Below are positions 1 through 64,000 of a stretch of DNA of 64,000 nucleotides, piece by piece. Each line of letters begins with the position of its first letter. Position 1 is the first letter of the stretch. Source of the DNA: an uncultured Clostridia bacterium (lineage in GTDB: Bacteria; Bacillota; Clostridia; Lachnospirales; Lachnospiraceae). The notes beneath the pieces are model-generated. The model was not told the origin of the DNA and ran no database searches. It was given only the letters and a program-made list of their open reading frames with translations. Both the position numbers and the translations under genes were made by a program. The DNA lies in assembly GCA_947385955.1 (NCBI GenBank), contig CANDNA010000010.1:1-64000 (forward strand), given 5' to 3'.

Positions 1-399
1 ATATGTTTTTTCCATGCTTCCCTTTTGGCCCTGACATCGGGGACGCTCCTGTTCTGAAGCATGGAGGGACTTCTTTTTATAAACGTATCCGAGTTTCAGG
101 ACTGCTTTGCGGACGGTTTCATCACTTACCTGTAACTGGAGTTTTTCCCGTATTTCATGGATTGTAATATCCGACTGTGACTGTATCAGCCGGTCAATAT
201 CCTGAATGTCGGTTTGGCTGAGGGCAGGCTTTCGCCCGCGCAGGGAGACTTTGGTTTCCACAAAGCCGGTTTCCCGCATTCTTTTTTCCAGGCGGTAAAC
301 CGTGCTGGTATTTACGGAAAAGCATTCTGCCACTTCCTTTGCATTATGGGTTTTGTTCGAGGCATCAATAAGCAGTATTCGTGCTTCATTATGCAGCAT
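1..399 (-). CDS. IS630-type transposase, N-terminal part (cut by window edge)
   Basis: Reading the minus strand from an ATG at 399 gives 133 codons without a stop up to the window edge, so the gene is incomplete here. The start follows an AGGAGG-like site (ACAGGAGG, 7 bases before ATG). The product begins MLHNEARILLIDASNKT and carries two helix-turn-helix segments: residues about 15-40 (AKEVAECFSVNTSTVYR) and about 60-100 (TIHEIREKLQLQVSDETVRK), separated by a basic RGRKPALS linker. That layout is the DNA-binding half of IS630/Tc1-mariner-like transposases, where a DDE catalytic domain follows. The catalytic part lies outside the window, so activity cannot be judged. I could not define a terminal inverted repeat on the right side (400-470). 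Confidence 0.75.
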   Translation of the reverse strand, partial: MLHNEARILLIDASNKTHNAKEVAECFSVNTSTVYRLEKRMRETGFVETKVSLRGRKPALSQTDIQDIDRLIQSQSDITIHEIREKLQLQVSDETVRKAVLKLGYVYKKKSLHASEQERPRCQGQKGSMEKTY

Positions 400-626
400 A
401 ATAATTGCCTCCTGTCTCTATCATAAACCTTATGTCAAGCAGGTGCGGTATAATATTGGATTGCTATAGATTTCGAAGATGTGGTAAAAATACCTGATTT
501 TTATCAAAATGATTGCAATTGCTTTAAAATATTTGGTGAAAGAGAATCAGAGGTTGATCAGAAAAGGTATTTGCAATTACTTTGATTTTTTGGGAGAATG
601 TAATATATTGGAAAAGAGGAAAGCAG
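400..626. other. Intergenic between transposase gene and NERD gene
   Basis: AT-rich stretch that should contain the right end of the IS element. I see a TATAAT at 449-454 without a good -35 element. No gene or strong hairpin was found. Confidence 0.4.
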
Positions 627-1262
627 ATGGAACTAAAATGGGCAGTGATTGCCATGACGGGGATTCTGTTGGCCGTTCTGTGCATTTGGCTGGCCGCTGT
701 ATTTATAAAATGGCTCTCTTCTTCAGACTGGACGTTTGAATCTGCAAGCAAACGTGCAGGCAGGTATGGAGAGGAAATTGCGGTGGAAATGATTAGCCGT
801 GTTCTTTGGAAAGGTGATTATCTACTTAGGAACACAGAAATAACATTTGATGGCAAACAGGCGGAGATGGACTGCATCATTGTCAATAAATTTGGGATAT
901 TTATTTTCGAAATCAAGAATTACAGCGGCCAGTTGGTGGGGAATAAAGATGATTATGAATGGCAGAAAATAAAAGTTACTGATTCGGGAAATATATATTC
1001 AAAACAGGTGAAAAATCCAATCAGACAGTTAAAAAGACAGGTTTATCTGTTGGCGCATTATCTTCAGTGCCATCGAATCAAGGTATGGGTGGAAGGGTAT
1101 GTCATTTTGCTCCATCAAAACAGCCCTGTGGACAGTGGATATATCATTTCCAGTCTTTCGGACATTGACAGGGCAATCCATACGAAAGGAAAAAATGATC
1201 TTCCTCCCAAAGCTATAGAACAGGTTATTACGCTGTTGCAACAGGATGTAAGCCAATCATAA
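627..1262 (+). CDS. Membrane-anchored NERD-domain protein (nuclease-related)
   Basis: 211 residues from ATG 627, which follows AGAGGAAAG; an upstream in-frame TTG at 582 has no ribosome site. Residues 5-28 form one hydrophobic segment. The cytoplasmic part matches the NERD pattern: GE at 48-49, then D82 in an E-M-D-C-I-I-V context, then E95-x-K97 in FEIKNYSG, as in the D...ExK core of restriction-like nucleases. NERD proteins are thought to act in DNA processing, but the substrate of this one is unknown. It stands alone beside an IS element, so it may be accessory. Family assignment is firm; function is inference. Confidence 0.75.
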   Translation: MELKWAVIAMTGILLAVLCIWLAAVFIKWLSSSDWTFESASKRAGRYGEEIAVEMISRVLWKGDYLLRNTEITFDGKQAEMDCIIVNKFGIFIFEIKNYSGQLVGNKDDYEWQKIKVTDSGNIYSKQVKNPIRQLKRQVYLLAHYLQCHRIKVWVEGYVILLHQNSPVDSGYIISSLSDIDRAIHTKGKNDLPPKAIEQVITLLQQDVSQS

Positions 1263-1295
1263 TGAAAGAAAGCAGTACGGTGTCAGGGCACATAG

Positions 1296-1448
1296 AGAAT
1301 CAAAAATCTGTGCGTCCTTTTTGCGTTGAAGGCATACGCTGGATTTGATGTAAAAAAGGTGAAAATCACTGTAAAGCCAGTAGTTCCGTGGATATACGGC
1401 CGAAACATAAAAAAGGGAAAGCTGGCAAAGCAGATGGCTGGAAATTAG
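1296..1448 (+). pseudogene. Possible gene remnant (C-terminal fragment, unrecognised)
   Basis: A 50-codon open frame with no start codon or ribosome site, ending at TAG 1446-1448. It reads like a real protein C-terminus (for example TVKPVVPWIYGR followed by a basic tail), not like random frame. I do not recognise the family. The rest of the 1263-1651 gap holds no other supportable feature. It may be debris of a gene broken by the nearby insertion. Confidence 0.25.
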
Positions 1449-1651
1449 GTGAATCAAATCCGTAGGCGTTTTTATCATGCAAAAATCCCTCTTTCACCGG
1501 ATTGTACTCCTGCCCGAAGTAGATTATAATTGAAATCATAAACCGGATACTGCTGCAATGATCTGCCGTCATGTGATAGATACAAGAAAGCCGGGAAGAT
1601 CAGAAAGTGCTGGCTTTTGTATCAATACAAGAGAAAAACAGGAGAATACCT

Positions 1652-2332
1652 ATGATTTTGGGAAATTTTGCGGAATGGAATATGCAGAATATACTGATAC
1701 GTGTGCTGATTGCCACATTTTTGGGCGGCGTGATTGGTCTGGACCGGGGAATGAAGCATCGCGGCGCGGGAACCAAGACCATCACCGTTGTCTGTCTGGG
1801 CGCCACACTGGTGATGCTGACAGAACAGTATATTCAGGTCAATTTTCCGGGGCTGGCCAATATGAACCGTCTGGCAGCACAGGTAATCAGCGGTGTGGGA
1901 TTTATTGGTGTGGGAACCATCATTATTTCACGTCATCGTGTCAGAGGCTTGACCACTGCGGCTACGCTTTGGGCGAGTGCCTGCGTCGGTCTCGCCATAG
2001 GGATCGGATTTATTGAGGGCGGTGTATTGATTACGGCGATGATGATGCTCTCTCTTCACATATTACCGTATGTGGAACGCTTTGTTACCAGACATTCCCG
2101 TTACTGCAATGTTTTTGTGAATCTGGAGGACAGTCATCAGATTCATGCCATTTTGCAGAATCTGAGGGATGCAGAAATTGTCATTGATTCCGTGGAAATC
2201 GGGGAATCCAAGATTGCGGGAGAGGGTGTTTCCGTCCATATTGTCCTTTATACCAAGAGAGGGACGGAACGGACAGAGATCTATCAGATACTGATGCAGT
2301 CAGAGCATGTGGTTTCGGTGGATTTTCTGTGA
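1652..2332 (+). CDS. MgtC/SapB-family membrane protein
   Basis: 226 residues from ATG 1652, preceded by CAGGAG; an upstream in-frame start at 1607 lacks a ribosome site. The N-terminal half holds four to five hydrophobic helices with the family signature: GGVIGLDRGMKHRGAGTKT near residues 24-42, GVGFIGVGTIII near 86-97, and TTAATLWASACVGLAIG. The C-terminal 75 residues form a soluble ACT-like tail. MgtC relatives are linked to survival at low Mg2+ and to control of membrane ATPases, but they are not proven transporters, and no Mg2+ pump gene is nearby. The downstream gene follows after 48 bases, so the two could be co-transcribed. Confidence 0.85.
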   Translation: MILGNFAEWNMQNILIRVLIATFLGGVIGLDRGMKHRGAGTKTITVVCLGATLVMLTEQYIQVNFPGLANMNRLAAQVISGVGFIGVGTIIISRHRVRGLTTAATLWASACVGLAIGIGFIEGGVLITAMMMLSLHILPYVERFVTRHSRYCNVFVNLEDSHQIHAILQNLRDAEIVIDSVEIGESKIAGEGVSVHIVLYTKRGTERTEIYQILMQSEHVVSVDFL

Positions 2333-2380
2333 TGTGATAACAGGCAACATACACAGTAAGACAAAAAAGGGGATATCATT

Positions 2381-3445
2381 ATGAAAAAAGAGGGACAGGA
2401 ACAGAAAAAACCTTATATCAGAGGGGCAGGCGGCACCATTGTCAGCAAATCTGTGATCAATGGTACATCCAGACTGAAATGGCTGTTTCGCCAGGAAAGT
2501 GAATATGGAAACGGATGGATTGCATTCGGGGATACGGACAGCCAGGAGTATGTGAACTGTGCGGAAAATATGGCAGTTATAGATTATAACGATCTTGCTG
2601 ATATTGAGCCGGCAGTTCTTATGGTATATTATATGCCAACAGGAAGTGATCTGGAGTTTCGTTCTGATGAAACCGGCAGTTATTTTGTGGATACCAGGAC
2701 GGGAAGAGAGATCCGGGAACAGGTGAAGCATCCTGCACAGATTGCCTTTGAGAAGAATCTGAAATTTCTGAATCAGCAGACCTATCCGGAAGCATTTTTC
2801 CGACAGTTGTTTACCAAAAGTGAAGATACAGAGCTTTTGGTGATCGGAGAGGTGGATTTTCCGACAGGGGAAGTGGTACTGGCAGATCCGATCGCCTATT
2901 TGGGGACGAAGTATGCCACCACACTGGAGAGGAGGATTCCGGGAGGGCGCTATCCGGTGGAGCTTTCTTTCTGCCGTTCAAAAATCGTGGGGTTACGGAC
3001 TGTAGCCGCCAGGCTGCTGATCAGTGACCGCCCGGCGGTGCGTTATGAGATTGCCATGCCGAAGGGGAGACATGCTGAGGATTGGGGGAAACCAAATGCA
3101 TGGACATTTTTTGGTGTGGATACCGGATTGGCCTGTTTTGCGGATACACAGACCGGAATGGAATACAGTCTGTTTTTTGAAAACTGGGAGAAAGAAAATC
3201 CGGGAAAGAACAAATATGTAGACTATTTTGCGGCCCATTTCAGAGAGAGCTATGAAAATCATCCAGAGCTTCAGCATAAGGACGGAAGTTATCTGTGCTG
3301 GCAGATTCCCCGGACGGAACATAATCTGGTTTTCTTTTCAAGCGGTATGGGAGATGGCATTTACAGTGCTTATTGGGGACTGGATGAGGAGGGAGAGACA
3401 GTCAGCCTGATGATTCCCTTTATGAATCCGGAATATTTCCGATAA
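2381..3445 (+). CDS. DUF2185-DUF4241 two-domain protein
   Basis: 354 soluble residues, no signal peptide or membrane segment, start ATG 2381 after AAAAAGGGG. Residues about 18-110 resemble DUF2185 (Imm33-like): VSKSVINGTSRLKWLFRQ, then GWIAFGDTDSQEYV. Residues about 125-350 resemble DUF4241, with GRYPVELSFCRS, a following RTVAARLLISDRPAVRYEIA block, and DTGLACFAD. Both families are uncharacterised; DUF2185 is related to predicted toxin-immunity proteins, so a role in polymorphic-toxin immunity is possible, but no toxin gene is adjacent. The domain match is from memory of family motifs, not a search. Confidence 0.65.
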   Translation: MKKEGQEQKKPYIRGAGGTIVSKSVINGTSRLKWLFRQESEYGNGWIAFGDTDSQEYVNCAENMAVIDYNDLADIEPAVLMVYYMPTGSDLEFRSDETGSYFVDTRTGREIREQVKHPAQIAFEKNLKFLNQQTYPEAFFRQLFTKSEDTELLVIGEVDFPTGEVVLADPIAYLGTKYATTLERRIPGGRYPVELSFCRSKIVGLRTVAARLLISDRPAVRYEIAMPKGRHAEDWGKPNAWTFFGVDTGLACFADTQTGMEYSLFFENWEKENPGKNKYVDYFAAHFRESYENHPELQHKDGSYLCWQIPRTEHNLVFFSSGMGDGIYSAYWGLDEEGETVSLMIPFMNPEYFR

Positions 3446-3478
3446 TCAGGAAGGTGTGTAGCGATCTTATTGCCACGA

Positions 3479-3507
3479 TTTACCGGTAGAACTCCTTATC
3501 GTAATAT
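3479..3507 (+). promoter_or_regulatory. Possible promoter of the CAP-protein gene
   Basis: TTTACC at 3479-3484, a 17-base spacer, then TAATAT at 3502-3507. The match to the housekeeping consensus is modest; position 60 bases before the CAP gene fits. Confidence 0.35.
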
Positions 3508-3517
3508 GTTAGTATTA

Positions 3518-3550
3518 ATTACGTAATAATTATGTAACAAATACGTAACA
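3518..3550 (+). repeat. Three 11-bp direct repeats before the CAP gene (likely operator)
   Basis: Three head-to-tail copies at 3518, 3529 and 3540: ATTACGTAATA, ATTATGTAACA, AATACGTAACA. The exact 11-bp step places the TACGTAA core on one face of the helix, as expected for a multimeric regulator. They lie just downstream of the possible promoter and end seven bases before the AGGAGG site of the next gene. Confidence 0.6.
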
Positions 3551-3567
3551 TATGAAGGAGGAAACGA

Positions 3568-4260
3568 ATGAAAAAGAAAATTTTATTTTCCATAGCAATG
3601 ATGTCGGCGGCAATCGCAGGGAGTATGCCAATCACTTCTCAGGCGGCAAATGTGAAGGCAATCCGGGTACAGACAGGAAATTTCTGCAATGCATACGGAC
3701 AGGTTTACAGTGGGACCGATTTACAAAAGCTCCTGGAAGAAATTGGCGGAACAGGAAATAACTGTCCGGATATTTCAATACCCGGAACGACCATTCCGGG
3801 AATGCCGGGAGGACCTGGAACAGATACCGGGAAGCCGGAGCAGCCGGGGACACCTGGGCCGGAACAGGGCGGAACGGATACTAATCTGCTGGCTCAGGCA
3901 GAACAGGTGGTACGGCTTGTGAATGAAGAAAGGGCGAAGGCCGGACTTGGGGCAGTGCAGATGCAGGCTGATCTGACACAGGCAGCCAATATAAGGGCAA
4001 AAGAGATCAAACAGCAGTTTTCCCATACAAGACCGGACGGACGCAGTTACAGCAGTGTCCTCAGCGACCAGGGCATTTCCTATCGGATGAGCGGTGAAAA
4101 TATTGCTTACGGACAGAAAGATGCAGGTGTGGTTATGGAAGGCTGGATGAACAGCAGCGGACATCGGGCGAATATACTCAACGGCAATTTTACAAAAATC
4201 GGTGTGGGATTGTATGAGGATGAAAGAGGCGTGAAGCATTGGGTACAGTTGTTTACCTGA
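3568..4260 (+). CDS. Secreted CAP-domain (SCP/PR1-like, YkwD-type) protein
   Basis: 230 residues, ATG 3568 after GAAGGAGGAAACGA. A signal peptide (basic MKKK, hydrophobic 5-20, cleavage near SQAA at 24-27) sends it out of the cell. Residues about 70-110 are a Gly/Pro-rich linker (PGTTIPGMPGGPG). The CAP domain fills about 113-230, with FSHTRPDGRSY, GENIAYG, and SSGHRANILN holding the usual His and Glu residues. No cell-wall anchor (LPxTG or repeats) is visible, so it is probably released or only loosely held. CAP proteins have varied roles, and the target here is unknown. The gene has its own operator-like repeats and is closed by a terminator. Confidence 0.85.
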   Translation: MKKKILFSIAMMSAAIAGSMPITSQAANVKAIRVQTGNFCNAYGQVYSGTDLQKLLEEIGGTGNNCPDISIPGTTIPGMPGGPGTDTGKPEQPGTPGPEQGGTDTNLLAQAEQVVRLVNEERAKAGLGAVQMQADLTQAANIRAKEIKQQFSHTRPDGRSYSSVLSDQGISYRMSGENIAYGQKDAGVVMEGWMNSSGHRANILNGNFTKIGVGLYEDERGVKHWVQLFT

Positions 4261-4306
4261 CAGCTTCATTTTGGCAGAAAAAACAGAAGAGACAGTGAAT
4301 AACAGG

Positions 4307-4345
4307 CGCTATGCGGTCCGGGATGGATCTGCATAGCGTTTTTTT
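4307..4345 (+). terminator. Rho-independent terminator after the CAP gene
   Basis: Perfect 8-bp stem CGCTATGC / GCATAGCG around a 16-base loop, followed by seven T. It sits 46 bases after the CAP stop codon. Confidence 0.85.
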
Positions 4346-4825
4346 ATTTCACAGGAAAATGCCTGTTGCTGTAAAACATGAAAGTAAATTGTTTTCCTGT
4401 GAAATAAAACCCTCCGGGGGATGCGCACTCCGCGCAAAAGGGAAATGGCTGCTATCGCAGCCGCGCTCCGGCGCGAGTGTGCGTTGGGACGCACACTTTA
4501 TTTCACAGGAAAATGCCTGTTGCTGTAAAACATGAAAGTAAATTGTTTTCCTGTGAAATAAAACCCTCCGGGGGATGCGCACTCCGCGCAAAAGGGAAAT
4601 GGCTGCTATCGCAGCCGCGCTCCGGCGCGAGTGTGCGTTGGGACGCACACTTTATTTCACAGGAAAATGCCTGTTGCTGTAAAACATGAAAGTAAATTGT
4701 TTTCCTGTGAAATAAAACCCTCCGGGGGATGCGCACTCCGCGCAAAAGGGAAATGGCTGCTATCGCAGCCGTGCTCCGGCGCGAGTGTGCGTTGGGACGC
4801 ACGGTTTATTACACAGGAAAGTTCC
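4345..4825. repeat. Tandem array of three 154-bp units plus a partial fourth
   Basis: Units start at 4345, 4499 and 4653; a 19-base partial copy begins at 4807. The first two look identical and the third differs at a few bases near its end. Each unit has nested palindromes: TTTCACAGGAAAA pairing with TTTTCCTGTGAAA about 30 bases on, GGCTGC-TATC-GCAGCC, GCGCACTC facing GAGTGTGCG, and GTGCGT-TGGG-ACGCAC. Open frames across it on both strands are by-products of the 154-base period and are not genes. The array starts in the T-run of the CAP terminator and ends about 80 bases before the next gene. Confidence 0.95.
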
Positions 4826-4903
4826 TGTCAGGGATTTTTCCGGAAAAACAGTTGACCGGGAGGAATATGAACGATAAACTGAGGGGGAGAGGGGAGGATA
4901 TCT

Positions 4904-5659
4904 TTGACCATTGAAGAAATGAAGGCGGTAAAACGTTCCAGAGGGTATACTTATGAACAGGTGGCGGAGCTGTCAGGGGTGCCGCTCAGCACTGTTTTGA
5001 AGGTTTTCAGCGGGGAAACCAGGTCTCCCCGTTATGGGACGGTGCAGGCCCTGGAACGGTTTTTTGCAGGAACGGCAGGGCAGGAGGCTGTCCGGAAAGG
5101 GGAGGCGCCTTTTGCAGGGAAACAGCCGGGAGAGTACACCACAGAGGATTATTATGTACGAAAACATGCAGGGCAGGTGGAGCTGATAGACGGCGTGATG
5201 TATGATATGGGGATGCTTTCAACGGAGCATCAGAGTATGGCCGGGGAGATCTGCTGTCAGATGCTTCAGTTTATCAGACAGAACAGAATTGACGCTGCGG
5301 TGTTTCCGTTTCCGGTGGATGTCTGTCCGGATGATGATGACCGGACGATCCTGCAGCCGGATGTGGTTGTGGTATGTGACAGAGAAAAGGTCAGGGAAAC
5401 CGGTATTTATGGTACGCCGGATTTTATTGCGGAGGTGCTTTCTGCCGGTTCACAGGAGAGAGACTGTATCAGAAAGCTGGACAAGTACCGAAGTCTGGGG
5501 GTACGGGAATACTGGATTGTGGATCCTGATAAAGAAAAGGTGATTGTGTATCAGTTTGAGGAAGCGCTGTATCCTTCGGTGTATGGATTTGATATGCCTG
5601 TACCCGTGGGGATTTTTCAGGGAAAATGCAGGATAGAGATACGGGCATCTGTTTGGTAA
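4904..5659 (+). CDS. XRE helix-turn-helix fused to Uma2-family (PD-(D/E)XK) nuclease-like domain
   Basis: 251 residues from TTG 4904, placed 6-7 bases after GGGGAGG; the next in-frame ATG (4919) has a weaker site. Residues 1-60 form an XRE-type helix-turn-helix (YTYEQVAELSGVPLSTVLKVFSG). Residues about 78-250 match Uma2/DUF820: ELIDGVMYDMG, HQSMAGEI, LQPDVVVVCD, then DFIAEVLSAGSQERDCIRKLDKY and EYWIVDP, giving the D...ExL...K core. Uma2 proteins spread widely and are suspected endonucleases of unknown purpose. The gene follows the 154-bp array and stands outside any operon. Domain calls are confident; nuclease activity is inference. Confidence 0.8.
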   Translation: MTIEEMKAVKRSRGYTYEQVAELSGVPLSTVLKVFSGETRSPRYGTVQALERFFAGTAGQEAVRKGEAPFAGKQPGEYTTEDYYVRKHAGQVELIDGVMYDMGMLSTEHQSMAGEICCQMLQFIRQNRIDAAVFPFPVDVCPDDDDRTILQPDVVVVCDREKVRETGIYGTPDFIAEVLSAGSQERDCIRKLDKYRSLGVREYWIVDPDKEKVIVYQFEEALYPSVYGFDMPVPVGIFQGKCRIEIRASVW

Positions 5660-5666
5660 ACGGATG

Positions 5667-5694
5667 TAAACTTTTTCCTCTTTTGCGCCGATAT
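5667..5694 (+). promoter_or_regulatory. Sigma-D/FliA-type (motility sigma) promoter of the DUF6033 cassette
   Basis: TAAA at 5667-5670, a 16-base spacer, then GCCGATAT at 5687-5694. This matches the Bacillus sigma-D consensus TAAA-N14..16-GCCGATAT at every position. A 7-bp hairpin (GCCGCAA / TTGCGGC, 5729-5748) lies in the leader before the AGGGAGGA site of the next gene. Confidence 0.75.
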
Positions 5695-5770
5695 AAATAA
5701 CAGGAAGTGTGTTGTTTTCTGCGGAGAGGCCGCAAACGGAGTTGCGGCGGCATTTCAGGGAGGATGAGCG

Positions 5771-6571
5771 ATGAATCGTACAGACAGTACAGGAATTTGG
5801 GGAGAGAGCAGTCAGATGGCTGCGGCCGGGCTGGTTTCTGTCCGGAAGGCCGGCAAATCGGATGCATCCGACAAATCCGGGGAGACGGAAATCACAGGAA
5901 AACCCAGGCCCGGAAATTATGGCAGGACCGTGGGAAATCCGGAGCTTAGTGAGCAGGCGGAAAAGTATTACAGGGAACTGAAAAAGAAATACGGGAATAT
6001 GGAGTTTATCCTTGTCAGTGAGGATAGGAAAGAACAGACCCAGGCGCAGGCAGGACAGTATGCCAATCCGAACCGGATGGTGGTATTGATTGATACGGCG
6101 AAGATAGAGCGTATGGCAGAAGATGAAAATTATCGGAAGCAGTATGAAAGCATTATTTCCAATGCGGCAATGAAAATGTCCATGTCCAAAAACAGTTTTG
6201 GCGTTAACAGCAGCCGGGTGAAATCATATGGAATGAAAGTAAACGATGGGGGCCTGACATCGTTTTTTGCAGTGGTGGATAAGTCGTTGGCCGCTCAGAA
6301 AAAACGAATAGAAAAGAATGCGGCAAAAAAGGCAGCAGATCAGAAGAAGGCTGCAAAGGCGGCAGAAGAGCGGCGGATGGAGAAAAGAAAGACTGCCAGG
6401 GATGAGGCAGAAAAAAGAATGGAAGATGCGGAGGATACCGTGACGGTTACCGCATCAAGCTGGGAAGAACTGGTAAAAAAAGTAAACGATGTGATCAGTG
6501 AGGAAATGAGCGGCTACATCCGAACCGAAGAAGAGCTGATGCGGGGACAGCATTTCGATTTTCGCAGTTAG
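5771..6571 (+). CDS. DUF6033-type protein (first paralogue)
   Basis: 266 residues, ATG 5771, ribosome site AGGGAGGA. The first 60 residues are low in order and rich in Gly, Ser and Lys. About 62-175 is the conserved core: LSEQAEKYYRELKKKYGNMEFILVS, then MVVLIDTAKIERMAEDENYRKQYESII, then VNDGGLTSFFAVVDKSL. About 180-220 is a highly charged Lys/Ala/Glu helix, then a small C-terminal part (ASSWEELVKKVNDVI). The core matches the product of the gene at 7175 (KKYGNM; a ..MA.DE...KKY..II motif). I know of no assigned function. No signal peptide is visible. It is first in a three-gene cassette read from a motility-sigma promoter, so a motility or chemotaxis link is inferred. Confidence 0.75.
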   Translation: MNRTDSTGIWGESSQMAAAGLVSVRKAGKSDASDKSGETEITGKPRPGNYGRTVGNPELSEQAEKYYRELKKKYGNMEFILVSEDRKEQTQAQAGQYANPNRMVVLIDTAKIERMAEDENYRKQYESIISNAAMKMSMSKNSFGVNSSRVKSYGMKVNDGGLTSFFAVVDKSLAAQKKRIEKNAAKKAADQKKAAKAAEERRMEKRKTARDEAEKRMEDAEDTVTVTASSWEELVKKVNDVISEEMSGYIRTEEELMRGQHFDFRS

Positions 6572-6591
6572 CCAGGATGGGAGGTGTCGGT

Positions 6592-7137
6592 ATGAGGCTT
6601 GCAGATACCTGTGAAACAGAGCAGAAGCAGGAACGGTTTTCTGCTGCCGGATATCGGAGGATACCGGAAGAAAGAAGTCTGACAGGGCGGGCAGAACAAA
6701 AAAGGCAGCAAAAGTTAAAGCAGGAAGAGGCGGAAAGGAGCAGGCTGGATCTCTCGGAAGCTGTCCGGGAAATGCTGCAGAAACGGGCAGAAGAGAACAA
6801 AAAGGCATCAGAAAAAGCCGATGAAGTTTCGGCAGAGCTGGGCAAGATCATGGAGATTGCCCGGAGGATTGCAAGAGGAGACCAGGTTCCGCAGAGAGAT
6901 GAAAAGAAATTGATGGAATACAGTGCGGAACTGTATCAGATGGCGAAATCGGCAGCGATGCTGAGTCTGCTGAAAAAGCGCAGAAAACACAAATCGCTGT
7001 TTGATGAGGACGAGAAAGACACACTGGAAGAAAAAATCAGGGAACTGAACAGATCAGAGGAAAGCGGTCAAAGCGCTGCCGGGGAAAGCATCGCATCCGG
7101 AGCAGATAATCCGGAAAGCGGCGCGGACGGGATCTGA
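6592..7137 (+). CDS. Charged coiled-coil protein of unknown function in the DUF6033 cassette
   Basis: 181 residues from ATG 6592, six bases after GGGAGGTG; an upstream in-frame ATG at 6577 would sit before that site. It starts 20 bases after the first DUF6033-type gene. The product is almost all charged helix (Lys, Glu, Arg, Ala), strongest at residues 35-85 and 120-150. A middle stretch (LGKIMEIARRIARGDQVPQRDEKKLMEYS) recalls small helical proteins coded beside DUF6033 genes. The last 25 residues are Gly/Ser-rich. There is no membrane segment and no recognised family; function is unknown. Confidence 0.65.
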   Translation: MRLADTCETEQKQERFSAAGYRRIPEERSLTGRAEQKRQQKLKQEEAERSRLDLSEAVREMLQKRAEENKKASEKADEVSAELGKIMEIARRIARGDQVPQRDEKKLMEYSAELYQMAKSAAMLSLLKKRRKHKSLFDEDEKDTLEEKIRELNRSEESGQSAAGESIASGADNPESGADGI

Positions 7138-7174
7138 CAGATGAAAAAGAAAACAAATCAAGGAGGATTACAAC

Positions 7175-7921
7175 ATGAATGGAATCAATGGGTATCAGGT
7201 GTATCACAATGCTTACAGCCAGGCAGCATCCTATTCCGGCACGGCTGAAAGAGCCGGTGCAAGAACTGCCGGTGGAGTGACAAAATCCGGAAACATGGAG
7301 GAAACTGCGCCCAAAGCGGCATCGCCGTTGAGTGAAGATGCCAGGGATATGCTGAAACGTCTGAAAAAAAAGTATGGCAATATGGACTTTATTGTTGCCA
7401 ACTATGACAGTGAAGAGGAAGCGCAGCAGTATCTGGCCGGTGGTACAAAAGAGTACAGCGTATTGCTGGAGCCGGAAGTGCTGGAAGAGATGGCAGCCGA
7501 TGAGGATGCAGAAAAGAAATACACAGGCATCATTGATGAGGCAACGGCAAAGCTGTCCGATATGAAAGCGGAGCTGGGTGAAGACGATGCAGTGAAGCGT
7601 ATGGGAGTAACGATCGGAAAAGACGGCAGTACTTCCTATTTTGCAGAACTGGAAAAATCCGGTGAGAAGCAGAAGGAACGGATCGAAAAATCCAGAGCAG
7701 AGAAAAAGGAAAAAGCAGTCAAGGACAAAAAAGCAGCGGAAAAGAAGGCAGAAGAAGAGAGACTGCAGGGATTGGGCGAGCGTCCGGATAAGGTAAAGAG
7801 GACGATGGTAACTGCGGATACTGCAGAAGGGCTGTTGGAGAAAATCCGGAATGTGGACTGGGATACCATCCAGGCACAACAGAGAGAGGCAGTGGGCGGT
7901 ATTATCAATTACGGCGCATAG
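7175..7921 (+). CDS. DUF6033-type protein (second paralogue)
   Basis: 248 residues, ATG 7175 after AAGGAGGA. It is a clearer DUF6033 member than the gene at 5771: LSEDARDMLKRLKKKYGNMD at about 50-69, then YSVLLEPEVLEEMAADEDAEKKY, a GVTIGKDGSTSYFAELEKS stretch, a charged helix of repeated K/E/A at about 165-200, and a C-terminal ADTAEGLLEKIRNVDWDTI. The N-terminus (MNGINGYQVYHNAYSQAASY) is unstructured and lacks a Sec signal, which would suit a flagellar-type export substrate, but that is speculation. It is the third gene of the cassette and ends before a strong terminator. Confidence 0.8.
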   Translation: MNGINGYQVYHNAYSQAASYSGTAERAGARTAGGVTKSGNMEETAPKAASPLSEDARDMLKRLKKKYGNMDFIVANYDSEEEAQQYLAGGTKEYSVLLEPEVLEEMAADEDAEKKYTGIIDEATAKLSDMKAELGEDDAVKRMGVTIGKDGSTSYFAELEKSGEKQKERIEKSRAEKKEKAVKDKKAAEKKAEEERLQGLGERPDKVKRTMVTADTAEGLLEKIRNVDWDTIQAQQREAVGGIINYGA

Positions 7922-8038
7922 AGGTATCACTATGGCATGGCAGATAACAGTGATAGTGATAGTTGATGTTAATGTGTGAAGTTTTTCAATTTCCGTTTGC
8001 AGAACCGTCAGGTCAATCGTAAAAAGATGGGAAAGTGA

Positions 8039-8072
8039 TACGCCGCAGGAGGGAAGCCTGCGGCGTATTTTT
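8039..8072. terminator. Terminator between the DUF6033 cassette and sod
   Basis: Perfect 11-bp stem TACGCCGCAGG / CCTGCGGCGTA with a 7-base loop, then five T on the + strand. It separates convergent genes and may also slow transcription from the minus strand, where the U-tract is poor. Confidence 0.85.
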
Positions 8073-8706
8073 ATGCATCGTTATTTCCGGCATCAGAGAA
8101 ATTACGTTCTGCCTGTTCCCAGTTGATGACAGAAAACCAGTCATGGATATAATTGCTTCTCATATTATAGTATTGAAGATAATAGGCATGTTCCCATACA
8201 TCAATGCTGAAAATGGGCCGGTCGCCGGAAGTAAGGAGAGTGCCCTGATTGTCAGTGGTGCGGAAGGCCAGCTTATTATCCTTATCCAGTACCAGCCAGG
8301 CATATCCGGAGCCGAATACAGAGAGGGCAGCAGCAGTAAACAGGTCCTGAAAATTTTCAAAACAGCCGAACTGCCAGGTAATGAGATCTGCCAGTTTTCC
8401 GGAAGGAGGAGAAGGATCACATTTTTTTAGCATGGAAAAATAAAAGATATGGTTGTACGCACCTCCTGCATTGTGCAGGACGGAACTGCGTATCTGAGCA
8501 GGCATGTTGTCTGCATAGCAAATCAACTCATCCAGAGAAAATGTCTGGTATTCAGGGTAATCTTTCAGAGCCTGATTCAGATCGTTGATATAGGTCTGCA
8601 AATAGCCGTTATGATGCAGCTCCATCGTCTGCCTGCTGATGTAAGGTTCCATAGAGTCATAGGAATAGGGAAGCGGCGGGTTGACAAAAGGATAGTGTTC
8701 GTTCAA
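8071..8706 (-). CDS. sodA: Superoxide dismutase, Fe/Mn type
   Basis: 211 residues from a TTG start (8706) that follows CAGGAG by eight bases; no ATG lies in a better place. It follows the iron/manganese SOD layout: helical N-terminal part with PYISRQTMELHHNGY (metal ligand H31, gateway H32/Y35 region), NHIFYFSML with the second His, FGSGYAWLVLD, and the C-terminal DVWEHAYYLQY with ligand Asp and His. It converts superoxide to peroxide and oxygen in the cytoplasm. It lies 58 bases after the DtxR-type gene on the same strand, so both are probably one transcript, tying oxidative defence to metal sensing. Metal choice (Fe or Mn) cannot be settled by eye. Confidence 0.9.
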   Translation of the reverse strand: MNEHYPFVNPPLPYSYDSMEPYISRQTMELHHNGYLQTYINDLNQALKDYPEYQTFSLDELICYADNMPAQIRSSVLHNAGGAYNHIFYFSMLKKCDPSPPSGKLADLITWQFGCFENFQDLFTAAALSVFGSGYAWLVLDKDNKLAFRTTDNQGTLLTSGDRPIFSIDVWEHAYYLQYYNMRSNYIHDWFSVINWEQAERNFSDAGNNDA

Positions 8707-8764
8707 GAAAAGCGCTCCTGAGACTGTTTACTGTTTATTATATGTGAAAACAGAATCATTGCCA

Positions 8765-9139
8765 CTATTGCTGTTGTCTGTCGTGGACATATCGTTTAAT
8801 GGCGTCAAAACTTTCTTTGCTGATAATATGCTCCATTTTACAGGCATCTTCTCCGGCAATTTCCGAAGGCACACCGAGAGAAGTAAGCCAGGAGGTGAGA
8901 AACTGGTGCCTTTCATAGATCATTTCCGCAATTTCCCTGCCGGAATCGGTCAGGTAGATAAAGCCTGCATCGGTTACGGTAATCTGATTTTTCTCCCGCA
9001 GATGCTTCATAGCCACACTGACGCTGGACTTTTTAAAATCCAGTTCCACAGCGATATCCACTGAGCGGACAACAGGCAGTCTTTTGCTGAGGACAAGGAT
9101 GGTTTCCAGATAATTTTCCGCAGATTCATTGTAATTCAT
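8765..9139 (-). CDS. DtxR/MntR-family metal-dependent transcriptional repressor
   Basis: 124 residues from ATG 9139, preceded by AGGGAG; a frame extending upstream to 9256 has no ribosome site. The N-terminal winged helix is typical (ESAENYLETILVLSKRLPVVRSVDIAVELDFKKSSVSVAMKHL), followed by the dimer and metal-binding helices (EMIYERHQFLTSWLTSLGVPSEIAGEDACKMEHIIS) with the usual E-R-H, E-D-A-C-K-M-E-H ligands. There is no SH3-like third domain, so it is the short MntR/IdeR-like form. It is divergent from feoAAB, and the palindromes at 9266 and 9786 are likely targets. Probable role: Fe2+- or Mn2+-loaded repression of ferrous iron uptake. Confidence 0.88.
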   Translation of the reverse strand: MNYNESAENYLETILVLSKRLPVVRSVDIAVELDFKKSSVSVAMKHLREKNQITVTDAGFIYLTDSGREIAEMIYERHQFLTSWLTSLGVPSEIAGEDACKMEHIISKESFDAIKRYVHDRQQQ

Positions 9140-9184
9140 TGATTTACTCCCTGGTATTTTTATCACACTTTTTGACGGCAGCTT

Positions 9185-9190
9185 ATTATA
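9185..9190 (-). promoter_or_regulatory. Probable -10 element of the dtxR-sod transcript
   Basis: On the minus strand this reads TGT-TATAAT, an extended -10 box, 45 bases before the dtxR start. No clear -35 hexamer is visible at the right distance. Confidence 0.4.
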
Positions 9191-9249
9191 ACATATTCCT
9201 GCATGGGTTTCCAGAAGTATGTGGCCGGGAAATTTTATTGCAAAAGTTA

Positions 9250-9283
9250 TTGACAACTAATATAAGTTAGCATATACTAACTA
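9250..9283 (+). promoter_or_regulatory. feo operon promoter with overlapping DtxR-type operator
   Basis: TTGACA at 9250-9255, 17-base spacer, TATACT at 9273-9278. The palindrome GTTAG-N6-CTAAC (9266-9281) covers the -10 box, and another facing CTAA...TTAG pair (9257-9270) fills the spacer, so a bound repressor would block polymerase. Confidence 0.75.
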
Positions 9284-9325
9284 TGGATGAAAACAAAATG
9301 AAGGTATAAAAAAGGGGGATTGGAT

Positions 9326-9535
9326 ATGCCATTGTCAATGATGAAGGCCGGTGAACCGGGAACGATTAAAAAAGTCGGCGGCAGGGAAGAAACCAGAAGA
9401 TTTCTTGAAAATCTCGGATTCGTGACAGGAAGTGCAGTGACTGTAGTATCGGATATCGGAGGAAATATCATTGTTCATATAAAAGATGCCAGAGTTGCCA
9501 TCGGCAGGGATATGGCAAATAAGATTTTTGTCTGA
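9326..9535 (+). CDS. feoA: FeoA-like protein (first copy)
   Basis: 69 residues from ATG 9326, seven bases after AAGGGGG; the in-frame TTG at 9320 is too close to that site. It is an SH3-like FeoA domain over its whole length: MMKAGEPGTIKKVGG, then RRFLENLGFVTGSAVTVVS, then IIVHIKDARVAIGRDMANKIFV. FeoA is a small cytosolic partner of the FeoB iron transporter. This copy is the first gene of the iron operon, behind the repressible promoter, with the second feoA starting 12 bases on. Confidence 0.88.
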   Translation: MPLSMMKAGEPGTIKKVGGREETRRFLENLGFVTGSAVTVVSDIGGNIIVHIKDARVAIGRDMANKIFV

Positions 9536-9547
9536 TCAGGAGGGAGT

Positions 9548-9769
9548 ATGAAAACATTGAAAGAAGTGGGCTGTGGCCAGACGGTGACGGTAAGACGGCT
9601 GACCGGAGAAGGTGCGGTGAAAAGACGGATTATGGATATGGGGATTACAAAAGGGACCAGGGTTTTTGTACGAAAAGTGGCGCCTTTTGGAGATCCGGTG
9701 GAAATTACAGTGAGAGGATATGAGTTGTCGCTTCGGAAAGCGGACGCGGAAATGATAGAGGTGGAATGA
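9548..9769 (+). CDS. feoA: FeoA-like protein (second copy)
   Basis: 73 residues, ATG 9548 after CAGGAGGGAGT. The fold-defining pattern is clear: CGQTVTVRRLTGEGAVKRRIMDMGITKGTRV, then VAPFGDPVEITVRGYELSLRKADAEMI, closer to standard FeoA than the first copy. Tandem feoA genes before feoB are common in Clostridia. Between this gene and feoB (9770-9856) lies a second GTTAG-N6-CTAA palindrome, so feoB may also be controlled on its own. Confidence 0.9.
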   Translation: MKTLKEVGCGQTVTVRRLTGEGAVKRRIMDMGITKGTRVFVRKVAPFGDPVEITVRGYELSLRKADAEMIEVE

Positions 9770-9785
9770 TTTTTATTACACATGA

Positions 9786-9800
9786 GTTAGCTGCAACTAA
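9786..9800. promoter_or_regulatory. Second DtxR-type operator candidate, before feoB
   Basis: GTTAG at 9786-9790, six bases, CTAA at 9797-9800: the same arms and spacing as the site over the feo promoter. A degenerate copy of the surrounding sequence (GATGAGTTGCAGCAAATA) follows at about 9824. No convincing promoter was seen here. Confidence 0.5.
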
Positions 9801-9856
9801 TAAAAGAGAGCCATAACGAACAAAGATGAGTTGCAGCAAATAGAAAGGAGACAAAG

Positions 9857-12052
9857 ATGGCGATTACAATAGCGCTGGCGGGAAATCCCAACTGTGGGAA
9901 AACCACATTGTTCAATGCCCTGACCGGTTCCAATCAGTTTGTGGGAAACTGGCCGGGCGTAACCGTGGAAAAAAAAGAAGGGAAACTGAAAGGATATCAG
10001 GAGGTGGTGCTGACAGATCTTCCGGGCATTTATTCCCTGTCACCCTATACACTGGAAGAAGTGGTTGCCAGAAATTATCTGCTGCAGGAGAGACCGGATG
10101 CGATACTGAATCTGGTGGATGGCATGAATATTGAGAGGAATCTGTACCTTTCCACACAGCTTATGGAATTGGGGATTCCGGTTATTATGGCAGTGAATAT
10201 GATGGATATTGTGGAGAAAAGCGGAAATCAGATTCATACGGATGTACTGAGCCGGAAGCTGGGCTGTGAGGTATTGGAAATTTCCGCGCTGAAAGGGACC
10301 GGGATCCGGGAAGCGGCAAAACGGGCAGTGGAACTGGCACAGGAAAAGCCTGCCGTTTCTGTGATGCATACATTTGCAGAGCCTGTGGAAGCGTGCATAC
10401 GCAGAGTGGAGCAAAAGCTGGAAGGCAGTGTTTTACAGGAACAGAAGCGTTTTTTTGCCATAAAGCTGCTGGAAAAGGATGAAAAAATCAGGGTTCAGAC
10501 AGGGCAGAGTGTGGATGTATCGGAAGAGATCAGAGCACTGGAAGAAGCCTTTGATGATGATACGGAAAGCATTATTACCAATGAGCGGTATGTCTATATT
10601 TCTTCGGTCATTGATGCATGTTATACGAAAAATGACAGGGAGACATTAACCGTTTCAGACCGGATTGACCGGATCGTAACCAATCGTTTTCTGGCATTGC
10701 CTGTTTTTGCGGCAGTGATGTTTGTGGTATACTATATTTCAGTGACCACTGTGGGTACCTGGGCCACTGACTGGGCCAATGACGGAGTGTTTGGCGAGGG
10801 CTTTGGCTTCTTCGGGCTGGTGGAGGCGCCGGGCATTCCCATTGTGATCGGAAATGTGCTTTCGGCAATCGGATGTGCCGGCTGGCTGCAGGGGCTGATC
10901 CTGGATGGTATTGTGGCAGGCGTGGGGGCTGTACTTGGGTTTGTGCCACAGATGCTGGTGCTGTTTCTTTTTCTTGCCTTTCTGGAATCCTGCGGCTATA
11001 TGGCCAGAGTGGCATTTATTATGGACCGGATTTTCCGCAGGTTCGGACTTTCGGGAAAATCTTTCATTCCCATGCTGATCGGTACGGGCTGCGGCGTGCC
11101 GGGGGTGATGGCTTCCAGGACCATCGAAAGTGAAAGGGACCGGAAAATGACCATTGTGACCACCACGTTTATTCCCTGTGGTGCAAAGCTGCCGATTATT
11201 GCCCTGATCGCGGGCGCTTTGTTTAACGGTGCATGGTGGGTAAGCCCCAGCGCTTATTTTGTGGGCATTGCCGCTGTTATCTGTTCTGGCATTCTGTTAA
11301 AGAAAACGAGAATGTTTGCAGGGGATCCGGCGCCCTTTGTGATGGAACTGCCGGCTTATCATATGCCTACGGCAGGAAATGTCCTGCGCAGTATGTGGGA
11401 GCGGGGCTGGTCCTTTATCAAAAAAGCAGGAACGATGATTCTGCTTTCCACTATCCTGATCTGGTTTACCACTTATTTCGGATGGGTGGACGGACAGTTC
11501 CGGATGCTGGAGGATATGGAAATGGAATACAGCATTCTGGCCGGTGTCGGCAATGTATTTGCCTGGATTTTTATTCCGCTGGGTTTTGGGGACTGGAAAT
11601 CTACGGTGGCAGCACTGACCGGGCTGGTGGCCAAGGAAAATATAGTGGGTACTTTTGGCATTCTGTTCGGCTTTGCCGAAGTGGCAGAGGACGGGGCAGA
11701 GTACTGGGGCACACTGGCAGGCAGCATGTCTCAGGCGGCGGCCTATTCTTTCCTGGTATTCAATCTGCTGTGCGCCCCCTGCTTTGCGGCAATGGGCGCC
11801 ATCAAGCGGGAAATGAACAATATAAAATGGTTCTGGTTTGCCATTGGCTATCAATGCCTTCTGGCTTATGTGGCATCGCTTTGTATCTATCAGATCAGTA
11901 TGCTGGTGACCACAGGGGTTTTCGGTATGGGAACAGCAGCCGCTTTTCTGCTGATTGCCGGATTCCTTTACCTGCTGCTGCGCCCCGGTTATGAAAACCG
12001 CGGCGTTCACAGATCGCTGAGACTGGGTGGGAAGGCACTGGCAAAGCAGTAA
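9857..12052 (+). CDS. feoB: Ferrous iron transporter FeoB
   Basis: 731 residues, ATG 9857 after AAAGGAGACAAAG. The N-terminal G domain has G1 GNPNCGKTT (9-17), G2 GVTVEKKEG, G3 DLPGIYSL and G4 NMMD, followed by the helical regulatory region to about 270. The membrane part starts near 277 and holds the two Gate motifs, with the conserved Cys of GCGVPGVMASRTIESERDRKM (415-435) and of FIPCGAKLPI (443-452). It imports Fe2+ across the cytoplasmic membrane in a nucleotide-dependent way. The length is usual for Firmicutes FeoB. It is the main gene of an operon with two feoA genes and a Cys-rich partner. Confidence 0.97.
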   Translation: MAITIALAGNPNCGKTTLFNALTGSNQFVGNWPGVTVEKKEGKLKGYQEVVLTDLPGIYSLSPYTLEEVVARNYLLQERPDAILNLVDGMNIERNLYLSTQLMELGIPVIMAVNMMDIVEKSGNQIHTDVLSRKLGCEVLEISALKGTGIREAAKRAVELAQEKPAVSVMHTFAEPVEACIRRVEQKLEGSVLQEQKRFFAIKLLEKDEKIRVQTGQSVDVSEEIRALEEAFDDDTESIITNERYVYISSVIDACYTKNDRETLTVSDRIDRIVTNRFLALPVFAAVMFVVYYISVTTVGTWATDWANDGVFGEGFGFFGLVEAPGIPIVIGNVLSAIGCAGWLQGLILDGIVAGVGAVLGFVPQMLVLFLFLAFLESCGYMARVAFIMDRIFRRFGLSGKSFIPMLIGTGCGVPGVMASRTIESERDRKMTIVTTTFIPCGAKLPIIALIAGALFNGAWWVSPSAYFVGIAAVICSGILLKKTRMFAGDPAPFVMELPAYHMPTAGNVLRSMWERGWSFIKKAGTMILLSTILIWFTTYFGWVDGQFRMLEDMEMEYSILAGVGNVFAWIFIPLGFGDWKSTVAALTGLVAKENIVGTFGILFGFAEVAEDGAEYWGTLAGSMSQAAAYSFLVFNLLCAPCFAAMGAIKREMNNIKWFWFAIGYQCLLAYVASLCIYQISMLVTTGVFGMGTAAAFLLIAGFLYLLLRPGYENRGVHRSLRLGGKALAKQ

Positions 12053-12113
12053 AAGTAAAAAGCGGTAACAGCTGCAGAACTGTATAGTAGAATAAAATAC
12101 AGGAGGAAACGAA

Positions 12114-12257
12114 ATGGGTACGGTGATAACAGCTTTGATTCTGGCCGGTATCGTGGCGTGGATTGTCAGGGGCATGATACGGGACAGGAAAAACGGAAAA
12201 TCCATCCGGTGTGGATGTAACTGTAAAGACTGCGGCGGCCATTGCGGGATGCAGTAA
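12114..12257 (+). CDS. FeoB-associated Cys-rich membrane protein
   Basis: 47 residues, ATG 12114 after AGGAGGAAACGAA; easily missed because it is short. Residues 3-20 form one membrane helix (VITALILAGIVAWIV), followed by a basic stretch and a Cys-rich tail IRCGCNCKDCGGHCGMQ with five Cys. This is the small protein often coded just after feoB in Clostridia; it is thought to assist iron transport or metal delivery, without direct proof known to me. It ends the operon ahead of a terminator. Confidence 0.88.
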   Translation: MGTVITALILAGIVAWIVRGMIRDRKNGKSIRCGCNCKDCGGHCGMQ

Positions 12258-12300
12258 GAGAAAGTAGATTCTGTAAAGGAACCTGCTGCAGGGAACAGGG

Positions 12301-12364
12301 AAAGGCTTTGTCTCAGACAGGACTGTATGGAAAGAAATACAGGGTCGGGACAAAGCCTTTCTTT
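12301..12364 (+). terminator. Terminator of the feo operon
   Basis: A 12-bp stem AAAGGCTTTGTC (12301-12312) / GACAAAGCCTTT (12349-12360) with an inner hairpin CTGTAT / ATACAG, followed by CTTTCT. Confidence 0.75.
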
Positions 12365-12424
12365 CTATTGTTTCCCAATAAATCTTAAGGCTTTGTTAAA
12401 TAAGTATAAAACCGGAAAAAGGAA

Positions 12425-12467
12425 TTGACATAGGGAAAAAAGAAGTTTAAAATACATAGCGTGCTAT
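12425..12467 (+). promoter_or_regulatory. Promoter and likely self-repression operator of the marR-RND operon
   Basis: TTGACA at 12425-12430, 17 bases, TAAAAT at 12448-12453. The palindrome ATAGC-GT-GCTAT at 12456-12467 covers the expected start of transcription, the usual place for a MarR dimer. Confidence 0.75.
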
Positions 12468-12501
12468 ATATTTGGGAGAGGGAGGATGGGGAGGAAGAAA
12501 A

Positions 12502-13065
12502 ATGCTGGAATTACATGATGAAGTGTTGGAACTGCATGATATGGACATCGGCAACATAGAATGCATGGATTTGAAAGATGGGGGATCCATCAGCAAAAAT
12601 CTGGATGCGGTTGACGATATCAGGGTGCGGATTGCAGTGACGATGGGGTTTATAGAAAAGGTGATGAAAAACCGGTTCGAACGGGAACTGGATCGGATCG
12701 GCCTGACAACAGCCCAGGTACAGGTGTTGATTTACATATTGCGGGAGCAGCATAAACAGGACCGGGAGATCACTGCCAGAGAGCTGGAGCAGCGGTTTCG
12801 GGTCAGCAATCCTACCATGTCAGGCATTCTGAGAAGGCTGGAGAAAAAAGGGGTCATTGAGAGGAAGCCTGGCAGTTCGGATAAGCGGAACAAGCAGATC
12901 CGCATTCAGGCGGATGTGGAGCAGTTATATATGCAGGTGGAACAGCGGGTAGATCAGGAAAAAGGACGCCTGTTTAAAGGTTTTACGGAGGAAGAGCTGG
13001 AAGGCTTGTCAAAATCTCTGACAAAGATTTTACATAATTTAGATCAGATAGGAAAAGAGGAGTAG
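12502..13065 (+). CDS. MarR-family transcriptional regulator
   Basis: 187 residues from ATG 12502, six to eight bases after GGGGAGGAAG; an in-frame TTG at 12472 would place the start before the ribosome site. Residues about 45-185 form the MarR winged helix: FEKVMKNRFE-like N-terminal helix (FIEKVMKNRFERELDRIGL), LTTAQVQVLIYILRE, recognition helix VSNPTMSGILRRLEKKGVIER, and wing KPGSSDKRNKQIRI. The first 40 residues (LHDEVLELHDMDIGN) are an acidic extension not usual in the family. It starts the operon with an RND exporter four bases later, so it probably represses that exporter and releases it on ligand binding. Confidence 0.9.
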   Translation: MLELHDEVLELHDMDIGNIECMDLKDGGSISKNLDAVDDIRVRIAVTMGFIEKVMKNRFERELDRIGLTTAQVQVLIYILREQHKQDREITARELEQRFRVSNPTMSGILRRLEKKGVIERKPGSSDKRNKQIRIQADVEQLYMQVEQRVDQEKGRLFKGFTEEELEGLSKSLTKILHNLDQIGKEE

Positions 13066-13069
13066 GCAG

Positions 13070-15064
13070 ATGGAAAAAAGAAATGTGATGAAACCCGGAG
13101 AGTACAGAAGCGTTTCCCGCGTCATGGCCTTTGCCAGTGCTGCGGTTCTCTCCTTTGGCCTGGTACTGGGAGGATGCGGCGGACCAGACGGAGCAGGAGC
13201 TTCGGACAAAGCATCCGAAGAAGGGACTGAAAAGGATATTTCGATTCTGGTGGAAACGGCGTCTCCCGTAACAGAGAGCATCGAACTGGACGGGGATTTT
13301 ATCGGCAGTGTGGAATCAGAGGATGAGATTACGGTCATGGTCAAGGTGGGCGGAGATGTGACGGCAGCCTATTTTGAAGAGGGCGAACGGGTCAATGCAG
13401 GAGATCTGCTGTTTACGATAGACGATACCAGCGCCCGGATCAGTATGGCCCAGGCCCAGGCGGGGCTGGAAAGCGCCAATGCGTCGGTGGCCAGTGCAGG
13501 CGCATCAGTGGCCAGCGCCAGTGCGTCGGTGGCTACAGCCAATGCCAACGTGTCCCTGAATCAACTGAATCTGCTCTATACGCAGGAACAGATCAGGCAG
13601 TCACTGGGACAGGTGGAAACCAATGAGATGCAGCTTGAAAATGCAGTGGCGTCTGCCAAGTATGCGTTGAAAGCGGCAGAGGAAAATCAGGCATTGGCGG
13701 CTGAGCAGTTCGGGCTGGCGAGGGATGCCTATGAGGATCTGGAGGACAGTCTGGATGATCTGAAAGACGATGCCGACAATATGAAAAAATATGTGGAGCA
13801 GCTTCAGCAGGTGAAAAAACGCTATGATAACATCAAAGAGATGAGCGATACCGATGCCATTGCAGCGGTGGGGAATATGGGGATCAATACGGACGGCGCC
13901 TCCAGTGCAGAGGATGCGGCCGAACTTTACATAGAAAAAATGGTGGGGGCGCAGACTTCCTATGATCTGGGGGTAATGATCAATGCAGCGGAATCCCAGG
14001 TGAGTACACTCCGTTCTACCAGAAGCAGTCTGGATGACAACAAGGACAATGTAAGGCTGGCTCAGTTCCAGGCGGCAATCGGCAAAGAAACAGCGAAAAA
14101 CAATGTATATTCCGCAGAGGATGCTCTGAGGCTGGCAGAGAAAATGCTGGAAGATTATGAACTGTATACCAAGGCAGTTGTGATTGCAGGAGCCAATTAC
14201 CAGCTGGCCGGTTCGAATGTGGGGCTGATACAGGCCGAAGCAGGCGTAACACAGGCCGAGGCAGGCGTGCAGCAGGCCCAGGCAGGCGTAAAACAGGCCC
14301 AGGCAGGTGTAAAGCAGGCCCAGGCGGGTGTGGATGCGGCTCAGCTTCAGCTTGATTATACAAAGGTGGAGGCTCCGGTTTCCGGAGTGGTAACGAAAAA
14401 GAATATTACGGTCAACAATATGGCAGCCCAGGGAGCACCGGCCTATGTGATCACACCGGACGATGCGGTGGGCATTACCTTTTATGTGGCGGAATCGGTT
14501 ATGAAAGAGCTGAGCGTCGGTCAGGAGATCCGGGTGGAGAGAAACGGCCAGGAGTATACAGCACATATTTCCGAAAATGCAGGCGTGGCAGATGCGGAGA
14601 GCGGGCTGTTTAAGATCAAGGCCCAGCTTGACAGCGGTTCTGACCAGTTGATTACAGGCACCAGCGTAAAGCTCACACTGGCCACACAGAAGGCGGAAAA
14701 TGTGATGACGATTCCGGTGGACAGTGTCTATTATGAGAGCCAGAAGGCTTATGTATACTGTATGGAGTCAGGCAAAGCGGTTAAGACCATGATCGAAACC
14801 GGGATTGCCAACAGTGAAAGCGTGGAGGTGAAATCCGGCCTGAGCCCGGACAGCAAAGTCATTACTACCTGGGCTTCCCAGCTCAAGGATGGGATGCCTG
14901 TCAAATTAAAAGAGGAGGAATCCGGCAGCGGCAGAGAGGATGGGGAGAGTACGGAAGAAACTGACGAAGCTCTGGAAGCCGCTTCTGCCTCTGAACTGAC
15001 AGATACGCAACGGCTGAACTTTGAGATCGAAGCAAGAATTACACAGCCCGGTGCGGCGCAGTAA
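13070..15064 (+). CDS. RND/HlyD-type efflux adaptor lipoprotein
   Basis: 664 residues, ATG 13070, four bases after marR. A lipoprotein signal is visible (basic start, hydrophobic 20-34, lipobox LGGC near 35-38). The barrel-sandwich half lies at about 75-125 (VKVGGDVTAAYFEEGERVNAGDLLFTID), and its second half at about 435-450 (LDYTKVEAPVSGVVTKKN). Between them is a very long helical hairpin of about 290 residues that carries heptad repeats on both strands (NASVASA type near 140-160; QAQAGVK type near 388-422). A beta-barrel domain follows at 465-545. The adaptor links the permease to the outside; in a Gram-positive it must work without an outer-membrane channel. Confidence 0.88.
   Translation: MEKRNVMKPGEYRSVSRVMAFASAAVLSFGLVLGGCGGPDGAGASDKASEEGTEKDISILVETASPVTESIELDGDFIGSVESEDEITVMVKVGGDVTAAYFEEGERVNAGDLLFTIDDTSARISMAQAQAGLESANASVASAGASVASASASVATANANVSLNQLNLLYTQEQIRQSLGQVETNEMQLENAVASAKYALKAAEENQALAAEQFGLARDAYEDLEDSLDDLKDDADNMKKYVEQLQQVKKRYDNIKEMSDTDAIAAVGNMGINTDGASSAEDAAELYIEKMVGAQTSYDLGVMINAAESQVSTLRSTRSSLDDNKDNVRLAQFQAAIGKETAKNNVYSAEDALRLAEKMLEDYELYTKAVVIAGANYQLAGSNVGLIQAEAGVTQAEAGVQQAQAGVKQAQAGVKQAQAGVDAAQLQLDYTKVEAPVSGVVTKKNITVNNMAAQGAPAYVITPDDAVGITFYVAESVMKELSVGQEIRVERNGQEYTAHISENAGVADAESGLFKIKAQLDSGSDQLITGTSVKLTLATQKAENVMTIPVDSVYYESQKAYVYCMESGKAVKTMIETGIANSESVEVKSGLSPDSKVITTWASQLKDGMPVKLKEEESGSGREDGESTEETDEALEAASASELTDTQRLNFEIEARITQPGAAQ
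14231..14335 (+). repeat. Five in-frame 21-bp tandem repeats inside the adaptor gene
   Basis: Copies start at 14231, 14252, 14273, 14294 and 14315, each reading Q-A-[EQ]-A-G-V-x. They lie in the outgoing arm of the helical hairpin. Copy number could change by slippage without breaking the frame. Confidence 0.85.
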
Positions 15065-15078
15065 AGGAGAGGTGACGG

Positions 15079-18000
15079 ATGAGCAAGTTGACAAAAACAG
15101 TACTGCAGCGGCCGGTTGCCGCGCTGGTGATTGTCGCATCATTGATTATATTCGGGATCAGTTCGATTATGGGAATGAATCTCCAGTTGATTCCGGATAT
15201 GGATATGCCGGTTATGCTGGTGATTACCACCTATCCTCAGGCAGGGCCGGAGGATGTGGAGCGGCTTGTGACCCAGGAGATAGAAGATGAGCTGGGGACT
15301 CTGGCAGGTCTGGAAAATGTCTATTCCTCTTCTATGGAAAATATATCTATGGTTATGTTTTCCTTTGAATACGGAACGGATATGGACGATGCTTTTATTG
15401 ATATGCAGGAAGCCGTGGAGCGTGTCAAACGGAGTCTGCCGGAGGATGCGGATGATCCCACGATCATTGCAATGGATATGAATGCCCAGGATGTAATGAC
15501 GTTGTCTGTGGATTCCAAAGAAGAAGGTATCGATGTCCTGAGCTATGTGGAGGAAACGGTGCAGCCGGAACTGGAAAAGGTCAGCGATGTGGCGGATCTT
15601 GAGATTTCCGGCGGTGATGATGAATACATCAGTGTGGAGCTGGTGCCGGAGCTGATGCAGCAGTACAGACTGGACATTTCCACAGTGGCCCAGACAGTGG
15701 CGGCGGCCAATTATACCATCCCGGCCGGGACGGCAGAGTATGGCAGCCAGAATCTGAACATCAGTTCCACCGTGGAATATAAAACACCGGCAGAGATTGC
15801 CACCATACCGATTACCACGGCTTCCGGCAATGTGATCCACCTGTCGGATATTGCCAATGTACATTATGCGGTGGCGGAACCGTCCAGCTACAGCCGTTAT
15901 AACGGGACGGAAAATGTCAGCATCGGGATTTCCAAGATCCAGAGTTCCAGTGCGGTTACCCTGTCCAATAAGGTAATGAAAGTGGTGGAACGGCTGAATG
16001 CGGAAAATCCGGATGTAACGATTACGGCAGTCTATGACAGCAGCGAAACGATTATTGCTTCTCTTGTTTCCGTTGGCCAGACTCTGGCAGTGGGCGTTGT
16101 CATTACCATGCTGGTCCTGTTTATCTTTTTCGGGGATTTCAAAGGCAGCCTGATCGTGGGGAGTTCCATGCCGGTTTCCCTGCTGGTGACATTTCTGCTG
16201 ATGAAGTTTATGGGCTTTTCCCTGAATATGATTACAATGGGTGCGCTGGTAATCGGTATCGGTATGATGGTGGACAATGCCATCGTGGTCATTGAAATGT
16301 GCTTCCGGAAAAAAGAAGAGGGTATGAGCTTTATGGATGCGGCCTACGAGGCCACCAGGACAGTGATGGCTTCCATTGTGGCCTCCACCATTACCACGAT
16401 TGTTGTTTATCTGCCGCTGGCAATGATGGAAGGGATGTCGGGCCAGATGTTCGGCCAGTTGGGCTATACCATTGTATTTGCTTTGATTGCGTCGCTGGTA
16501 TCCGCAATTACGCTGGTGCCTCTGTGCTTTTCCCAGTATAAGCCGGTGGAAAAGCGGGATACGAAGGTCAACCGGTTTCTGGATGTGGTCAGCGAACGGT
16601 ATGCGTCCATCCTGCGCAAAGCCCTGAACAGAAAGATGCTGGTGTCTCTGACGGCAATGGGGATTTTCATTGTTTCTGTTTTCCTGTTCCGGTTTGTGAA
16701 TATGGAGCTGATGGGACAGACCGATGAAGGGCAGGTAGCCATTACAGTGGAGTTCCGTCCCGGCACCAATCTGGAAACGGTCAATGCCAAAGTGGAAGAA
16801 CTGGAACAGTTTGTGGAAGAAAGCCCCTATATAGATGATTACAGTGCGATGGTAACAGAGTCCTCCGCTACCGGAAGGATTCAGGCTTATGTGGCGGACG
16901 GATGCAGCCTGAGTACCTCTGCGATTGTGGATGAATGGACCAAAACGCTGGATGGGTATAAGGACAGCTGTGAAATCAGTGTGGCTTCCTCTTCTTCTAT
17001 GGGTATGAGCGGCATGGGCGGCGGCAATACTTACGATGTTGCCCTGGAAGGCAATGATCTGGAAAAACTGAAAGAGGCCTGCCGTATCGTATCGAATGCG
17101 GTAACGCAGGCAGACGGTGTGATCAGCGCCACTTCCTCTTTTGCCGATGCGGCTACCAAAGCAGAGATTGTCATCGATCCCATTAAGGCTGCGGCAGCGG
17201 GGATGACGCCCCAGATGGCCAGTGGTATGATCTATTCCATGATGAGTGGTTCCGATGCGATGGATGTGATGATCGATGACAGCAAATACACGGTTAAGGT
17301 AGAATATCCGGCGGATGAATATCCCACGGTCAACGATGTATTCGGGATAACTCTGACCAATCCCAGAGGCGCTTCGGTCCCTCTTTCCGATATTGCAGAC
17401 ATTGTATATACGGATTCACCCCAGACGATCAGCCGTAAGGACGGCAGCTATACAGCCAGCGTAACGGCCACACTGGAGGCGGATGCCAAATTTACCGCCC
17501 AGGAAACGATCCGGCAGCAGATGGAGCAGACGTTTCTGCCGGAAGGTGTGGAGCAGGTAACCAATACAATGGATGAGATGATGATGGAGGAATTTGGTTC
17601 CCTGATTTCCGCCATTGTAACGGCGATTCTGCTGGTTTATATCGTAATGGCCATCCAGTTTGAAAATCTGCGGTATTCGGGTATGGTTATGTTCTGTATT
17701 CCGTTTTCCCTGATCGGTTCCATTTTACTTTTGCTGATTACCCGGTGCAGTGTGAGCATGGTGTCTCTGATGGGCTTCCTGATGCTGATCGGTATCGTGG
17801 TAAATAACGGTATCCTGTATGTGGATTATACCAATATGCTGCGGAAAACCATGAGTACGGAGGAAGCGCTGATCGAAACAGGCAAGTCCAGACTGCGGCC
17901 TATTCTGATGACCACACTGACCACCATCCTGTCCATGATTCCTATGGCACTGGGGGTGGGAAAAAACGGTGAGATGACACAGGGTATGGCAGTGGTGATT

Positions 18001-18144
18001 GTGGGAGGACTGACGGCTTCCACCATCCTGACCCTGATTCTGCTTCCTACCTTCTATATGATTATACATAAAAGGAGCAAGGATAAGAAAGCCAGAAAGA
18101 GGGCTAAAAAAGAAAAGAAAGAGCTGTCATCAGGCAGTTTATAA
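15079..18144 (+). CDS. RND-family efflux permease
   Basis: 1021 residues, ATG 15079 after AAAGGAGAGGTGACGG, in operon with its adaptor. It has the AcrB/MMPL-type duplicated layout: TM1 at about 11-29, an extracytoplasmic loop of about 290 residues, TM2-7, a second loop, then TM8-12. TM4 contains GIGMMVDNAIVVIE with D399, expected in the proton path, and the family motifs LPLAMMEGMSGQMFGQLG and VGIVVNNGILYVDY-like IGIVVNNGILYVDY are present. A Met/Gly-rich stretch (SSSMGMSGMGGGN) marks the second loop. It exports unknown, probably amphipathic compounds, powered by the ion gradient. Likely induced when MarR leaves its operator. Confidence 0.92.
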   Translation: MSKLTKTVLQRPVAALVIVASLIIFGISSIMGMNLQLIPDMDMPVMLVITTYPQAGPEDVERLVTQEIEDELGTLAGLENVYSSSMENISMVMFSFEYGTDMDDAFIDMQEAVERVKRSLPEDADDPTIIAMDMNAQDVMTLSVDSKEEGIDVLSYVEETVQPELEKVSDVADLEISGGDDEYISVELVPELMQQYRLDISTVAQTVAAANYTIPAGTAEYGSQNLNISSTVEYKTPAEIATIPITTASGNVIHLSDIANVHYAVAEPSSYSRYNGTENVSIGISKIQSSSAVTLSNKVMKVVERLNAENPDVTITAVYDSSETIIASLVSVGQTLAVGVVITMLVLFIFFGDFKGSLIVGSSMPVSLLVTFLLMKFMGFSLNMITMGALVIGIGMMVDNAIVVIEMCFRKKEEGMSFMDAAYEATRTVMASIVASTITTIVVYLPLAMMEGMSGQMFGQLGYTIVFALIASLVSAITLVPLCFSQYKPVEKRDTKVNRFLDVVSERYASILRKALNRKMLVSLTAMGIFIVSVFLFRFVNMELMGQTDEGQVAITVEFRPGTNLETVNAKVEELEQFVEESPYIDDYSAMVTESSATGRIQAYVADGCSLSTSAIVDEWTKTLDGYKDSCEISVASSSSMGMSGMGGGNTYDVALEGNDLEKLKEACRIVSNAVTQADGVISATSSFADAATKAEIVIDPIKAAAAGMTPQMASGMIYSMMSGSDAMDVMIDDSKYTVKVEYPADEYPTVNDVFGITLTNPRGASVPLSDIADIVYTDSPQTISRKDGSYTASVTATLEADAKFTAQETIRQQMEQTFLPEGVEQVTNTMDEMMMEEFGSLISAIVTAILLVYIVMAIQFENLRYSGMVMFCIPFSLIGSILLLLITRCSVSMVSLMGFLMLIGIVVNNGILYVDYTNMLRKTMSTEEALIETGKSRLRPILMTTLTTILSMIPMALGVGKNGEMTQGMAVVIVGGLTASTILTLILLPTFYMIIHKRSKDKKARKRAKKEKKELSSGSL

Positions 18145-18160
18145 ATCAGATAGGGATACG

Positions 18161-18200
18161 GGCGGTAAAAGTGCGGGGAAGATACACTTTTACCGCCTTT
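18161..18200 (+). terminator. Hairpin terminator after the RND operon
   Basis: Perfect 13-bp stem GGCGGTAAAAGTG / CACTTTTACCGCC with an 11-base loop. The following T-run is short (TTTG). Confidence 0.65.
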
Positions 18201-18240
18201 GACGTGTCAGATGTTTGTCCCACAAAATAATACGTCTTTC

Positions 18241-18269
18241 TTGCTGAATACTACAAAAAATGCTATACT
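18241..18269 (+). promoter_or_regulatory. Promoter of the chemoreceptor gene
   Basis: TTGCTG at 18241-18246, 17-base spacer, TATACT at 18264-18269, 33 bases before the start codon. This is a housekeeping-type promoter, not a motility-sigma one. Confidence 0.7.
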
Positions 18270-18302
18270 GGATGCATATGCAGAGTGTGGGAGGGAAAAC
18301 GG

Positions 18303-20381
18303 TTGAGATTGAAAAAAATAGGAACCAAATTAATGGCCGGGATACTGACGCCGGTAATCCTTGCTATGGTACTCCTGACAGTGATCAGTGCCACAGAATC
18401 GGAAAAACTGATCTCGGAGCAGACACAGGAATGGATGCAGGCTGAACTGACAGCCAGTGAAGCGTCAATCATCAGAGAATTGTCTGTGATCTCCAATACA
18501 GTCAACAATATCTCAGGAACCATTTCCAGCGGCTATAAAAGTACCACACAGTATAATCTGGAAAAGGCGCTGCAACAGGTGGTGGAGGAAAATGATTCCA
18601 TCTATGGCAGCGGCATCTGGTTTGAACCGAATGTATTCAAGGCTTCGGAAGAGTATATGGGGCCTTATGCATACCGGACCGGAGAGATCAGGGATGGGAA
18701 GAAAGAAGTGGCTGTTACCTATGACCGCAGCAAGGCCGAGTATGATTATTTCCATCAGGACTATTATCTTCTGGGACGGCAGGCTTCCCAGCCGGTCTTT
18801 ACCAGCCCGTATTATGATGAAACCAGCGGCCTTGTACTGATTACCTGCACCATGCCCATGCATAATATGCTGGGTAATTTTATCGGATGTGTGACAGTGG
18901 ACATGGAGCTGACTACCATACAGGATATGATCGGAGAGATCCGCATCGGTGAAAACGGCAGGGCGATTCTGCTTGCCGGCGACAGCGGCGTTTATCTGGG
19001 CAATGACAGGGAAGAAAAGGTGACGGGAGGCGTCAGCATACTGGATGAGGAGAATGCTTCTCTGGCGGAAGCAGGACGGGAGATCCTCAGTCAGGGCAGC
19101 GGCATTGCCGGGTATGTGGAACAGGGAGAAGAATACCTCCTTTATTATGATACGATTCCGGAGGTCAACTGGAAAATCGTAATCGGTGTTCCCCAGTCCC
19201 AGTTAAACGCACCGATTGTTCGCCTGGTAAAGCTGTTGGCGATGGTAGGAATAGCGGCGGCTGTGATTGCCGTGCTTGTGATATTGCTGCAGGTACGGAA
19301 TATTTCCCGCAGTATCCGGAAGGTACAGCAGTTTGCGGGTACGCTGGCAGAGGGGGATTTTTCCATTCCGGCCATGCCGATCACCAGAGCGGATGAGCTG
19401 GGACGGATGGGACAGTCGCTGAATACCATGTATGAAAACAATAAAAAAATGCTGGGCAGCATTTCGTCCCATGCAGGTGTACTTAATGTATCCAGTGAAA
19501 AGCTGAGCGGTGCGGCAGAGGAGCTGCTCACACGGTTTGAACAGATTGAAACGCTGATGCACAGTGTCAGTGAAGCTATGCTGGCAACCGGTTCGGCCAC
19601 GCAGGAGGTAAATGCTTCCACAGGAGCGGTTTCTTCTTCGGTCTATGTCCTGGCGGAAGAAACGGAGAAGAGCATGGGTATGGTGGAAGCAATCAGGGAA
19701 AGGGCCGGCCAGGTGGAACAGATCAGCAGAGCTTCCTATGAAAATGCCATACGGCTTTCGGGCGAATATGAGAAAAATCTGCAGAGCAGTATTGAGAATG
19801 CCCAGGTGGTGGAATCTGTGGGCAGGCTGGCAGAGGTGATTTCCGAGATTGCCGAACAGATCAATCTATTGTCTCTCAATGCGTCCATTGAAGCGGCAAG
19901 GGCAGGCGAAGCCGGCAGAGGATTTGCAGTGGTGGCAACAGAGATCGGCAGGCTGGCAGGAGACACGGCAGACGCCGTGGAGAGTATCCAGAGAACGATT
20001 GATGAGGTGAAAGAGGCATTTTCAATGCTGACAGAAGATTCCAGGTCTCTGCTGGGATTTTTGAAGGAGACAGTGACCCCGGATTATGATAAATTTGTAG
20101 GTGTGGGGAAGCAGTATGGGGCAGATGCGGAGATTATAGAAGAAAGCACAGCCAGAATATCGGATATGGCAGAAAATATAGAAAGCATTATGGGTGAGGT
20201 GGCCAATGCCGTACAGAATATAGCGGAATCCGCCCAGGAAACGGCAGATAACAGCAGCCAGATTATGGAAACCATGGGACAGGTATCCGGTGTGGTGGAG
20301 CAGGTGTCGGAAATGGCAGGAAATCAGGAGGAGATTGCCGGAGATCTGCATGATGTGGTAAGTAAATTCAAATTAAATTAG
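18303..20381 (+). CDS. Methyl-accepting chemotaxis protein with Cache-type sensor
   Basis: 692 residues from TTG 18303, seven bases after GGAGGG; the in-frame GTG at 18285 precedes that site. TM1 at about 10-30; a 270-residue outer domain of double-Cache type ([67 protein letters not shown]); TM2 at about 306-329; HAMP to about 385; then the cytoplasmic coiled coil. The hairpin tip reads [33 protein letters not shown] in two halves, the conserved CheA/CheW contact. There is no C-terminal CheR-tethering pentapeptide. Ligand unknown. It stands 16 kb away from the che genes but could feed that CheA. Confidence 0.93.
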
Positions 20382-20434
20382 TACTTTCCTCCTGCTATAT
20401 TGTGTGATACAATCAAAAGGGAGTTCGCGTATTT

Positions 20435-21373
20435 ATGCCGGATAACATCAGCAGTAACAGAAAGAAACGGATACGGATTTTAAAGAGACTGATTGTTGCC
20501 TGTCTGCTGGCAGCGATTCTGATACCGACAGCCGTCAGTGTCTGTCTGGAAGTTAAGGTAAGGGAACTGAAGGGACAGGTGGAAGCGCTGCAGAAGGAAG
20601 CGGTTCAGATGGAGGCCGCAGTGGAAGAGATGCAGGAAAAGGCAGCCAGAGATGCAGAACCGGAAATCCTGACAGAGGAGGACGGTATCAGGGCCTGGGA
20701 GGAACAGACGAAAAAACAGGGAACGACAGGTACGGCTCAGTCAGATATCAGGAAGGTATATCTGACCTTTGATGACGGTCCCAGTATATATACGGATGAT
20801 ATTCTGGATATCTTGAAGGAATACGATGTAAAAGCGACATTTTTTGTCGTAGGGGAAGGAAAAGAACCATATGAGGAAGCCTGCCGCAGGATTGTGGAAG
20901 AGGGACATACCCTGGGGATGCATTCCTACAGCCATGTGTACGAAGAAATTTATGCTTCCAAAGAAGCATTTATATGGGATGTGAACGTACTGCAGGACTA
21001 TCTGTATCAGGTGACCGGAGTGCATCCGGAAATCTATCGGTTTCCTGGAGGCAGCAGCAATCATGTCAGTACAGTGGAGATGCAGGAACTGAAAGACTAT
21101 CTGAGCGAAATCGGTATCATATGGTATGACTGGAACATATCCAGCGGGGATGCCACGGGGCATCTGGCGCAGGAGCAGATTGTGAAAAACTGCACGGCAC
21201 ATTTGGAAAATTACGGAGAGGCCGTTATTTTGCTGCATGATGCGGCAGATAAAAAAACAACGGTACAGGCTTTGCCGGGAATCATTGAAGCCATATTGGA
21301 AATGGAGGATACTGTGATCGTTCCGATTACAAAAGAAACCATACCGGTACAGCACGGAAAGACAAAATCATAA
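20435..21373 (+). CDS. Membrane-anchored polysaccharide deacetylase (NodB family)
   Basis: 312 residues, ATG 20435 after AAAAGGGAG. A membrane helix at about 18-38 is followed by a coiled coil (40-75) and the NodB domain (about 105-305). All five motifs are present: TFDDGP at motif 1 with the catalytic base and metal Asp, HSYSH at motif 2, RFPGGSSN at motif 3, WYDWNISSGD at motif 4, and ILLHD at motif 5. It probably removes acetyl groups from peptidoglycan or another cell-surface glycan outside the membrane. It lies between a chemoreceptor and a bactofilin, both cell-envelope related; the bactofilin start follows 29 bases later. Confidence 0.92.
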   Translation: MPDNISSNRKKRIRILKRLIVACLLAAILIPTAVSVCLEVKVRELKGQVEALQKEAVQMEAAVEEMQEKAARDAEPEILTEEDGIRAWEEQTKKQGTTGTAQSDIRKVYLTFDDGPSIYTDDILDILKEYDVKATFFVVGEGKEPYEEACRRIVEEGHTLGMHSYSHVYEEIYASKEAFIWDVNVLQDYLYQVTGVHPEIYRFPGGSSNHVSTVEMQELKDYLSEIGIIWYDWNISSGDATGHLAQEQIVKNCTAHLENYGEAVILLHDAADKKTTVQALPGIIEAILEMEDTVIVPITKETIPVQHGKTKS

Positions 21374-21402
21374 CAGGAATCAAAGAAATGGAGGATATAA
21401 GA

Positions 21403-22677
21403 ATGGGGTTTTTTACTGATCTAAAAGAGGACTTGTCACAGGCGGTGAATGAACTGATGCCTGAAGAAGAGGTCAGGGAGCCAGGCTCTGTACAGACAGG
21501 AGTGGAAGCCGCAGATGAGCTGGTTCCTGCTGCAGATGAATTCGAAGCAGAAGAGGAAATCTGGGCAGAAAAGGAAAACTGGGCGGATGAAAGCTGGGCG
21601 GACGAGCCTCCCGCAGAGGATCTGACGATACAGGACGATATGGCGGAAAAGTTAAATTCCATGCTGGAGCGGTTAGATGAAGAGGAACAGGACCTGCTGC
21701 CGGAAGAGGGAGTGGCAGCAGCAGAATACCCGGAGGCATTGTATGGAGAAACAGCGGCGCCCGCAGACTGGCCGGAGCTGACAATGCCGGAAGAAGGAGC
21801 GGAGCCGGATTTGTTTTCGGGATTTCCAGAAGCTGCAGCAGAGCCGGAGGCTGCGGAGATGACGGAAACAGAGCCGGTAATGGCAGCAGAACTGACTGCG
21901 GAAACAGGGCCGTTGGAACTGACGGAAGCGGAAGCGGCTTTGGCGGCAGTGCCTGAAGAGGAACCGGCGGCAGGAGTCACGGAAACGGCAGAGGCCGATG
22001 AGAACCTGGAACATGCAGAGGCAGAGGCTGCAGGGGAAGTCATCAATCAAGAGGAAAAGGGGATGGAAGAATTGGAGAGAGAAGAAGCAATAGAAGTTAT
22101 GACAGAAGAAATGGCAGGAGCCGATATGACGGAAGCAGCCGCAGTGGAAGAATCCGTGTCGGAAGAGAACGCGGCAGCAGAAGCGGCTGAGACAGAAACG
22201 CCTTCCGAGCCGGAGCGGATTGTCAGCGATGAGGTAGCAGTGGTTACGGCAGGCATGAAGATCAAAGGTGATATGACTTCCGACGGTTCCATGGATGTGA
22301 TAGGCACTGTAGAAGGAAATATTGATATTTGGGGTAAATTGAATATATCCGGTAAGATTGTGGGCAATTCCAAAGCAATGGAAGTATATGCGGAGAACGC
22401 CAGAATCACAGGGGAAATTACCAGTGAGGGCAGCGTGAAGATCGGACAGAGTTCGGTTATTATGGGAAATATCTATGCCCAGAGCGCTGTGATAGCAGGT
22501 GCGGTAAAGGGTGATATCGATGTACACGGCCCTGTAATACTGGATACCACGGCGATTGTAATGGGAAACATCAAGTCCAAATCCGTACAGATCAACAATG
22601 GTGCGGTGATTGAGGGCATGTGCTCCCTGTGCTATGCGGATGTCAATCCGACTTCTTTCTTTGAGGCATTTCAGTAA
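21403..22677 (+). CDS. Bactofilin-type polymer-forming protein with long acidic N-terminus
   Basis: 424 residues from ATG 21403 after GGAGGATATAAGA; an in-frame ATG at 21388 overlaps that site. Residues 1-270 are extremely rich in Glu and Ala with scattered Pro, look disordered and have no known domain apart from a short MGFFTDLKEDLSQAV start. Residues about 275-415 form the bactofilin beta-helix (DUF583): MKIKGDMTSDGSMDVIGTVEGN, then repeated G-x-[IV] rungs (ITGEITSEGSVKIGQSSVIMGN; GDIDVHGPVILDT). Bactofilins self-assemble on the inner membrane and place cell-wall enzymes; the deacetylase gene directly upstream fits that role. The acidic region may be a partner-binding or spacing arm. Confidence 0.85.
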   Translation: MGFFTDLKEDLSQAVNELMPEEEVREPGSVQTGVEAADELVPAADEFEAEEEIWAEKENWADESWADEPPAEDLTIQDDMAEKLNSMLERLDEEEQDLLPEEGVAAAEYPEALYGETAAPADWPELTMPEEGAEPDLFSGFPEAAAEPEAAEMTETEPVMAAELTAETGPLELTEAEAALAAVPEEEPAAGVTETAEADENLEHAEAEAAGEVINQEEKGMEELEREEAIEVMTEEMAGADMTEAAAVEESVSEENAAAEAAETETPSEPERIVSDEVAVVTAGMKIKGDMTSDGSMDVIGTVEGNIDIWGKLNISGKIVGNSKAMEVYAENARITGEITSEGSVKIGQSSVIMGNIYAQSAVIAGAVKGDIDVHGPVILDTTAIVMGNIKSKSVQINNGAVIEGMCSLCYADVNPTSFFEAFQ

Positions 22678-22721
22678 TCGTTGCCGGGAGAGACAGAACC
22701 GGTAAAATGAGAGGAAGCAAT

Positions 22722-23417
22722 ATGCGGAGAGTATTATTAAAACTCAGTGGAGAAGCGCTGGCAGGGGAAAAAAAGACAGGCTTTGATGAAGCCACGGTAA
22801 GACAGGTGGCTTTGCAGGTGAAAGAGCTGACGGAAGATGGGATTCAGGTAGGGATCGTAATCGGCGGCGGCAATTTCTGGCGGGGGCGTTCCAGTGAGAA
22901 TATGGACAGGACGAAGGCTGACCAGATCGGCATGCTTGCCACAGTGATGAACTGTATCTATGTATCGGAAATATGCCGCAGCACAGGTATGAAAACGGGG
23001 ATTTTAACGCCCTTTGTCTGTGGGGCTTTTACGGAGCTTTTTTCCAAAGACCGGGCAGATGAATATTTCCGGGAAGGCAGAGTGGTCTTTTTTGCGGGTG
23101 GTACAGGGCATCCTTATTTTTCCACCGATACGGGAGTTGTTTTACGGGCGGTGGAGGTAGAGGCAGAGGTGATCCTGCTGGCAAAGGCAATTGACGGCGT
23201 ATATGATGATGATCCCCGTGTCAATCCGGCAGCAAAGCGGTATGATGAAGTTTCCATAGAGGAAGTGATAGCGCGGAATCTGCAGGTGGTGGATATGACG
23301 GCTTCCATCCTGGCAAGGGACAACCATATGCCCATGTGGGTGTTTGGACTGCATGAGGAAAACAGCATTGTAAATACTGTGAAAGGGACCTTTCACGGAA
23401 CAAAAGTTACGGTTTGA
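22722..23417 (+). CDS. pyrH: UMP kinase
   Basis: 231 residues from ATG 22722 after GAGAGGAAG; an in-frame ATG at 22707 lies before that site. It follows the bacterial UMP kinase (amino-acid-kinase fold) pattern: VLLKLSGEALAG, GIVIGGGNFWRGR, DQIGMLATVMNC, FFAGGTGHPYFSTDT, and DGVYDDDPRVNPAAKRYDE. It phosphorylates UMP to UDP with ATP in the cytoplasm. It opens the pyrH-frr-uppS-cdsA-dxr-rseP block; rpsB and tsf, which precede it in many Firmicutes, are replaced here by the bactofilin gene. Confidence 0.97.
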   Translation: MRRVLLKLSGEALAGEKKTGFDEATVRQVALQVKELTEDGIQVGIVIGGGNFWRGRSSENMDRTKADQIGMLATVMNCIYVSEICRSTGMKTGILTPFVCGAFTELFSKDRADEYFREGRVVFFAGGTGHPYFSTDTGVVLRAVEVEAEVILLAKAIDGVYDDDPRVNPAAKRYDEVSIEEVIARNLQVVDMTASILARDNHMPMWVFGLHEENSIVNTVKGTFHGTKVTV

Positions 23418-23432
23418 ACAGGAGGAAAGGCA

Positions 23433-23984
23433 ATGGATGAGAGAATAAAAAAATTTGAAGGCAAGATGCAGAAAGCCTATGATTTCTTATTGTCGGATTT
23501 TGCGACGATTCGTGCAGGAAGAGCCAATCCCCATGTGCTTGATAAAATAAAAGTGGATTATTACGGGACACCCACACCGATTCAGCAGGTGGGAAATATC
23601 TCTGTTCCGGAAGCCAGAATGATTCAGATTGCACCCTGGGAAAAGAATCTGCTGAAAGCCATTGAGAAAGCCATTCAGACGTCAGATCTGGGGATTCATC
23701 CCTCCAATGACGGCTCTGTAATCCGACTGGTGTTTCCGGAGCTGACAGAGGAACGCAGAAAGGATCTGGTTAAGGAAATCAAAAAGAAAGGCGAGGAAAG
23801 CAAAGTGGCTGTCAGAAACATCCGCCGGGACGGGAATGATTTCTTGAAAAAACTTGCCAAGACAGAGGTTTCTGAGGATGAAATCAAGCAGTTGGAGGAT
23901 GAACTGCAGAAGCTGACAGACAAATTTATCAAAGAGATTGATAAGGCAGTGGAAGAGAAATCGAAGGATATTCTGACTGTATAA
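23433..23984 (+). CDS. frr: Ribosome recycling factor
   Basis: 183 residues, the standard length, ATG 23433 after AGGAGG, 15 bases behind pyrH. Typical features are FATIRAGRANPHVLDKIKVDYYG near 24-46, the domain II stretch IQIAPWEK, and the C-terminal long helices with RRDGNDFLKKL. Together with EF-G it splits the ribosome after termination. Confidence 0.98.
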   Translation: MDERIKKFEGKMQKAYDFLLSDFATIRAGRANPHVLDKIKVDYYGTPTPIQQVGNISVPEARMIQIAPWEKNLLKAIEKAIQTSDLGIHPSNDGSVIRLVFPELTEERRKDLVKEIKKKGEESKVAVRNIRRDGNDFLKKLAKTEVSEDEIKQLEDELQKLTDKFIKEIDKAVEEKSKDILTV

Positions 23985-24007
23985 AAAAGCTGTGATTACG
24001 AAAGACT

Positions 24008-24050
24008 AAGGGGCGGGCACCGTATTTTGTTATGTTGCCTCCCCCTTTCT
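24008..24050 (+). terminator. Possible attenuator hairpin between frr and uppS
   Basis: AAGGGGCGGGCA (24008-24019) can pair, with one or two mismatches, with TGCCTCCCCCTT (from about 24036), followed by TCTGTT. The loop is 14-16 bases. The U-tract is weak, so partial termination or mRNA processing is more likely than a full stop. Confidence 0.4.
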
Positions 24051-24068
24051 GTTAAAAGAGGATATGCA

Positions 24069-24776
24069 ATGAAAGTACCGAATCATGTAGCGATCATATT
24101 GGATGGAAACGGCCGGTGGGCAAAACGCAGAGGGATGCCCAGAAATTACGGTCATGTGCAGGGCGCAAAACAGGTGGAACTGATCTGCGAAAAGGCTTAT
24201 AAGATGGGGATTCAATACCTGACGGTATATGCCTTTTCCACAGAGAACTGGAACCGGCCAAAAGACGAAGTGGATGCATTGATGAAACTGCTGCGCAATT
24301 ATATGAAAACCTGTTTGAAAACTGCGGAAAAGAACAGGATGTGTGTCCGTGTGATCGGAGATAAGACCAGGCTGGCGGAAGATATACAAACCCGGATTGC
24401 AGAACTGGAAGAAGCCACCCAAAACAATGACGGGCTGCATTTCCAGATTGCCATCAACTACGGCGGCAGAGATGAGATCAGACGTGCCGTAAAACAGATC
24501 GGGAGTGAGATCGGAGCAGGGAAGCTCAGTCCGGAAGATATTACGGAAGAATTGATTATGGATCATCTGGATACCGGCGGGATACCGGACCCTGACCTGC
24601 TGATCCGTACCTGCGGCGAGCAGCGGATTTCCAATTTCCTGCTCTGGCAGCTTGCATATACGGAATTTTATGTGACATCGGTTCCGTGGCCGGATTTTGA
24701 TGAAGTGGAATTGGGAAAGGCCATAGAAGCATACAATACCAGAGACAGACGTTATGGCGGTGTGGAGGAGGCATAG
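24069..24776 (+). CDS. uppS: Isoprenyl transferase (undecaprenyl diphosphate synthase type)
   Basis: 235 residues from ATG 24069 after AGAGGATATGC; the longer frame from 24027 starts within the hairpin region. Cis-prenyltransferase motifs: AIILDGNGRWAKRRGMPRNYGH (catalytic Asp near 13), TVYAFSTENWNRP, INYGGRDEI, and DPDLLIRTCGEQRISNFLLWQLAY. It builds the C55 lipid carrier for cell-wall and surface-glycan synthesis. The stop is one base before the cdsA start. Confidence 0.96.
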   Translation: MKVPNHVAIILDGNGRWAKRRGMPRNYGHVQGAKQVELICEKAYKMGIQYLTVYAFSTENWNRPKDEVDALMKLLRNYMKTCLKTAEKNRMCVRVIGDKTRLAEDIQTRIAELEEATQNNDGLHFQIAINYGGRDEIRRAVKQIGSEIGAGKLSPEDITEELIMDHLDTGGIPDPDLLIRTCGEQRISNFLLWQLAYTEFYVTSVPWPDFDEVELGKAIEAYNTRDRRYGGVEEA

Positions 24777-24777
24777 C

Positions 24778-25626
24778 ATGGGCAAAAGGATCGTAAGCGG
24801 AGCAGCCGTGCTGGTGCTGGCCCTGGCTGCCATACTGACTGGCGGCACCTGTCTGGCAGCGGTACTTTTTGTGATTTCCTGTGTTGCTTACAGAGAGCTG
24901 TGCAGAGCTGTCGGCGTACATGGAAAGTCAGGCCCGGGTGCATTGGAAGCAGCGGGATATCTGGGGATTCTGCTGTATTATGTGCTGATCTGGCAGGGTG
25001 AGAACGGAGCGTCCCCGGTGGAGAGCGGCAGGCTGCCCCTGTTTCTGGGCATGCTGCTGATCGGGGAACTGATGCTGCTGATGGCGGTTTATGTGCTGAC
25101 ATTTCCCCGGTATCGTTCGGAACAGGTTATGGCTGCTTTTTTCTGTCTCATATATGGCCCGGGAATGCTTTCTTTTATTTATTTGACAGAGAGGATGCAA
25201 TATGGCATATATATTGTATGGCTGATTTTTATCAGTTCATGGGTATGTGATACCTGTGCTTATTTTACCGGGGTGACACTGGGAAAACATAAGATGGCGC
25301 CGGTGCTGAGCCCGAAAAAATCGATAGAAGGGGCCATTGGCGGTGTGGCCGGTTCTGTACTGGCCGGTATGTTGTTTTCCCTGCTGGCAGCCAGTCAGGC
25401 TATTCCTGACAGAAGCGTCACATGGGCATTTGCCGTATTGGGCGGTATCGGAGCCGTGATTTCCCAGATCGGTGACCTGGCAGCTTCTGCCATCAAAAGA
25501 AATCATGACATTAAGGATTACGGCACTTGCATACCGGGGCATGGCGGTATTATGGACCGGTTTGACAGTGTGATTTTTACGGCGCCGGTGATTTATTTCC
25601 TGGCAAGGATATTGATAGGGGCATAG
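24778..25626 (+). CDS. cdsA: Phosphatidate cytidylyltransferase
   Basis: 282 residues from ATG 24778 after GGAGGAGG. About eight hydrophobic helices, with the cytoplasmic motifs LSPKKSIEGAIGG and the C-terminal family signature, GDLAASAIKRNHDIKD then PGHGGIMDRFDS. It makes CDP-diacylglycerol for phospholipid synthesis at the inner membrane. One base from uppS and five from dxr: tightly coupled. Confidence 0.96.
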   Translation: MGKRIVSGAAVLVLALAAILTGGTCLAAVLFVISCVAYRELCRAVGVHGKSGPGALEAAGYLGILLYYVLIWQGENGASPVESGRLPLFLGMLLIGELMLLMAVYVLTFPRYRSEQVMAAFFCLIYGPGMLSFIYLTERMQYGIYIVWLIFISSWVCDTCAYFTGVTLGKHKMAPVLSPKKSIEGAIGGVAGSVLAGMLFSLLAASQAIPDRSVTWAFAVLGGIGAVISQIGDLAASAIKRNHDIKDYGTCIPGHGGIMDRFDSVIFTAPVIYFLARILIGA

Positions 25627-25630
25627 ACAA

Positions 25631-26779
25631 ATGAAAAAGATAGGGATTTTGGGTTCTACCGGTTCCATCGGAACACAGACACTGGAAATCGTCCGGCATT
25701 TCAGGGACGAGATACAGGTTACGGCACTGGCAGCAGGGAGTAATGCAGCGCTGCTGGAGGAACAGATCAGAGAGTTTCATCCAGAGACAGCGGCTCTCTG
25801 GGACGAAACAGCCGCCCGGGAATTGCGGGAGCGGGTCAGGGATCTGGATGTGAAGATTCTGTGCGGCATGGACGGCCTGCTGGAAATTGCGGCTATGGAG
25901 GATATGGAAGCGCTGGTAACGGCCGTAGTGGGAATGATCGGAGTACGGCCTACTCTGGAAGCGATTGTAAACGGCAAGGACATTCTGCTGGCCAATAAAG
26001 AAACGCTGGTAACGGCAGGGCATCTGCTGATGCCGCTGGCCAGGGAAAAGGGTGTGTCCATCCTTCCGGTGGACAGTGAACACAGCGCCATCTTTCAGTC
26101 TCTGAACGGGGAAAAGAAAAGCCGGATCAAAAAGATATTGCTGACAGCCTCCGGAGGCCCTTTCAGAGGAAAGAAACAAAGCGAACTGGAAGGTATGAAG
26201 GCGGAGGATGCGCTGCGGCATCCCAACTGGTCTATGGGAAGAAAAATTACCATTGATTCAGCCACACTTGTGAATAAAGGACTGGAAGTGATGGAAGCCA
26301 AATGGCTGTTTGATGTATCCCTTTCTCAGATACAGGTGGTGGTGCAGCCCCAGAGCATTGTACATTCTATGGTGGAATATGTGGATGGGAGCGTAATTGC
26401 ACAGCTTGGCCTGCCGGATATGAAGCTGCCGATCCAATATGCCCTTTTTTATCCTGACAGAAGGCCGATGGAGATGCCTTCTCTGGATTTTTATAAGCTG
26501 TCGCAGATTACCTTTGAAAAGCCCGATACGGAAACCTTCCGGGGACTGGCGCTGGCTTTTGAAGCGATGGAAGCGGGGGGCAGTATGCCCACGGTTTACA
26601 ATGCCGCCAATGAAAAGGCGGTCAGCCTGTTCCTGGAGCATCGGATTTCCTTTTTGCAGATACCGGAGCTGATCGGGGAGTGTATGAGCAGGCATCAGGT
26701 GATTGCCCATCCGGATCTGGAGCAGATTCTGGAGACAGAGCAGTGGACTTACGAGACCATTGCCGGATACAAATCCTGA
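25631..26779 (+). CDS. dxr: 1-deoxy-D-xylulose 5-phosphate reductoisomerase
   Basis: 382 residues, ATG 25631. NADPH site GSTGSIGTQTLEIV at the start, LANKETLVTAG near 118-128, metal/substrate site LPVDSEHSAIFQ near 146-157, LTASGGPFR, and the HPNWSMGRKITIDSATLVNK stretch split over 198-217, then MEAKWLFD. It makes 2-C-methyl-erythritol 4-phosphate in the non-mevalonate isoprenoid pathway, which also uses IspG coded 3.3 kb downstream. Confidence 0.97.
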   Translation: MKKIGILGSTGSIGTQTLEIVRHFRDEIQVTALAAGSNAALLEEQIREFHPETAALWDETAARELRERVRDLDVKILCGMDGLLEIAAMEDMEALVTAVVGMIGVRPTLEAIVNGKDILLANKETLVTAGHLLMPLAREKGVSILPVDSEHSAIFQSLNGEKKSRIKKILLTASGGPFRGKKQSELEGMKAEDALRHPNWSMGRKITIDSATLVNKGLEVMEAKWLFDVSLSQIQVVVQPQSIVHSMVEYVDGSVIAQLGLPDMKLPIQYALFYPDRRPMEMPSLDFYKLSQITFEKPDTETFRGLALAFEAMEAGGSMPTVYNAANEKAVSLFLEHRISFLQIPELIGECMSRHQVIAHPDLEQILETEQWTYETIAGYKS

Positions 26780-26860
26780 AGAGGCTTCTGAGGGTATGAG
26801 CCTGTATGGGCCGCCTGTTTTTCCGAAATGACAGAGTTATCAATCAAAGAAGGTGTTTTT

Positions 26861-27928
26861 TTGACGATCCTGATTTTTATACTGATTATTTGTATCATTG
26901 TAATTTCCCATGAGCTGGGACATTTTCTGCTGGCCAAGGCAAACGGCATTACAGTAAAAGAGTTTTTTATCGGCATGGGCCCTACGCTCTGTTCCTTTCA
27001 TAAGGGAGGAACCAAATATTCTCTGAAGCTGTTTCCGGTGGGCGGCGCCTGTGTGTTTGAAGGAGAGGACGGTAAGACAGAGGAGGATGAAGAGGGGGAG
27101 GAGATGCCTCTTTCGCAGGGGGCGTTTCCCAATGCGGGAGTCTGGGCAAGGATTTCCACGGTTGTGGCCGGCCCTGTGTTTAATTTCATTCTGGCCTATC
27201 TTTTGGCCCTGATTATCGTGGGCACCACATATTCCGACAAGCCTGTGGTACAGGATGTGATTGCCGGGTTTCCGGCAGAGGAGGCCGGGATGCGCAGCGG
27301 GGATGTGATCACCCGGCTGGACGGAGAGCGGGTCTTTCTTTCCAGAGAGATCGGCCTGATTACGACAGTAAAACAGGGCGAAACGCTGACCGTGGAATAT
27401 GAACGGGACGGAGAGCGGCATGAGGCTGTACTGACTCCCCGGCTGGATGAAGAAAGCGGCAGATATCTGCTGGGCTTTCAGGGCTATGCAGAATACTTTG
27501 AATGCTCTCCCTGGCAGGTATTTCAGTATGGGTATTATGAGGTGCGTTATGGCCTGAAAGCCACCGTGAAGAGTCTGCAGATGCTGATACAGGGTAAGGC
27601 GGATAAAAATGAGGTTTCCGGTCCTATCGGCATTGCGGTGCTGGTGGACGATGTGACGGAACAGACCAGGCCCTATGGGGTGTGGATCATGATTGTCAAC
27701 CTGATGAATCTGGCCATGCTGCTGTCTGTGAATCTGGGCGTACTGAATCTTCTGCCACTGCCGGCGCTGGACGGAGGCCGGCTGGTGTTTTTATTGTTGG
27801 AAGTGGTACGGGGCAAACCGATTCCGCCGGAAAAAGAAGGGATGGTGCATCTGGCAGGGTTTGCGGTACTGTGCGGCCTGATGGTTTTGATTATGTACAA
27901 CGATATTATAAAACTGATACAATCTTAA
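26861..27928 (+). CDS. rseP: RIP (site-2) zinc metalloprotease RseP/RasP
   Basis: 355 residues if TTG 26861 is used, five bases after AAGGTG and matching family N-termini (LIFILIICIIVISHELGH); an in-frame ATG at 26828 adds 11 residues but has no ribosome site. TM1 carries the zinc motif HELGH. A PDZ domain follows (FPAEEAGMRSGDVITRLDGE, about 145-205), and the C-terminal TM holds NLLPLPALDGGRL with the third zinc ligand. It cuts membrane-bound anti-sigma factors or signal-peptide remnants inside the membrane. An acidic insertion (KTEEDEEGEEM) lies in the first loop. Confidence 0.95.
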   Translation: MTILIFILIICIIVISHELGHFLLAKANGITVKEFFIGMGPTLCSFHKGGTKYSLKLFPVGGACVFEGEDGKTEEDEEGEEMPLSQGAFPNAGVWARISTVVAGPVFNFILAYLLALIIVGTTYSDKPVVQDVIAGFPAEEAGMRSGDVITRLDGERVFLSREIGLITTVKQGETLTVEYERDGERHEAVLTPRLDEESGRYLLGFQGYAEYFECSPWQVFQYGYYEVRYGLKATVKSLQMLIQGKADKNEVSGPIGIAVLVDDVTEQTRPYGVWIMIVNLMNLAMLLSVNLGVLNLLPLPALDGGRLVFLLLEVVRGKPIPPEKEGMVHLAGFAVLCGLMVLIMYNDIIKLIQS

Positions 27929-27940
27929 AAGGAGAAAAGG

Positions 27941-28723
27941 ATGCGGATACGAACCGGTATATACTGGTCGGGCGCCGCAGGGCCGGGAAGGAATCAGGAT
28001 TCTCTTTCTCTGCAGCATATATCCCTGCAGAGAGGGGAATGCCTGCTGGCACTGGTCTGTGACGGCATTGGCAGTCTTGCCTGCTCCGAAGAGGCAAGCG
28101 GCTGTGTCGTCCACGGCATGACCGAATGGTTTTATCATGAAGGAAAAACCCTGATTTTGGAAAAACGCTCTGCGGAAATGATATTACTGGCTCTGCAGAA
28201 GCAGTTGTGCCTTATACAGGAAAGTCTGAAAATCCTGCAAAGGACACAGAAGATACAGACGGGAACCACACTCAGCGGGCTCCTGCTGATCGGAAACAGA
28301 TATTATCTTATTCAAATCGGCGACAGCCGAATCTACCGAATCCGGAAACGAAATATTCCCATTTATCAACCAAAATATCATACGGTCTGTCTGACGAAGG
28401 ATGACAGGAATCAGGAGGGGCATCTTTTGAAATGTCTCGGAATGGCCGGAAGAGACAGGGCTCTGGTGGAAAGCGGCAGAGTAAGGAAAAAAACCTGTTT
28501 TCTGCTTTGTACCGATGGTTTTTACCGGGGCAGTCAGAGCATACAGATCGGGCAGGTGCTGGGGCCGCTTTTAGACCGGGCCGGGAAAAGCGGGCGGCAG
28601 CCAGTCAGGAACAGACAGGAGCAGAACCGGCAGTTTGACAGGCGGCTGGAGCTGCTGGCAGAGCAGTCCCAAAAGGCCGGCAGCAGGGATCATATGGCGG
28701 CGGTGGGTATTCTGATCCCATAA
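27941..28723 (+). CDS. PP2C-type Ser/Thr protein phosphatase
   Basis: 260 residues, ATG 27941, 12 bases after rseP with AAAGGAGAAAAGG. PPM motifs: GRNQDSLS with metal Asp near 22, LVCDGIGSLAC near 49, a TGTTLSGLL-like QTGTTLSGLLLIG stretch, LIQIGDSRIYRI, LLCTDGFY, and RDHMAAVGI, where His replaces the usual Asn after the last Asp. No membrane segment. It is coded directly before a transmembrane Ser/Thr kinase (38 bases apart), so it probably reverses that kinase. The sequence is divergent from PrpC, and a Lys/Arg/Gln-rich insert lies near 205-235. Confidence 0.85.
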   Translation: MRIRTGIYWSGAAGPGRNQDSLSLQHISLQRGECLLALVCDGIGSLACSEEASGCVVHGMTEWFYHEGKTLILEKRSAEMILLALQKQLCLIQESLKILQRTQKIQTGTTLSGLLLIGNRYYLIQIGDSRIYRIRKRNIPIYQPKYHTVCLTKDDRNQEGHLLKCLGMAGRDRALVESGRVRKKTCFLLCTDGFYRGSQSIQIGQVLGPLLDRAGKSGRQPVRNRQEQNRQFDRRLELLAEQSQKAGSRDHMAAVGILIP

Positions 28724-28761
28724 GCCTAAGATGTGCAATGTATTTTAAAAGGAGGATACGG

Positions 28762-30042
28762 ATGGAAGAACGATATCGGATTTTGAAAAAACTGGCAGAG
28801 GGAGGAAGCGGGACCACCTATCTGGTCTGGGACAAACGCCTGGAATGCAACTGGGTAATGAAGCGGCTTTTGCTGGAAAAAGAAGGCCAGAAGGAGGCCG
28901 TGAGACGGGAGATGTCCGCTCTTTTACAGATTCGCAGGGAGGGGATTCCTGTGCTGGCGGATGTCTGCTATGAAACGGATGCGGTCTGCCTGATTATGGA
29001 GTATATGACAGGTGTGTCATTAGAGGAAAGGATCAGAGAAAGGGGGCCGATGGAGGAGCCGGATGCGGTTTTTTGTGCGCTGCAGACAGCAGAGCTGGTT
29101 GGATTCCTGCATCAGCTTCCTACAGGTCTGGTACATGGGGATTTAAAACCTTTGAATCTGATGTTCCATCAGGGAAAAATCGGGCTTCTGGATTTTGGCG
29201 GTGCATTTTCGCTGCAGGATAAGGGGCAGAGCACGGGCTGTTGTTTTACACCCGGTTATGGGGCGCCGGAACTGAAAGAGGATGGCAGGCCCACGGTGCA
29301 AAGTGATGTCTATGCCTTTGGCGCAGTGTTGTTTTTTATGGTGACAGGAGAAGGGCCGGAATCGGATCGGGGGATCTATCCGGTCCGGGAGCAGCGCCCG
29401 GGGCTTTCGTCCGGATTGGAGGCATTGATCCTGAACTGTACCAGGACAGAGCCGGAGGCACGTTATGGTTCTATGGAAGAAGTGATAAGAGAACTGACGG
29501 TGCTGCAGTTACAGTCACAGCAGATACATACCGTTAAGGTAAAAAACGGCAGAAAAAAGAAAGGGATTTTCAGAAAACAGAAAATAACAACAGAGGGGCG
29601 GCAGTTTCGAAGCATTCGAAGCGTGCTGCGGACGGAAGGAAGTTTCCGGGATGTGGGGAGAGATCCCTGTTACAGGGGGATTTTGCTGCTTGTGGCAGGC
29701 ATCTTATCCGGGATTTCATGGATGCCGGAAGATGTACAGGCAGCCCGGAAGGAAACAGGCTGGGTACAGGACGGGGAGAACCCGGAGGTTTTGGGGGAAA
29801 TATTGCCTGTCAGTATCCGCTGCCGGAACGGGGAACGGAAACTGGTGGATTTTGATGCGGTTTATTATACGGATGAAAATCCCATGTTTGAGCTGCCGCT
29901 GCATTCTTTTGAAGCAGGGCGGGAATACGAAGTGACGATCAGCCAGAAAGAGAGGGAAAGCGGACAGGAGCGGGTGCGGCAGTTTGTGATCTGTGCCTGT
30001 GAGGACGGGGCAGGGGAGCCGGTTGTTTTTTCCGGGCATTGA
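28762..30042 (+). CDS. Transmembrane Ser/Thr protein kinase
   Basis: 426 residues from ATG 28762 after AAAGGAGGATACG; an in-frame start at 28738 lies before that site. Kinase domain about 5-260: Gly loop LAEGGSGTTYLVWD, Lys in VMKRLL, VHGDLKPLNLM (HGD in place of HRD), LLDFGGAF, GYGAPEL, and QSDVYAFGAVLFFMVTG. A basic juxtamembrane stretch leads to one TM at about 306-321 (GILLLVAGILSGISW). The 105-residue outer part (ISIRCRNGERKLV-like region) has no PASTA repeats and no family I recognise. Partner phosphatase directly upstream. It differs from the PASTA kinase PrkC, so its signal and targets are unknown. Confidence 0.88.
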   Translation: MEERYRILKKLAEGGSGTTYLVWDKRLECNWVMKRLLLEKEGQKEAVRREMSALLQIRREGIPVLADVCYETDAVCLIMEYMTGVSLEERIRERGPMEEPDAVFCALQTAELVGFLHQLPTGLVHGDLKPLNLMFHQGKIGLLDFGGAFSLQDKGQSTGCCFTPGYGAPELKEDGRPTVQSDVYAFGAVLFFMVTGEGPESDRGIYPVREQRPGLSSGLEALILNCTRTEPEARYGSMEEVIRELTVLQLQSQQIHTVKVKNGRKKKGIFRKQKITTEGRQFRSIRSVLRTEGSFRDVGRDPCYRGILLLVAGILSGISWMPEDVQAARKETGWVQDGENPEVLGEILPVSIRCRNGERKLVDFDAVYYTDENPMFELPLHSFEAGREYEVTISQKERESGQERVRQFVICACEDGAGEPVVFSGH

Positions 30043-30087
30043 TGATAAGATAGGACAAAGAGAAACCCGTGAAAAAGGAGGAATATC

Positions 30088-31143
30088 ATGCATCGTGAGC
30101 ATACAAAAGTAATCCGGATCGGTGACCGGGTAATCGGCGGCGGCAATCCGATCCTGATACAGTCCATGACCAATACCAGAACGGAAGATGTGGCGGCCAC
30201 GGTTGCCCAGATTCAGAGGCTGGAAGCGGCGGGCTGTGAACTGATCCGCTGTACGGTGCCTACAGCAGAGGCAGCAGCGGCAATCCGGGAGATTAAAAAG
30301 CAGACAGGGATTCCGCTTGTGGCGGATATTCATTTTGATTATAAAATGGCATTGGCGGCTATGGAAAACGGAGCGGACAAGATCCGCATCAATCCCGGCA
30401 ACATCGGAAGCAGAGAAAACGTAAAAGCGGTGGTGGAAATGGCCAGGGAACGGCAGGTACCAATCCGGGTCGGTGTGAACAGCGGTTCCCTGGAAAAAGA
30501 ACTGATTGAAAAATATCATGGTGTCACAGCGGAAGGGATCGTGGAAAGCGCCCTGGAAAAGGTGCATATGATAGAGGACATGGGATACGACAATCTGGTG
30601 GTCAGCATCAAATCCTCTGATGTACTGATGTGCATCCGTGCCCATGAAAAGCTGGCAGAGGAAACCTGCTATCCCCTCCATGTGGGAATCACAGAAGCAG
30701 GAGGCCTGATCAGCGGCAACATCAAATCGGCTGTGGGACTGGGCGTGATTTTATATCAGGGGATCGGGGATACCATACGGGTATCTCTGACCGGGGACCC
30801 GGTGGAGGAGATTAAAAGCGCCAGACAGATCCTTCGTACTCTCGGACTTCGAAGGGGCGGTATTGAGGTGGTATCCTGCCCTACCTGCGGCAGAACCAAG
30901 ATTGACCTGATCGGTCTTGCCGCCAGGGTGGAAGAAATGGTGGCGGAGATGCCGCTGGATCTGAAAGTGGCGGTTATGGGATGTGCGGTGAACGGGCCGG
31001 GCGAAGCACGGGAAGCGGATATCGGCATTGCCGGCGGGGATGGTGAGGGACTGTTGATGAAAAAGGGAGAAATCATCCGTAAGGTGCCTGAGGACCGGCT
31101 GCTGCAGGTACTCAGAGAAGAGCTGGAGAACTGGCAGGAGTAG
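30088..31143 (+). CDS. ispG: 4-hydroxy-3-methylbut-2-en-1-yl diphosphate synthase
   Basis: 351 residues, ATG 30088 after AAAAAGGAGGAA. TIM-barrel N-terminal part (VGGNPILIQSMTNTRTED-like IGGGNPILIQSMTNT; RINPGNIGS) and the C-terminal 4Fe-4S site with EVVSCPTCGRTKID and VMGCAVNGPGEARE, supplying three Cys plus the conserved Glu. It is the next-to-last step of the non-mevalonate isoprenoid pathway and oxygen-sensitive. Four bases from polC. Confidence 0.97.
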   Translation: MHREHTKVIRIGDRVIGGGNPILIQSMTNTRTEDVAATVAQIQRLEAAGCELIRCTVPTAEAAAAIREIKKQTGIPLVADIHFDYKMALAAMENGADKIRINPGNIGSRENVKAVVEMARERQVPIRVGVNSGSLEKELIEKYHGVTAEGIVESALEKVHMIEDMGYDNLVVSIKSSDVLMCIRAHEKLAEETCYPLHVGITEAGGLISGNIKSAVGLGVILYQGIGDTIRVSLTGDPVEEIKSARQILRTLGLRRGGIEVVSCPTCGRTKIDLIGLAARVEEMVAEMPLDLKVAVMGCAVNGPGEAREADIGIAGGDGEGLLMKKGEIIRKVPEDRLLQVLREELENWQE

Positions 31144-31146
31144 CAT

Positions 31147-34100
31147 ATGGCAAAACAGTTTTTGGAAGTGTTTCCCACACTGCAGGTGAAGGGAGAGAGC
31201 AGAGCGCTGTTGGAACGGGTGCAGGTGGAGCGGATTACTGCCACGAAGCGCCGGGATTTTCTGCGTATTTATCTGTCCAGTGATCATCTGCTGACCAAGG
31301 ATGTGATCTTTGGCTTGGAACGGGACATCAAAAAGCAGCTTTTTCCCCAGGCGGGTCTGGTGGTCAGGATTTATGAAAAATATACCCTGTCTGCCCAGTA
31401 CAACCCCAGGACCCTGACGGAAGTTTACCGTGACAGTATCCTTCTGGAGCTGAAAGAGTACAGCCCTGTGGAATATGTGATGTTCAAGGGTGCGGAGATC
31501 TCCTTTCCGGACGAAAAAATCATTTCGCTGGCGGTCAGAGACAGTGTGCCGGCCAGGGAAAAGGGACCGGAACTGGTACGGATACTGGAAAAGATATATG
31601 GAGAGCGGTTCGGATTTTCTGTTTTTGTGGAACTGGAGTACAGAGAGCCGGTTGAGACAAAGGAGGGGGAAGAGGATCAGCGGATTGCCGAACAGGTGGC
31701 ACAGATTGCTGCCAGAGCCGTTATCGAACAGGGCAGCGGCGGCTGGAGCGGCGAAAACGGCCGGAATAAGGAAAGCAGCGCCGCCCTGCCAAAAGAGGCG
31801 GGAGAGGCCCGGAAAGGCCGGTCTGTAAGCCCGGCGGCAGGGCAGGGCCCGGAACAAAAAAGGGAGAAACAGGGACAGAGCCGGGAGCAGGAGAAAAAGA
31901 ACGGCAGAGGAAAAGGCGATATGGGCAAAAGGCCGCTGCGGCGTTCTGACAATCCGGATGTGATCTATGGCCGGGATTTTGAAGAGGATGCCATACGGAT
32001 CGAAGAAGTGATAGGGGAAATGGGAGAAGTGGTAATCCGCGGGAGGATCCTGCAGGTGGATTTAAGAGAGCTGCGGAATGAGCGGACCATTCTGATTTTT
32101 GATGTTACGGATTTTACGGACACGATTACGGTCAAATTGTTTGTTGCCAGTGAGCAGACTGCGGAAATGCTGGAGAATCTGAAAAAGGGAGCTTTTATCA
32201 AATTAAAAGGCGTGACTGTCATTGATAAGTTTGACAGCGAGCTGACGCTGGGTTCTGTTGCAGGTATCAAGAAAATCCCGGATTTTACGTCAGGGCGTAT
32301 GGACAACAGCGGCAAAAAGCGGGTAGAGCTGCACTGTCATACAAAAATGAGCGATATGGACGGCGTGTCCGAGGCCAGTGATCTGATCAGACGGGCCTAT
32401 CAATGGGGCCATCCGGCCATTGCCATTACCGATCATGGCGTGGTCCAGTCTTTTCCTGATGCCAATCATGTGTGGGAAGGACTGTGGAAAGAGGAAAAAG
32501 GCAGGCGTAAGGCAGCAGGTGAGGAAAATCCGGATCCACAGGACTTTTTTAAAGTCATCTATGGGATGGAAGCCTATCTGGTAGATGATCTGAAAGAGGT
32601 GGTGACAAACGGCGGCAGCCAGGAACTGGATGGAAGCTATGTGGTATTTGACCTGGAGACCACCGGATTTTCCCCGGTACAAAATCAGATCATTGAAATC
32701 GGGGCGGTGAAAGTATCCCGCGGGGAGATCACAGACCGGTTTTCCACCTTTGTCAATCCGGGAGTGCCGATTCCTTTCCGCATAGAGCAGCTTACCGGTA
32801 TCCGGGATGAGGATGTGATGGATGCGCCGCCGATAGAGACTGTATTGCCAAAGTTTCTGTCTTTTTGCGAAGGATGTGTGCTGGTGGCACATAACGCGGC
32901 CTTTGATATGAGCTTTGTAATGGAAAATGCGGGAAGACAGGGACTTGACTGCGTCTTTACCAGTGTGGATACGGTAGGCATCGCCCGGCTTTTACTGCCG
33001 GAGCAGGCCAAACATACTCTGGATGCGGTGGCAAAGAAGCTGGGAGTCTCTCTGGAGAACCATCACAGGGCAGTGGACGATGCGGAGGCAACGGCGGAAA
33101 TCTTTCTGAAATTTCTGCCCATGCTGCAGAAAGCGGGGGTGCAGAAGCTGGCGGATATCAATGCCATGTGCGCCAGCAGCCCGGATACGGTAAAGCGGAT
33201 GCCGACTTATCATGCCATTATGCTGGCCAGGAATGATGTGGGGAGAGTAAATCTCTATACAATGGTATCGGAGTCCCATCTGACGTATTTCAGTAAGCGT
33301 CCCCGGATTCCCAAAAGCCTGTTTTTAAAGCACAGGGAAGGGATTTTGCTGGGGAGCGCCTGTGAAGCAGGGGAACTGTACCGGGCGCTTCTGGACGGCA
33401 GGCCGGAGAGAGACATCGCCCGTATTGTGAATTTTTATGATTATCTGGAAATCCAGCCTTTGGGAAACAATGGATTTATGATTGATTCGGACCGGGTGGA
33501 AAACATCCACTGTGTGGAGGATATCCAGAACATCAATAAAAAAATTGTGGAGCTGGGGGAACAGTTCCACAAGCCGGTGGCTGCCACCTGTGATGTGCAT
33601 TTCCTGGATCCGGGCGATGAGGTATACCGGCGTATTATCATGGCCTGCAAGGGCTTTGGGGATGCGGACAATCAGGCCCCTCTCTACCTTCGGACGACGG
33701 AAGAGATGCTGGAGGAATTTTCCTATCTGGGCAGCGACAAGGCGTATGAAGTGGTGGTGACCAATACCAATCTGATTGCGGATCAGATTGAGACCATTTC
33801 ACCGGTACGGCCGGATAAATGTCCGCCGGTTATCCCGGACAGTGATAAGACATTAACGGATATCTGCTATAAAAAAGCCCATGAAATGTATGGAGATCCG
33901 CTGCCGGACATTGTACGGGAACGGCTGGAAAAGGAACTGCATTCCATCATCAGCAACGGGTTTGCCGTGATGTATATTATAGCCCAGAAACTGGTCTGGA
34001 AGTCGGTGGAGGACGGTTATCTGGTGGGATCAAGAGGCAGTGTGGGTTCCTCCTTTGTGGCCACCATGTCAGGGATTACGGAAGTGAATCCCTTAAGCCC

Positions 34101-35718
34101 TCATTATTACTGTACCAACTGCTATTACAATGACTTTACTTCCGATGAGGTGAAGCAGTATGCGGGCCGGGCCGGCTGTGATATGCCGGATAAGCTCTGT
34201 CCCGTATGCGGGAAACCGCTGAAAAAGGACGGTTTTGATATTCCCTTTGAGACATTTCTGGGGTTTAAGGGAGATAAGGAGCCGGATATCGATTTGAATT
34301 TTTCCGGGGAATATCAGAGTAAGGCTCATAAATACACAGAAGTGATCTTTGGGGCCGGGCAGACCTATCGGGCCGGAACCATCGGCACGCTGGCGGACAA
34401 GACCGCCTATGGGTATGTGAAGCGGTACTATGAAGAACGGGGCGTGCGGAAACGGAACTGTGAGATCAACCGGATCGTTACGGGCTGCACCGGCATCAGG
34501 CGCAGCACGGGACAGCATCCGGGCGGCATTATTGTGCTGCCTCTGGGAGAGGATATCAATTCCTTTACACCGGTACAGCATCCGGCAAACGATATGACAA
34601 CGGATATTGTGACCACACATTTCGATTATCATTCCATTGATCATAACCTGTTAAAGCTGGATATTCTGGGACATGATGATCCGACTATGATCCGTATGCT
34701 GCAGGATCTGACCGGTATCGATCCGGTGAAAATCCCGCTGGATGACAGGCAGGTTATGACATTGTTCCAGAGCACGGAGGCTCTGGGCATCACACCGGAC
34801 CAGATCGGCGGATGCCGTCTGGGTTCTCTGGGGATACCGGAATTTGGTACGGAGTTTGCCATGCAGATGCTTCTGGATACGAAGCCTACTTCCTTTTCCG
34901 ATCTGGTCCGGATTGCCGGGCTGGCTCACGGAACCGATGTATGGCTGGGAAATGCCCAGACATTGATCGAGGAAGGTAAGGCTACCATTTCCACGGCCAT
35001 CTGCACCAGGGATGATATTATGGTCTATCTGATCGGTATGGGAGTGGAAAGCAGTCTTTCCTTTAAGATTATGGAATCGGTCAGAAAAGGAAAAGGGCTG
35101 CAGCCGGAAATGGAAGAGGCTATGGTGGAAGCGGGAGTGCCGGACTGGTATATCTGGTCCTGTAAAAAGATCAAATATATGTTTCCCAAAGCCCATGCGG
35201 CAGCCTATGTGATGATGGCGTGGCGGATCGCTTATTGTAAGATCAACTATCCCCTGGCTTATTATGCGTCTTATTTCAGCATCCGGGCATCGGCGTTTTC
35301 CTATGAACTGATGTGCCAGGGACAGGAGCATCTGGAACGTGTGATGGCAGATTACCGGCGCAGAAATGATACTCTCAGCAAGAAAGAGCAGGACTCCTAT
35401 AAGGATATGAAGGTGGTGCAGGAAATGTATGTACGCGGCTTTACCTTTGTGCCCATTGATATCTTTACAGCCAATTCCAGGACCTTCCGGATTACGGAAG
35501 GGAAGCTGATGCCTTCCCTGAGCAGCATTGACGGACTGGGGGAGAAAGCGGCGGATGCCATTGTGGAAGCGGCAAAGGATGGGCCGTTTTTGTCCAAAGA
35601 GGATTTCCGGGAACGGACCAGAGTGTCCAAGACCATAACAGATCTGATGGACAGCCTGCACCTTCTGGGGAATCTGCCGGAGTCCAATCAGATCAGTCTG
35701 TTCGATCTGGTGATCTGA
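31147..35718 (+). CDS. polC: DNA polymerase III PolC-type, alpha subunit with proofreading exonuclease
   Basis: 1523 residues, ATG 31147. Order of domains: N-terminal region (1-190), a low-complexity charged linker (about 185-265, rich in Gln, Lys, Glu, Arg), OB fold (about 275-375), PHP start (VELHCHTKMSDMDG from about 394), a DEDD exonuclease inserted in PHP (VVFDLETTGFSP near 498; NHHRAVDDAEATAE near 637), PHP end, and the polymerase core with EPDIDLNFSGE near 1043 and the zinc-binding region before it (CTNCYYND...CPVCGKPL). This is the Gram-positive replicative polymerase. The rimP operon that normally follows lies 16 kb downstream. Confidence 0.98.
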   Translation: MAKQFLEVFPTLQVKGESRALLERVQVERITATKRRDFLRIYLSSDHLLTKDVIFGLERDIKKQLFPQAGLVVRIYEKYTLSAQYNPRTLTEVYRDSILLELKEYSPVEYVMFKGAEISFPDEKIISLAVRDSVPAREKGPELVRILEKIYGERFGFSVFVELEYREPVETKEGEEDQRIAEQVAQIAARAVIEQGSGGWSGENGRNKESSAALPKEAGEARKGRSVSPAAGQGPEQKREKQGQSREQEKKNGRGKGDMGKRPLRRSDNPDVIYGRDFEEDAIRIEEVIGEMGEVVIRGRILQVDLRELRNERTILIFDVTDFTDTITVKLFVASEQTAEMLENLKKGAFIKLKGVTVIDKFDSELTLGSVAGIKKIPDFTSGRMDNSGKKRVELHCHTKMSDMDGVSEASDLIRRAYQWGHPAIAITDHGVVQSFPDANHVWEGLWKEEKGRRKAAGEENPDPQDFFKVIYGMEAYLVDDLKEVVTNGGSQELDGSYVVFDLETTGFSPVQNQIIEIGAVKVSRGEITDRFSTFVNPGVPIPFRIEQLTGIRDEDVMDAPPIETVLPKFLSFCEGCVLVAHNAAFDMSFVMENAGRQGLDCVFTSVDTVGIARLLLPEQAKHTLDAVAKKLGVSLENHHRAVDDAEATAEIFLKFLPMLQKAGVQKLADINAMCASSPDTVKRMPTYHAIMLARNDVGRVNLYTMVSESHLTYFSKRPRIPKSLFLKHREGILLGSACEAGELYRALLDGRPERDIARIVNFYDYLEIQPLGNNGFMIDSDRVENIHCVEDIQNINKKIVELGEQFHKPVAATCDVHFLDPGDEVYRRIIMACKGFGDADNQAPLYLRTTEEMLEEFSYLGSDKAYEVVVTNTNLIADQIETISPVRPDKCPPVIPDSDKTLTDICYKKAHEMYGDPLPDIVRERLEKELHSIISNGFAVMYIIAQKLVWKSVEDGYLVGSRGSVGSSFVATMSGITEVNPLSPHYYCTNCYYNDFTSDEVKQYAGRAGCDMPDKLCPVCGKPLKKDGFDIPFETFLGFKGDKEPDIDLNFSGEYQSKAHKYTEVIFGAGQTYRAGTIGTLADKTAYGYVKRYYEERGVRKRNCEINRIVTGCTGIRRSTGQHPGGIIVLPLGEDINSFTPVQHPANDMTTDIVTTHFDYHSIDHNLLKLDILGHDDPTMIRMLQDLTGIDPVKIPLDDRQVMTLFQSTEALGITPDQIGGCRLGSLGIPEFGTEFAMQMLLDTKPTSFSDLVRIAGLAHGTDVWLGNAQTLIEEGKATISTAICTRDDIMVYLIGMGVESSLSFKIMESVRKGKGLQPEMEEAMVEAGVPDWYIWSCKKIKYMFPKAHAAAYVMMAWRIAYCKINYPLAYYASYFSIRASAFSYELMCQGQEHLERVMADYRRRNDTLSKKEQDSYKDMKVVQEMYVRGFTFVPIDIFTANSRTFRITEGKLMPSLSSIDGLGEKAADAIVEAAKDGPFLSKEDFRERTRVSKTITDLMDSLHLLGNLPESNQISLFDLVI

Positions 35719-35749
35719 TTAAAAATTTGAAAAAATTTGAAAAAAACAC

Positions 35750-35778
35750 TTGCTTTTTCTGCAAAAGTATAATAAGAT
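35750..35778 (+). promoter_or_regulatory. Probable promoter of tRNA-Glu
   Basis: TTGCTT at 35750-35755, 17 bases, TAAGAT at 35773-35778, preceded by A-tracts (AAAATTTGAAAAAATTTG) that could act as an UP element. It overlaps an inverted repeat AACACTTGC (35745) / GCAAGTGTT (35781). Confidence 0.5.
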
Positions 35779-35795
35779 AAGCAAGTGTTAAATAT

Positions 35796-35867
35796 GGCGT
35801 GTTGGTCAAGAGGTTAAGACGCCGCCCTCTCACGGCGGAATCAGGGGTTCGATTCCCCTACACGCTG
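35796..35867 (+). tRNA. tRNA-Glu (anticodon CTC)
   Basis: 72 bases, CCA not encoded. Acceptor stem GGCGTGT / ACACGCT (one G-T pair), D-arm GTTGGTCAAGAGGTTAAGAC, anticodon stem CCGCC / GGCGG with loop CTCTCAC (anticodon CTC), and T-arm AGGGG-TTCGATT-CCCCT. The CTC anticodon reads GAG glutamate codons. Confidence 0.95.
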
Positions 35868-35895
35868 CGACTGTATCATACAGCCCAACCCGGAA

Positions 35896-35936
35896 GCGCT
35901 GGAAGTACCTGAGGATGGTACGGAAAGCGTTTTTTT
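35896..35936 (+). terminator. Terminator after tRNA-Glu
   Basis: CGCT / AGCG outer stem and GTACC / GGTAC inner stem with a purine bulge on each side, followed by seven T. Confidence 0.75.
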
Positions 35937-35980
35937 GTTGTGCAGAATTGGGGAAGTAGTTATTCTTTGGGTATTTGTCA

Positions 35981-36085
35981 ATTTACATAAATGATTGATT
36001 TCCTGTTCCAGACTACAGATATAAGAAGTCCCAAGAACTTCTAATATCTTTTGTAGGTCACAGGAAACAAATGATTTATGTAAAT
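35981..36085. repeat. 105-base imperfect inverted repeat (long hairpin)
   Basis: Outer arms ATTTACATAAAT / ATTTATGTAAAT and CCTGT / ACAGG, inner arms CTACAGATATAAGAAGT / ACTTCTAATATCTTTTGTAG, tip CCCAAG. The fold spans almost the whole 105 bases. No gene, promoter or T-run is linked to it. Candidates are a MITE-like element or a structured RNA. Confidence 0.7.
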
Positions 36086-36144
36086 CGGCTTATCTACAAA
36101 AGAAAGGAGCATCCGGCCCATACAGGAAAGTATTTATTTTGTAC

Positions 36145-36181
36145 AAAAAAGCCCTTAAACCCAGTGTTTTCAGGGCTTTTT
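36145..36181. terminator. Bidirectional terminator before the signalling block
   Basis: AAAAAAGCCCT / AGGGCTTTTT around a 16-base loop, with A-run before and T-run after. Confidence 0.75.
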
Positions 36182-36240
36182 CCGCATGGTACGGACGGCC
36201 GTACTGGTAACATTTTCTCGGCCTAATTGTATTGATATTA

Positions 36241-36269
36241 TTGACAATTTGGTCTGGAAAGTGTTATGT
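36241..36269 (+). promoter_or_regulatory. Promoter of the first HD-GYP regulator gene
   Basis: TTGACA at 36241-36246, 17-base spacer, TTATGT at 36264-36269, about 50 bases before the chosen start. Confidence 0.65.
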
Positions 36270-36320
36270 TAGTAAAGGATAAAAATGAAAAATGTAGTAA
36301 GAAATGGTTCGGGAGAAGAG

Positions 36321-37412
36321 ATGAATAGACAGCAGATATTAATTGTTGACGATGAAGAGGTAAACAGAGAGATACTGAACGAGATGTTCAGAGATGCCAG
36401 GGAAGAATATGTGCTGCTTGAGGCGGCCAACGGGCAGGATGCGATTTTACAGATGGAAAGCCATAACAATATCGTACTGGTTTTACTGGATGTGGTTATG
36501 CCTGTGATGGATGGTTTCAGCGTATTGGACTATATGCATAAGAACAATCTGCTGCAGTCCATACCGGTGATTCTGATTACCAGTGAGGATGAGCTGGATA
36601 CAGACGATCAGGCATATTCCTACGGCGTGGCCGATGTGATACATAAACCTTTTTATCCCCATATCGTAAAAAGAAGAAGCAAAAATATCATTGAGCTGTA
36701 TCAGAGCAGATTCAATATGGAAAGGCGCCTGCAGGAGCAGGAAGCAGAGATCCGGGCACAGGTCAAGGAGATTCGGGAAACCAACGAATTTATGATAGAT
36801 GCGCTCAGTTCCGTGGTGGAGTTCAGAAGTGCGGAAACCGGAGAGCATACCAGGCGGATCAAGTACTTTACAAGGATCCTGCTGAAATATATGATGAGAT
36901 ATTTTCCCAAGTATGGCCTGACCCAATCCAAGATTGATATGATTGCGAGGGCATCGGTTCTGCATGATATTGGCAAAATCGGGATTCCCGATGCGATATT
37001 GCTGAAACCGGGCAAGCTGACAGAAGAAGAGTTTGATGTGATTAAAACGCATACTACCATTGGCTGCAGTATACTGGAGAGATCTTATAAAAATCAGGCC
37101 AGTGAATTTTACCGTTACTGTTACGAGATCTGCCGTTATCATCACGAGAGATGGGACGGGAACGGATATCCGGATCATCTGGAAGGAGATGCAATTCCGA
37201 TCAGTGCACAGATTGTTGCCGTTGCGGATGTTTATGATGCACTGGTAAGTCCGAGAGTGTACAAGAAGCCCTTTGTAAATGATACTGCATATGATATGAT
37301 TTTAAACGGTGAGTGCGGACAGTTTTCGCCGGATGTACTTGAGTGCTTTGAACTTGCCAAAGAAGATTTTTTTAATATTGTGGAAGTTATCAAAATGTTT
37401 GAGTTCAAATAA
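36321..37412 (+). CDS. Response regulator with HD-GYP phosphodiesterase domain
   Basis: 363 residues from ATG 36321 after GGGAGAAGAG; a longer in-frame start at 36285 has no ribosome site. Receiver domain 1-125 with D57 as phosphorylation site (LLDVVMPVMDG) and K107 in HKPF. A short coiled coil leads to an HD-GYP domain (about 160-340) with HDIGKIGIPD (H215, D216), KTHTTIGCSIL, and HHERWDGNGYP, all intact. It probably hydrolyses cyclic di-GMP when phosphorylated. It heads the signalling block but is followed by a terminator, so its level may be set apart from the genes behind it. Confidence 0.92.
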   Translation: MNRQQILIVDDEEVNREILNEMFRDAREEYVLLEAANGQDAILQMESHNNIVLVLLDVVMPVMDGFSVLDYMHKNNLLQSIPVILITSEDELDTDDQAYSYGVADVIHKPFYPHIVKRRSKNIIELYQSRFNMERRLQEQEAEIRAQVKEIRETNEFMIDALSSVVEFRSAETGEHTRRIKYFTRILLKYMMRYFPKYGLTQSKIDMIARASVLHDIGKIGIPDAILLKPGKLTEEEFDVIKTHTTIGCSILERSYKNQASEFYRYCYEICRYHHERWDGNGYPDHLEGDAIPISAQIVAVADVYDALVSPRVYKKPFVNDTAYDMILNGECGQFSPDVLECFELAKEDFFNIVEVIKMFEFK

Positions 37413-37432
37413 TCCCTTTGAAACAGATAACA

Positions 37433-37469
37433 GGCAGTGAAAAGTTCTTTATTTTTACTGCCCTTTTTT
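37433..37469 (+). terminator. Terminator between the HD-GYP gene and the soluble kinase
   Basis: GGCAGTGAAAA / TTTTACTGCC stem (allowing a bulge), followed by CTTTTTT. It lies 20-57 bases after the stop codon. Confidence 0.7.
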
Positions 37470-37491
37470 CTATGTTATGGGAGGAATGGTT

Positions 37492-38925
37492 ATGAATCAA
37501 GGGGAAGATTCCATATTCCCGATAGAAGAAGCGCTGGAAATGATGTTTGTGTTCGGCGCATCGGGGGAGATTTCCTATGCAAATGCTGCCGCGAAAAAAA
37601 AGCTGGAATATGGAGAGGCATTGTGCGGCAAGTATATTTATGATGTATTTCCCAATACATTTCAGACGTCTGAAGGTGGATTCCGGACAGAATACCCTTT
37701 TGGACATACACCCCAGAATCTGGTGGCATACCGCAGTAATCTGACCTGTTTCCCGGTAGAGGCCCGCATTATGACTGTGGGGGAAAAACAGGATCAGTAC
37801 ATATGTATGGCCAATGACATTCTGGAAAAGGAGTTTCTCAGCCGGGAGGTAGAGCAGGTCAGGGAGGAGGCCAGGCAGGCGCTGAAGGTGAAATCAGAGT
37901 TTGTGGCCAATGTGACCCATGAACTGCGGACACCGGTAAACGGAATACTGGGCAATGTCCGGGAACTGATGGATGATGTGAAAGAGGAACATACATTGAA
38001 GGCGCTGCGGCTGATTGAACGCTGCTGCGGCGATATGAATAAGATTATCAATAATATTCTGGATTTTTCCAAGCTGGAGGCCGGGAAATTCACACTGGAA
38101 CCCCGCAGATTCCATTTCAGGAATATGCTGGATTATGTGAAATCCCATCATTTGAATAAAATCACGGAAAAAGGCCTGGGCTTTTTTATGACGGTATCTC
38201 CCCAGGTGCCGGAATATATCATCGGAGATGAGCTGCGCATCGTACAGATACTGAACAATCTGCTGTCCAATGCGCTGAAATTTACTTCCGTAGGCAAGAT
38301 TACCGTGGAAGTGATCAGAACCGCGCGGGTCAATGACCGGATGGAACTGTTTTTTATTGTCAAGGATACGGGGATCGGCGTGGAGAAGGCAGACCGTGAT
38401 AAGCTGTTCCGGAGTTTTTCCCAGGTGGATGCTTCTATCTCCAGAAAATACGGAGGAACGGGCCTGGGGCTGAATATCTGCAAACAGCTTGTGGAGCTGA
38501 TGGGCGGGACCATTGAAGTGGAAAGTGAGAAAAACCGGGGAAGTACATTTTCCTTTTCTATCTGGGCCGGGGTATGCGAAGAAGATGAAACTACCATGTC
38601 CCAGATCAATGATACAAAGGCTTCTCTGTTACAGTATCCTTCTGCTGGAAGCAGCAAAGAAGAGGAAGAAGTAAAAACCTACGGCACGCCGGAAAATCTC
38701 AAAACCCTGAGGCGGAATCTTTCCAAGCTGATTCTCTGTGTGGAAATGGAAAACTGGGAAAAGGCAGAGATGTTTATGGAGACTGTCCGGCAGTTGATGG
38801 AAGGGGCGCCGCGGGAAGTGAGCCGCAAGGCACTCAGGCTCAAAATGGCAATACAGAAAGAAAATTATGATAAAACAGCGGCAGAGTTCCGGGAGCTGGA
38901 AGCGCTGCTGGAGGCACAGCCATAA
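37492..38925 (+). CDS. Soluble PAS-type sensor histidine kinase
   Basis: 477 residues from ATG 37492, eight bases after GGGAGG; two nearer in-frame ATGs overlap that site. No membrane segment. A PAS-like N-terminal part (ALEMMFVFGASGEISYANAAA) is followed by a coiled coil and the HisKA H-box FVANVTHELRTPVNGILG (about 138-155), then HATPase with NNLLSNALKF, VKDTGIGV, and GGTGLGLNICKQL. After the ATPase there is a 95-residue helical tail (TLRRNLSKLILCVEMENWEKAEMF region) of no known family, perhaps a four-helix docking domain. It lacks its own receiver; the REC-HD-GYP protein coded next is a likely partner. Confidence 0.9.
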   Translation: MNQGEDSIFPIEEALEMMFVFGASGEISYANAAAKKKLEYGEALCGKYIYDVFPNTFQTSEGGFRTEYPFGHTPQNLVAYRSNLTCFPVEARIMTVGEKQDQYICMANDILEKEFLSREVEQVREEARQALKVKSEFVANVTHELRTPVNGILGNVRELMDDVKEEHTLKALRLIERCCGDMNKIINNILDFSKLEAGKFTLEPRRFHFRNMLDYVKSHHLNKITEKGLGFFMTVSPQVPEYIIGDELRIVQILNNLLSNALKFTSVGKITVEVIRTARVNDRMELFFIVKDTGIGVEKADRDKLFRSFSQVDASISRKYGGTGLGLNICKQLVELMGGTIEVESEKNRGSTFSFSIWAGVCEEDETTMSQINDTKASLLQYPSAGSSKEEEEVKTYGTPENLKTLRRNLSKLILCVEMENWEKAEMFMETVRQLMEGAPREVSRKALRLKMAIQKENYDKTAAEFRELEALLEAQP

Positions 38926-38949
38926 AGAACAGAAAAAGAAGGTGTGGAT

Positions 38950-40011
38950 ATGTTTAAGCGGGACAGGAGACTGGGGCAGGAAAAGATACTGATTGTGGAT
39001 GATGTGGAGACAAACCGGCTGGTACTGGAGGAGATTATACAGAGTATGGGTTGTGTACCTGTTCTGGCGGAAAGCGGGGAACAGGCGCTTGAGATGGTGG
39101 CATTGGAGCATCCGCAGCTTGTTCTGAGCGACATTTCCATGCCGGGTATGGACGGTTATACACTGTGCAGGACTTTGAAAGGAAAAGAAGAAACAAAAGA
39201 GATTCCCGTTATCTTTATTTCGGCATATGATGATCCGATGGATATTGTAGAGGGCCTTTCCCTGGGCGGTGAGGATTATATTACCAAACCCTTTATTCCG
39301 GAAGTGGTGCAGGCGAGGGTGGGTGTGCATCTGAATCTGCATGTGGCGAAGCGGGATCTGATGGAGATGAACAGGCGGCTTCAGATTTCTGTCAGTGAGC
39401 AGCTGCATCAGATGGAACAGGAAAAAAAGAGCATCCTGTATGCCCTGGCAGGGATTGCGGCAAATAACTCTGCCTATGAAAAAGAACATATGGAACGACT
39501 GGGGAAAAACTGCAGGATTCTGGCGCAGGGGATGCAGCTTTCCCCTCTGTTTGAAAATAAGATTTCGGACACTTATGTGGATACGATAGAATTGGCGGCG
39601 CCGCTTTGCGACATCGGTAATATAGGGGTGCCGATGGAAATTTTGCGGAAGCGGACGGATTTGACACCGGAAGAGCGGGAGGAGATTATGGCGCATGCGG
39701 AGATCGGCGCCAGGCTTCTGCGGGATCTGCATGTCAGCAATGATTACAATGATTTTATCAGTACATCTATTGAGATCGCAAATTATCATCATGAAAATTA
39801 TGACGGAAGCGGATATCCGGAGGGGCTGGCAGGAGAGCAGATTCCGCTGTCGGCACAGATTGTATCCATTGCGGCAGCATACAGCAGTTTAACCGGTGAA
39901 GGCGGCCTTGGCAAAGAGGAGGCTCTGGAGGCCATGAGCAGGGAGGCGGGCAGTAAGTTCAATCCGGATATTTTTTCGATCTGCCGTAAGATACTGCGCC
40001 AGTTATGCTGA
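38950..40011 (+). CDS. Response regulator with degenerate HD-GYP domain
   Basis: 353 residues from ATG 38950, five bases after AAGGTG; an in-frame GTG at 38944 overlaps that site. Receiver domain with D61 (SDISMPGMDG) and K in TKPF. In the HD-GYP domain the core dyad reads LCDIGNIGVP, so Cys220 stands where the metal-binding His should be, although HAEIGARLL and HHENYDGSGYP are kept. It probably cannot bind the usual metal pair, so it may act as a cyclic di-GMP-sensing or protein-binding output. It sits between the soluble kinase and cheR. Confidence 0.88.
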   Translation: MFKRDRRLGQEKILIVDDVETNRLVLEEIIQSMGCVPVLAESGEQALEMVALEHPQLVLSDISMPGMDGYTLCRTLKGKEETKEIPVIFISAYDDPMDIVEGLSLGGEDYITKPFIPEVVQARVGVHLNLHVAKRDLMEMNRRLQISVSEQLHQMEQEKKSILYALAGIAANNSAYEKEHMERLGKNCRILAQGMQLSPLFENKISDTYVDTIELAAPLCDIGNIGVPMEILRKRTDLTPEEREEIMAHAEIGARLLRDLHVSNDYNDFISTSIEIANYHHENYDGSGYPEGLAGEQIPLSAQIVSIAAAYSSLTGEGGLGKEEALEAMSREAGSKFNPDIFSICRKILRQLC

Positions 40012-40034
40012 GGTTTTGAGGGGAGGAGTATTGG

Positions 40035-40853
40035 TTGATTTCAGAGGAGGAATTTTTACGGATTGCAGCCCATATGAAGCAGCGCTATGGCATTGACATG
40101 CATCAGAAAAAGGTGATTATCAATGGCAGGCTGGAAAACCGTATTAAGGCAGAAGGATTCCAGAGTTTTGATGCTTTTATGAATGCGGTGGAGCAGGACA
40201 AATCCGGCAGGCTGGAGAAAATGCTGGTCAATGTACTGACCACCAATCATACATATTTCATGCGGGAATTTGAACATTTTGAATATTTCAAAAATGTGGT
40301 GCTGCCCTGGCTGAAACATAGAGAAAGTGCAAAAAAAGACCTGAGGGTCTGGTGCGGCGCCGCCTCTTCCGGAGAGGAGCCATATATGATTGCTATGGTA
40401 ATGGCTGATTTTTTCGGATTGGAGAGGAACCAGTGGGACAAAAAACTGCTGGCTACGGATTTATCCACAAAGGTGCTGCAGCAGGCGATGGCAGGGATTT
40501 ACAATGAAGAACAGTTGAAAAATCTTCCGGAGCAGTGGAAAAGGCATTTTTTCAGGGCTTTGGGTACGGGACAGTATCAGGTGACGGAGGAATTGAAAAG
40601 AGAAGTGATATTCCGCCAGTTTAATCTGATGAATCCCTTTCCGTTTAAAAAGAAAATGCATACTGTTTTTTTACGTAATGTTATGATATATTTTGATGAG
40701 AATACAAAGCGGGAGTTGGTGCAGAAAGTATACGATGTACTGGAGCCAGGCGGGTATTTTTTCATAGGGACGACCGAGACACTGGACCGGAGCAGTACGC
40801 CGTTCCAGATCATTCAGCCGTCCATATTCAGAAAAAGGGAAGGGAATGGGTAA
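40035..40853 (+). CDS. cheR: Chemotaxis protein methyltransferase CheR
   Basis: 272 residues from TTG 40035, eight bases after GGGAGG; no ATG lies nearby in frame. N-terminal helical domain (EEEFLRIAAHMKQRYGID), TTNHTYFMREFEHF, the SAM site LRVWCGAASSGEEPYMIAM (Cys in place of the usual Ser/Ala), and FLRNVMIYFDE with EPGGYFFIGTTETL at the end. It methylates Glu residues of chemoreceptors using SAM. First of five che genes in one run. Confidence 0.96.
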   Translation: MISEEEFLRIAAHMKQRYGIDMHQKKVIINGRLENRIKAEGFQSFDAFMNAVEQDKSGRLEKMLVNVLTTNHTYFMREFEHFEYFKNVVLPWLKHRESAKKDLRVWCGAASSGEEPYMIAMVMADFFGLERNQWDKKLLATDLSTKVLQQAMAGIYNEEQLKNLPEQWKRHFFRALGTGQYQVTEELKREVIFRQFNLMNPFPFKKKMHTVFLRNVMIYFDENTKRELVQKVYDVLEPGGYFFIGTTETLDRSSTPFQIIQPSIFRKREGNG

Positions 40854-40856
40854 TGT

Positions 40857-41891
40857 ATGCAGCCAATTAAAGTATTAATTGTAGAAGATTCCATTGTATT
40901 CCGGGAACTGCTGGTGCAGAATCTGAGCAGGGACCCGGCGATCCAGGTGGTTGGGACTGCCAGAGATCCCTTTGAGGCCAGAGATGCCATACTGGCAAAG
41001 AAACCGGATGTTATGACATTGGATGTGGAGCTGCCGAGGATGAGCGGGATCGAGTTTTTGCGGAAACTGATGCCCCAGTACCCGCTTCCGGTGGTGGTGA
41101 TCAGCTCATTGAGCGATAAGGTGTTCGATGCCCTGAACGCGGGGGCCGTGGACTTTGTAGCCAAGCCGGCGGTATCCAGCAGGGCACAGCTGGAGGATTT
41201 TATCCGCAATGAACTGCTGGTAAAGATTAAGATTGCCTCCACAGCCAGGATCAGCAATATCAAACGAAAGGTAATGGAGCAGGAGCAGCACGGGCAGCGC
41301 CTCTCTACAAAGCGGAGCAATCTGATTGTGGCAATCGGTGCTTCCACAGGGGGTACGGAAGCGATTTTTGCGGTTGCCAAAGAGTATGGAACGGATATTC
41401 CGGGAATCGTGGTGGTGCAGCATATGCCGCCCGGTTTTACTTCCATGTATGCCAAAAGACTGAATGATCAGTGCCGGATACAGGTCAAAGAGGCGCAGAC
41501 AGGGGACCGGGTGCTGCCGGGCCATATGCTGATTGCACCGGGCGGTGACCAGCACATGCGGCTCGTAAAGGTAAACGGCGGCTATCAGGTGGAGTGCAAA
41601 CGGGGGCCCAGAGTCAACGGGCACTGTCCGTCTGTGGATGTGCTGTTTGAATCGGTGGCTAAAAATGCCGGTTCCGACGCGGTGGGAATCATTCTCACCG
41701 GCATGGGCGGGGACGGAGCCAAAGGGCTGCTGGCGATGAGAAAAGCGGGCGCCAGGACCATTGGCCAGGACGAATCCACCTGTGTGGTATATGGTATGCC
41801 AAAGGTGGCCTATGATCTGGGAGCCGTGGAGTATCAGGAGAAATTGACACAGATCGCAGGAAGAACCTATGCGTTGTTGAATAAAATGTAA
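40857..41891 (+). CDS. cheB: Chemotaxis protein-glutamate methylesterase CheB
   Basis: 344 residues, ATG 40857, three bases after cheR. Receiver domain 1-125 with Asp in LDVELPRMSG, linker, and the methylesterase domain (about 150-344) with the catalytic Ser in IGASTGGTEA, His in VVVQHMPPGFTSMYAKRL, and Asp in ILTGMGGDGAKGL. It removes methyl groups from receptors when phosphorylated by CheA. Paired with CheR it gives adaptation. Confidence 0.97.
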   Translation: MQPIKVLIVEDSIVFRELLVQNLSRDPAIQVVGTARDPFEARDAILAKKPDVMTLDVELPRMSGIEFLRKLMPQYPLPVVVISSLSDKVFDALNAGAVDFVAKPAVSSRAQLEDFIRNELLVKIKIASTARISNIKRKVMEQEQHGQRLSTKRSNLIVAIGASTGGTEAIFAVAKEYGTDIPGIVVVQHMPPGFTSMYAKRLNDQCRIQVKEAQTGDRVLPGHMLIAPGGDQHMRLVKVNGGYQVECKRGPRVNGHCPSVDVLFESVAKNAGSDAVGIILTGMGGDGAKGLLAMRKAGARTIGQDESTCVVYGMPKVAYDLGAVEYQEKLTQIAGRTYALLNKM

Positions 41892-41903
41892 AGGAGAGAG
41901 GAC

Positions 41904-42296
41904 ATGAAGATTTTATTGGCGGAAGATGATTTTGCGACAAGGAAGTTTATGGTGAATTTCCTGTCAAAGTATGGCGAATGTGATGCAACTGTGGACGGTA
42001 TGGAAGCGGTTGACGCATTTATGATGGCTTTGGAGGATGAGGAACCGTATGATCTGGTATGTCTTGATATTATGATGCCGGTTATGGACGGGTATCAGGC
42101 GCTTATGGGGATCCGCAACCTGGAAAAGGACCGGAATATTCCTGAGGATCAGGCGGTTAAAGTCATTATGACAACGGCGCTGAATGAGGAGAGAAATGTG
42201 AAAATGGCGTTTGAACTGGGCTGCACGATCTATTCCGGTAAGCCGATTGATCAGGGGCGGTTTGAGCAGGCGCTGAAAAAGCTGGGCCTGATCTGA
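41904..42296 (+). CDS. cheY: CheY-like single-domain response regulator
   Basis: 130 residues, ATG 41904 after AAAGGAGAGAG. One receiver domain: acidic pair ED near 7-8, D55 in LDIMMPVMDG, Thr in MTTAL, and K in SGKPID. It differs from motor-binding CheY by an insert (LEKDRNIPEDQAVK) before strand 4. It lies between cheB and cheA, so it is the natural CheA output. As there are no flagellar genes here, its target may be a flagellar switch coded elsewhere or a non-flagellar partner. Confidence 0.92.
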   Translation: MKILLAEDDFATRKFMVNFLSKYGECDATVDGMEAVDAFMMALEDEEPYDLVCLDIMMPVMDGYQALMGIRNLEKDRNIPEDQAVKVIMTTALNEERNVKMAFELGCTIYSGKPIDQGRFEQALKKLGLI

Positions 42297-42338
42297 GACA
42301 AAAGAATATAGATTGGAATATGCAGGAAAGGAGAATGT

Positions 42339-44501
42339 ATGGCTGAGGAATTTAGTACGGAAGGCATGCTTGACATGTATCTGTTTGAAAATGAACAGCT
42401 TCTGGAGCAGCTCCAGGAGATGGTTCTGGAACAGAAAGATGCGGAATGCTTTGACGAGGACAGCATCAATGAAATATTCAGAACCATGCATACCATCAAA
42501 GGCTCATCCGGTATCATGATGTTCGACAACATAACGGCGATATCGCATAAGCTGGAGGATGTATTCTATTATTTGAGGGAATCTCATCCGGAGCATGTGC
42601 CCCATGTGGATCTGGTGGCGCATGTACTGAGGGTGGAGGATTTTATTTCCAATGAGATGGAAAAGATACGTGGAGGCGATTCGCCGGACGGAGAACCGGG
42701 GGAGATTATAGCGGATCTGGACCGTTTTCTGGAGCAGCTTAAGAGCGGCGGGAAAGAAAAGGGTGTGGAGCCGCCGCCGGAGAATGTCTATGTAGCACCG
42801 AAACAGTTCTATATAGCACCGGTTGCCACCAGTGCCAGCCGTTTTTACAAAATATATATTCACTTTTTCCCGGAAACGGAAATGGCAAACGTGCATGCGT
42901 ACAAAGCGGTATATGCTTTGAAGGAAGTGGCGGAAGACCTGCTGTATTCTCCGGAGGATATTATTTCGGATGCGGAAAGCGCAGCCATCATTCTGAAAGA
43001 TGGTTTCCGGATTTTGCTGCAGGCTCAGTGCAGTGAAGAAGAAGTGCGCAAAATTATCGGTGTGGGTTATGACATCGAAAAGGTGGATATTTTTGAGTGC
43101 AAAGCAGAAGAGTTCCTGCAGGGATTTGATTTCGGGGAAGCCGATGATCCGTTGCAGATTGACCTGGAGTCCAGCGTGGAAGACATCGAAGCGCGGATTG
43201 AGGATGTTTCGGCGGAAGAAAGCGCACAGCCGTCCAAACCCGCGAAACCGGCCATTGCGCCCGGTGACTTTGTCATCAAATCCAGAGAACCGGGCAAGCA
43301 GAAAAAGCTGGCCAAAGATAAGCCCAAAGGGGAGAAGGCATCCTTTATCGGCGTGAATGTAAGCAAGATGGATCAGTTGATGGAACTGATCGGAGAGCTG
43401 GTCATCTCAGAGTCGGTTGTACTGCAGAATCCGGATTTAAAAGTGCCGGGCCTGAACCTTGACAACTTTAACAAAGCGGCAGCACAGCTTTCGAAGATTT
43501 CCACAGATTTACAGAATGTGATTATGTCCATGCGTATGGTGCCGTTAACCAATACGTTCCAGAAGATGAACCGGATCGTATTTGATGTATCCCGGAAGCT
43601 GGGTAAGGACATTGAATTTGTAATGGTCGGAGAACAGACCGAGGTGGATAAGAACATCATTGAGCACATTTCCGACCCGTTGATGCATCTGGTGAGAAAT
43701 GCGGTGGATCATGGGATCGAAACCAATGAAGAGAGGATAGAAAGCGGCAAGCCTGATAAGGGCAAGGTAACGCTTTCTGCCAGGACGGAAGCCGGCAAGG
43801 TCTGGATCAGCGTGGAGGACAACGGCCAGGGGCTGGATCGAAATAAAATACTGGCAAAAGCCAGAAAGCAGGGACTGCTGGATGAAGGCAAGCCTGACAG
43901 CGCTTATTCCGATAAGGAAGTATACCAGTTTATTACTTATCCGGGCTTTTCCACCAACGAACAGATTACCGAATATTCCGGCCGCGGCGTGGGCATGGAC
44001 GTAGTGGTGCAGAACATACAGGCAATCGGCGGTACACTGGATATTGAAAGCACACCGGGCCTGGGCAGTATTATGAGCCTGAAGATTCCGCTGACGCTTG
44101 CCATTATCGACGGGATTGTGATGGAAACCGGAAATTCCTCCTTTGTCATGGAGACCGGTATGATTAAGGAATTTGTCCGTGTAAAGGAAGAAATGATGAT
44201 TCACGAGCCTGACGGAGAGGAATACATCATGATACGGGGCGAATGTTATCCGGTGCTGCGGCTGGGCAGATGGTACGGCCTGACAGAGTATCAGGAGTCA
44301 GTGGAGGACGGCGTTATGCTGATTCTGGAAGTAGAGGATAAGAAGGTATGCCTGTTGGTGGATAAACTGATCGGGGAACAGGAGATCGTGGTCAAACCGA
44401 TTCCCTCCTATATCAAAAAGGTCAAAGGCCTGTCCGGCTGTACACAGCTTGGTGACGGCAGTATTGCACTGATCTTGGATGCCGGCGGGCTGATCGAATA
44501 A
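42339..44501 (+). CDS. cheA: Chemotaxis histidine kinase CheA
   Basis: 720 residues, ATG 42339 after AAAGGAGAATGT. P1 Hpt domain with phospho-His H51 (RTMHTIKGSSG), a P2-like region at about 150-250, an acidic linker (270-330), P3 dimer helices (SKMDQLMELIGELVISES), P4 kinase domain with HLVRNAVDHGIETNEER, VEDNGQGLDRNKI, and GRGVGMDVV, and the P5 CheW-like domain (MSLKIPLTLAIIDGIV onward). The full set is intact, so it should form an array with CheW and receptors and feed CheY and CheB. Confidence 0.97.
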   Translation: MAEEFSTEGMLDMYLFENEQLLEQLQEMVLEQKDAECFDEDSINEIFRTMHTIKGSSGIMMFDNITAISHKLEDVFYYLRESHPEHVPHVDLVAHVLRVEDFISNEMEKIRGGDSPDGEPGEIIADLDRFLEQLKSGGKEKGVEPPPENVYVAPKQFYIAPVATSASRFYKIYIHFFPETEMANVHAYKAVYALKEVAEDLLYSPEDIISDAESAAIILKDGFRILLQAQCSEEEVRKIIGVGYDIEKVDIFECKAEEFLQGFDFGEADDPLQIDLESSVEDIEARIEDVSAEESAQPSKPAKPAIAPGDFVIKSREPGKQKKLAKDKPKGEKASFIGVNVSKMDQLMELIGELVISESVVLQNPDLKVPGLNLDNFNKAAAQLSKISTDLQNVIMSMRMVPLTNTFQKMNRIVFDVSRKLGKDIEFVMVGEQTEVDKNIIEHISDPLMHLVRNAVDHGIETNEERIESGKPDKGKVTLSARTEAGKVWISVEDNGQGLDRNKILAKARKQGLLDEGKPDSAYSDKEVYQFITYPGFSTNEQITEYSGRGVGMDVVVQNIQAIGGTLDIESTPGLGSIMSLKIPLTLAIIDGIVMETGNSSFVMETGMIKEFVRVKEEMMIHEPDGEEYIMIRGECYPVLRLGRWYGLTEYQESVEDGVMLILEVEDKKVCLLVDKLIGEQEIVVKPIPSYIKKVKGLSGCTQLGDGSIALILDAGGLIE

Positions 44502-44525
44502 AATAGCAGAAAGGAACAGGAACAT

Positions 44526-45065
44526 ATGAGTGAAATGAGCGAATTGAAGAGACAGGAAGAACAGGCCGCTTCAAATGAGCATGATACGCAAAAAGGCAAG
44601 TATATGACCTTTAAATCCGGAAATGAGTATTTCGGGCTGGAGATTCAGTATGTCAATGAGATTATCCAGTTTCAGACGATTACGGCGATACCGGAGACAG
44701 AGGATTATATCAAGGGTCTGATCAATCTGAGAGGAAAGGTGATCCCGGTAGTGGATGTCCGTCTGCGTTTCAAGCAGGAACCTTTTGAATACAATGACAG
44801 GACCTGCATTATCGTAATCAATGTGAAATCCATGATGGTAGGGCTGATCGTGGAGAAAATTGCTGAGGTGGTGGAAATCAAAGAAGAAAATATACTGCCT
44901 CCGCCCAATATTGGCCGTGCCGATAAATCCCATCACAAATATGTATACGGAATCGGTAAGGTGGGGAATGCGGTGAAGCTTCTGCTGGATCCGGATAAGC
45001 TGCTGAATGATGAGGACCTGACGGTTATGGAACAGGCCAATGATATGATATTAGAAGAAGAGTAA
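44526..45065 (+). CDS. cheW: Chemotaxis coupling protein CheW
   Basis: 179 residues, ATG 44526 after AAAGGAACAGGAAC. After a 25-residue polar N-terminus comes one CheW domain: [52 protein letters not shown], and a C-terminal LLLDPDKLL. It links CheA to receptors. Starts 24 bases after cheA and 13 before the receptor gene. Confidence 0.96.
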
Positions 45066-45078
45066 GGGGGAGAAACAC

Positions 45079-46440
45079 ATGAAAAATATGAAAATGAAAA
45101 CAAAGATGATTCTGGGTTTTCTGGTGCCGATTGCGATTACGGTGATCAATATCCTGATCGGCGATCTGACTACCAAATGGGCGACATCCATTACAAATGA
45201 AAAAGAAAAAGAGATTTTTACCAATCTTTCCACAATTGCCACGGCTGTTTTTGCCGTTGTTTCGGTAGTGGTTACGGTAGTGATTGCATTGGGGCTGATC
45301 AAGACCATTGAGAAGTCGGTGAAGCAGCTTTCCGATGCTGCCAAAGAAATTGCTCTGGGCCATGTCAACATTAATCTGGTTAAGTACAACAACGATGAGT
45401 TTGGCGTACTGGTGGATGAATACAACAGTGTGATTGAAAATATCAAGTATCAGGCCGAGATTGCAGAGGCGGTGTCCAACGGGAACCTGACAGTACAGGT
45501 CAATCCCAAATCTTCGGAAGATTTGCTGGGCAATTCCCTGAAAAAGCTGGTGGAGGATAACTTAAATGCCCTGACCAATATCAGTGATGCCGGTTCTCAG
45601 GTAACAGTCAGCTCTTCTCAGGTGGCAAGTGCAAGCCAGGCACTGGCACAGGGTTCCACACAGCAGGCAAGCGCCATTGAAGAGATTACGGCATCCATTG
45701 ATGAGATTGCGGAAAAGACAAAACAGAATGCGGAAGAAGCCAATCAGGCAGCCGGGCTGGTGGCACAGGCTATTTCGGATGTACAGCAGGGGAATGGCCA
45801 GATGCAGAATATGATGGAGGCAATGCAGAGCATCAACAAATCATCGGAAAGCATTTCCAAGATTATCAAGGTCATTGATGATATTGCATTCCAGACCAAT
45901 ATCCTGGCATTGAATGCGGCAGTGGAGGCAGCAAGGGCAGGAGAGGCCGGAAAAGGGTTTGCCGTAGTGGCAGAGGAAGTCAGAAGTCTGGCGGCAAAGA
46001 GCGCTTCTGCAGCAGCAGAAACGGCAGAGCTGATCGAAGATTCCATTGAAAAGGTCAATGCCGGTACCAAAATTGCGGATGAAACCGTAAAATCTATGGA
46101 AGCAATTACCAAGAGAGTACAGGACAGTGAAATGATTATCAATGGTATCGCAGAATCCTCTAATTATCAGGCAACTGCGGTAGCTCAGATTGAGCAGGCG
46201 ATCTCTCAGGTATCTCAGGTGGTACAGACCAATTCCGCTACCAGCCAGCAGTGTGCGGCAGCCAGCGAAGAGTTGTCCAATCAGGCATCCAGAATGCGTG
46301 AAATGCTTGCGATCTATAATCTGGGAGCAGGCAGTTCCTATTCTTCTTCCTCTTATAAGAGTGATTCCTACGCTTACTCTTCGGCATCTGCTGCAAATGA
46401 ACAGGTGATATCTCTGGGAGATGATTTCGGAAAATACTGA
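45079..46440 (+). CDS. Chemoreceptor (MCP) with almost no outer domain
   Basis: 453 residues, ATG 45079 after AAGGGGGAGAAA. TM1 (about 11-29) and TM2 (about 52-74) are joined by only some 22 residues, so a periplasm-like ligand pocket is missing. A HAMP follows (75-130), then the long cytoplasmic signalling hairpin with the tip [23 protein letters not shown] and [12 protein letters not shown]. The C-terminus is Ser/Tyr-rich and lacks a CheR pentapeptide. It must sense membrane state, cytoplasmic cues, or a protein partner; the neighbouring kinases or the stator-like pair are candidates. Confidence 0.93.
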
Positions 46441-46454
46441 AGCAGATAAATCAT

Positions 46455-46485
46455 GACACAGGGACGGAAGCTCCTGTGTCTTTCT
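46455..46485 (+). terminator. Hairpin after the chemoreceptor gene
   Basis: GACACAGG / CCTGTGTC stem with a 10-base loop, followed by TTTCT. A second small hairpin (GCAGGAA / TTCCTGC) lies near 46500. Probably a partial terminator. Confidence 0.55.
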
Positions 46486-46562
46486 GCGTATGAGAATGGG
46501 CAGGAAGGGGTTTCCTGCAGGATGGAACTATGGAAATAAGATGAAAAGGAGAGTGTTTTCAA

Positions 46563-46916
46563 ATGGGTTTATTTGAAGAATTAAAGGCCCTGGGTGTGGA
46601 TGTAGACGGAGGGCTGAAACGGATTAACAACAATGAGAAACTTTATACAAGGCTGCTGGGATCTTTTGTCAAATCCATTGAGTCCCAGTATGTACAGCCG
46701 GATTTTGACGCAGCGGAGTGTGAAGGGGCGATTGAAAAAGCCCATGCCATTAAGGGAACGGCCGGCAATCTGTCCATCACTCCGGTATATGAGGCTTATA
46801 CGGAAGTCGTGAATCTGCTCCGGAAGGGGCAGATCGAAGAGGCAAGACCGATTCTGGCCAGGATCCTTCCCGTTCAGAATGAGATCGCTGCCTGTATCAA
46901 AAAATATATGGTATAG
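46563..46916 (+). CDS. Stand-alone Hpt (histidine phosphotransfer) protein
   Basis: 117 residues, ATG 46563 after AAAAGGAGAGTG. One four-helix Hpt domain with H61 in the AHAIKGTAGNL motif. It can pass phosphate between a kinase receiver and a final regulator. It directly precedes the hybrid kinase (37 bases), making a likely phosphorelay with that kinase's receivers and one of the HD-GYP or CheY-like proteins upstream. Confidence 0.9.
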   Translation: MGLFEELKALGVDVDGGLKRINNNEKLYTRLLGSFVKSIESQYVQPDFDAAECEGAIEKAHAIKGTAGNLSITPVYEAYTEVVNLLRKGQIEEARPILARILPVQNEIAACIKKYMV

Positions 46917-46953
46917 AATTTTTGCATGACGCTAATACATTGGAGCGAAAAGA

Positions 46954-49494
46954 ATGAATAAAAGGATAAATAACTTTTTCAGAGGCAGTGTTGTGACTGT
47001 TGTGGTTGTGTGCGTTGTGGTGTTTGCTTTTCTGACTTCGTTTATGACTCATCAGACAAAACAGACCGTTACGGAAATCAGTGACAAATATATGGCTGAG
47101 ATGAGCAGACAGATCAAACAGAAATTTGAAGTGGTGATTACGCTGCGTCTGGGACAGGTGGAGGGCATCATCATGCGTACTCCTCCGGAAGAGGCTAAGT
47201 ACAGTGCCGACATGTTGGAAGAGCTGAAGATGAGTGCCGAGATCCGCAGCTTTTCCTGGCTGGGACTGTATGCTGCAGACGGTAAGATCGAAAAGATCTA
47301 TGGAGAGGATCTGGAGATTGTGAACGACGGCGATGTGCTGGGCTCTCTTGAGCGGGATGGTGTGCTGGTGGAAGAAGGAAGAACACCGGATGGGGGAAAA
47401 ATCCTGCTTCTGGGAGTACAGGCTGCCTATCCCATGCAGAATCAGCATAAAAGTGTTGCTCTGGTTGCCGGACTGCCGATGGACTATCTGAGTTCTGTGC
47501 TTTTCCTGAATGAAGATGATGCGATGGTGTATTCGCATATTATAGACAGTGAAGGAAATTTTGTGGTCCGAAGCGCAGGTGCATTCCGGGAAAACTATTT
47601 TTCACGGATTAAGGAAGAATTTGAGGCATTTGAAGGCAAAGAGGCGGAAGAATATGTCAGTGAGCTGCGGGAGGCCATGCAGAACCGGAGTGTGTATTCT
47701 ACAATCGTTTCGATGGGGGGAGAGCAGAGACATGTATACTGTCTGCCCCTTTCGGAAAACACTTCCTGGTATCTGATTTCAGCCATGCCAAACGGCTATA
47801 TGGAAGAGTCGGTTTCCAGCCTGGATTCCCTTCGTACCCTGGTGATGATATGTTCTGTGGGAATGATCCTGCTGGTGATGTCGGTGATCTTCGTCATTTA
47901 TTACCGGCTGTCCAAACAGCAGATCAGGGATCTGGATCAGGCCGTGGAAGAGGCAGTGCATGCCAATATGGCAAAGAGCGAATTTCTTTCCAGTATGAGC
48001 CATGACATCCGTTCCCCGATGAATGCCATCATTGGTATGACGGAAATTGCCCAGAGGAATATTGATGATAAAATCAGGGTGGAGGACTGCCTGCATAAGG
48101 TGGCGCTCTCCAGTAAGCATCTGCTGGGACTGATTAACGATGTGCTGGATATGTCCAAGATTGAAAGCGGCAAGATGACACTGAACGAGGTCCCTATGTC
48201 TCTGCGGGAAGTCATGGATGATATCGTGAACATCATACAGCTGCAGGTCAAAGCCAGGGCACAGCAGTTTGATATTTATATCCAGAAAATCACCACAGAA
48301 AATGTATACTGTGATACGGTGCGTCTGAATCAGGTACTGATCAATCTGCTGACCAATGCAGTGAAATTTACCCCGGAAGGCGGACGGGTGGATGTGCATG
48401 TATTTCAGGAAGCATCTCCCAAAGGGGAGGAATATATCCGTAACCATTTTGCAGTGGAAGATACCGGCATCGGTATGTCGGAGGAATTTCAGAAAAAGAT
48501 ATGGGATACTTTTTCCAGAGAAGAAACCGACGAAGTGCGTCACATTGTGGGAGCCGGTCTGGGAACTTCTATCACGAAAAAAATCATTGAGCTGATGGGC
48601 GGCACCATTGATCTGAAAAGTGAGCTTGGAAAGGGCAGTACCTTCCATGTGACACTGGATCTGAAAAAGGCGGATGAGAGTGAAATGGAAATGAGTCTGC
48701 CCGATTGGAATATTCTGGTGGTGGATGACAATGAATGGCTGTGCCTGAGTGCGGTTTCCAATCTGGAAGAGCTGGGGGTCCATGCGGAGTGGACGCTGGA
48801 CGGCCGGGATGCGGTCAAGATGATCGAAGAGCGTCATAACAAAGGAGAGGATTACCGGTTTGTACTGGTAGACTGGAAGATGCCCAATATGGACGGCATT
48901 GAGACCATCCGGGAGATCCGTAAGCGGGTGGGCAGAAGTGTCCCGATTTTCCTGATTTCGGCTTATGACTGGAATGAACTGGGAGAAGATGTGGCGCCGG
49001 AAATCGAGGGATTTATTTCCAAACCGCTCTTTAAGTCCACCCTGTATGAACGTCTGAAACAATATGTGGAAGGGTATGATGCTCAGACAGAAGAAAAAGA
49101 AGAAGAGGTGGATTTTACCGGAAAGCATATTCTTCTGGCAGAAGATATGGACATCAACTGGGAAGTGGCTTATGAGATTCTTTCCATTACCGGTATGCTG
49201 CTGGAACGTGCAGAAAACGGACAGATCTGTGTGGATATGTTCCGGAAATCCGAAGTGGGCTATTATGATGCCGTTCTGATGGACATTCGTATGCCGGTTA
49301 TGAACGGATATGATGCCACAAAGGCGATCCGGGCTCTGGAGCGTCCGGATCATACGCTGCCGATCATTGCCATGACAGCGGATGCTTTTTCCGATGATGC
49401 GGAACACTGTCTGGAATGCGGTATGAATGCCCATATTCCAAAGCCGCTGGACATCGGCGAGTGTATGCGGGTGCTGCAGAAATTCCTGGGCTGA
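46954..49494 (+). CDS. Hybrid sensor histidine kinase with two receiver domains
   Basis: 846 residues, ATG 46954. TM1 about 14-32, an outer domain of about 260 residues (single-Cache-like: SWLGLYAADGKIEKIYG and NTSWYLISAMPNGYM), TM2 about 296-316. HisKA with H350 in SSMSHDIRSPMNAIIG, HATPase with INLLTNAVKF, EDTGIGMS, and GAGLGTSITKKI. REC1 has D640 (LVDWKMPNMDG) and REC2 has D777 (LMDIRMPVMNG). In REC2 the acidic start reads LLAEDMDIN. There is no fused Hpt, but one is coded just upstream, giving a His-Asp-His-Asp relay. Confidence 0.94.
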   Translation: MNKRINNFFRGSVVTVVVVCVVVFAFLTSFMTHQTKQTVTEISDKYMAEMSRQIKQKFEVVITLRLGQVEGIIMRTPPEEAKYSADMLEELKMSAEIRSFSWLGLYAADGKIEKIYGEDLEIVNDGDVLGSLERDGVLVEEGRTPDGGKILLLGVQAAYPMQNQHKSVALVAGLPMDYLSSVLFLNEDDAMVYSHIIDSEGNFVVRSAGAFRENYFSRIKEEFEAFEGKEAEEYVSELREAMQNRSVYSTIVSMGGEQRHVYCLPLSENTSWYLISAMPNGYMEESVSSLDSLRTLVMICSVGMILLVMSVIFVIYYRLSKQQIRDLDQAVEEAVHANMAKSEFLSSMSHDIRSPMNAIIGMTEIAQRNIDDKIRVEDCLHKVALSSKHLLGLINDVLDMSKIESGKMTLNEVPMSLREVMDDIVNIIQLQVKARAQQFDIYIQKITTENVYCDTVRLNQVLINLLTNAVKFTPEGGRVDVHVFQEASPKGEEYIRNHFAVEDTGIGMSEEFQKKIWDTFSREETDEVRHIVGAGLGTSITKKIIELMGGTIDLKSELGKGSTFHVTLDLKKADESEMEMSLPDWNILVVDDNEWLCLSAVSNLEELGVHAEWTLDGRDAVKMIEERHNKGEDYRFVLVDWKMPNMDGIETIREIRKRVGRSVPIFLISAYDWNELGEDVAPEIEGFISKPLFKSTLYERLKQYVEGYDAQTEEKEEEVDFTGKHILLAEDMDINWEVAYEILSITGMLLERAENGQICVDMFRKSEVGYYDAVLMDIRMPVMNGYDATKAIRALERPDHTLPIIAMTADAFSDDAEHCLECGMNAHIPKPLDIGECMRVLQKFLG

Positions 49495-49515
49495 TCCGGG
49501 AGATTCTGGGAAGTC

Positions 49516-49544
49516 TTGCTTTTGCATTCATTGGGTGGTATACT
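49516..49544 (+). promoter_or_regulatory. Promoter of the stator-like pair
   Basis: TTGCTT at 49516-49521, 17-base spacer, TATACT at 49539-49544. It resembles the rimP-operon promoter at 51669 (TTGCAA-17-TATACT). Confidence 0.7.
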
Positions 49545-49566
49545 GAAACAGAATCAGGCAAAGAAC

Positions 49567-49598
49567 AAAAAAGAGTGGAATGTGTTCCACTCTTTTTT
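49567..49598 (+). terminator. Leader hairpin/attenuator before the MotA/ExbB-like gene
   Basis: Perfect 14-bp stem AAAAAAGAGTGGAA / TTCCACTCTTTTTT with loop TGTG, ending in six T. It lies between the promoter at 49516 and the ribosome site at 49604, so transcripts must read through it. It may also end read-through from the hybrid kinase gene. Confidence 0.8.
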
Positions 49599-49615
49599 CT
49601 AAAGAGGAGGTTTTT

Positions 49616-50746
49616 ATGAGAAACAAATGGTATATTCTGTTGATAATTGTCTATATCCTGACCTTTGGCTTTATCCTGGATATCAATGGGGTGTTTGCCG
49701 AAGAGGTGGTACTGACTGAAAATCTGGTGATCAATGTGTCTTTTCTGGTCATCATCGGTATTCTGTTTCTGTTTTCCATTATCAGCTTTATCCGTCTGAA
49801 CTCTCTGACCGGGGCGCTGGTGCGGGCAGCAGGGGAGATGGAGCGTCAGTTTGAACCGGATCGGAAAAATCTGTGGCCGGAGTATCGGAAGAAGCCGGAG
49901 CCCTTTTCCAATTCCGTTTTAAACCGCAGGTTTGCCATGTATCAGAAGCATGTAAGCGTACATACCGACAAAAAAGGGAATGTGACAGATGCCTGCCCGG
50001 TGGAGACCTATATAAATGAAGCCCTGGTGAATCAGGTGGGCAGGACATGGTTTAATACGAATATTTCGGGCGCTATGACAGGACTTGGTATTCTGGGAAC
50101 TTTTCTGGGCCTGTCGCTGGGCCTGAGTTCTTTTTCGGGAAATGATATTTTTACCATTTCGGAAAATATTGCACCGCTGCTGGACGGTATGAAAGTGGCT
50201 TTCCATACATCCGTGTACGGTATTTTCTTTTCCCTGATTTTTTCTTTTGTATACCGCAGCCTGATGGCGGATGCCTATGATAAGCTGGACCGGTTTCTGG
50301 ATGCTTTTCATGAATATGTGCAGCCTAAGGTACATACGAAACAGGAAGCCATGAGCAGCATGCTGCTGTATCAGGCCAATATAGCAGGCTCCCTTCGGAA
50401 AATACAGGAGCTGATGCAGGGCAATGCGCAGGCACAGCTTGACGGTGTGGAGCAGATTGTCCGTCAGTTTATGACATGTATGTCGGAAACAATGGGGACA
50501 GAGTTCGGAAAGCTGGGAAGAAGCCTGGAGCAGTCCTGTGAGGCGCAGGGAAGCTGCACAGAGGAGATGCGGCAGTTAACGGAACGGATGCAGAAGATGC
50601 TGGAATCCTGCAATACGCTGAATGAAGTACTGGCACATACTGTGGACCGGCAGAAAAAGGTGGAGGATACGCTTTCCGATACCTGCGAAAGAATCGGTAA
50701 TGAGCTGTATACACTGGGACAGATGAGGGATATGTATGAGAAATAG
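49616..50746 (+). CDS. MotA/TolQ/ExbB-type proton-channel subunit (ZorA-like)
   Basis: 376 residues from ATG 49616 after AAAGAGGAGG. Four membrane helices at about 5-22, 38-60, 151-175 and 193-215. The third reads ISGAMTGLGILGTFLGLSLGL, the ExbB/ZorA-type pore helix. A 90-residue cytoplasmic loop separates TM2 and TM3, and a 160-residue helical tail (216-376) follows, longer than in ExbB and shorter than in ZorA. The MotA torque loop and PG-x-x-A motif of flagellar stators are not obvious. Its stop overlaps the partner gene by 11 bases. Likely the ion-channel part of a stator-like motor. Confidence 0.82.
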   Translation: MRNKWYILLIIVYILTFGFILDINGVFAEEVVLTENLVINVSFLVIIGILFLFSIISFIRLNSLTGALVRAAGEMERQFEPDRKNLWPEYRKKPEPFSNSVLNRRFAMYQKHVSVHTDKKGNVTDACPVETYINEALVNQVGRTWFNTNISGAMTGLGILGTFLGLSLGLSSFSGNDIFTISENIAPLLDGMKVAFHTSVYGIFFSLIFSFVYRSLMADAYDKLDRFLDAFHEYVQPKVHTKQEAMSSMLLYQANIAGSLRKIQELMQGNAQAQLDGVEQIVRQFMTCMSETMGTEFGKLGRSLEQSCEAQGSCTEEMRQLTERMQKMLESCNTLNEVLAHTVDRQKKVEDTLSDTCERIGNELYTLGQMRDMYEK

Positions 50747-51644
50747 AAGAAAAGAGATATTTGAAGAGCCGGGCTACTGGCAGTCCTATTCAGATATGAT
50801 GGCTGCGCTTTTGCTGATCTTTATTCTGCTGATTGCCATTACTCTGTTTGTCTACAAACAAAAAAGGACGGATCTGGAAGAGGCCCGGCTGCAGCTGGAT
50901 ACTACGCGGCAGGAACTGGAAGCCTCAGAGCTGGAGCTTTTGAACTCCATGAAGGAGCTGGAGGAAGCCTATGCAAAGGCCACGATGACAGAGGACGAGC
51001 TGGCAGCGGCTTATCAGCGGATTGATGAGGCACAGGCGGAACTGGATTCCACCAGAAGTGAGCTGCGGGATATTGTGGGGATCCGGACAGATATTATCGG
51101 AGAACTGCAGAAGCGGTTTGACAATTCGTCTATGAAGGTGGATGCTCAGACAGGGACCATCACCTTTTCTTCGGATGTGCTGTTTCGTTATAACAGCGCC
51201 AGACTGACACCGGAGAGTAAGGCTACGCTGCAGGAGATTATTCCCATGTATCTGGGGGTTTTGCTGCAGGATACGTTCCGGCCCTATATTTCAGAGATTA
51301 TTATCGAAGGCCATACAGATACGGACGGGGATTATCAGAGCAATATGGTGCTGTCCACCAACCGGGCGGATTCTGTGGCACAGTTCTGTCTGGATGTGGA
51401 AAACGGTCTGACGGAAGAACAGATTGAGCAGTTACAGAAGATGCTGACTGTAAACGGCAGGTCTTACAGCGTACCCATCTATGAAGCAGGCAGCAGTGAA
51501 GTGGATATGGCGGCTTCCCGTCGGGTGGAAATCAAGTTCCGTCTGAAAGAAGAAGAGATGATTGAAAAGATTACGGAGATTTTGGAACAGGATGGACAGC
51601 AGGAAGAGCCCGGACCGGAAGAACAGCCTGAGCAGGCACAGTAA
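50736..51644 (+). CDS. MotB/OmpA-like cell-wall-binding stator subunit (ZorB-like)
   Basis: 302 residues, ATG 50736, translationally coupled to the channel gene by an 11-base overlap. A short cytoplasmic start leads to one TM (20-42) with D20 in QSYSDMMAALLLIF, the place of the proton-carrying Asp of MotB/ZorB. A coiled coil (43-115) follows, then an OmpA-type peptidoglycan-binding domain (about 130-275) with FSSDVLFRYNSARLTPES, IIIEGHTDTDGDYQSN, and LSTNRADSVAQFCL. The C-terminus is Gln/Glu/Pro-rich. With its partner it forms a 5:2 stator-like unit by analogy; what it drives is unknown. Confidence 0.85.
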   Translation: MRNRRKEIFEEPGYWQSYSDMMAALLLIFILLIAITLFVYKQKRTDLEEARLQLDTTRQELEASELELLNSMKELEEAYAKATMTEDELAAAYQRIDEAQAELDSTRSELRDIVGIRTDIIGELQKRFDNSSMKVDAQTGTITFSSDVLFRYNSARLTPESKATLQEIIPMYLGVLLQDTFRPYISEIIIEGHTDTDGDYQSNMVLSTNRADSVAQFCLDVENGLTEEQIEQLQKMLTVNGRSYSVPIYEAGSSEVDMAASRRVEIKFRLKEEEMIEKITEILEQDGQQEEPGPEEQPEQAQ

Positions 51645-51668
51645 GGCCACAATTTTTTCCAAAAATGC

Positions 51669-51697
51669 TTGCAAATACTGGATAAAAGTGCTATACT
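51669..51697 (+). promoter_or_regulatory. Promoter of the rimP-nusA-infB operon
   Basis: TTGCAA at 51669-51674, 17-base spacer, TATACT at 51692-51697, about 100 bases before rimP, leaving a long leader. Confidence 0.75.
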
Positions 51698-51731
51698 GTA
51701 TGAGATTTAATAGTATAAGACAGAAAGTGTG

Positions 51732-51762
51732 AAGAGTGGAACGAGTTCCACTCTTTGTTTTT
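51732..51762 (+). terminator. Leader hairpin/attenuator before rimP
   Basis: Stem AAGAGTGGAA / TTCCACTCTT with loop CGAG, followed by TGTTTTT. The ten stem bases on each side are the same as in the hairpin at 49567. As I recall, NusA controls its own operon by termination in the leader in Bacillus subtilis, which this hairpin would suit. Confidence 0.75.
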
Positions 51763-51799
51763 GGTATGCAGGACCAGTGAGTGCTGAAGGGGTGATCGT

Positions 51800-52261
51800 A
51801 TGGCAAAGAAAAAGTATGAGGAGAGAACGCAGGAGCTGCTTGCGCCGATTGCAGAGGCTGCAGGAGTGGGGATCTATGATGTGGAGTATGTAAAGGAAGG
51901 CAGAGAGTTCTACCTGCGGGCTTATATTGATAAAGAGGGGGGCGTGACCATCCAGGATTGCGAAAGAGTCAGCAGGGCGCTTTCCGACAGGCTGGATGAA
52001 GAGGATTTTATCGAAGATGCCTATATTCTGGAGGTCAGCAGTCCCGGACTGGGAAGGACGCTGAAAAAAGACCGGCATCTGCAGATGAGCATGGGAGAGA
52101 CTGTGGAAGTGAAAACCTATGTGCCGATAGACGGACAGAAAGAATTTACAGGGGCTTTGAAGGCTTTCGATGAAGATACCGTTACCATAGAAACAGAGGG
52201 TGTGCCGAGAGTTTTTGCAAGGAAAGAGGTTGCGCGGATCAAACTGGCGCTGGATTTTTAG
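51800..52261 (+). CDS. rimP: Ribosome maturation factor RimP
   Basis: 153 residues, ATG 51800 after GAAGGGGTGATC. Typical RimP: LAPIAEAAGVGIYDVEYVKEG, LRAYIDKEGGVTIQDCERVSRAL, LEVSSPGLGRTLKK, then the SH3-like C-terminal part. It acts in 30S subunit assembly. First gene of the operon, 30 bases before nusA. Confidence 0.97.
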   Translation: MAKKKYEERTQELLAPIAEAAGVGIYDVEYVKEGREFYLRAYIDKEGGVTIQDCERVSRALSDRLDEEDFIEDAYILEVSSPGLGRTLKKDRHLQMSMGETVEVKTYVPIDGQKEFTGALKAFDEDTVTIETEGVPRVFARKEVARIKLALDF

Positions 52262-52291
52262 GAGAAAAGGAATTAGGAGGAATCGGAAAAA

Positions 52292-53515
52292 ATGAACAAA
52301 GAGTTAATGGAAGCGCTTGATATTTTGGAGAGGGAAAAAGAAATCAGCAAAGACACTTTGTTTGAGGCAATTGAAAATTCTCTGATTACGGCATGCAAAA
52401 ATCATTTCGGCAAATCAGATAATATCAAAGTTGAGATTGACAGAGAAACCTGTGACTTTGTCTGCTATGCGGAAAAAGAAGTTGTGGAGGAAGTGGAGGA
52501 CGACTGCCTGCAGATTTCTCTGGAGGATGCCAGGGAAGTTTCCCATAACGCTCAGTTGGGCGATATGATTCATATTGAAATAAAATCCAAAGAATTTGGC
52601 CGTATTGCAACCCAGAATGCTAAAAATGTAATTTTGCAGAAAATCCGGGAAGAAGAAAAAAGCGTGATTTACAACCAATACTGCAAAAAGGAAAAAGACA
52701 TTGTAACAGGTGTGGTACAGCGGTATCTGGGACGGAATATCAGCATCAATCTGGGAAAGGCGGATGCGATTCTGACGGAAAGCGAGCAGATCAAGGGAGA
52801 AGTGTTCAAACCCACGGAAAGAATCAAGGTATATATTCTGGAAGTGCGGAATATGTCCAAAGAGCCTAAGATTCTGGTGAGCCGGACCCATCCGGAGATG
52901 GTAAAGCGCCTGTTTGAAGCAGAGGTTACCGAGATCAAAGACGGGACGGTGGAGATCAAAAGCATTGCCAGAGAGGCAGGCAGCAGGACCAAGATCGCAG
53001 TGTGGTCCAAAAATCCCAATGTGGATGCGGTGGGCGCGTGTGTGGGTATGAACGGCGCCAGGGTCAATGCCATTGTGGAAGAACTGCGGGGAGAAAAGAT
53101 CGATATTATCAACTGGGATGAAAACCCCGGCAATCTGATTCAGAACGCCCTTTCTCCTGCGAAGATTGTTGCGGTGTTTGCGGATCCGGATGAAAAGACG
53201 GCAAAAGTGGTGGTGCCGGATTATCAGCTTTCCCTTGCTATCGGAAAGGAAGGACAGAATGCGAGACTGGCAGCGCGCCTGACCGGTTATAAAATAGACA
53301 TCAAGAGCGAAACACAGGCAAAAGATACACCCGGTTTCCGGTACGAGGATTATATGGATGAGTATGAGGAGGACTATGAGGAGGAAGACGGCCTGAATTT
53401 TGAAGATTCTTATGAGGAGACAGAAGAGGGCTTTGCAGAGCAGGAACAGACAGACGAGATGTCTGAGGAAGGAGCGGCGGAATGGGACGATTCGTCAGAT
53501 GCCTATGAAGAGTAA
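52292..53515 (+). CDS. nusA: Transcription termination/antitermination factor NusA
   Basis: 407 residues, ATG 52292 after TTAGGAGGAATC. N-terminal polymerase-binding domain (1-125), S1 domain (about 135-200), KH1 (SRTHPEMVKRLFEAEVTEI; GACVGMNGARVNAI) and KH2 (YQLSLAIGKEGQNARLAARL). The last 65 residues are strongly acidic (EYEEDYEEEDG), a tail not found in all NusA. It binds RNA polymerase and nascent RNA and shapes pausing and termination. Overlaps ylxR. Confidence 0.98.
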   Translation: MNKELMEALDILEREKEISKDTLFEAIENSLITACKNHFGKSDNIKVEIDRETCDFVCYAEKEVVEEVEDDCLQISLEDAREVSHNAQLGDMIHIEIKSKEFGRIATQNAKNVILQKIREEEKSVIYNQYCKKEKDIVTGVVQRYLGRNISINLGKADAILTESEQIKGEVFKPTERIKVYILEVRNMSKEPKILVSRTHPEMVKRLFEAEVTEIKDGTVEIKSIAREAGSRTKIAVWSKNPNVDAVGACVGMNGARVNAIVEELRGEKIDIINWDENPGNLIQNALSPAKIVAVFADPDEKTAKVVVPDYQLSLAIGKEGQNARLAARLTGYKIDIKSETQAKDTPGFRYEDYMDEYEEDYEEEDGLNFEDSYEETEEGFAEQEQTDEMSEEGAAEWDDSSDAYEE

Positions 53516-53783
53516 AAAGATTCCGCTCAGGCAGTGCATCGGCTGTGGGGAGATGAAAGCCAAAAGTGAAATGATGCGTGTGCTGAAAGATGCACAGGGC
53601 GGGATCACACTGGATACAACAGGCAGGAAAAACGGAAGAGGAGCTTATCTTTGTGTTTCCGAAATGTGCCTGCAGAAAGCAAGAAAGAACAAAGGGCTGG
53701 AACGTTCTTTCAGAATGAGCATTCCGGAGCAGGTTTATGAGAATCTGGAAAAGGAGTTTCAGAGGAACGATTATGAACAATAA
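53505..53783 (+). CDS. ylxR: YlxR/RnpM-family RNA-binding protein
   Basis: 92 residues if ATG 53505 is used (MKSKKIPLRQC, matching the family start); another ATG two codons upstream is possible. It overlaps the end of nusA by 11 bases, so it is translationally coupled. Motifs: CIGCGEMKAKSEMMRV, GRKNGRGAYLC, and a basic C-terminal part. YlxR proteins bind RNA and have been linked to RNase P control. Confidence 0.92.
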   Translation: MKSKKIPLRQCIGCGEMKAKSEMMRVLKDAQGGITLDTTGRKNGRGAYLCVSEMCLQKARKNKGLERSFRMSIPEQVYENLEKEFQRNDYEQ

Positions 53784-54081
53784 GGTACTGTCTTTGCTTG
53801 GACTTTCGGCCAGATCCGGGAATCTGGTCAGCGGAGAGTTTATGACGGAGAAGGCCGTAAAAGAGCGGAAAGCCTTTCTCGTCATTGTAAGCTGCGAAGC
53901 ATCCGGCAATACGAAAAAGAAGTTTACAAATATGTGCAGCTTTTATGAAGTGCCTCTGTATTTCTACGGAACGATGGAAGCGTTGGGACACAGTATCGGA
54001 AAAGAATTTCGGGCGTCGGTGGCGGTGACGGACGAAGGATTTGCAAAGAACATCATAAATAAGCTGGAATGTGAAAAATAA
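53773..54081 (+). CDS. ylxQ: YlxQ, L7Ae-type ribosomal-protein-like
   Basis: 102 residues from ATG 53773 after AGAGGAACG, overlapping the end of ylxR by 11 bases. L7Ae/L30e fold: [61 protein letters not shown]. It probably binds kink-turn RNA. Usual operon place between ylxR and infB. Confidence 0.92.
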
Positions 54082-54101
54082 CGAATACGGAGGTAGTGAG
54101 T

Positions 54102-56915
54102 ATGGCGAAAATAAAAGTACACGAGCTTGCAAAAGAAGTGGATAAACAAAGTAAAGAAGTGATTGCTTTTTTACAGAAGAAAGGAATCGAGGTAAAGGCG
54201 GCGCAGAGCAGTGTGGAGGAAGCGGCAGCCGATATGGTCCGCAAAGAGCTGGGAAAAAAGACTGCCGTACCGGAGCCTGCCGGAGAAGGAAAAACTGCGG
54301 AAAAAACAAAAATAAGTGACGGGCCGAAGCCGGAAGAGAGCGGAAAAGCACCGGCCCGTCCGGAAACGGCCAGAGGGGAGCGCCCCAAACAGGAGCCTGT
54401 GAAGAAAAAGAAAAATATTATTTTTGTCAGCAATCCTCATAACAGCAAGCTGCCCCAGCGTTCCGGTGCATCCGGGAACGGGAATGGGAGCGGGAACGGG
54501 AATGGAAACCGGCGGGGAAGAAATAATAATAATGATAATATGCGCCGGCCGCTGATCCGGCCGCTGACTCCGCCGTCCCCCACACCGTCTGTGGGACAGA
54601 TCAAGCCGACCAATCCCCCCAAACGCAGTCAGGCGAAAAATCAGGAAACGGCACGTCAGCAGCAGGAGATGACGCCGCAGAAGAACAGTCCCAGAACGCC
54701 TGGTATGGAAGGCAGACAGGACAGGAGAGGGCCGGAGAGGACAGAAAGACCGGAGAGACAGGACAGACAGGATAGGCAGGAGAGAACAGGTGGGAGCACT
54801 GATTATAGAAGCCGTCAGGCGGATAATCGCCCCGGCAGCAACCGTTTTCATAAGGATGCGGGCAATCGTCAGGGCGGCACGGGCCGCGGCAGGAGTTTTG
54901 GTGATAGCGGCCGCTCTGAAAAAGGAAGTGGCAGGGAGGACAATAAATTCAGAAAGCCTCTTGGGGCAAAACCCTTTGCAGCGGAAGCGCCGGTCAAAGA
55001 CGGAGAAAAGCACCGTGACGATGAAAAACGCCGTATGAATCAGGAACGTGACAAACGTTCCAAAAAAGATGCGATCTATGAGGATGGCAACGGCAGGAAT
55101 AAAAACAAACCGGGCAGATTTATCAAGCCGGAAAAGAAGGCAGAGGAAAAACAGGAAGAGAAGATCAAGACCATTACGCTGCCGGAGACACTTACCGTGA
55201 AAGAACTGGCGGATAAGATGAAGATTCAGCCGTCAGTCATTGTAAAGAAGCTGTTTTTGCAGGGCCAGGTCGTTACGGTGAACCAGGAAATCAGCTTTGA
55301 AACGGCAGAAGAAATTGCCATTGAATATGAAATTATCTGCGAAAAAGAAGTAAAAGTGGATGTGATCGAAGAACTTCTCCGGGAAGAGGAAGAGGACGAA
55401 AAGAACATGGTAAAACGTCCTCCCGTGATCTGTGTCATGGGGCATGTGGATCACGGTAAAACCTCCCTTTTGGATGCCATCCGTAAAACCAATGTGACAG
55501 ACCGGGAAGCAGGCGGTATCACCCAGCACATCGGTGCGTATACTGTCAATATTAAGAATGAGAAAATTACCTTCCTGGATACGCCCGGACATGAAGCATT
55601 TACCGCCATGCGTATGCGGGGCGCCAATTCCACGGACATTGCCATCCTGGTGGTGGCGGCGGACGACGGTGTGATGCCTCAGACAGTAGAAGCAATCAAC
55701 CATGCCAAGGCAGCAGGCATTGAGATCATTGTGGCGGTCAATAAGATCGATAAGCCGGGCGCCAACATTGACAGAGTAAAGCAGGAACTGACCGAGCATG
55801 AGCTGATTCCGGTGGATTGGGGCGGAAGTACCGAGTTTGTACCGGTATCTGCCAAGTCCGGGGAAGGGATTGAAACCTTGCTGGAAACGATCCTTCTGAC
55901 TGCGGAGATTCTGGAGCTGAAGGCAAATCCCAGGCGCCAGGCAAGGGGCCTTGTGATCGAGGCGGAGCTGGACAGGGGCCGGGGCCCGGTGGCTACCGTA
56001 CTGGTACAGAAGGGTATGCTGCATGTGGGTGACTTTATTTCCGCAGGTTCCAGCCACGGCAAGGTAAGGGCTATGATTGACGATAAGGGACGGAGAGTCA
56101 AAGAGGCCGGACCGTCCACCCCTGTGGAGATACTGGGCCTTTCCGATGTACCCAATGCAGGAGAAATCTTCATTGCCCATGAGAATGATAAGACAGCCAA
56201 ATCCTATGCGGAAACCTATCTGGCACAGAACAAGGAAAAGAAGCTGGAAGAAACCAAATCCAAAATGTCCCTGGACGATCTGTTCAGCCAGATTCAGGCC
56301 GGCAATCTGAAGGAACTGAATCTGATCATCAAGGCGGATGTACAGGGCAGCGTGGAGGCTGTGAAGCAGAGCCTGCTGAAACTGACCAATGAAGAGGTTG
56401 TGGTAAAATGTATCCACGGCGGCGTAGGCGCCATCAACGAGTCGGATGTGACGCTGGCATCGGCTTCCAATGCCATCATCATCGGCTTTAATATCCGTCC
56501 GGATGCCACAGCCAAAACGATTGCAGAGCGGGAAGGTGTGGACATCAGGCTGTATAAGGTGATCTATCAGGCCATTGAGGATGTGGAAGCGGCAATGAAG
56601 GGGATGCTGGATCCTGTGTTTGAAGAAAAGGTGATCGGTCATGCCGAGGTGCGTCAGTTGTTCCGTGCTTCCGCAGTGGGCAATATTGCAGGCTCCTATG
56701 TACTGGACGGTGTGTTCCAGAGAGGCTGCAAGATTCGGATTACCAGAGAAGGGAAGCAGATTTTCGAAGGAAATCTGGCATCCTTGAAGCGGTTTAAAGA
56801 TGATGTCAAAGAAGTCAGGGCCGGATTTGAATGCGGTCTTGTGTTTGAGGGCTTTGACCAGATGCAGGAGCTGGATATCGTAGAGGCTTATATCATGGTG
56901 GAAGTACCCAGATAG
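54102..56915 (+). CDS. infB: Translation initiation factor IF-2
   Basis: 937 residues from ATG 54102, eight bases after GGAGG; an in-frame GTG at 54096 is too close to it. IF2-N domain ([23 protein letters not shown], 3-50), a disordered Arg/Gly/Asn/Gln-rich region of about 310 residues (55-365, with [12 protein letters not shown] repeats and [11 protein letters not shown]), a second IF2-N ([23 protein letters not shown]), then G1 [16 protein letters not shown] near 444, G3 DTPGHEAF, G4 NKIDKPG, and the C1-C2 domains. It brings initiator tRNA to the ribosome. Confidence 0.98.
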
Positions 56916-56934
56916 ACAGAAAGTAAGGAATAGA

Positions 56935-57324
56935 ATGAGAAAAAACAGTATTAAAAATACAAGGATCAACGGTGAGGTACAGAGAGTGCTGGCGGATATT
57001 ATCCGCAGTCAGATCAAAGATCCCCGTATCGCACCGCTGACTTCGGTGGTATCGGTGGAGGTAGCGCCGGATCTTAAGACCTGCAAAGCGTGGATCAGCG
57101 TGCTGGGAGATGAAAAAACAGCAGCGGATACGCTGGAGGGCCTGACCAGTGCGGAAGGCTTTATCCGGACGAAGCTGGCCAGAGAGCTGAATCTGCGTTA
57201 TACACCGGATCTGCGGTTTATTATGGACCAGTCCATTGCCTATGGCGTTTCCATGTCCAGAAAAATCGAAGAAGTGAACCGGAATTTGAACAGAGAGAAC
57301 GGGGAAGAGGACTTGTCGGAATAG
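56935..57324 (+). CDS. rbfA: Ribosome-binding factor A
   Basis: 129 residues, ATG 56935 after AAGTAAGGAAT. One KH-like domain: INGEVQRVLADIIRSQIKDPRIAPLTSV in two halves, VEVAPDLKTCKAWISVLG, LNLRYTPDLRFIMDQS. It helps mature 16S rRNA in the 30S subunit, like RimP. The acidic C-terminus is normal. Confidence 0.97.
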   Translation: MRKNSIKNTRINGEVQRVLADIIRSQIKDPRIAPLTSVVSVEVAPDLKTCKAWISVLGDEKTAADTLEGLTSAEGFIRTKLARELNLRYTPDLRFIMDQSIAYGVSMSRKIEEVNRNLNRENGEEDLSE

Positions 57325-57363
57325 CCTGTACAGGGAATCGACAGCCCGGAAGAAAGGGGTAGT

Positions 57364-58323
57364 ATGTTTCAGTTATCAGAAGAGATAAAAGGGGCAAAGA
57401 CAATTGGAATAGGCGGCCATATCCGGCCGGACGGCGACTGCGTGGGCTCCTGTATGGCACTGTATCTGTATTTGAAAAAATGTGCGGCGCCGGGTACTGA
57501 AGTATCCGTTTATCTGGAGTCTGTTCCTGATATTTTTGATGAGATAGCGGGTGTTTCCGAGATACAAAAGGCAGAAGCGGCAGAAGCGCCGGAGGTATTT
57601 TTTGCACTGGACTGTGAAAGCAGCAGGCTGGGCGATGCGCAGCGGCTGTTTGAGGGGGCCGGGAAGCGGATCAACATTGACCATCATATCAGCAATCAGG
57701 GATGCGGGATGGTCAATTATGTGGATCCACAGGCCAGTTCCACCAGTGAGCTGGTATACCGGCTGCTGGATCATACCCGGATGGATGCGGAGATTGCAAA
57801 GGCCGTTTACATCGGTATGATTCATGATACCGGGGTGTTCCAGTATTCCAATACATCGCCGGAAACACTGCGGGCGGCGGCTGATCTGATCGGTTATGGG
57901 TTTGATTTTTCCGGCCTGATTGAAAGGACATTTTATGAAAAAACCTATGTGCAGGATCAGATTATGGGCCGGGCACTGCTGGAAAGCATTTTATTCCTTC
58001 ACGGCAAATGTATTGTCAGTGCCGTGGACCGGAAGCTGATGCAGTTTTACCATGCCACTCCCCAGGATCTGGACGGCATTGTCAGCCTGCTGAGAAATAC
58101 GAGAGGTGTGGAATGTGCCATTTTTATGTATGAGACAGACATTATGCAGTATAAAGTCAGCCTGCGTTCCACCGATAAAGTGGATGTGGCAAAAATCGCT
58201 TCCTATTTTGGAGGCGGAGGGCATAAAAAGGCGGCAGGCTGTATGATGTCCGGTACGTTTCATGATGTGGTCAACAATCTGTCTTTACATATTGAGAAGC
58301 AGTTACAAGAGGAAGAGAAGTGA
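57364..58323 (+). CDS. nrnA: DHH-family oligoribonuclease / phosphoesterase NrnA
   Basis: 319 residues, ATG 57364 after AAGAAAGGGG. DHH motifs: GGHIRPDGDCVGSCMAL (about 18-34), FALDCESSRLGD, NIDHHISNQG (DHH), GMIHDTGVFQYSNTS, and DHHA1 at the end with FGGGGHKKAAGC. It degrades short RNAs, pApA/pGpG dinucleotides, or pAp. As a possible final step for cyclic di-nucleotide breakdown it may matter for the HD-GYP proteins coded upstream. It overlaps truB by 4 bases. Confidence 0.93.
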   Translation: MFQLSEEIKGAKTIGIGGHIRPDGDCVGSCMALYLYLKKCAAPGTEVSVYLESVPDIFDEIAGVSEIQKAEAAEAPEVFFALDCESSRLGDAQRLFEGAGKRINIDHHISNQGCGMVNYVDPQASSTSELVYRLLDHTRMDAEIAKAVYIGMIHDTGVFQYSNTSPETLRAAADLIGYGFDFSGLIERTFYEKTYVQDQIMGRALLESILFLHGKCIVSAVDRKLMQFYHATPQDLDGIVSLLRNTRGVECAIFMYETDIMQYKVSLRSTDKVDVAKIASYFGGGGHKKAAGCMMSGTFHDVVNNLSLHIEKQLQEEEK

Positions 58324-59261
58324 AAACGGAGAAAACCGTACAAAACGGAGTCATCAATGTATATAAAGAAAGGGGTTACACTTCCCATGATGTGGTAGCC
58401 CGGCTCCGGGGGATTCTGAAACAGAAAAAGATAGGGCATACAGGTACGCTGGATCCGGAAGCGGAGGGGGTGCTTCCCGTATGCCTGGGCAATGCCACCA
58501 GGCTCTGCGGTATGCTGACAGATCAGGACAAAGAGTACCGGGCAGAACTTTTGCTGGGGGTGACAACGGATACTCAGGATATGACCGGTCAGGTGCTTGC
58601 CAGAAAGGAAGTCTGTGTCACCGGAGAAGAGACCCAAAAGGCTGTTATGGGATTTCTGGGGACTTATGAGCAGCTTCCGCCCATGTATTCTGCCTGCAAG
58701 GTGGATGGGAAGCGTTTGTATGAGCTGGCAAGAGAAGGAAAAGAAGTGGAACGCAGGAAACGGCCTGTGACCATTCATGAGTTGGAGATCTGCTCCATAG
58801 AGCTGCCCAGGGTCAGGCTGCGTGTGGTCTGTTCCAAAGGAACTTATATCAGGACACTGTGCCATGACATCGGAGAACGACTGGGCTGCGGCGGCACTAT
58901 GGCAGGCCTTGTCCGTACCCGTGTGGACCGGTTCACACTGGATCAGGCAAAACGGCTGGATGAAATCGAAGATGCGGTAAAGGCCGGTGAAGCCGGCAGT
59001 CTGATCCTGCCTGTGGAGGAGATGTTTTCCGCCCTGCCGGTGATCAGGGTTAAAGAGGGGGATACATCGGCTGTCCGCAACGGAAACCCGTTGTTTCTGC
59101 GGCAGATCACCGGGAAATCCGGGTGGCTGGACAAAGAACAGGTAAGAATACATGATTCACAGGGGAGATTTTACGGAATCTATGAATTTCAGGTCATGAA
59201 GGGCAGGTTTGTACCTGTTAAGATGTTTCTGCCCTCTGCATCTGAGGTTTCCCGGGAATAA
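58320..59261 (+). CDS. truB: tRNA pseudouridine(55) synthase TruB
   Basis: 313 residues from GTG 58320, overlapping the nrnA stop (GTGA). Motifs: GYTSHDVVARLRG, KKIGHTGTLDPEAEGVLPVC with the catalytic Asp near 45, KEYRAELLLGVTTDTQDMTG, YEQLPPMYSACKVDGKRLYELAR, and CSKGTYIRTLCHDIGERLG. It makes pseudouridine 55 in the T-loop of tRNAs. Confidence 0.97.
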   Translation: MKTEKTVQNGVINVYKERGYTSHDVVARLRGILKQKKIGHTGTLDPEAEGVLPVCLGNATRLCGMLTDQDKEYRAELLLGVTTDTQDMTGQVLARKEVCVTGEETQKAVMGFLGTYEQLPPMYSACKVDGKRLYELAREGKEVERRKRPVTIHELEICSIELPRVRLRVVCSKGTYIRTLCHDIGERLGCGGTMAGLVRTRVDRFTLDQAKRLDEIEDAVKAGEAGSLILPVEEMFSALPVIRVKEGDTSAVRNGNPLFLRQITGKSGWLDKEQVRIHDSQGRFYGIYEFQVMKGRFVPVKMFLPSASEVSRE

Positions 59262-59274
59262 AGAAGGAGATACC

Positions 59275-60198
59275 ATGCGGCTGATACAGGGCAGTACAGA
59301 TTTTTGTCTGGAGCAGGCATGCGCAGTTGCCATCGGAAAATTTGACGGTATTCACAGAGGACACCAGGTGCTGCTGTCGCATATATTGGAAAAAAAGAAA
59401 AGCGGGCTGTGCAGTGCGGTGTTTACCTTTGATCCGCCGCCGGCGGTGTTTTTCGGCAGGGGAAAGGTGCGGGAGCTGACCACACGGGAGGAAAAACGCA
59501 GGATTTTTCAGCGGCTGGGAGTGGATGTGCTGATTGAATTTCCTCTGAGGGCGGAGACGGCAGCCATATCGCCGTCCGCTTTTATTGAGGACATTCTGGT
59601 CCGCAGGATGCACGCGGCTTATGTGGCAGCCGGAACGGATGTTACTTTCGGGGCCGGAGGCCTGGGGGACGGCACCATGCTGGCAGCCTGTGGAAAGCGC
59701 CTGGGATTTGCAGTGGAAGTGATCGATAAAGTCCGTGCAGACGGCAGGGAGATCAGCTCCAGCCGGATCCGCAGGGCATTGGAGGCAGGAGAGATGGAGC
59801 AGGTAACCCGGCTGATCGGGTTTCCCTACAGTGTAACCGGGACCGTGGTGCACGGGAGGCGGCTGGGCAGGACCATCGGGATGCCCACAGTCAATCTGCT
59901 GCCGCCGGGGGACAAGCTGCTGCCGCCCAGAGGCGTATATTTTTCCAATGTTTCCTATGGCGGAAATCATTACAAAAGTATTACCAATATTGGCTGTAAA
60001 CCTACGGTCAGTAACGAGCGGGTGATGGGCGTGGAAACGTATCTGTATGATTTTGATGAGGAGATATACGGCAGGGAGATTACCGTCAATCTGCTTGGGT
60101 TTAAGCGGCCTGAAATGAAGTTTCATTCAGTGGAAGAACTGAAGAGACAGATGGAAAAGGATATTGCAGAAGGGAAAATGGTAAATTGGTACTTGTAA
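59275..60198 (+). CDS. ribF: Bifunctional riboflavin kinase / FAD synthetase
   Basis: 307 residues from ATG 59275 after AAGGAGATACC; a longer frame from 59209 lies inside truB. FAD synthetase part with GKFDGIHRGHQVLL (about 22-35) and GTDVTFGAGGLGDG; ISSSRIRRALEAG; riboflavin kinase part with GRRLGRTIGMPTVNL, PPRGVYFSNVSYGG, and NIGCKPTVSN. It makes FMN and FAD. Last gene of the operon, as usual. Confidence 0.97.
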   Translation: MRLIQGSTDFCLEQACAVAIGKFDGIHRGHQVLLSHILEKKKSGLCSAVFTFDPPPAVFFGRGKVRELTTREEKRRIFQRLGVDVLIEFPLRAETAAISPSAFIEDILVRRMHAAYVAAGTDVTFGAGGLGDGTMLAACGKRLGFAVEVIDKVRADGREISSSRIRRALEAGEMEQVTRLIGFPYSVTGTVVHGRRLGRTIGMPTVNLLPPGDKLLPPRGVYFSNVSYGGNHYKSITNIGCKPTVSNERVMGVETYLYDFDEEIYGREITVNLLGFKRPEMKFHSVEELKRQMEKDIAEGKMVNWYL

Positions 60199-60268
60199 CT
60201 TTGTTTCTTATCACGTACAATAATGTAGGGATTGCATGATCCAGCGATAAAACGAAGGGGTACATAAG

Positions 60269-61933
60269 ATGAATGCTTCAGTACTGTTATCTATGGCAGG
60301 CGGGCTTGGCCTGTTTTTGTTTGGTATGAAACTCATGAGTGAGGGCATTGAAAAAGCAGCCGGTGCAAAATTGAGGGGAATCCTTGAATTTTTTACCACC
60401 AACCGCTTTACAGGGATGCTGGTGGGCATTGTCTTTACTGCCGTGATCCAGTCTTCCAGTGCCTGTACGGTCATGGTAGTCAGTTTTGTAAATTCCGGCC
60501 TGATGAATCTGTATCAGGCTGCAGGCGTGATTTTAGGTGCCAATATCGGTACAACAGTTACTTCTCAGCTTGTGTCTTTTAACTTATCCGAAATTGCTCC
60601 GGTATTTTTGCTTGGCGGCGTGATTGCCGTTATGTTTGTAAAAAATAATAGAATCAAAAAGATCGGCGAGATCGTTCTGGGTTTCGGCGTACTGTTTATG
60701 GGTCTGTCCGGTATGTCAGGCGCGATGGCGGGCTTAAAGGAAGATCCGACAATCGTACATCTGTTTGCTTCCCTTACCAGCCCTTTTCTGGCAGTGCTGC
60801 TGGGAACGGTGGTGACAACGGTGATCCAGAGTTCTTCCGTGACAGTCAGCATTATCCTTCTGATGGCAAATCAGGGGCTTTTGGGACTGCCGATCTGTAT
60901 GTATATTATGCTGGGCTGCAACATCGGCGCCTGTGCATCGGCCACTCTGGCCAGTCTGGCCGGCAAAAAGGATGCCAAACGGGCAGCCATGATCCATCTT
61001 CTGTTTAATGTGGTGGGGACGATTATTTTTTACGTGATTTTTCTGGTGGCGGTGGAGCCTATTGTGGATATCTTTAACAGTATTTCCGGCGGCAATCCGG
61101 GGCGATGTGTGGCAAATGCCCATACCATCATCAAGATCCTGCAGGTAGTGCTGTTGTTCCCCTTCTCCGGCCTGCTGGTTAAGATGACTTATTTCCTTGT
61201 ACCGGGAGATGACAAGAAAGTGGGGTATCGGGACAGCTTTCAGCTCAAGTACATTGGGGATAAGGTGGTGTTCAATCCGGCTACAGCAGTGGTAGAGGTT
61301 ATCAAGGAGATTGAACGGATGGCGGATCTTGCCAGTGAAAATCTGAACCGGGCGATGAATGCACTGATTACACTGGATGATGAGGATATTGAAGAGGTGT
61401 ATGCGGTAGAGAAAAACATTAACTTTTTAAACCATGCCATCACCAATTATCTGGTTAAGATCAATCAGACCACACTGCCGATTGAAGATCTGAAAAGTAT
61501 CGGGGCCCTGTTCCATGTGGTCAATGATATTGAGCGGATCGGGGATCATGCGGAGAATGTGGCGGATTCTGCCCGCCAGCGAAAAGAAAAGGGAACCAGT
61601 TTCAGCCGGGATGCCCAGAATGAGCTGGGGGAGATGCTGGAGATGGTCAATAAAATCGTAAGATATTCCATAGATATGTTTGCCAGAAGCAACGAAGAAC
61701 ATATGGATGAAATCATAGAGCTGGAAGATGCTATAGATGAAAAAGAGCGGGAGCTGCAGCAGCTCCATGTGGAACGTTTGACGAAAAACGAGTGTACGCC
61801 GGAAGCCGGTATGCTGTTTTCTGATGTTGTATCCGGTCTGGAACGGGTATCGGACCATGCCACCAATATTGCCTTTGCAATTCTGCGTAGTGACAGTGAC
61901 GATGCCGAAGAGAAAAAAACGGCAACGGCATAG
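60269..61933 (+). CDS. Na+/phosphate cotransporter with PhoU-like tail
   Basis: 554 residues, ATG 60269 after GAAGGGG. Two inverted transport repeats with the Q-S-S-S signatures, VIQSSSACTVMVV near 57 and VIQSSSVTVSIIL near 189, and NIGTTVTSQL / NIGACASATLAS. About nine hydrophobic helices end near 320, followed by a cytoplasmic helical PhoU-like part (345-545: EIERMADLASENLNRAM and NDIERIGDHAENVAD). It probably takes up phosphate with Na+ and may be tuned by its PhoU-like part. Stands alone after ribF. Confidence 0.92.
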   Translation: MNASVLLSMAGGLGLFLFGMKLMSEGIEKAAGAKLRGILEFFTTNRFTGMLVGIVFTAVIQSSSACTVMVVSFVNSGLMNLYQAAGVILGANIGTTVTSQLVSFNLSEIAPVFLLGGVIAVMFVKNNRIKKIGEIVLGFGVLFMGLSGMSGAMAGLKEDPTIVHLFASLTSPFLAVLLGTVVTTVIQSSSVTVSIILLMANQGLLGLPICMYIMLGCNIGACASATLASLAGKKDAKRAAMIHLLFNVVGTIIFYVIFLVAVEPIVDIFNSISGGNPGRCVANAHTIIKILQVVLLFPFSGLLVKMTYFLVPGDDKKVGYRDSFQLKYIGDKVVFNPATAVVEVIKEIERMADLASENLNRAMNALITLDDEDIEEVYAVEKNINFLNHAITNYLVKINQTTLPIEDLKSIGALFHVVNDIERIGDHAENVADSARQRKEKGTSFSRDAQNELGEMLEMVNKIVRYSIDMFARSNEEHMDEIIELEDAIDEKERELQQLHVERLTKNECTPEAGMLFSDVVSGLERVSDHATNIAFAILRSDSDDAEEKKTATA

Positions 61934-61947
61934 GATATGCACAGTGC

Positions 61948-61975
61948 AGGCACCTGTTTGAAACGGGTGCCTTTC
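61948..61975 (+). terminator. Terminator after the Na/Pi cotransporter gene
   Basis: AGGCACC / GGTGCCT stem with an 11-base loop, followed by TTC; weak T-run. Confidence 0.55.
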
Positions 61976-62025
61976 TGCATTTTCGGTCTGTGGCAAAATT
62001 AGCAGATTCCAAATCAGAAATGACA

Positions 62026-62054
62026 TTGATGGACATAAAAAACTTCTTTATAAT
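62026..62054 (+). promoter_or_regulatory. Promoter of the LytTR two-component genes
   Basis: TTGATG at 62026-62031, 17-base spacer, TATAAT at 62049-62054, 54 bases before the start codon. Confidence 0.75.
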
Positions 62055-62107
62055 CAGGAATGTCGGTTTACTTGGGAAGAAATGACTGAAATGAAAGGGC
62101 TTTTTTT

Positions 62108-62806
62108 ATGAAAATTGCGATATGTGACGATTGCCGTCAGGATGCCGTGCAGCTACAGAATATGTTAAGCGGTATGCATGATACCAGATTGTATCAAAGC
62201 GCGGAGCAGCTTTTGGCGGATGTAAAAGACGACAGAGTTCATTATGATTTGTATTTGCTGGATATTTACCTGGAGGTTATGGATGGGATCGAGCTGGCAA
62301 AACAGCTCCGGCAGATGGACGAGTATGGGGCAGTCTGCTTTATTTCCTCCAGTGACGCGTTTTACCGGGAGGCATATGATCTGTATGCGGTGCAGTATCT
62401 TTTGAAGCCGATACAGCCCGGGGATATCAGTAAATTACTGGAGAGGGTTTCCAAAGACATTGTCAGGAACAGAGAGCTTTCCCTGTATTTTAAATGGCGG
62501 GGGAAGATCGGCTCCATACCGTATAATAAGATTCTGTATGTCAGCAGCAGAGGCCATACGCTTTTTATCCACTGCCGGGACGGTTCGGTGCAGGAATGTA
62601 CCGGCAGGCTGGATGAGATCGCAGAGCGGGTATCGGACGGCGTATTCTGCCGCTGTCATCAGAGTTATCTGGCCAATATGCATTATGCGGATAACCTGGA
62701 GGGCAGTGAGCTGGTGGTGGCCGGTTTGAGCATTCCGGTTTCCAGGCGTTATTTCGCAGATGTGAAAAAACGATACCAGGAGATTTTGTTTGAGGAGATG
62801 GATTGA
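62108..62806 (+). CDS. LytTR-family response regulator (AgrA-like)
   Basis: 232 residues, ATG 62108; the preceding bases (AAAGGGC) give a moderate ribosome site. Receiver domain with acidic residues in ICDDCRQDA and phospho-Asp in YLLDIYLEVMDG, then a LytTR DNA-binding domain (about 125-228: IPYNKILYVSSRGHTLFIHC, FCRCHQSYLANMHYA, VSRRYFADVKKRYQ). Such proteins bind paired direct repeats and often serve peptide quorum sensing or bacteriocin control. The partner kinase starts at the stop codon (TGATG overlap). Confidence 0.93.
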   Translation: MKIAICDDCRQDAVQLQNMLSGMHDTRLYQSAEQLLADVKDDRVHYDLYLLDIYLEVMDGIELAKQLRQMDEYGAVCFISSSDAFYREAYDLYAVQYLLKPIQPGDISKLLERVSKDIVRNRELSLYFKWRGKIGSIPYNKILYVSSRGHTLFIHCRDGSVQECTGRLDEIAERVSDGVFCRCHQSYLANMHYADNLEGSELVVAGLSIPVSRRYFADVKKRYQEILFEEMD

Positions 62807-64000
62807 TGCATGCCACGATACTGCGGGATTTGTCTGTTATATGGTGCCTGTTTCATATTTTGATCGTCTTTATGCTGCTTTACCGTTCCCGTTTTTCCCG
62901 CAGAAAAACCCTGCTGCTGACAGGAATCTGCATGATACCGCTGATTGCAGGCAATGTATGGGGGCTGATCAGTCTGGGTTCTGCACGGATGGGACAGCTT
63001 TTCCTTCTGACCTGTACGCTTCCCAGCCTGCTTTTTTATTATTATATGTCAAAAGACCGGCGGGGGCGTTTCCTGTTTACCTTTTGTCTGTCCGATACCG
63101 TGGCATACTGGATTATCATTGTGACCAATCTGCTGGATTTCTATTTGGGCGGCGGTGGGTATCTGTTGATGTTTTTAAGCAGGCTGGTTTTATTTCCCCT
63201 GCTTGAATGGGGAATATTCAGACGGCTGCGCAAACCATACAGGGAGCTGCAGGAATCTGTGGACAGAGGATGGAATGTGTTTGCGGCTATGTCGGCGCTG
63301 TATTACATTCTACTGGCAGTAACGGCCAATTTCCCGGTCATCATAACTGACAGGCCCGGTGAACTTTTGGGTTTTCTGTTGATTCTTCTTTTGATGCCGA
63401 TGAATTATGCCACCATTTTTATTGCTATGTACCGGCAGCTTCTTCTGTACCGCAGACAGAAAAATGAGCATATTCTCCAGGAGGTAAGACAGCAGATGGA
63501 GATACAACTGGACAACCAGCGGCGTATCCGGAAGATCAGGCATGACATGAAGGCCCATGTCATTACGCTGTCCGGTCTGCTGGCACAGGAAAAGACAGAG
63601 GAAGCCCAGGAATATCTGAATAAAGCCATTTCTGTGGAGAAAGCATATGGAGAACAGTTCTGTGCCAATCCCTACCTGAATGCGGTGCTTGGCTATTATG
63701 TAATGAAGTTTGATGAACTGGGGATTTTGGTTCATCTGGATATCCGGACCGGTGAAGAAAGGCTGCAGCATATGGAGCTGTGCCAGATTCTTTCCAACGG
63801 ACTCGAAAATGCCTGGGATGCTTCCGGCCGCCTTCCATCGTCTGCGGAGAAGATGGTTTCCGTACAGATGCGGTATCAGAGAAACTGGCTGATTATCCGG
63901 ATCAAGAACCGCTGCCGGGATGATCTTCGGGTTGAAAAAGGGAGTATTCCGGAAACAGAGAAAAAAGAGGCCGGACATGGGTTCGGTCTGCAGACCATAC
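62806..64000 (+). CDS. GHKL sensor histidine kinase (AgrC-like), cut by window edge
   Basis: 398 codons from ATG 62806 are visible, and the frame is open at the right edge. The ATG shares its A with the stop of the regulator gene. Residues 1-215 hold about six hydrophobic helices, as in AgrC-type peptide receptors. The cytoplasmic part has the H-box RKIRHDMKAHVITLSGLL with H246, the N-box LCQILSNGLENAWDA, and the beginning of the G-box GHGFGLQTI at the edge. The missing part should be short. No signal-peptide precursor gene is visible on this side; it may lie downstream of the window. Confidence 0.9.
   Translation, partial: MHATILRDLSVIWCLFHILIVFMLLYRSRFSRRKTLLLTGICMIPLIAGNVWGLISLGSARMGQLFLLTCTLPSLLFYYYMSKDRRGRFLFTFCLSDTVAYWIIIVTNLLDFYLGGGGYLLMFLSRLVLFPLLEWGIFRRLRKPYRELQESVDRGWNVFAAMSALYYILLAVTANFPVIITDRPGELLGFLLILLLMPMNYATIFIAMYRQLLLYRRQKNEHILQEVRQQMEIQLDNQRRIRKIRHDMKAHVITLSGLLAQEKTEEAQEYLNKAISVEKAYGEQFCANPYLNAVLGYYVMKFDELGILVHLDIRTGEERLQHMELCQILSNGLENAWDASGRLPSSAEKMVSVQMRYQRNWLIIRIKNRCRDDLRVEKGSIPETEKKEAGHGFGLQTI

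Follow-up and report, generated by a model that had tools for sequence, protein, structure and literature searches.

A conserved rimP-leader hairpin and the same stem before a neighbouring ZorAB-like gene pair in a Lachnospiraceae genome

Introduction

Two adjoining operons of an uncultured Lachnospiraceae bacterium, one encoding a motor-like protein pair and the other RimP and NusA, begin with leaders in which a promoter is followed by a hairpin with the same stem. Does this stem reflect common control by NusA, a copy of one hairpin in the other leader, or chance? A sequence-only reading of this DNA had put forward the first answer as a possibility, since NusA of B. subtilis acts on its own leader by termination. 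That premise is borne out by a review, which states that B. subtilis NusA autoregulates through NusA-stimulated termination in its leader (PMC12288461). The rimP-leader has been described as a short conserved terminator before rimP-nusA-infB with no visible antiterminator, and NusA was named as the best candidate for its regulator (Naville & Gautheret 2010, PMC2965389). A passage in Mandell et al. (PMC8060035), citing Mondal et al. 2016, describes distal U-tract interruptions as frequent in NusA-dependent terminators.

Results

Two leaders with a common promoter core and stem

The window analysed here is the whole stretch of 64,000 nt (contig CANDNA010000010.1 of assembly GCA_947385955.1, positions 1 to 64,000). 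The leader of the motor-like pair is called the stator leader below. The features of the locus are as follows.

46954–49494, plus strand: hybrid histidine kinase gene, upstream of the stator leader
49516–49521 (TTGCTT) and 49539–49544 (TATACT), plus strand: putative sigma-A-type promoter of the stator leader with a 17-nt spacer, from sequence and consensus match
49567–49598, plus strand: terminator-like hairpin of the stator leader, AAAAAAGAGTGGAA-TGTG-TTCCACTCTTTTTT, from sequence and folding
49616–50746, plus strand (ATG at 49616): ZorA-like protein of the MotA/TolQ/ExbB family, from family matches
50736–51644, plus strand: ZorB-like protein of the MotB/OmpA family, from family matches
51669–51674 (TTGCAA) and 51692–51697 (TATACT), plus strand: putative promoter of the rimP-nusA operon with a 17-nt spacer, from consensus match
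51732–51755, plus strand: attenuator hairpin of the rimP leader, AAGAGTGGAA-CGAG-TTCCACTCTT, with the tail TGTTTTTGG to 51762, from conservation and covariation
51800–52261, plus strand (ATG at 51800): rimP (PF02576, PF17384)
52292–53515, plus strand: nusA (PF08529, PF13184)

The twin TTGC-17-TATACT promoters and same-stem hairpins were present at the positions given by the sequence-only reading. The 10-bp stem AAGAGTGGAA/TTCCACTCTT is common to both leaders; in the stator hairpin it forms the inner stem and is lengthened by an A6/T6 extension. RNA folding gave the hairpin as the dominant predicted structure of both leaders (z = -3.4 and -2.9). Both promoters contain CTTGC-N19-TATACTG, and the promoter core and the stem are all that the leaders share: the loops differ (TGTG in the stator leader, CGAG in the rimP leader), and the leader comparison found no clear similarity between promoter and hairpin or 3' of the hairpin, in agreement with the earlier description of unlike surroundings. 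By itself, such promoter likeness amounts to a modest coincidence, because TTGC-N18..20-TATA(A/C)T occurs four times in the window, both leaders included, against 0.55 expected. The T-run reported after both hairpins holds for the stator leader, where TTTTTT is uninterrupted, and only in part for the rimP leader, where the run is broken (TTTGTTTTT). Neither leader matched Rfam at the gathering score, and searches with an E-value threshold returned only chance-level matches; the sole gathering-score match in the window was a tRNA at 35796.

Occurrence of the stem in the genome and the family

A genome search for the stem, as the sequence-only reading had suggested, found GAGTGGAA-N3..8-TTCCACTC at exactly two places in the whole 3.16-Mb genome, the two leaders, both in the window, and the reversed control at none. 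When up to three mismatches were allowed, the next-best places in the genome all had three, and their number was about that of the control. These whole-genome pattern scans rule out, for this genome, that the hairpin is a common terminator. Within the genus, the strict pattern was found exactly in 7 of 10 genomes, twice in this one and once in each of the other six. The shorter pattern AAGAGTGG-N4..14-CCACTCTT was present in 146 of 397 family genomes, mostly once, against about 4 genomes for the reversed control. Away from rimP, this 8-bp stem turns up sporadically across the family, and the sites examined were mostly ordinary intergenic terminators; 13 sites fetched from other genomes comprised two rimP leaders, with the rest mostly intergenic and a few in predicted coding sequences. 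A-run/T-run terminators with AAGAGTGG arms likewise occur sporadically at unrelated loci of other family genomes, and none of the non-rimP sites examined in other genomes held a second copy of comparable kind in a leader. The objection that the hairpin is a common terminator of many unrelated loci, foreseen by the sequence-only reading, therefore applies weakly: it fails in this genome, with its two places, and finds some footing in the sporadic intergenic terminators of the family.

The rimP hairpin is a family-wide leader element

In this genome, the rimP hairpin represents the known, family-wide rimP-leader premature-termination element. It lies in the 5' UTR of rimP-nusA, is followed by a T-stretch and is kept in relatives; 28 of 30 fetched pattern matches lie on the rimP strand, 46–215 nt before the gene. 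Across 51 aligned rimP leaders of the family, pairing holds in 98.8% of stem cells, and two-sided changes occur at 7 of the 10 pairs. The covariation score was 0.257 against 0.121 in shuffles, and none of 500 shuffles reached any of the observed measures. The outer stem pairs are 86–100% of one pair type, and the inner two vary freely. The stem pattern had itself served to retrieve about half of the leaders, so that in these the outer eight pairs are biased towards invariance; searches with the RimP protein gave the remaining half, and conservation there was the same. Because a constraint on structure alone is not expected to fix the sequence of the outer pairs so strongly, we may reasonably infer that the stem is recognised by a factor. 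Of 150 family genomes, 128 contained a covariance-model match with E <= 0.01, a count of matches not individually placed relative to rimP. The claim that this hairpin is a leader terminator has thereby gained ground, as the element is deeply conserved and belongs to a known attenuator class with NusA as its proposed regulator.

The element resembles the published rimP-leader (PMC2965389) as a short hairpin with a T-stretch in the 5' UTR of the rimP operon, with a strongly conserved stem and no visible antiterminator. It differs in stem sequence, GAGTGG(A/G)(C/T/A)... in the family against the published GGGc...gCCC; with GTGG(A/G)C..G(T/C)CCAC in the family and GTGGAA..TTCCAC here, polarity is the same and the match partial. 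Congeners carry similar TTGC...TATA-type boxes upstream of rimP. Uninterrupted T-runs in the family leaders are 0–5 long, mostly 2–3, and the broken tail of the rimP copy here has the interrupted U-tract noted for NusA-dependent terminators. Tetraloops were GNRA in 17 of 36 family rimP leaders (alignment A1, columns 33–40) and mostly of CGCG/TGCG type in this genus. By eye, a tRNA-like sequence was seen directly before the rimP leader in L012 (G007), L021 (G015) and L218 (G289).

The gene pair is ZorAB-like

The best matches of the pair were ZorA and ZorB in PADLOC (ZorB1, E = 2.7e-68), NCBIfam and the PDB, so the earlier label of a stator pair does not fit: the pair resembles ZorA/ZorB and not flagellar MotA/MotB. 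It is not the flagellar stator: a canonical MotA, the strongest match in the genome at 117 bits, is encoded on another contig (C16), and the ZorA-like protein of the pair reaches 29 bits. The likeness to the Zorya motor lies in these top family, PDB and PADLOC matches. Unlike Zorya, the pair scores far below the curated NCBIfam ZorA/ZorB cut-offs (at best 58 bits against 250, and 89 against 400), and it has no further zor genes adjacent to it, its immediate neighbours being the hybrid kinase and rimP. At least 80 other genomes, almost all of them Lachnospiraceae, encode relatives of the pair. In the four of these that were examined, the flanks differ and include an integrase and a resolvase, along with a type I restriction-modification pair, so the pair may be mobile.

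Beside the pair, 44526–49494 encodes a CheW-like protein and a methyl-accepting chemotaxis protein (both named from sequence alone), a small Hpt-like ORF and the hybrid kinase, which has a 47% identical paralogue on contig C1. At 4343–4828, a tandem array holds 3.2 copies of a 154-bp unit (98% match), and the units contain a GTGTGCGT-TGGG-ACGCACAC hairpin.

The stator hairpin is known from one genome

We compared the stator locus with 80 loci from other genomes that encode relatives of the MotB-like protein, 77 of which hold enough upstream sequence for leader comparison. None of the 80, the congener G006 included, had a rimP-type stem in the stator leader. The rimP-type stems found in these loci were the rimP copy of G006 and, in L108, an unrelated match some 2 kb ahead of motA. 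In G006, the gene order is the same (kinase, pair, rimP) and a promoter, TTGCTA-17-TATAGT, follows the kinase stop codon at an equal distance; its rimP stem is unchanged, while the kinase-to-pair spacer has diverged and the promoter is followed by two unrelated hairpins. The pair also precedes rimP in G008, which has no hairpin in the pair's leader. The shared stem in a stator leader is known only from this genome.

Of the 77 orthologues whose upstream sequence is long enough, 16 have any terminator-like hairpin within 250 nt, mostly well away from the start codon, so attenuation in the leader is ruled out as a trait common to such pairs. The lack of the stem in the 80 orthologous loci rules out an ancient shared control of the pair and rimP-nusA. 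The stator copy, which precedes a ZorAB-like pair and is not in a rimP leader, also departs from the published element (PMC2965389) in its missing conservation among orthologues. Its T-run, with the first six T unbroken and a matching A-run, has the form of a strong terminator and lacks the interrupted U-tract of NusA-dependent ones. The sequence-only reading had named independent divergence of the two stems in close relatives as evidence against itself, and G006 comes close to this, with its rimP stem kept and its stator hairpins unrelated. The comparison of leaders for co-varying stem changes, which it had suggested, found such changes in the rimP leaders; the stator stem is lacking in the relatives.

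Discussion

We consider it probable that two elements of different age lie side by side at this locus: an ancient attenuator before rimP-nusA, probably autoregulated by NusA, and a strong terminator specific to the lineage. The stem of the terminator was probably copied over a short stretch from that of its neighbour, or else matches it by coincidence. For the rimP element, the data show conservation, covariation and position. RNA polymerase starting just after 51697 would make a short leader, in which the conserved hairpin with its interrupted U-tract would release part of the complexes before they reach rimP-nusA; high NusA would then increase release and lower the expression of its own operon, by analogy with B. 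subtilis. Like that system (PMC12288461), the locus has a terminator ahead of the nusA operon, and rimP-leader U-tracts are interrupted; the uninterrupted U-tract of the stator copy is unlike it. On this analogy, NusA control of the rimP-nusA operon in this genome is likely. The stator hairpin is probably a lineage-specific strong intrinsic terminator between promoter and ZorAB-like pair, where, judged from its anatomy, it could stop readthrough from the upstream kinase gene and damp transcription from its own promoter.

As to the origin of the shared stem, inner AA/TT pairs are present in the rimP leaders of G000, G001, G002, G004, G006, G007 and G008 and in none of the 44 other aligned leaders. 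The stator stem has these genus-marking pairs, and a single change separates its TGTG loop from the TGCG of the congeners. Together, these two features speak for a short copy taken from the rimP hairpin of the genus itself rather than for an old co-option; the 10-bp stem was probably acquired from the neighbouring leader in this way. The shared tract amounts to about 24 bp plus the promoter core, and no duplication tract is visible, because the flanks of both leaders are unrelated. Against the rimP-leader model, the stator hairpin scored 36.4 bits on the minus strand and 32.0 bits on the plus strand; we do not claim an inverted copy, since the tail likeness is merely T-rich and the loop fits the plus strand. 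The alternative that an ordinary A-rich/T-rich terminator matches the rimP stem by chance, which overlaps with our preferred account, could draw on the terminators with AAGAGTGG arms at unrelated family loci, some of the same A-run/T-run form, and on the fact that an observation selected from a scan will bring some chance matches. However, the match reaches the genus-typical inner pairs, the hairpin sits in the operon directly adjoining rimP, and in a small null sample (130 hairpins, 4095 terminator pairs) identical 8-nt arms at different loci were almost absent, evident orthologues apart; we hold chance to be somewhat unlikely. It is unlikely, too, that the stem is the relic of a leader duplication made when the pair inserted between kinase and rimP, with the kinase-proximal copy marking the old rimP-leader position. 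The CTTGC..TATACTG cores and the stem do follow in the same order in both leaders, and in G031 the rimP leader immediately follows a related kinase, without a pair in between, but that kinase is just 42% identical to the one here and no homology is left between promoter and hairpin. A copy dating from the insertion would be expected in G006, unless lost, yet this congener with identical gene order has different hairpins. We rank a copy or relic ahead of coincidence.

Control of both leaders through one sequence-specific NusA-responsive terminator, with the pair and rimP-nusA rising and falling together, would agree with the identical stem at just these two genome places, with their common promoter-hairpin-gene build, and with the sequence constraint on the outer rimP-leader stem beyond pairing, which suggests factor recognition. 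It is nevertheless very unlikely. Neither the 80 orthologous loci nor the two congeners with the pair beside rimP have the stem in the stator leader, the two U-tracts here differ in the very trait associated with NusA dependence, and the non-rimP sites examined in other genomes offered no comparable second leader copy. On these grounds, the earlier proposal that the motor pair may be under the same NusA-dependent control is not supported. Sequence comparisons gave no sign of a conserved, specific NusA co-regulation of the pair, and such co-control of the motor-like pair is possible but unsupported. About 75% of the intrinsic terminators of B. subtilis are stimulated by NusA (PMC12288461), so one further terminator that responds to NusA would have to stand out against ordinary ones before it could count as a case of special co-control. 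Less probable still, the stem of the rimP leader could be a portable element that responds to NusA by virtue of its sequence, and its copying into the leader of the ZorAB-like pair in this lineage could have brought the pair under NusA feedback.

The preferred account, an ancient rimP attenuator beside a lineage-specific terminator, bears on a widespread element whose trigger has been inferred rather than fully worked out. The present analysis contributes an alignment of 51 genomes from one family, in which covariation is clear and the outer stem near-invariant. With so little variation in sequence, recognition by a factor becomes open to testing, and the natural second copy of the stem in this genome, with its different U-tract, allows a side-by-side comparison.
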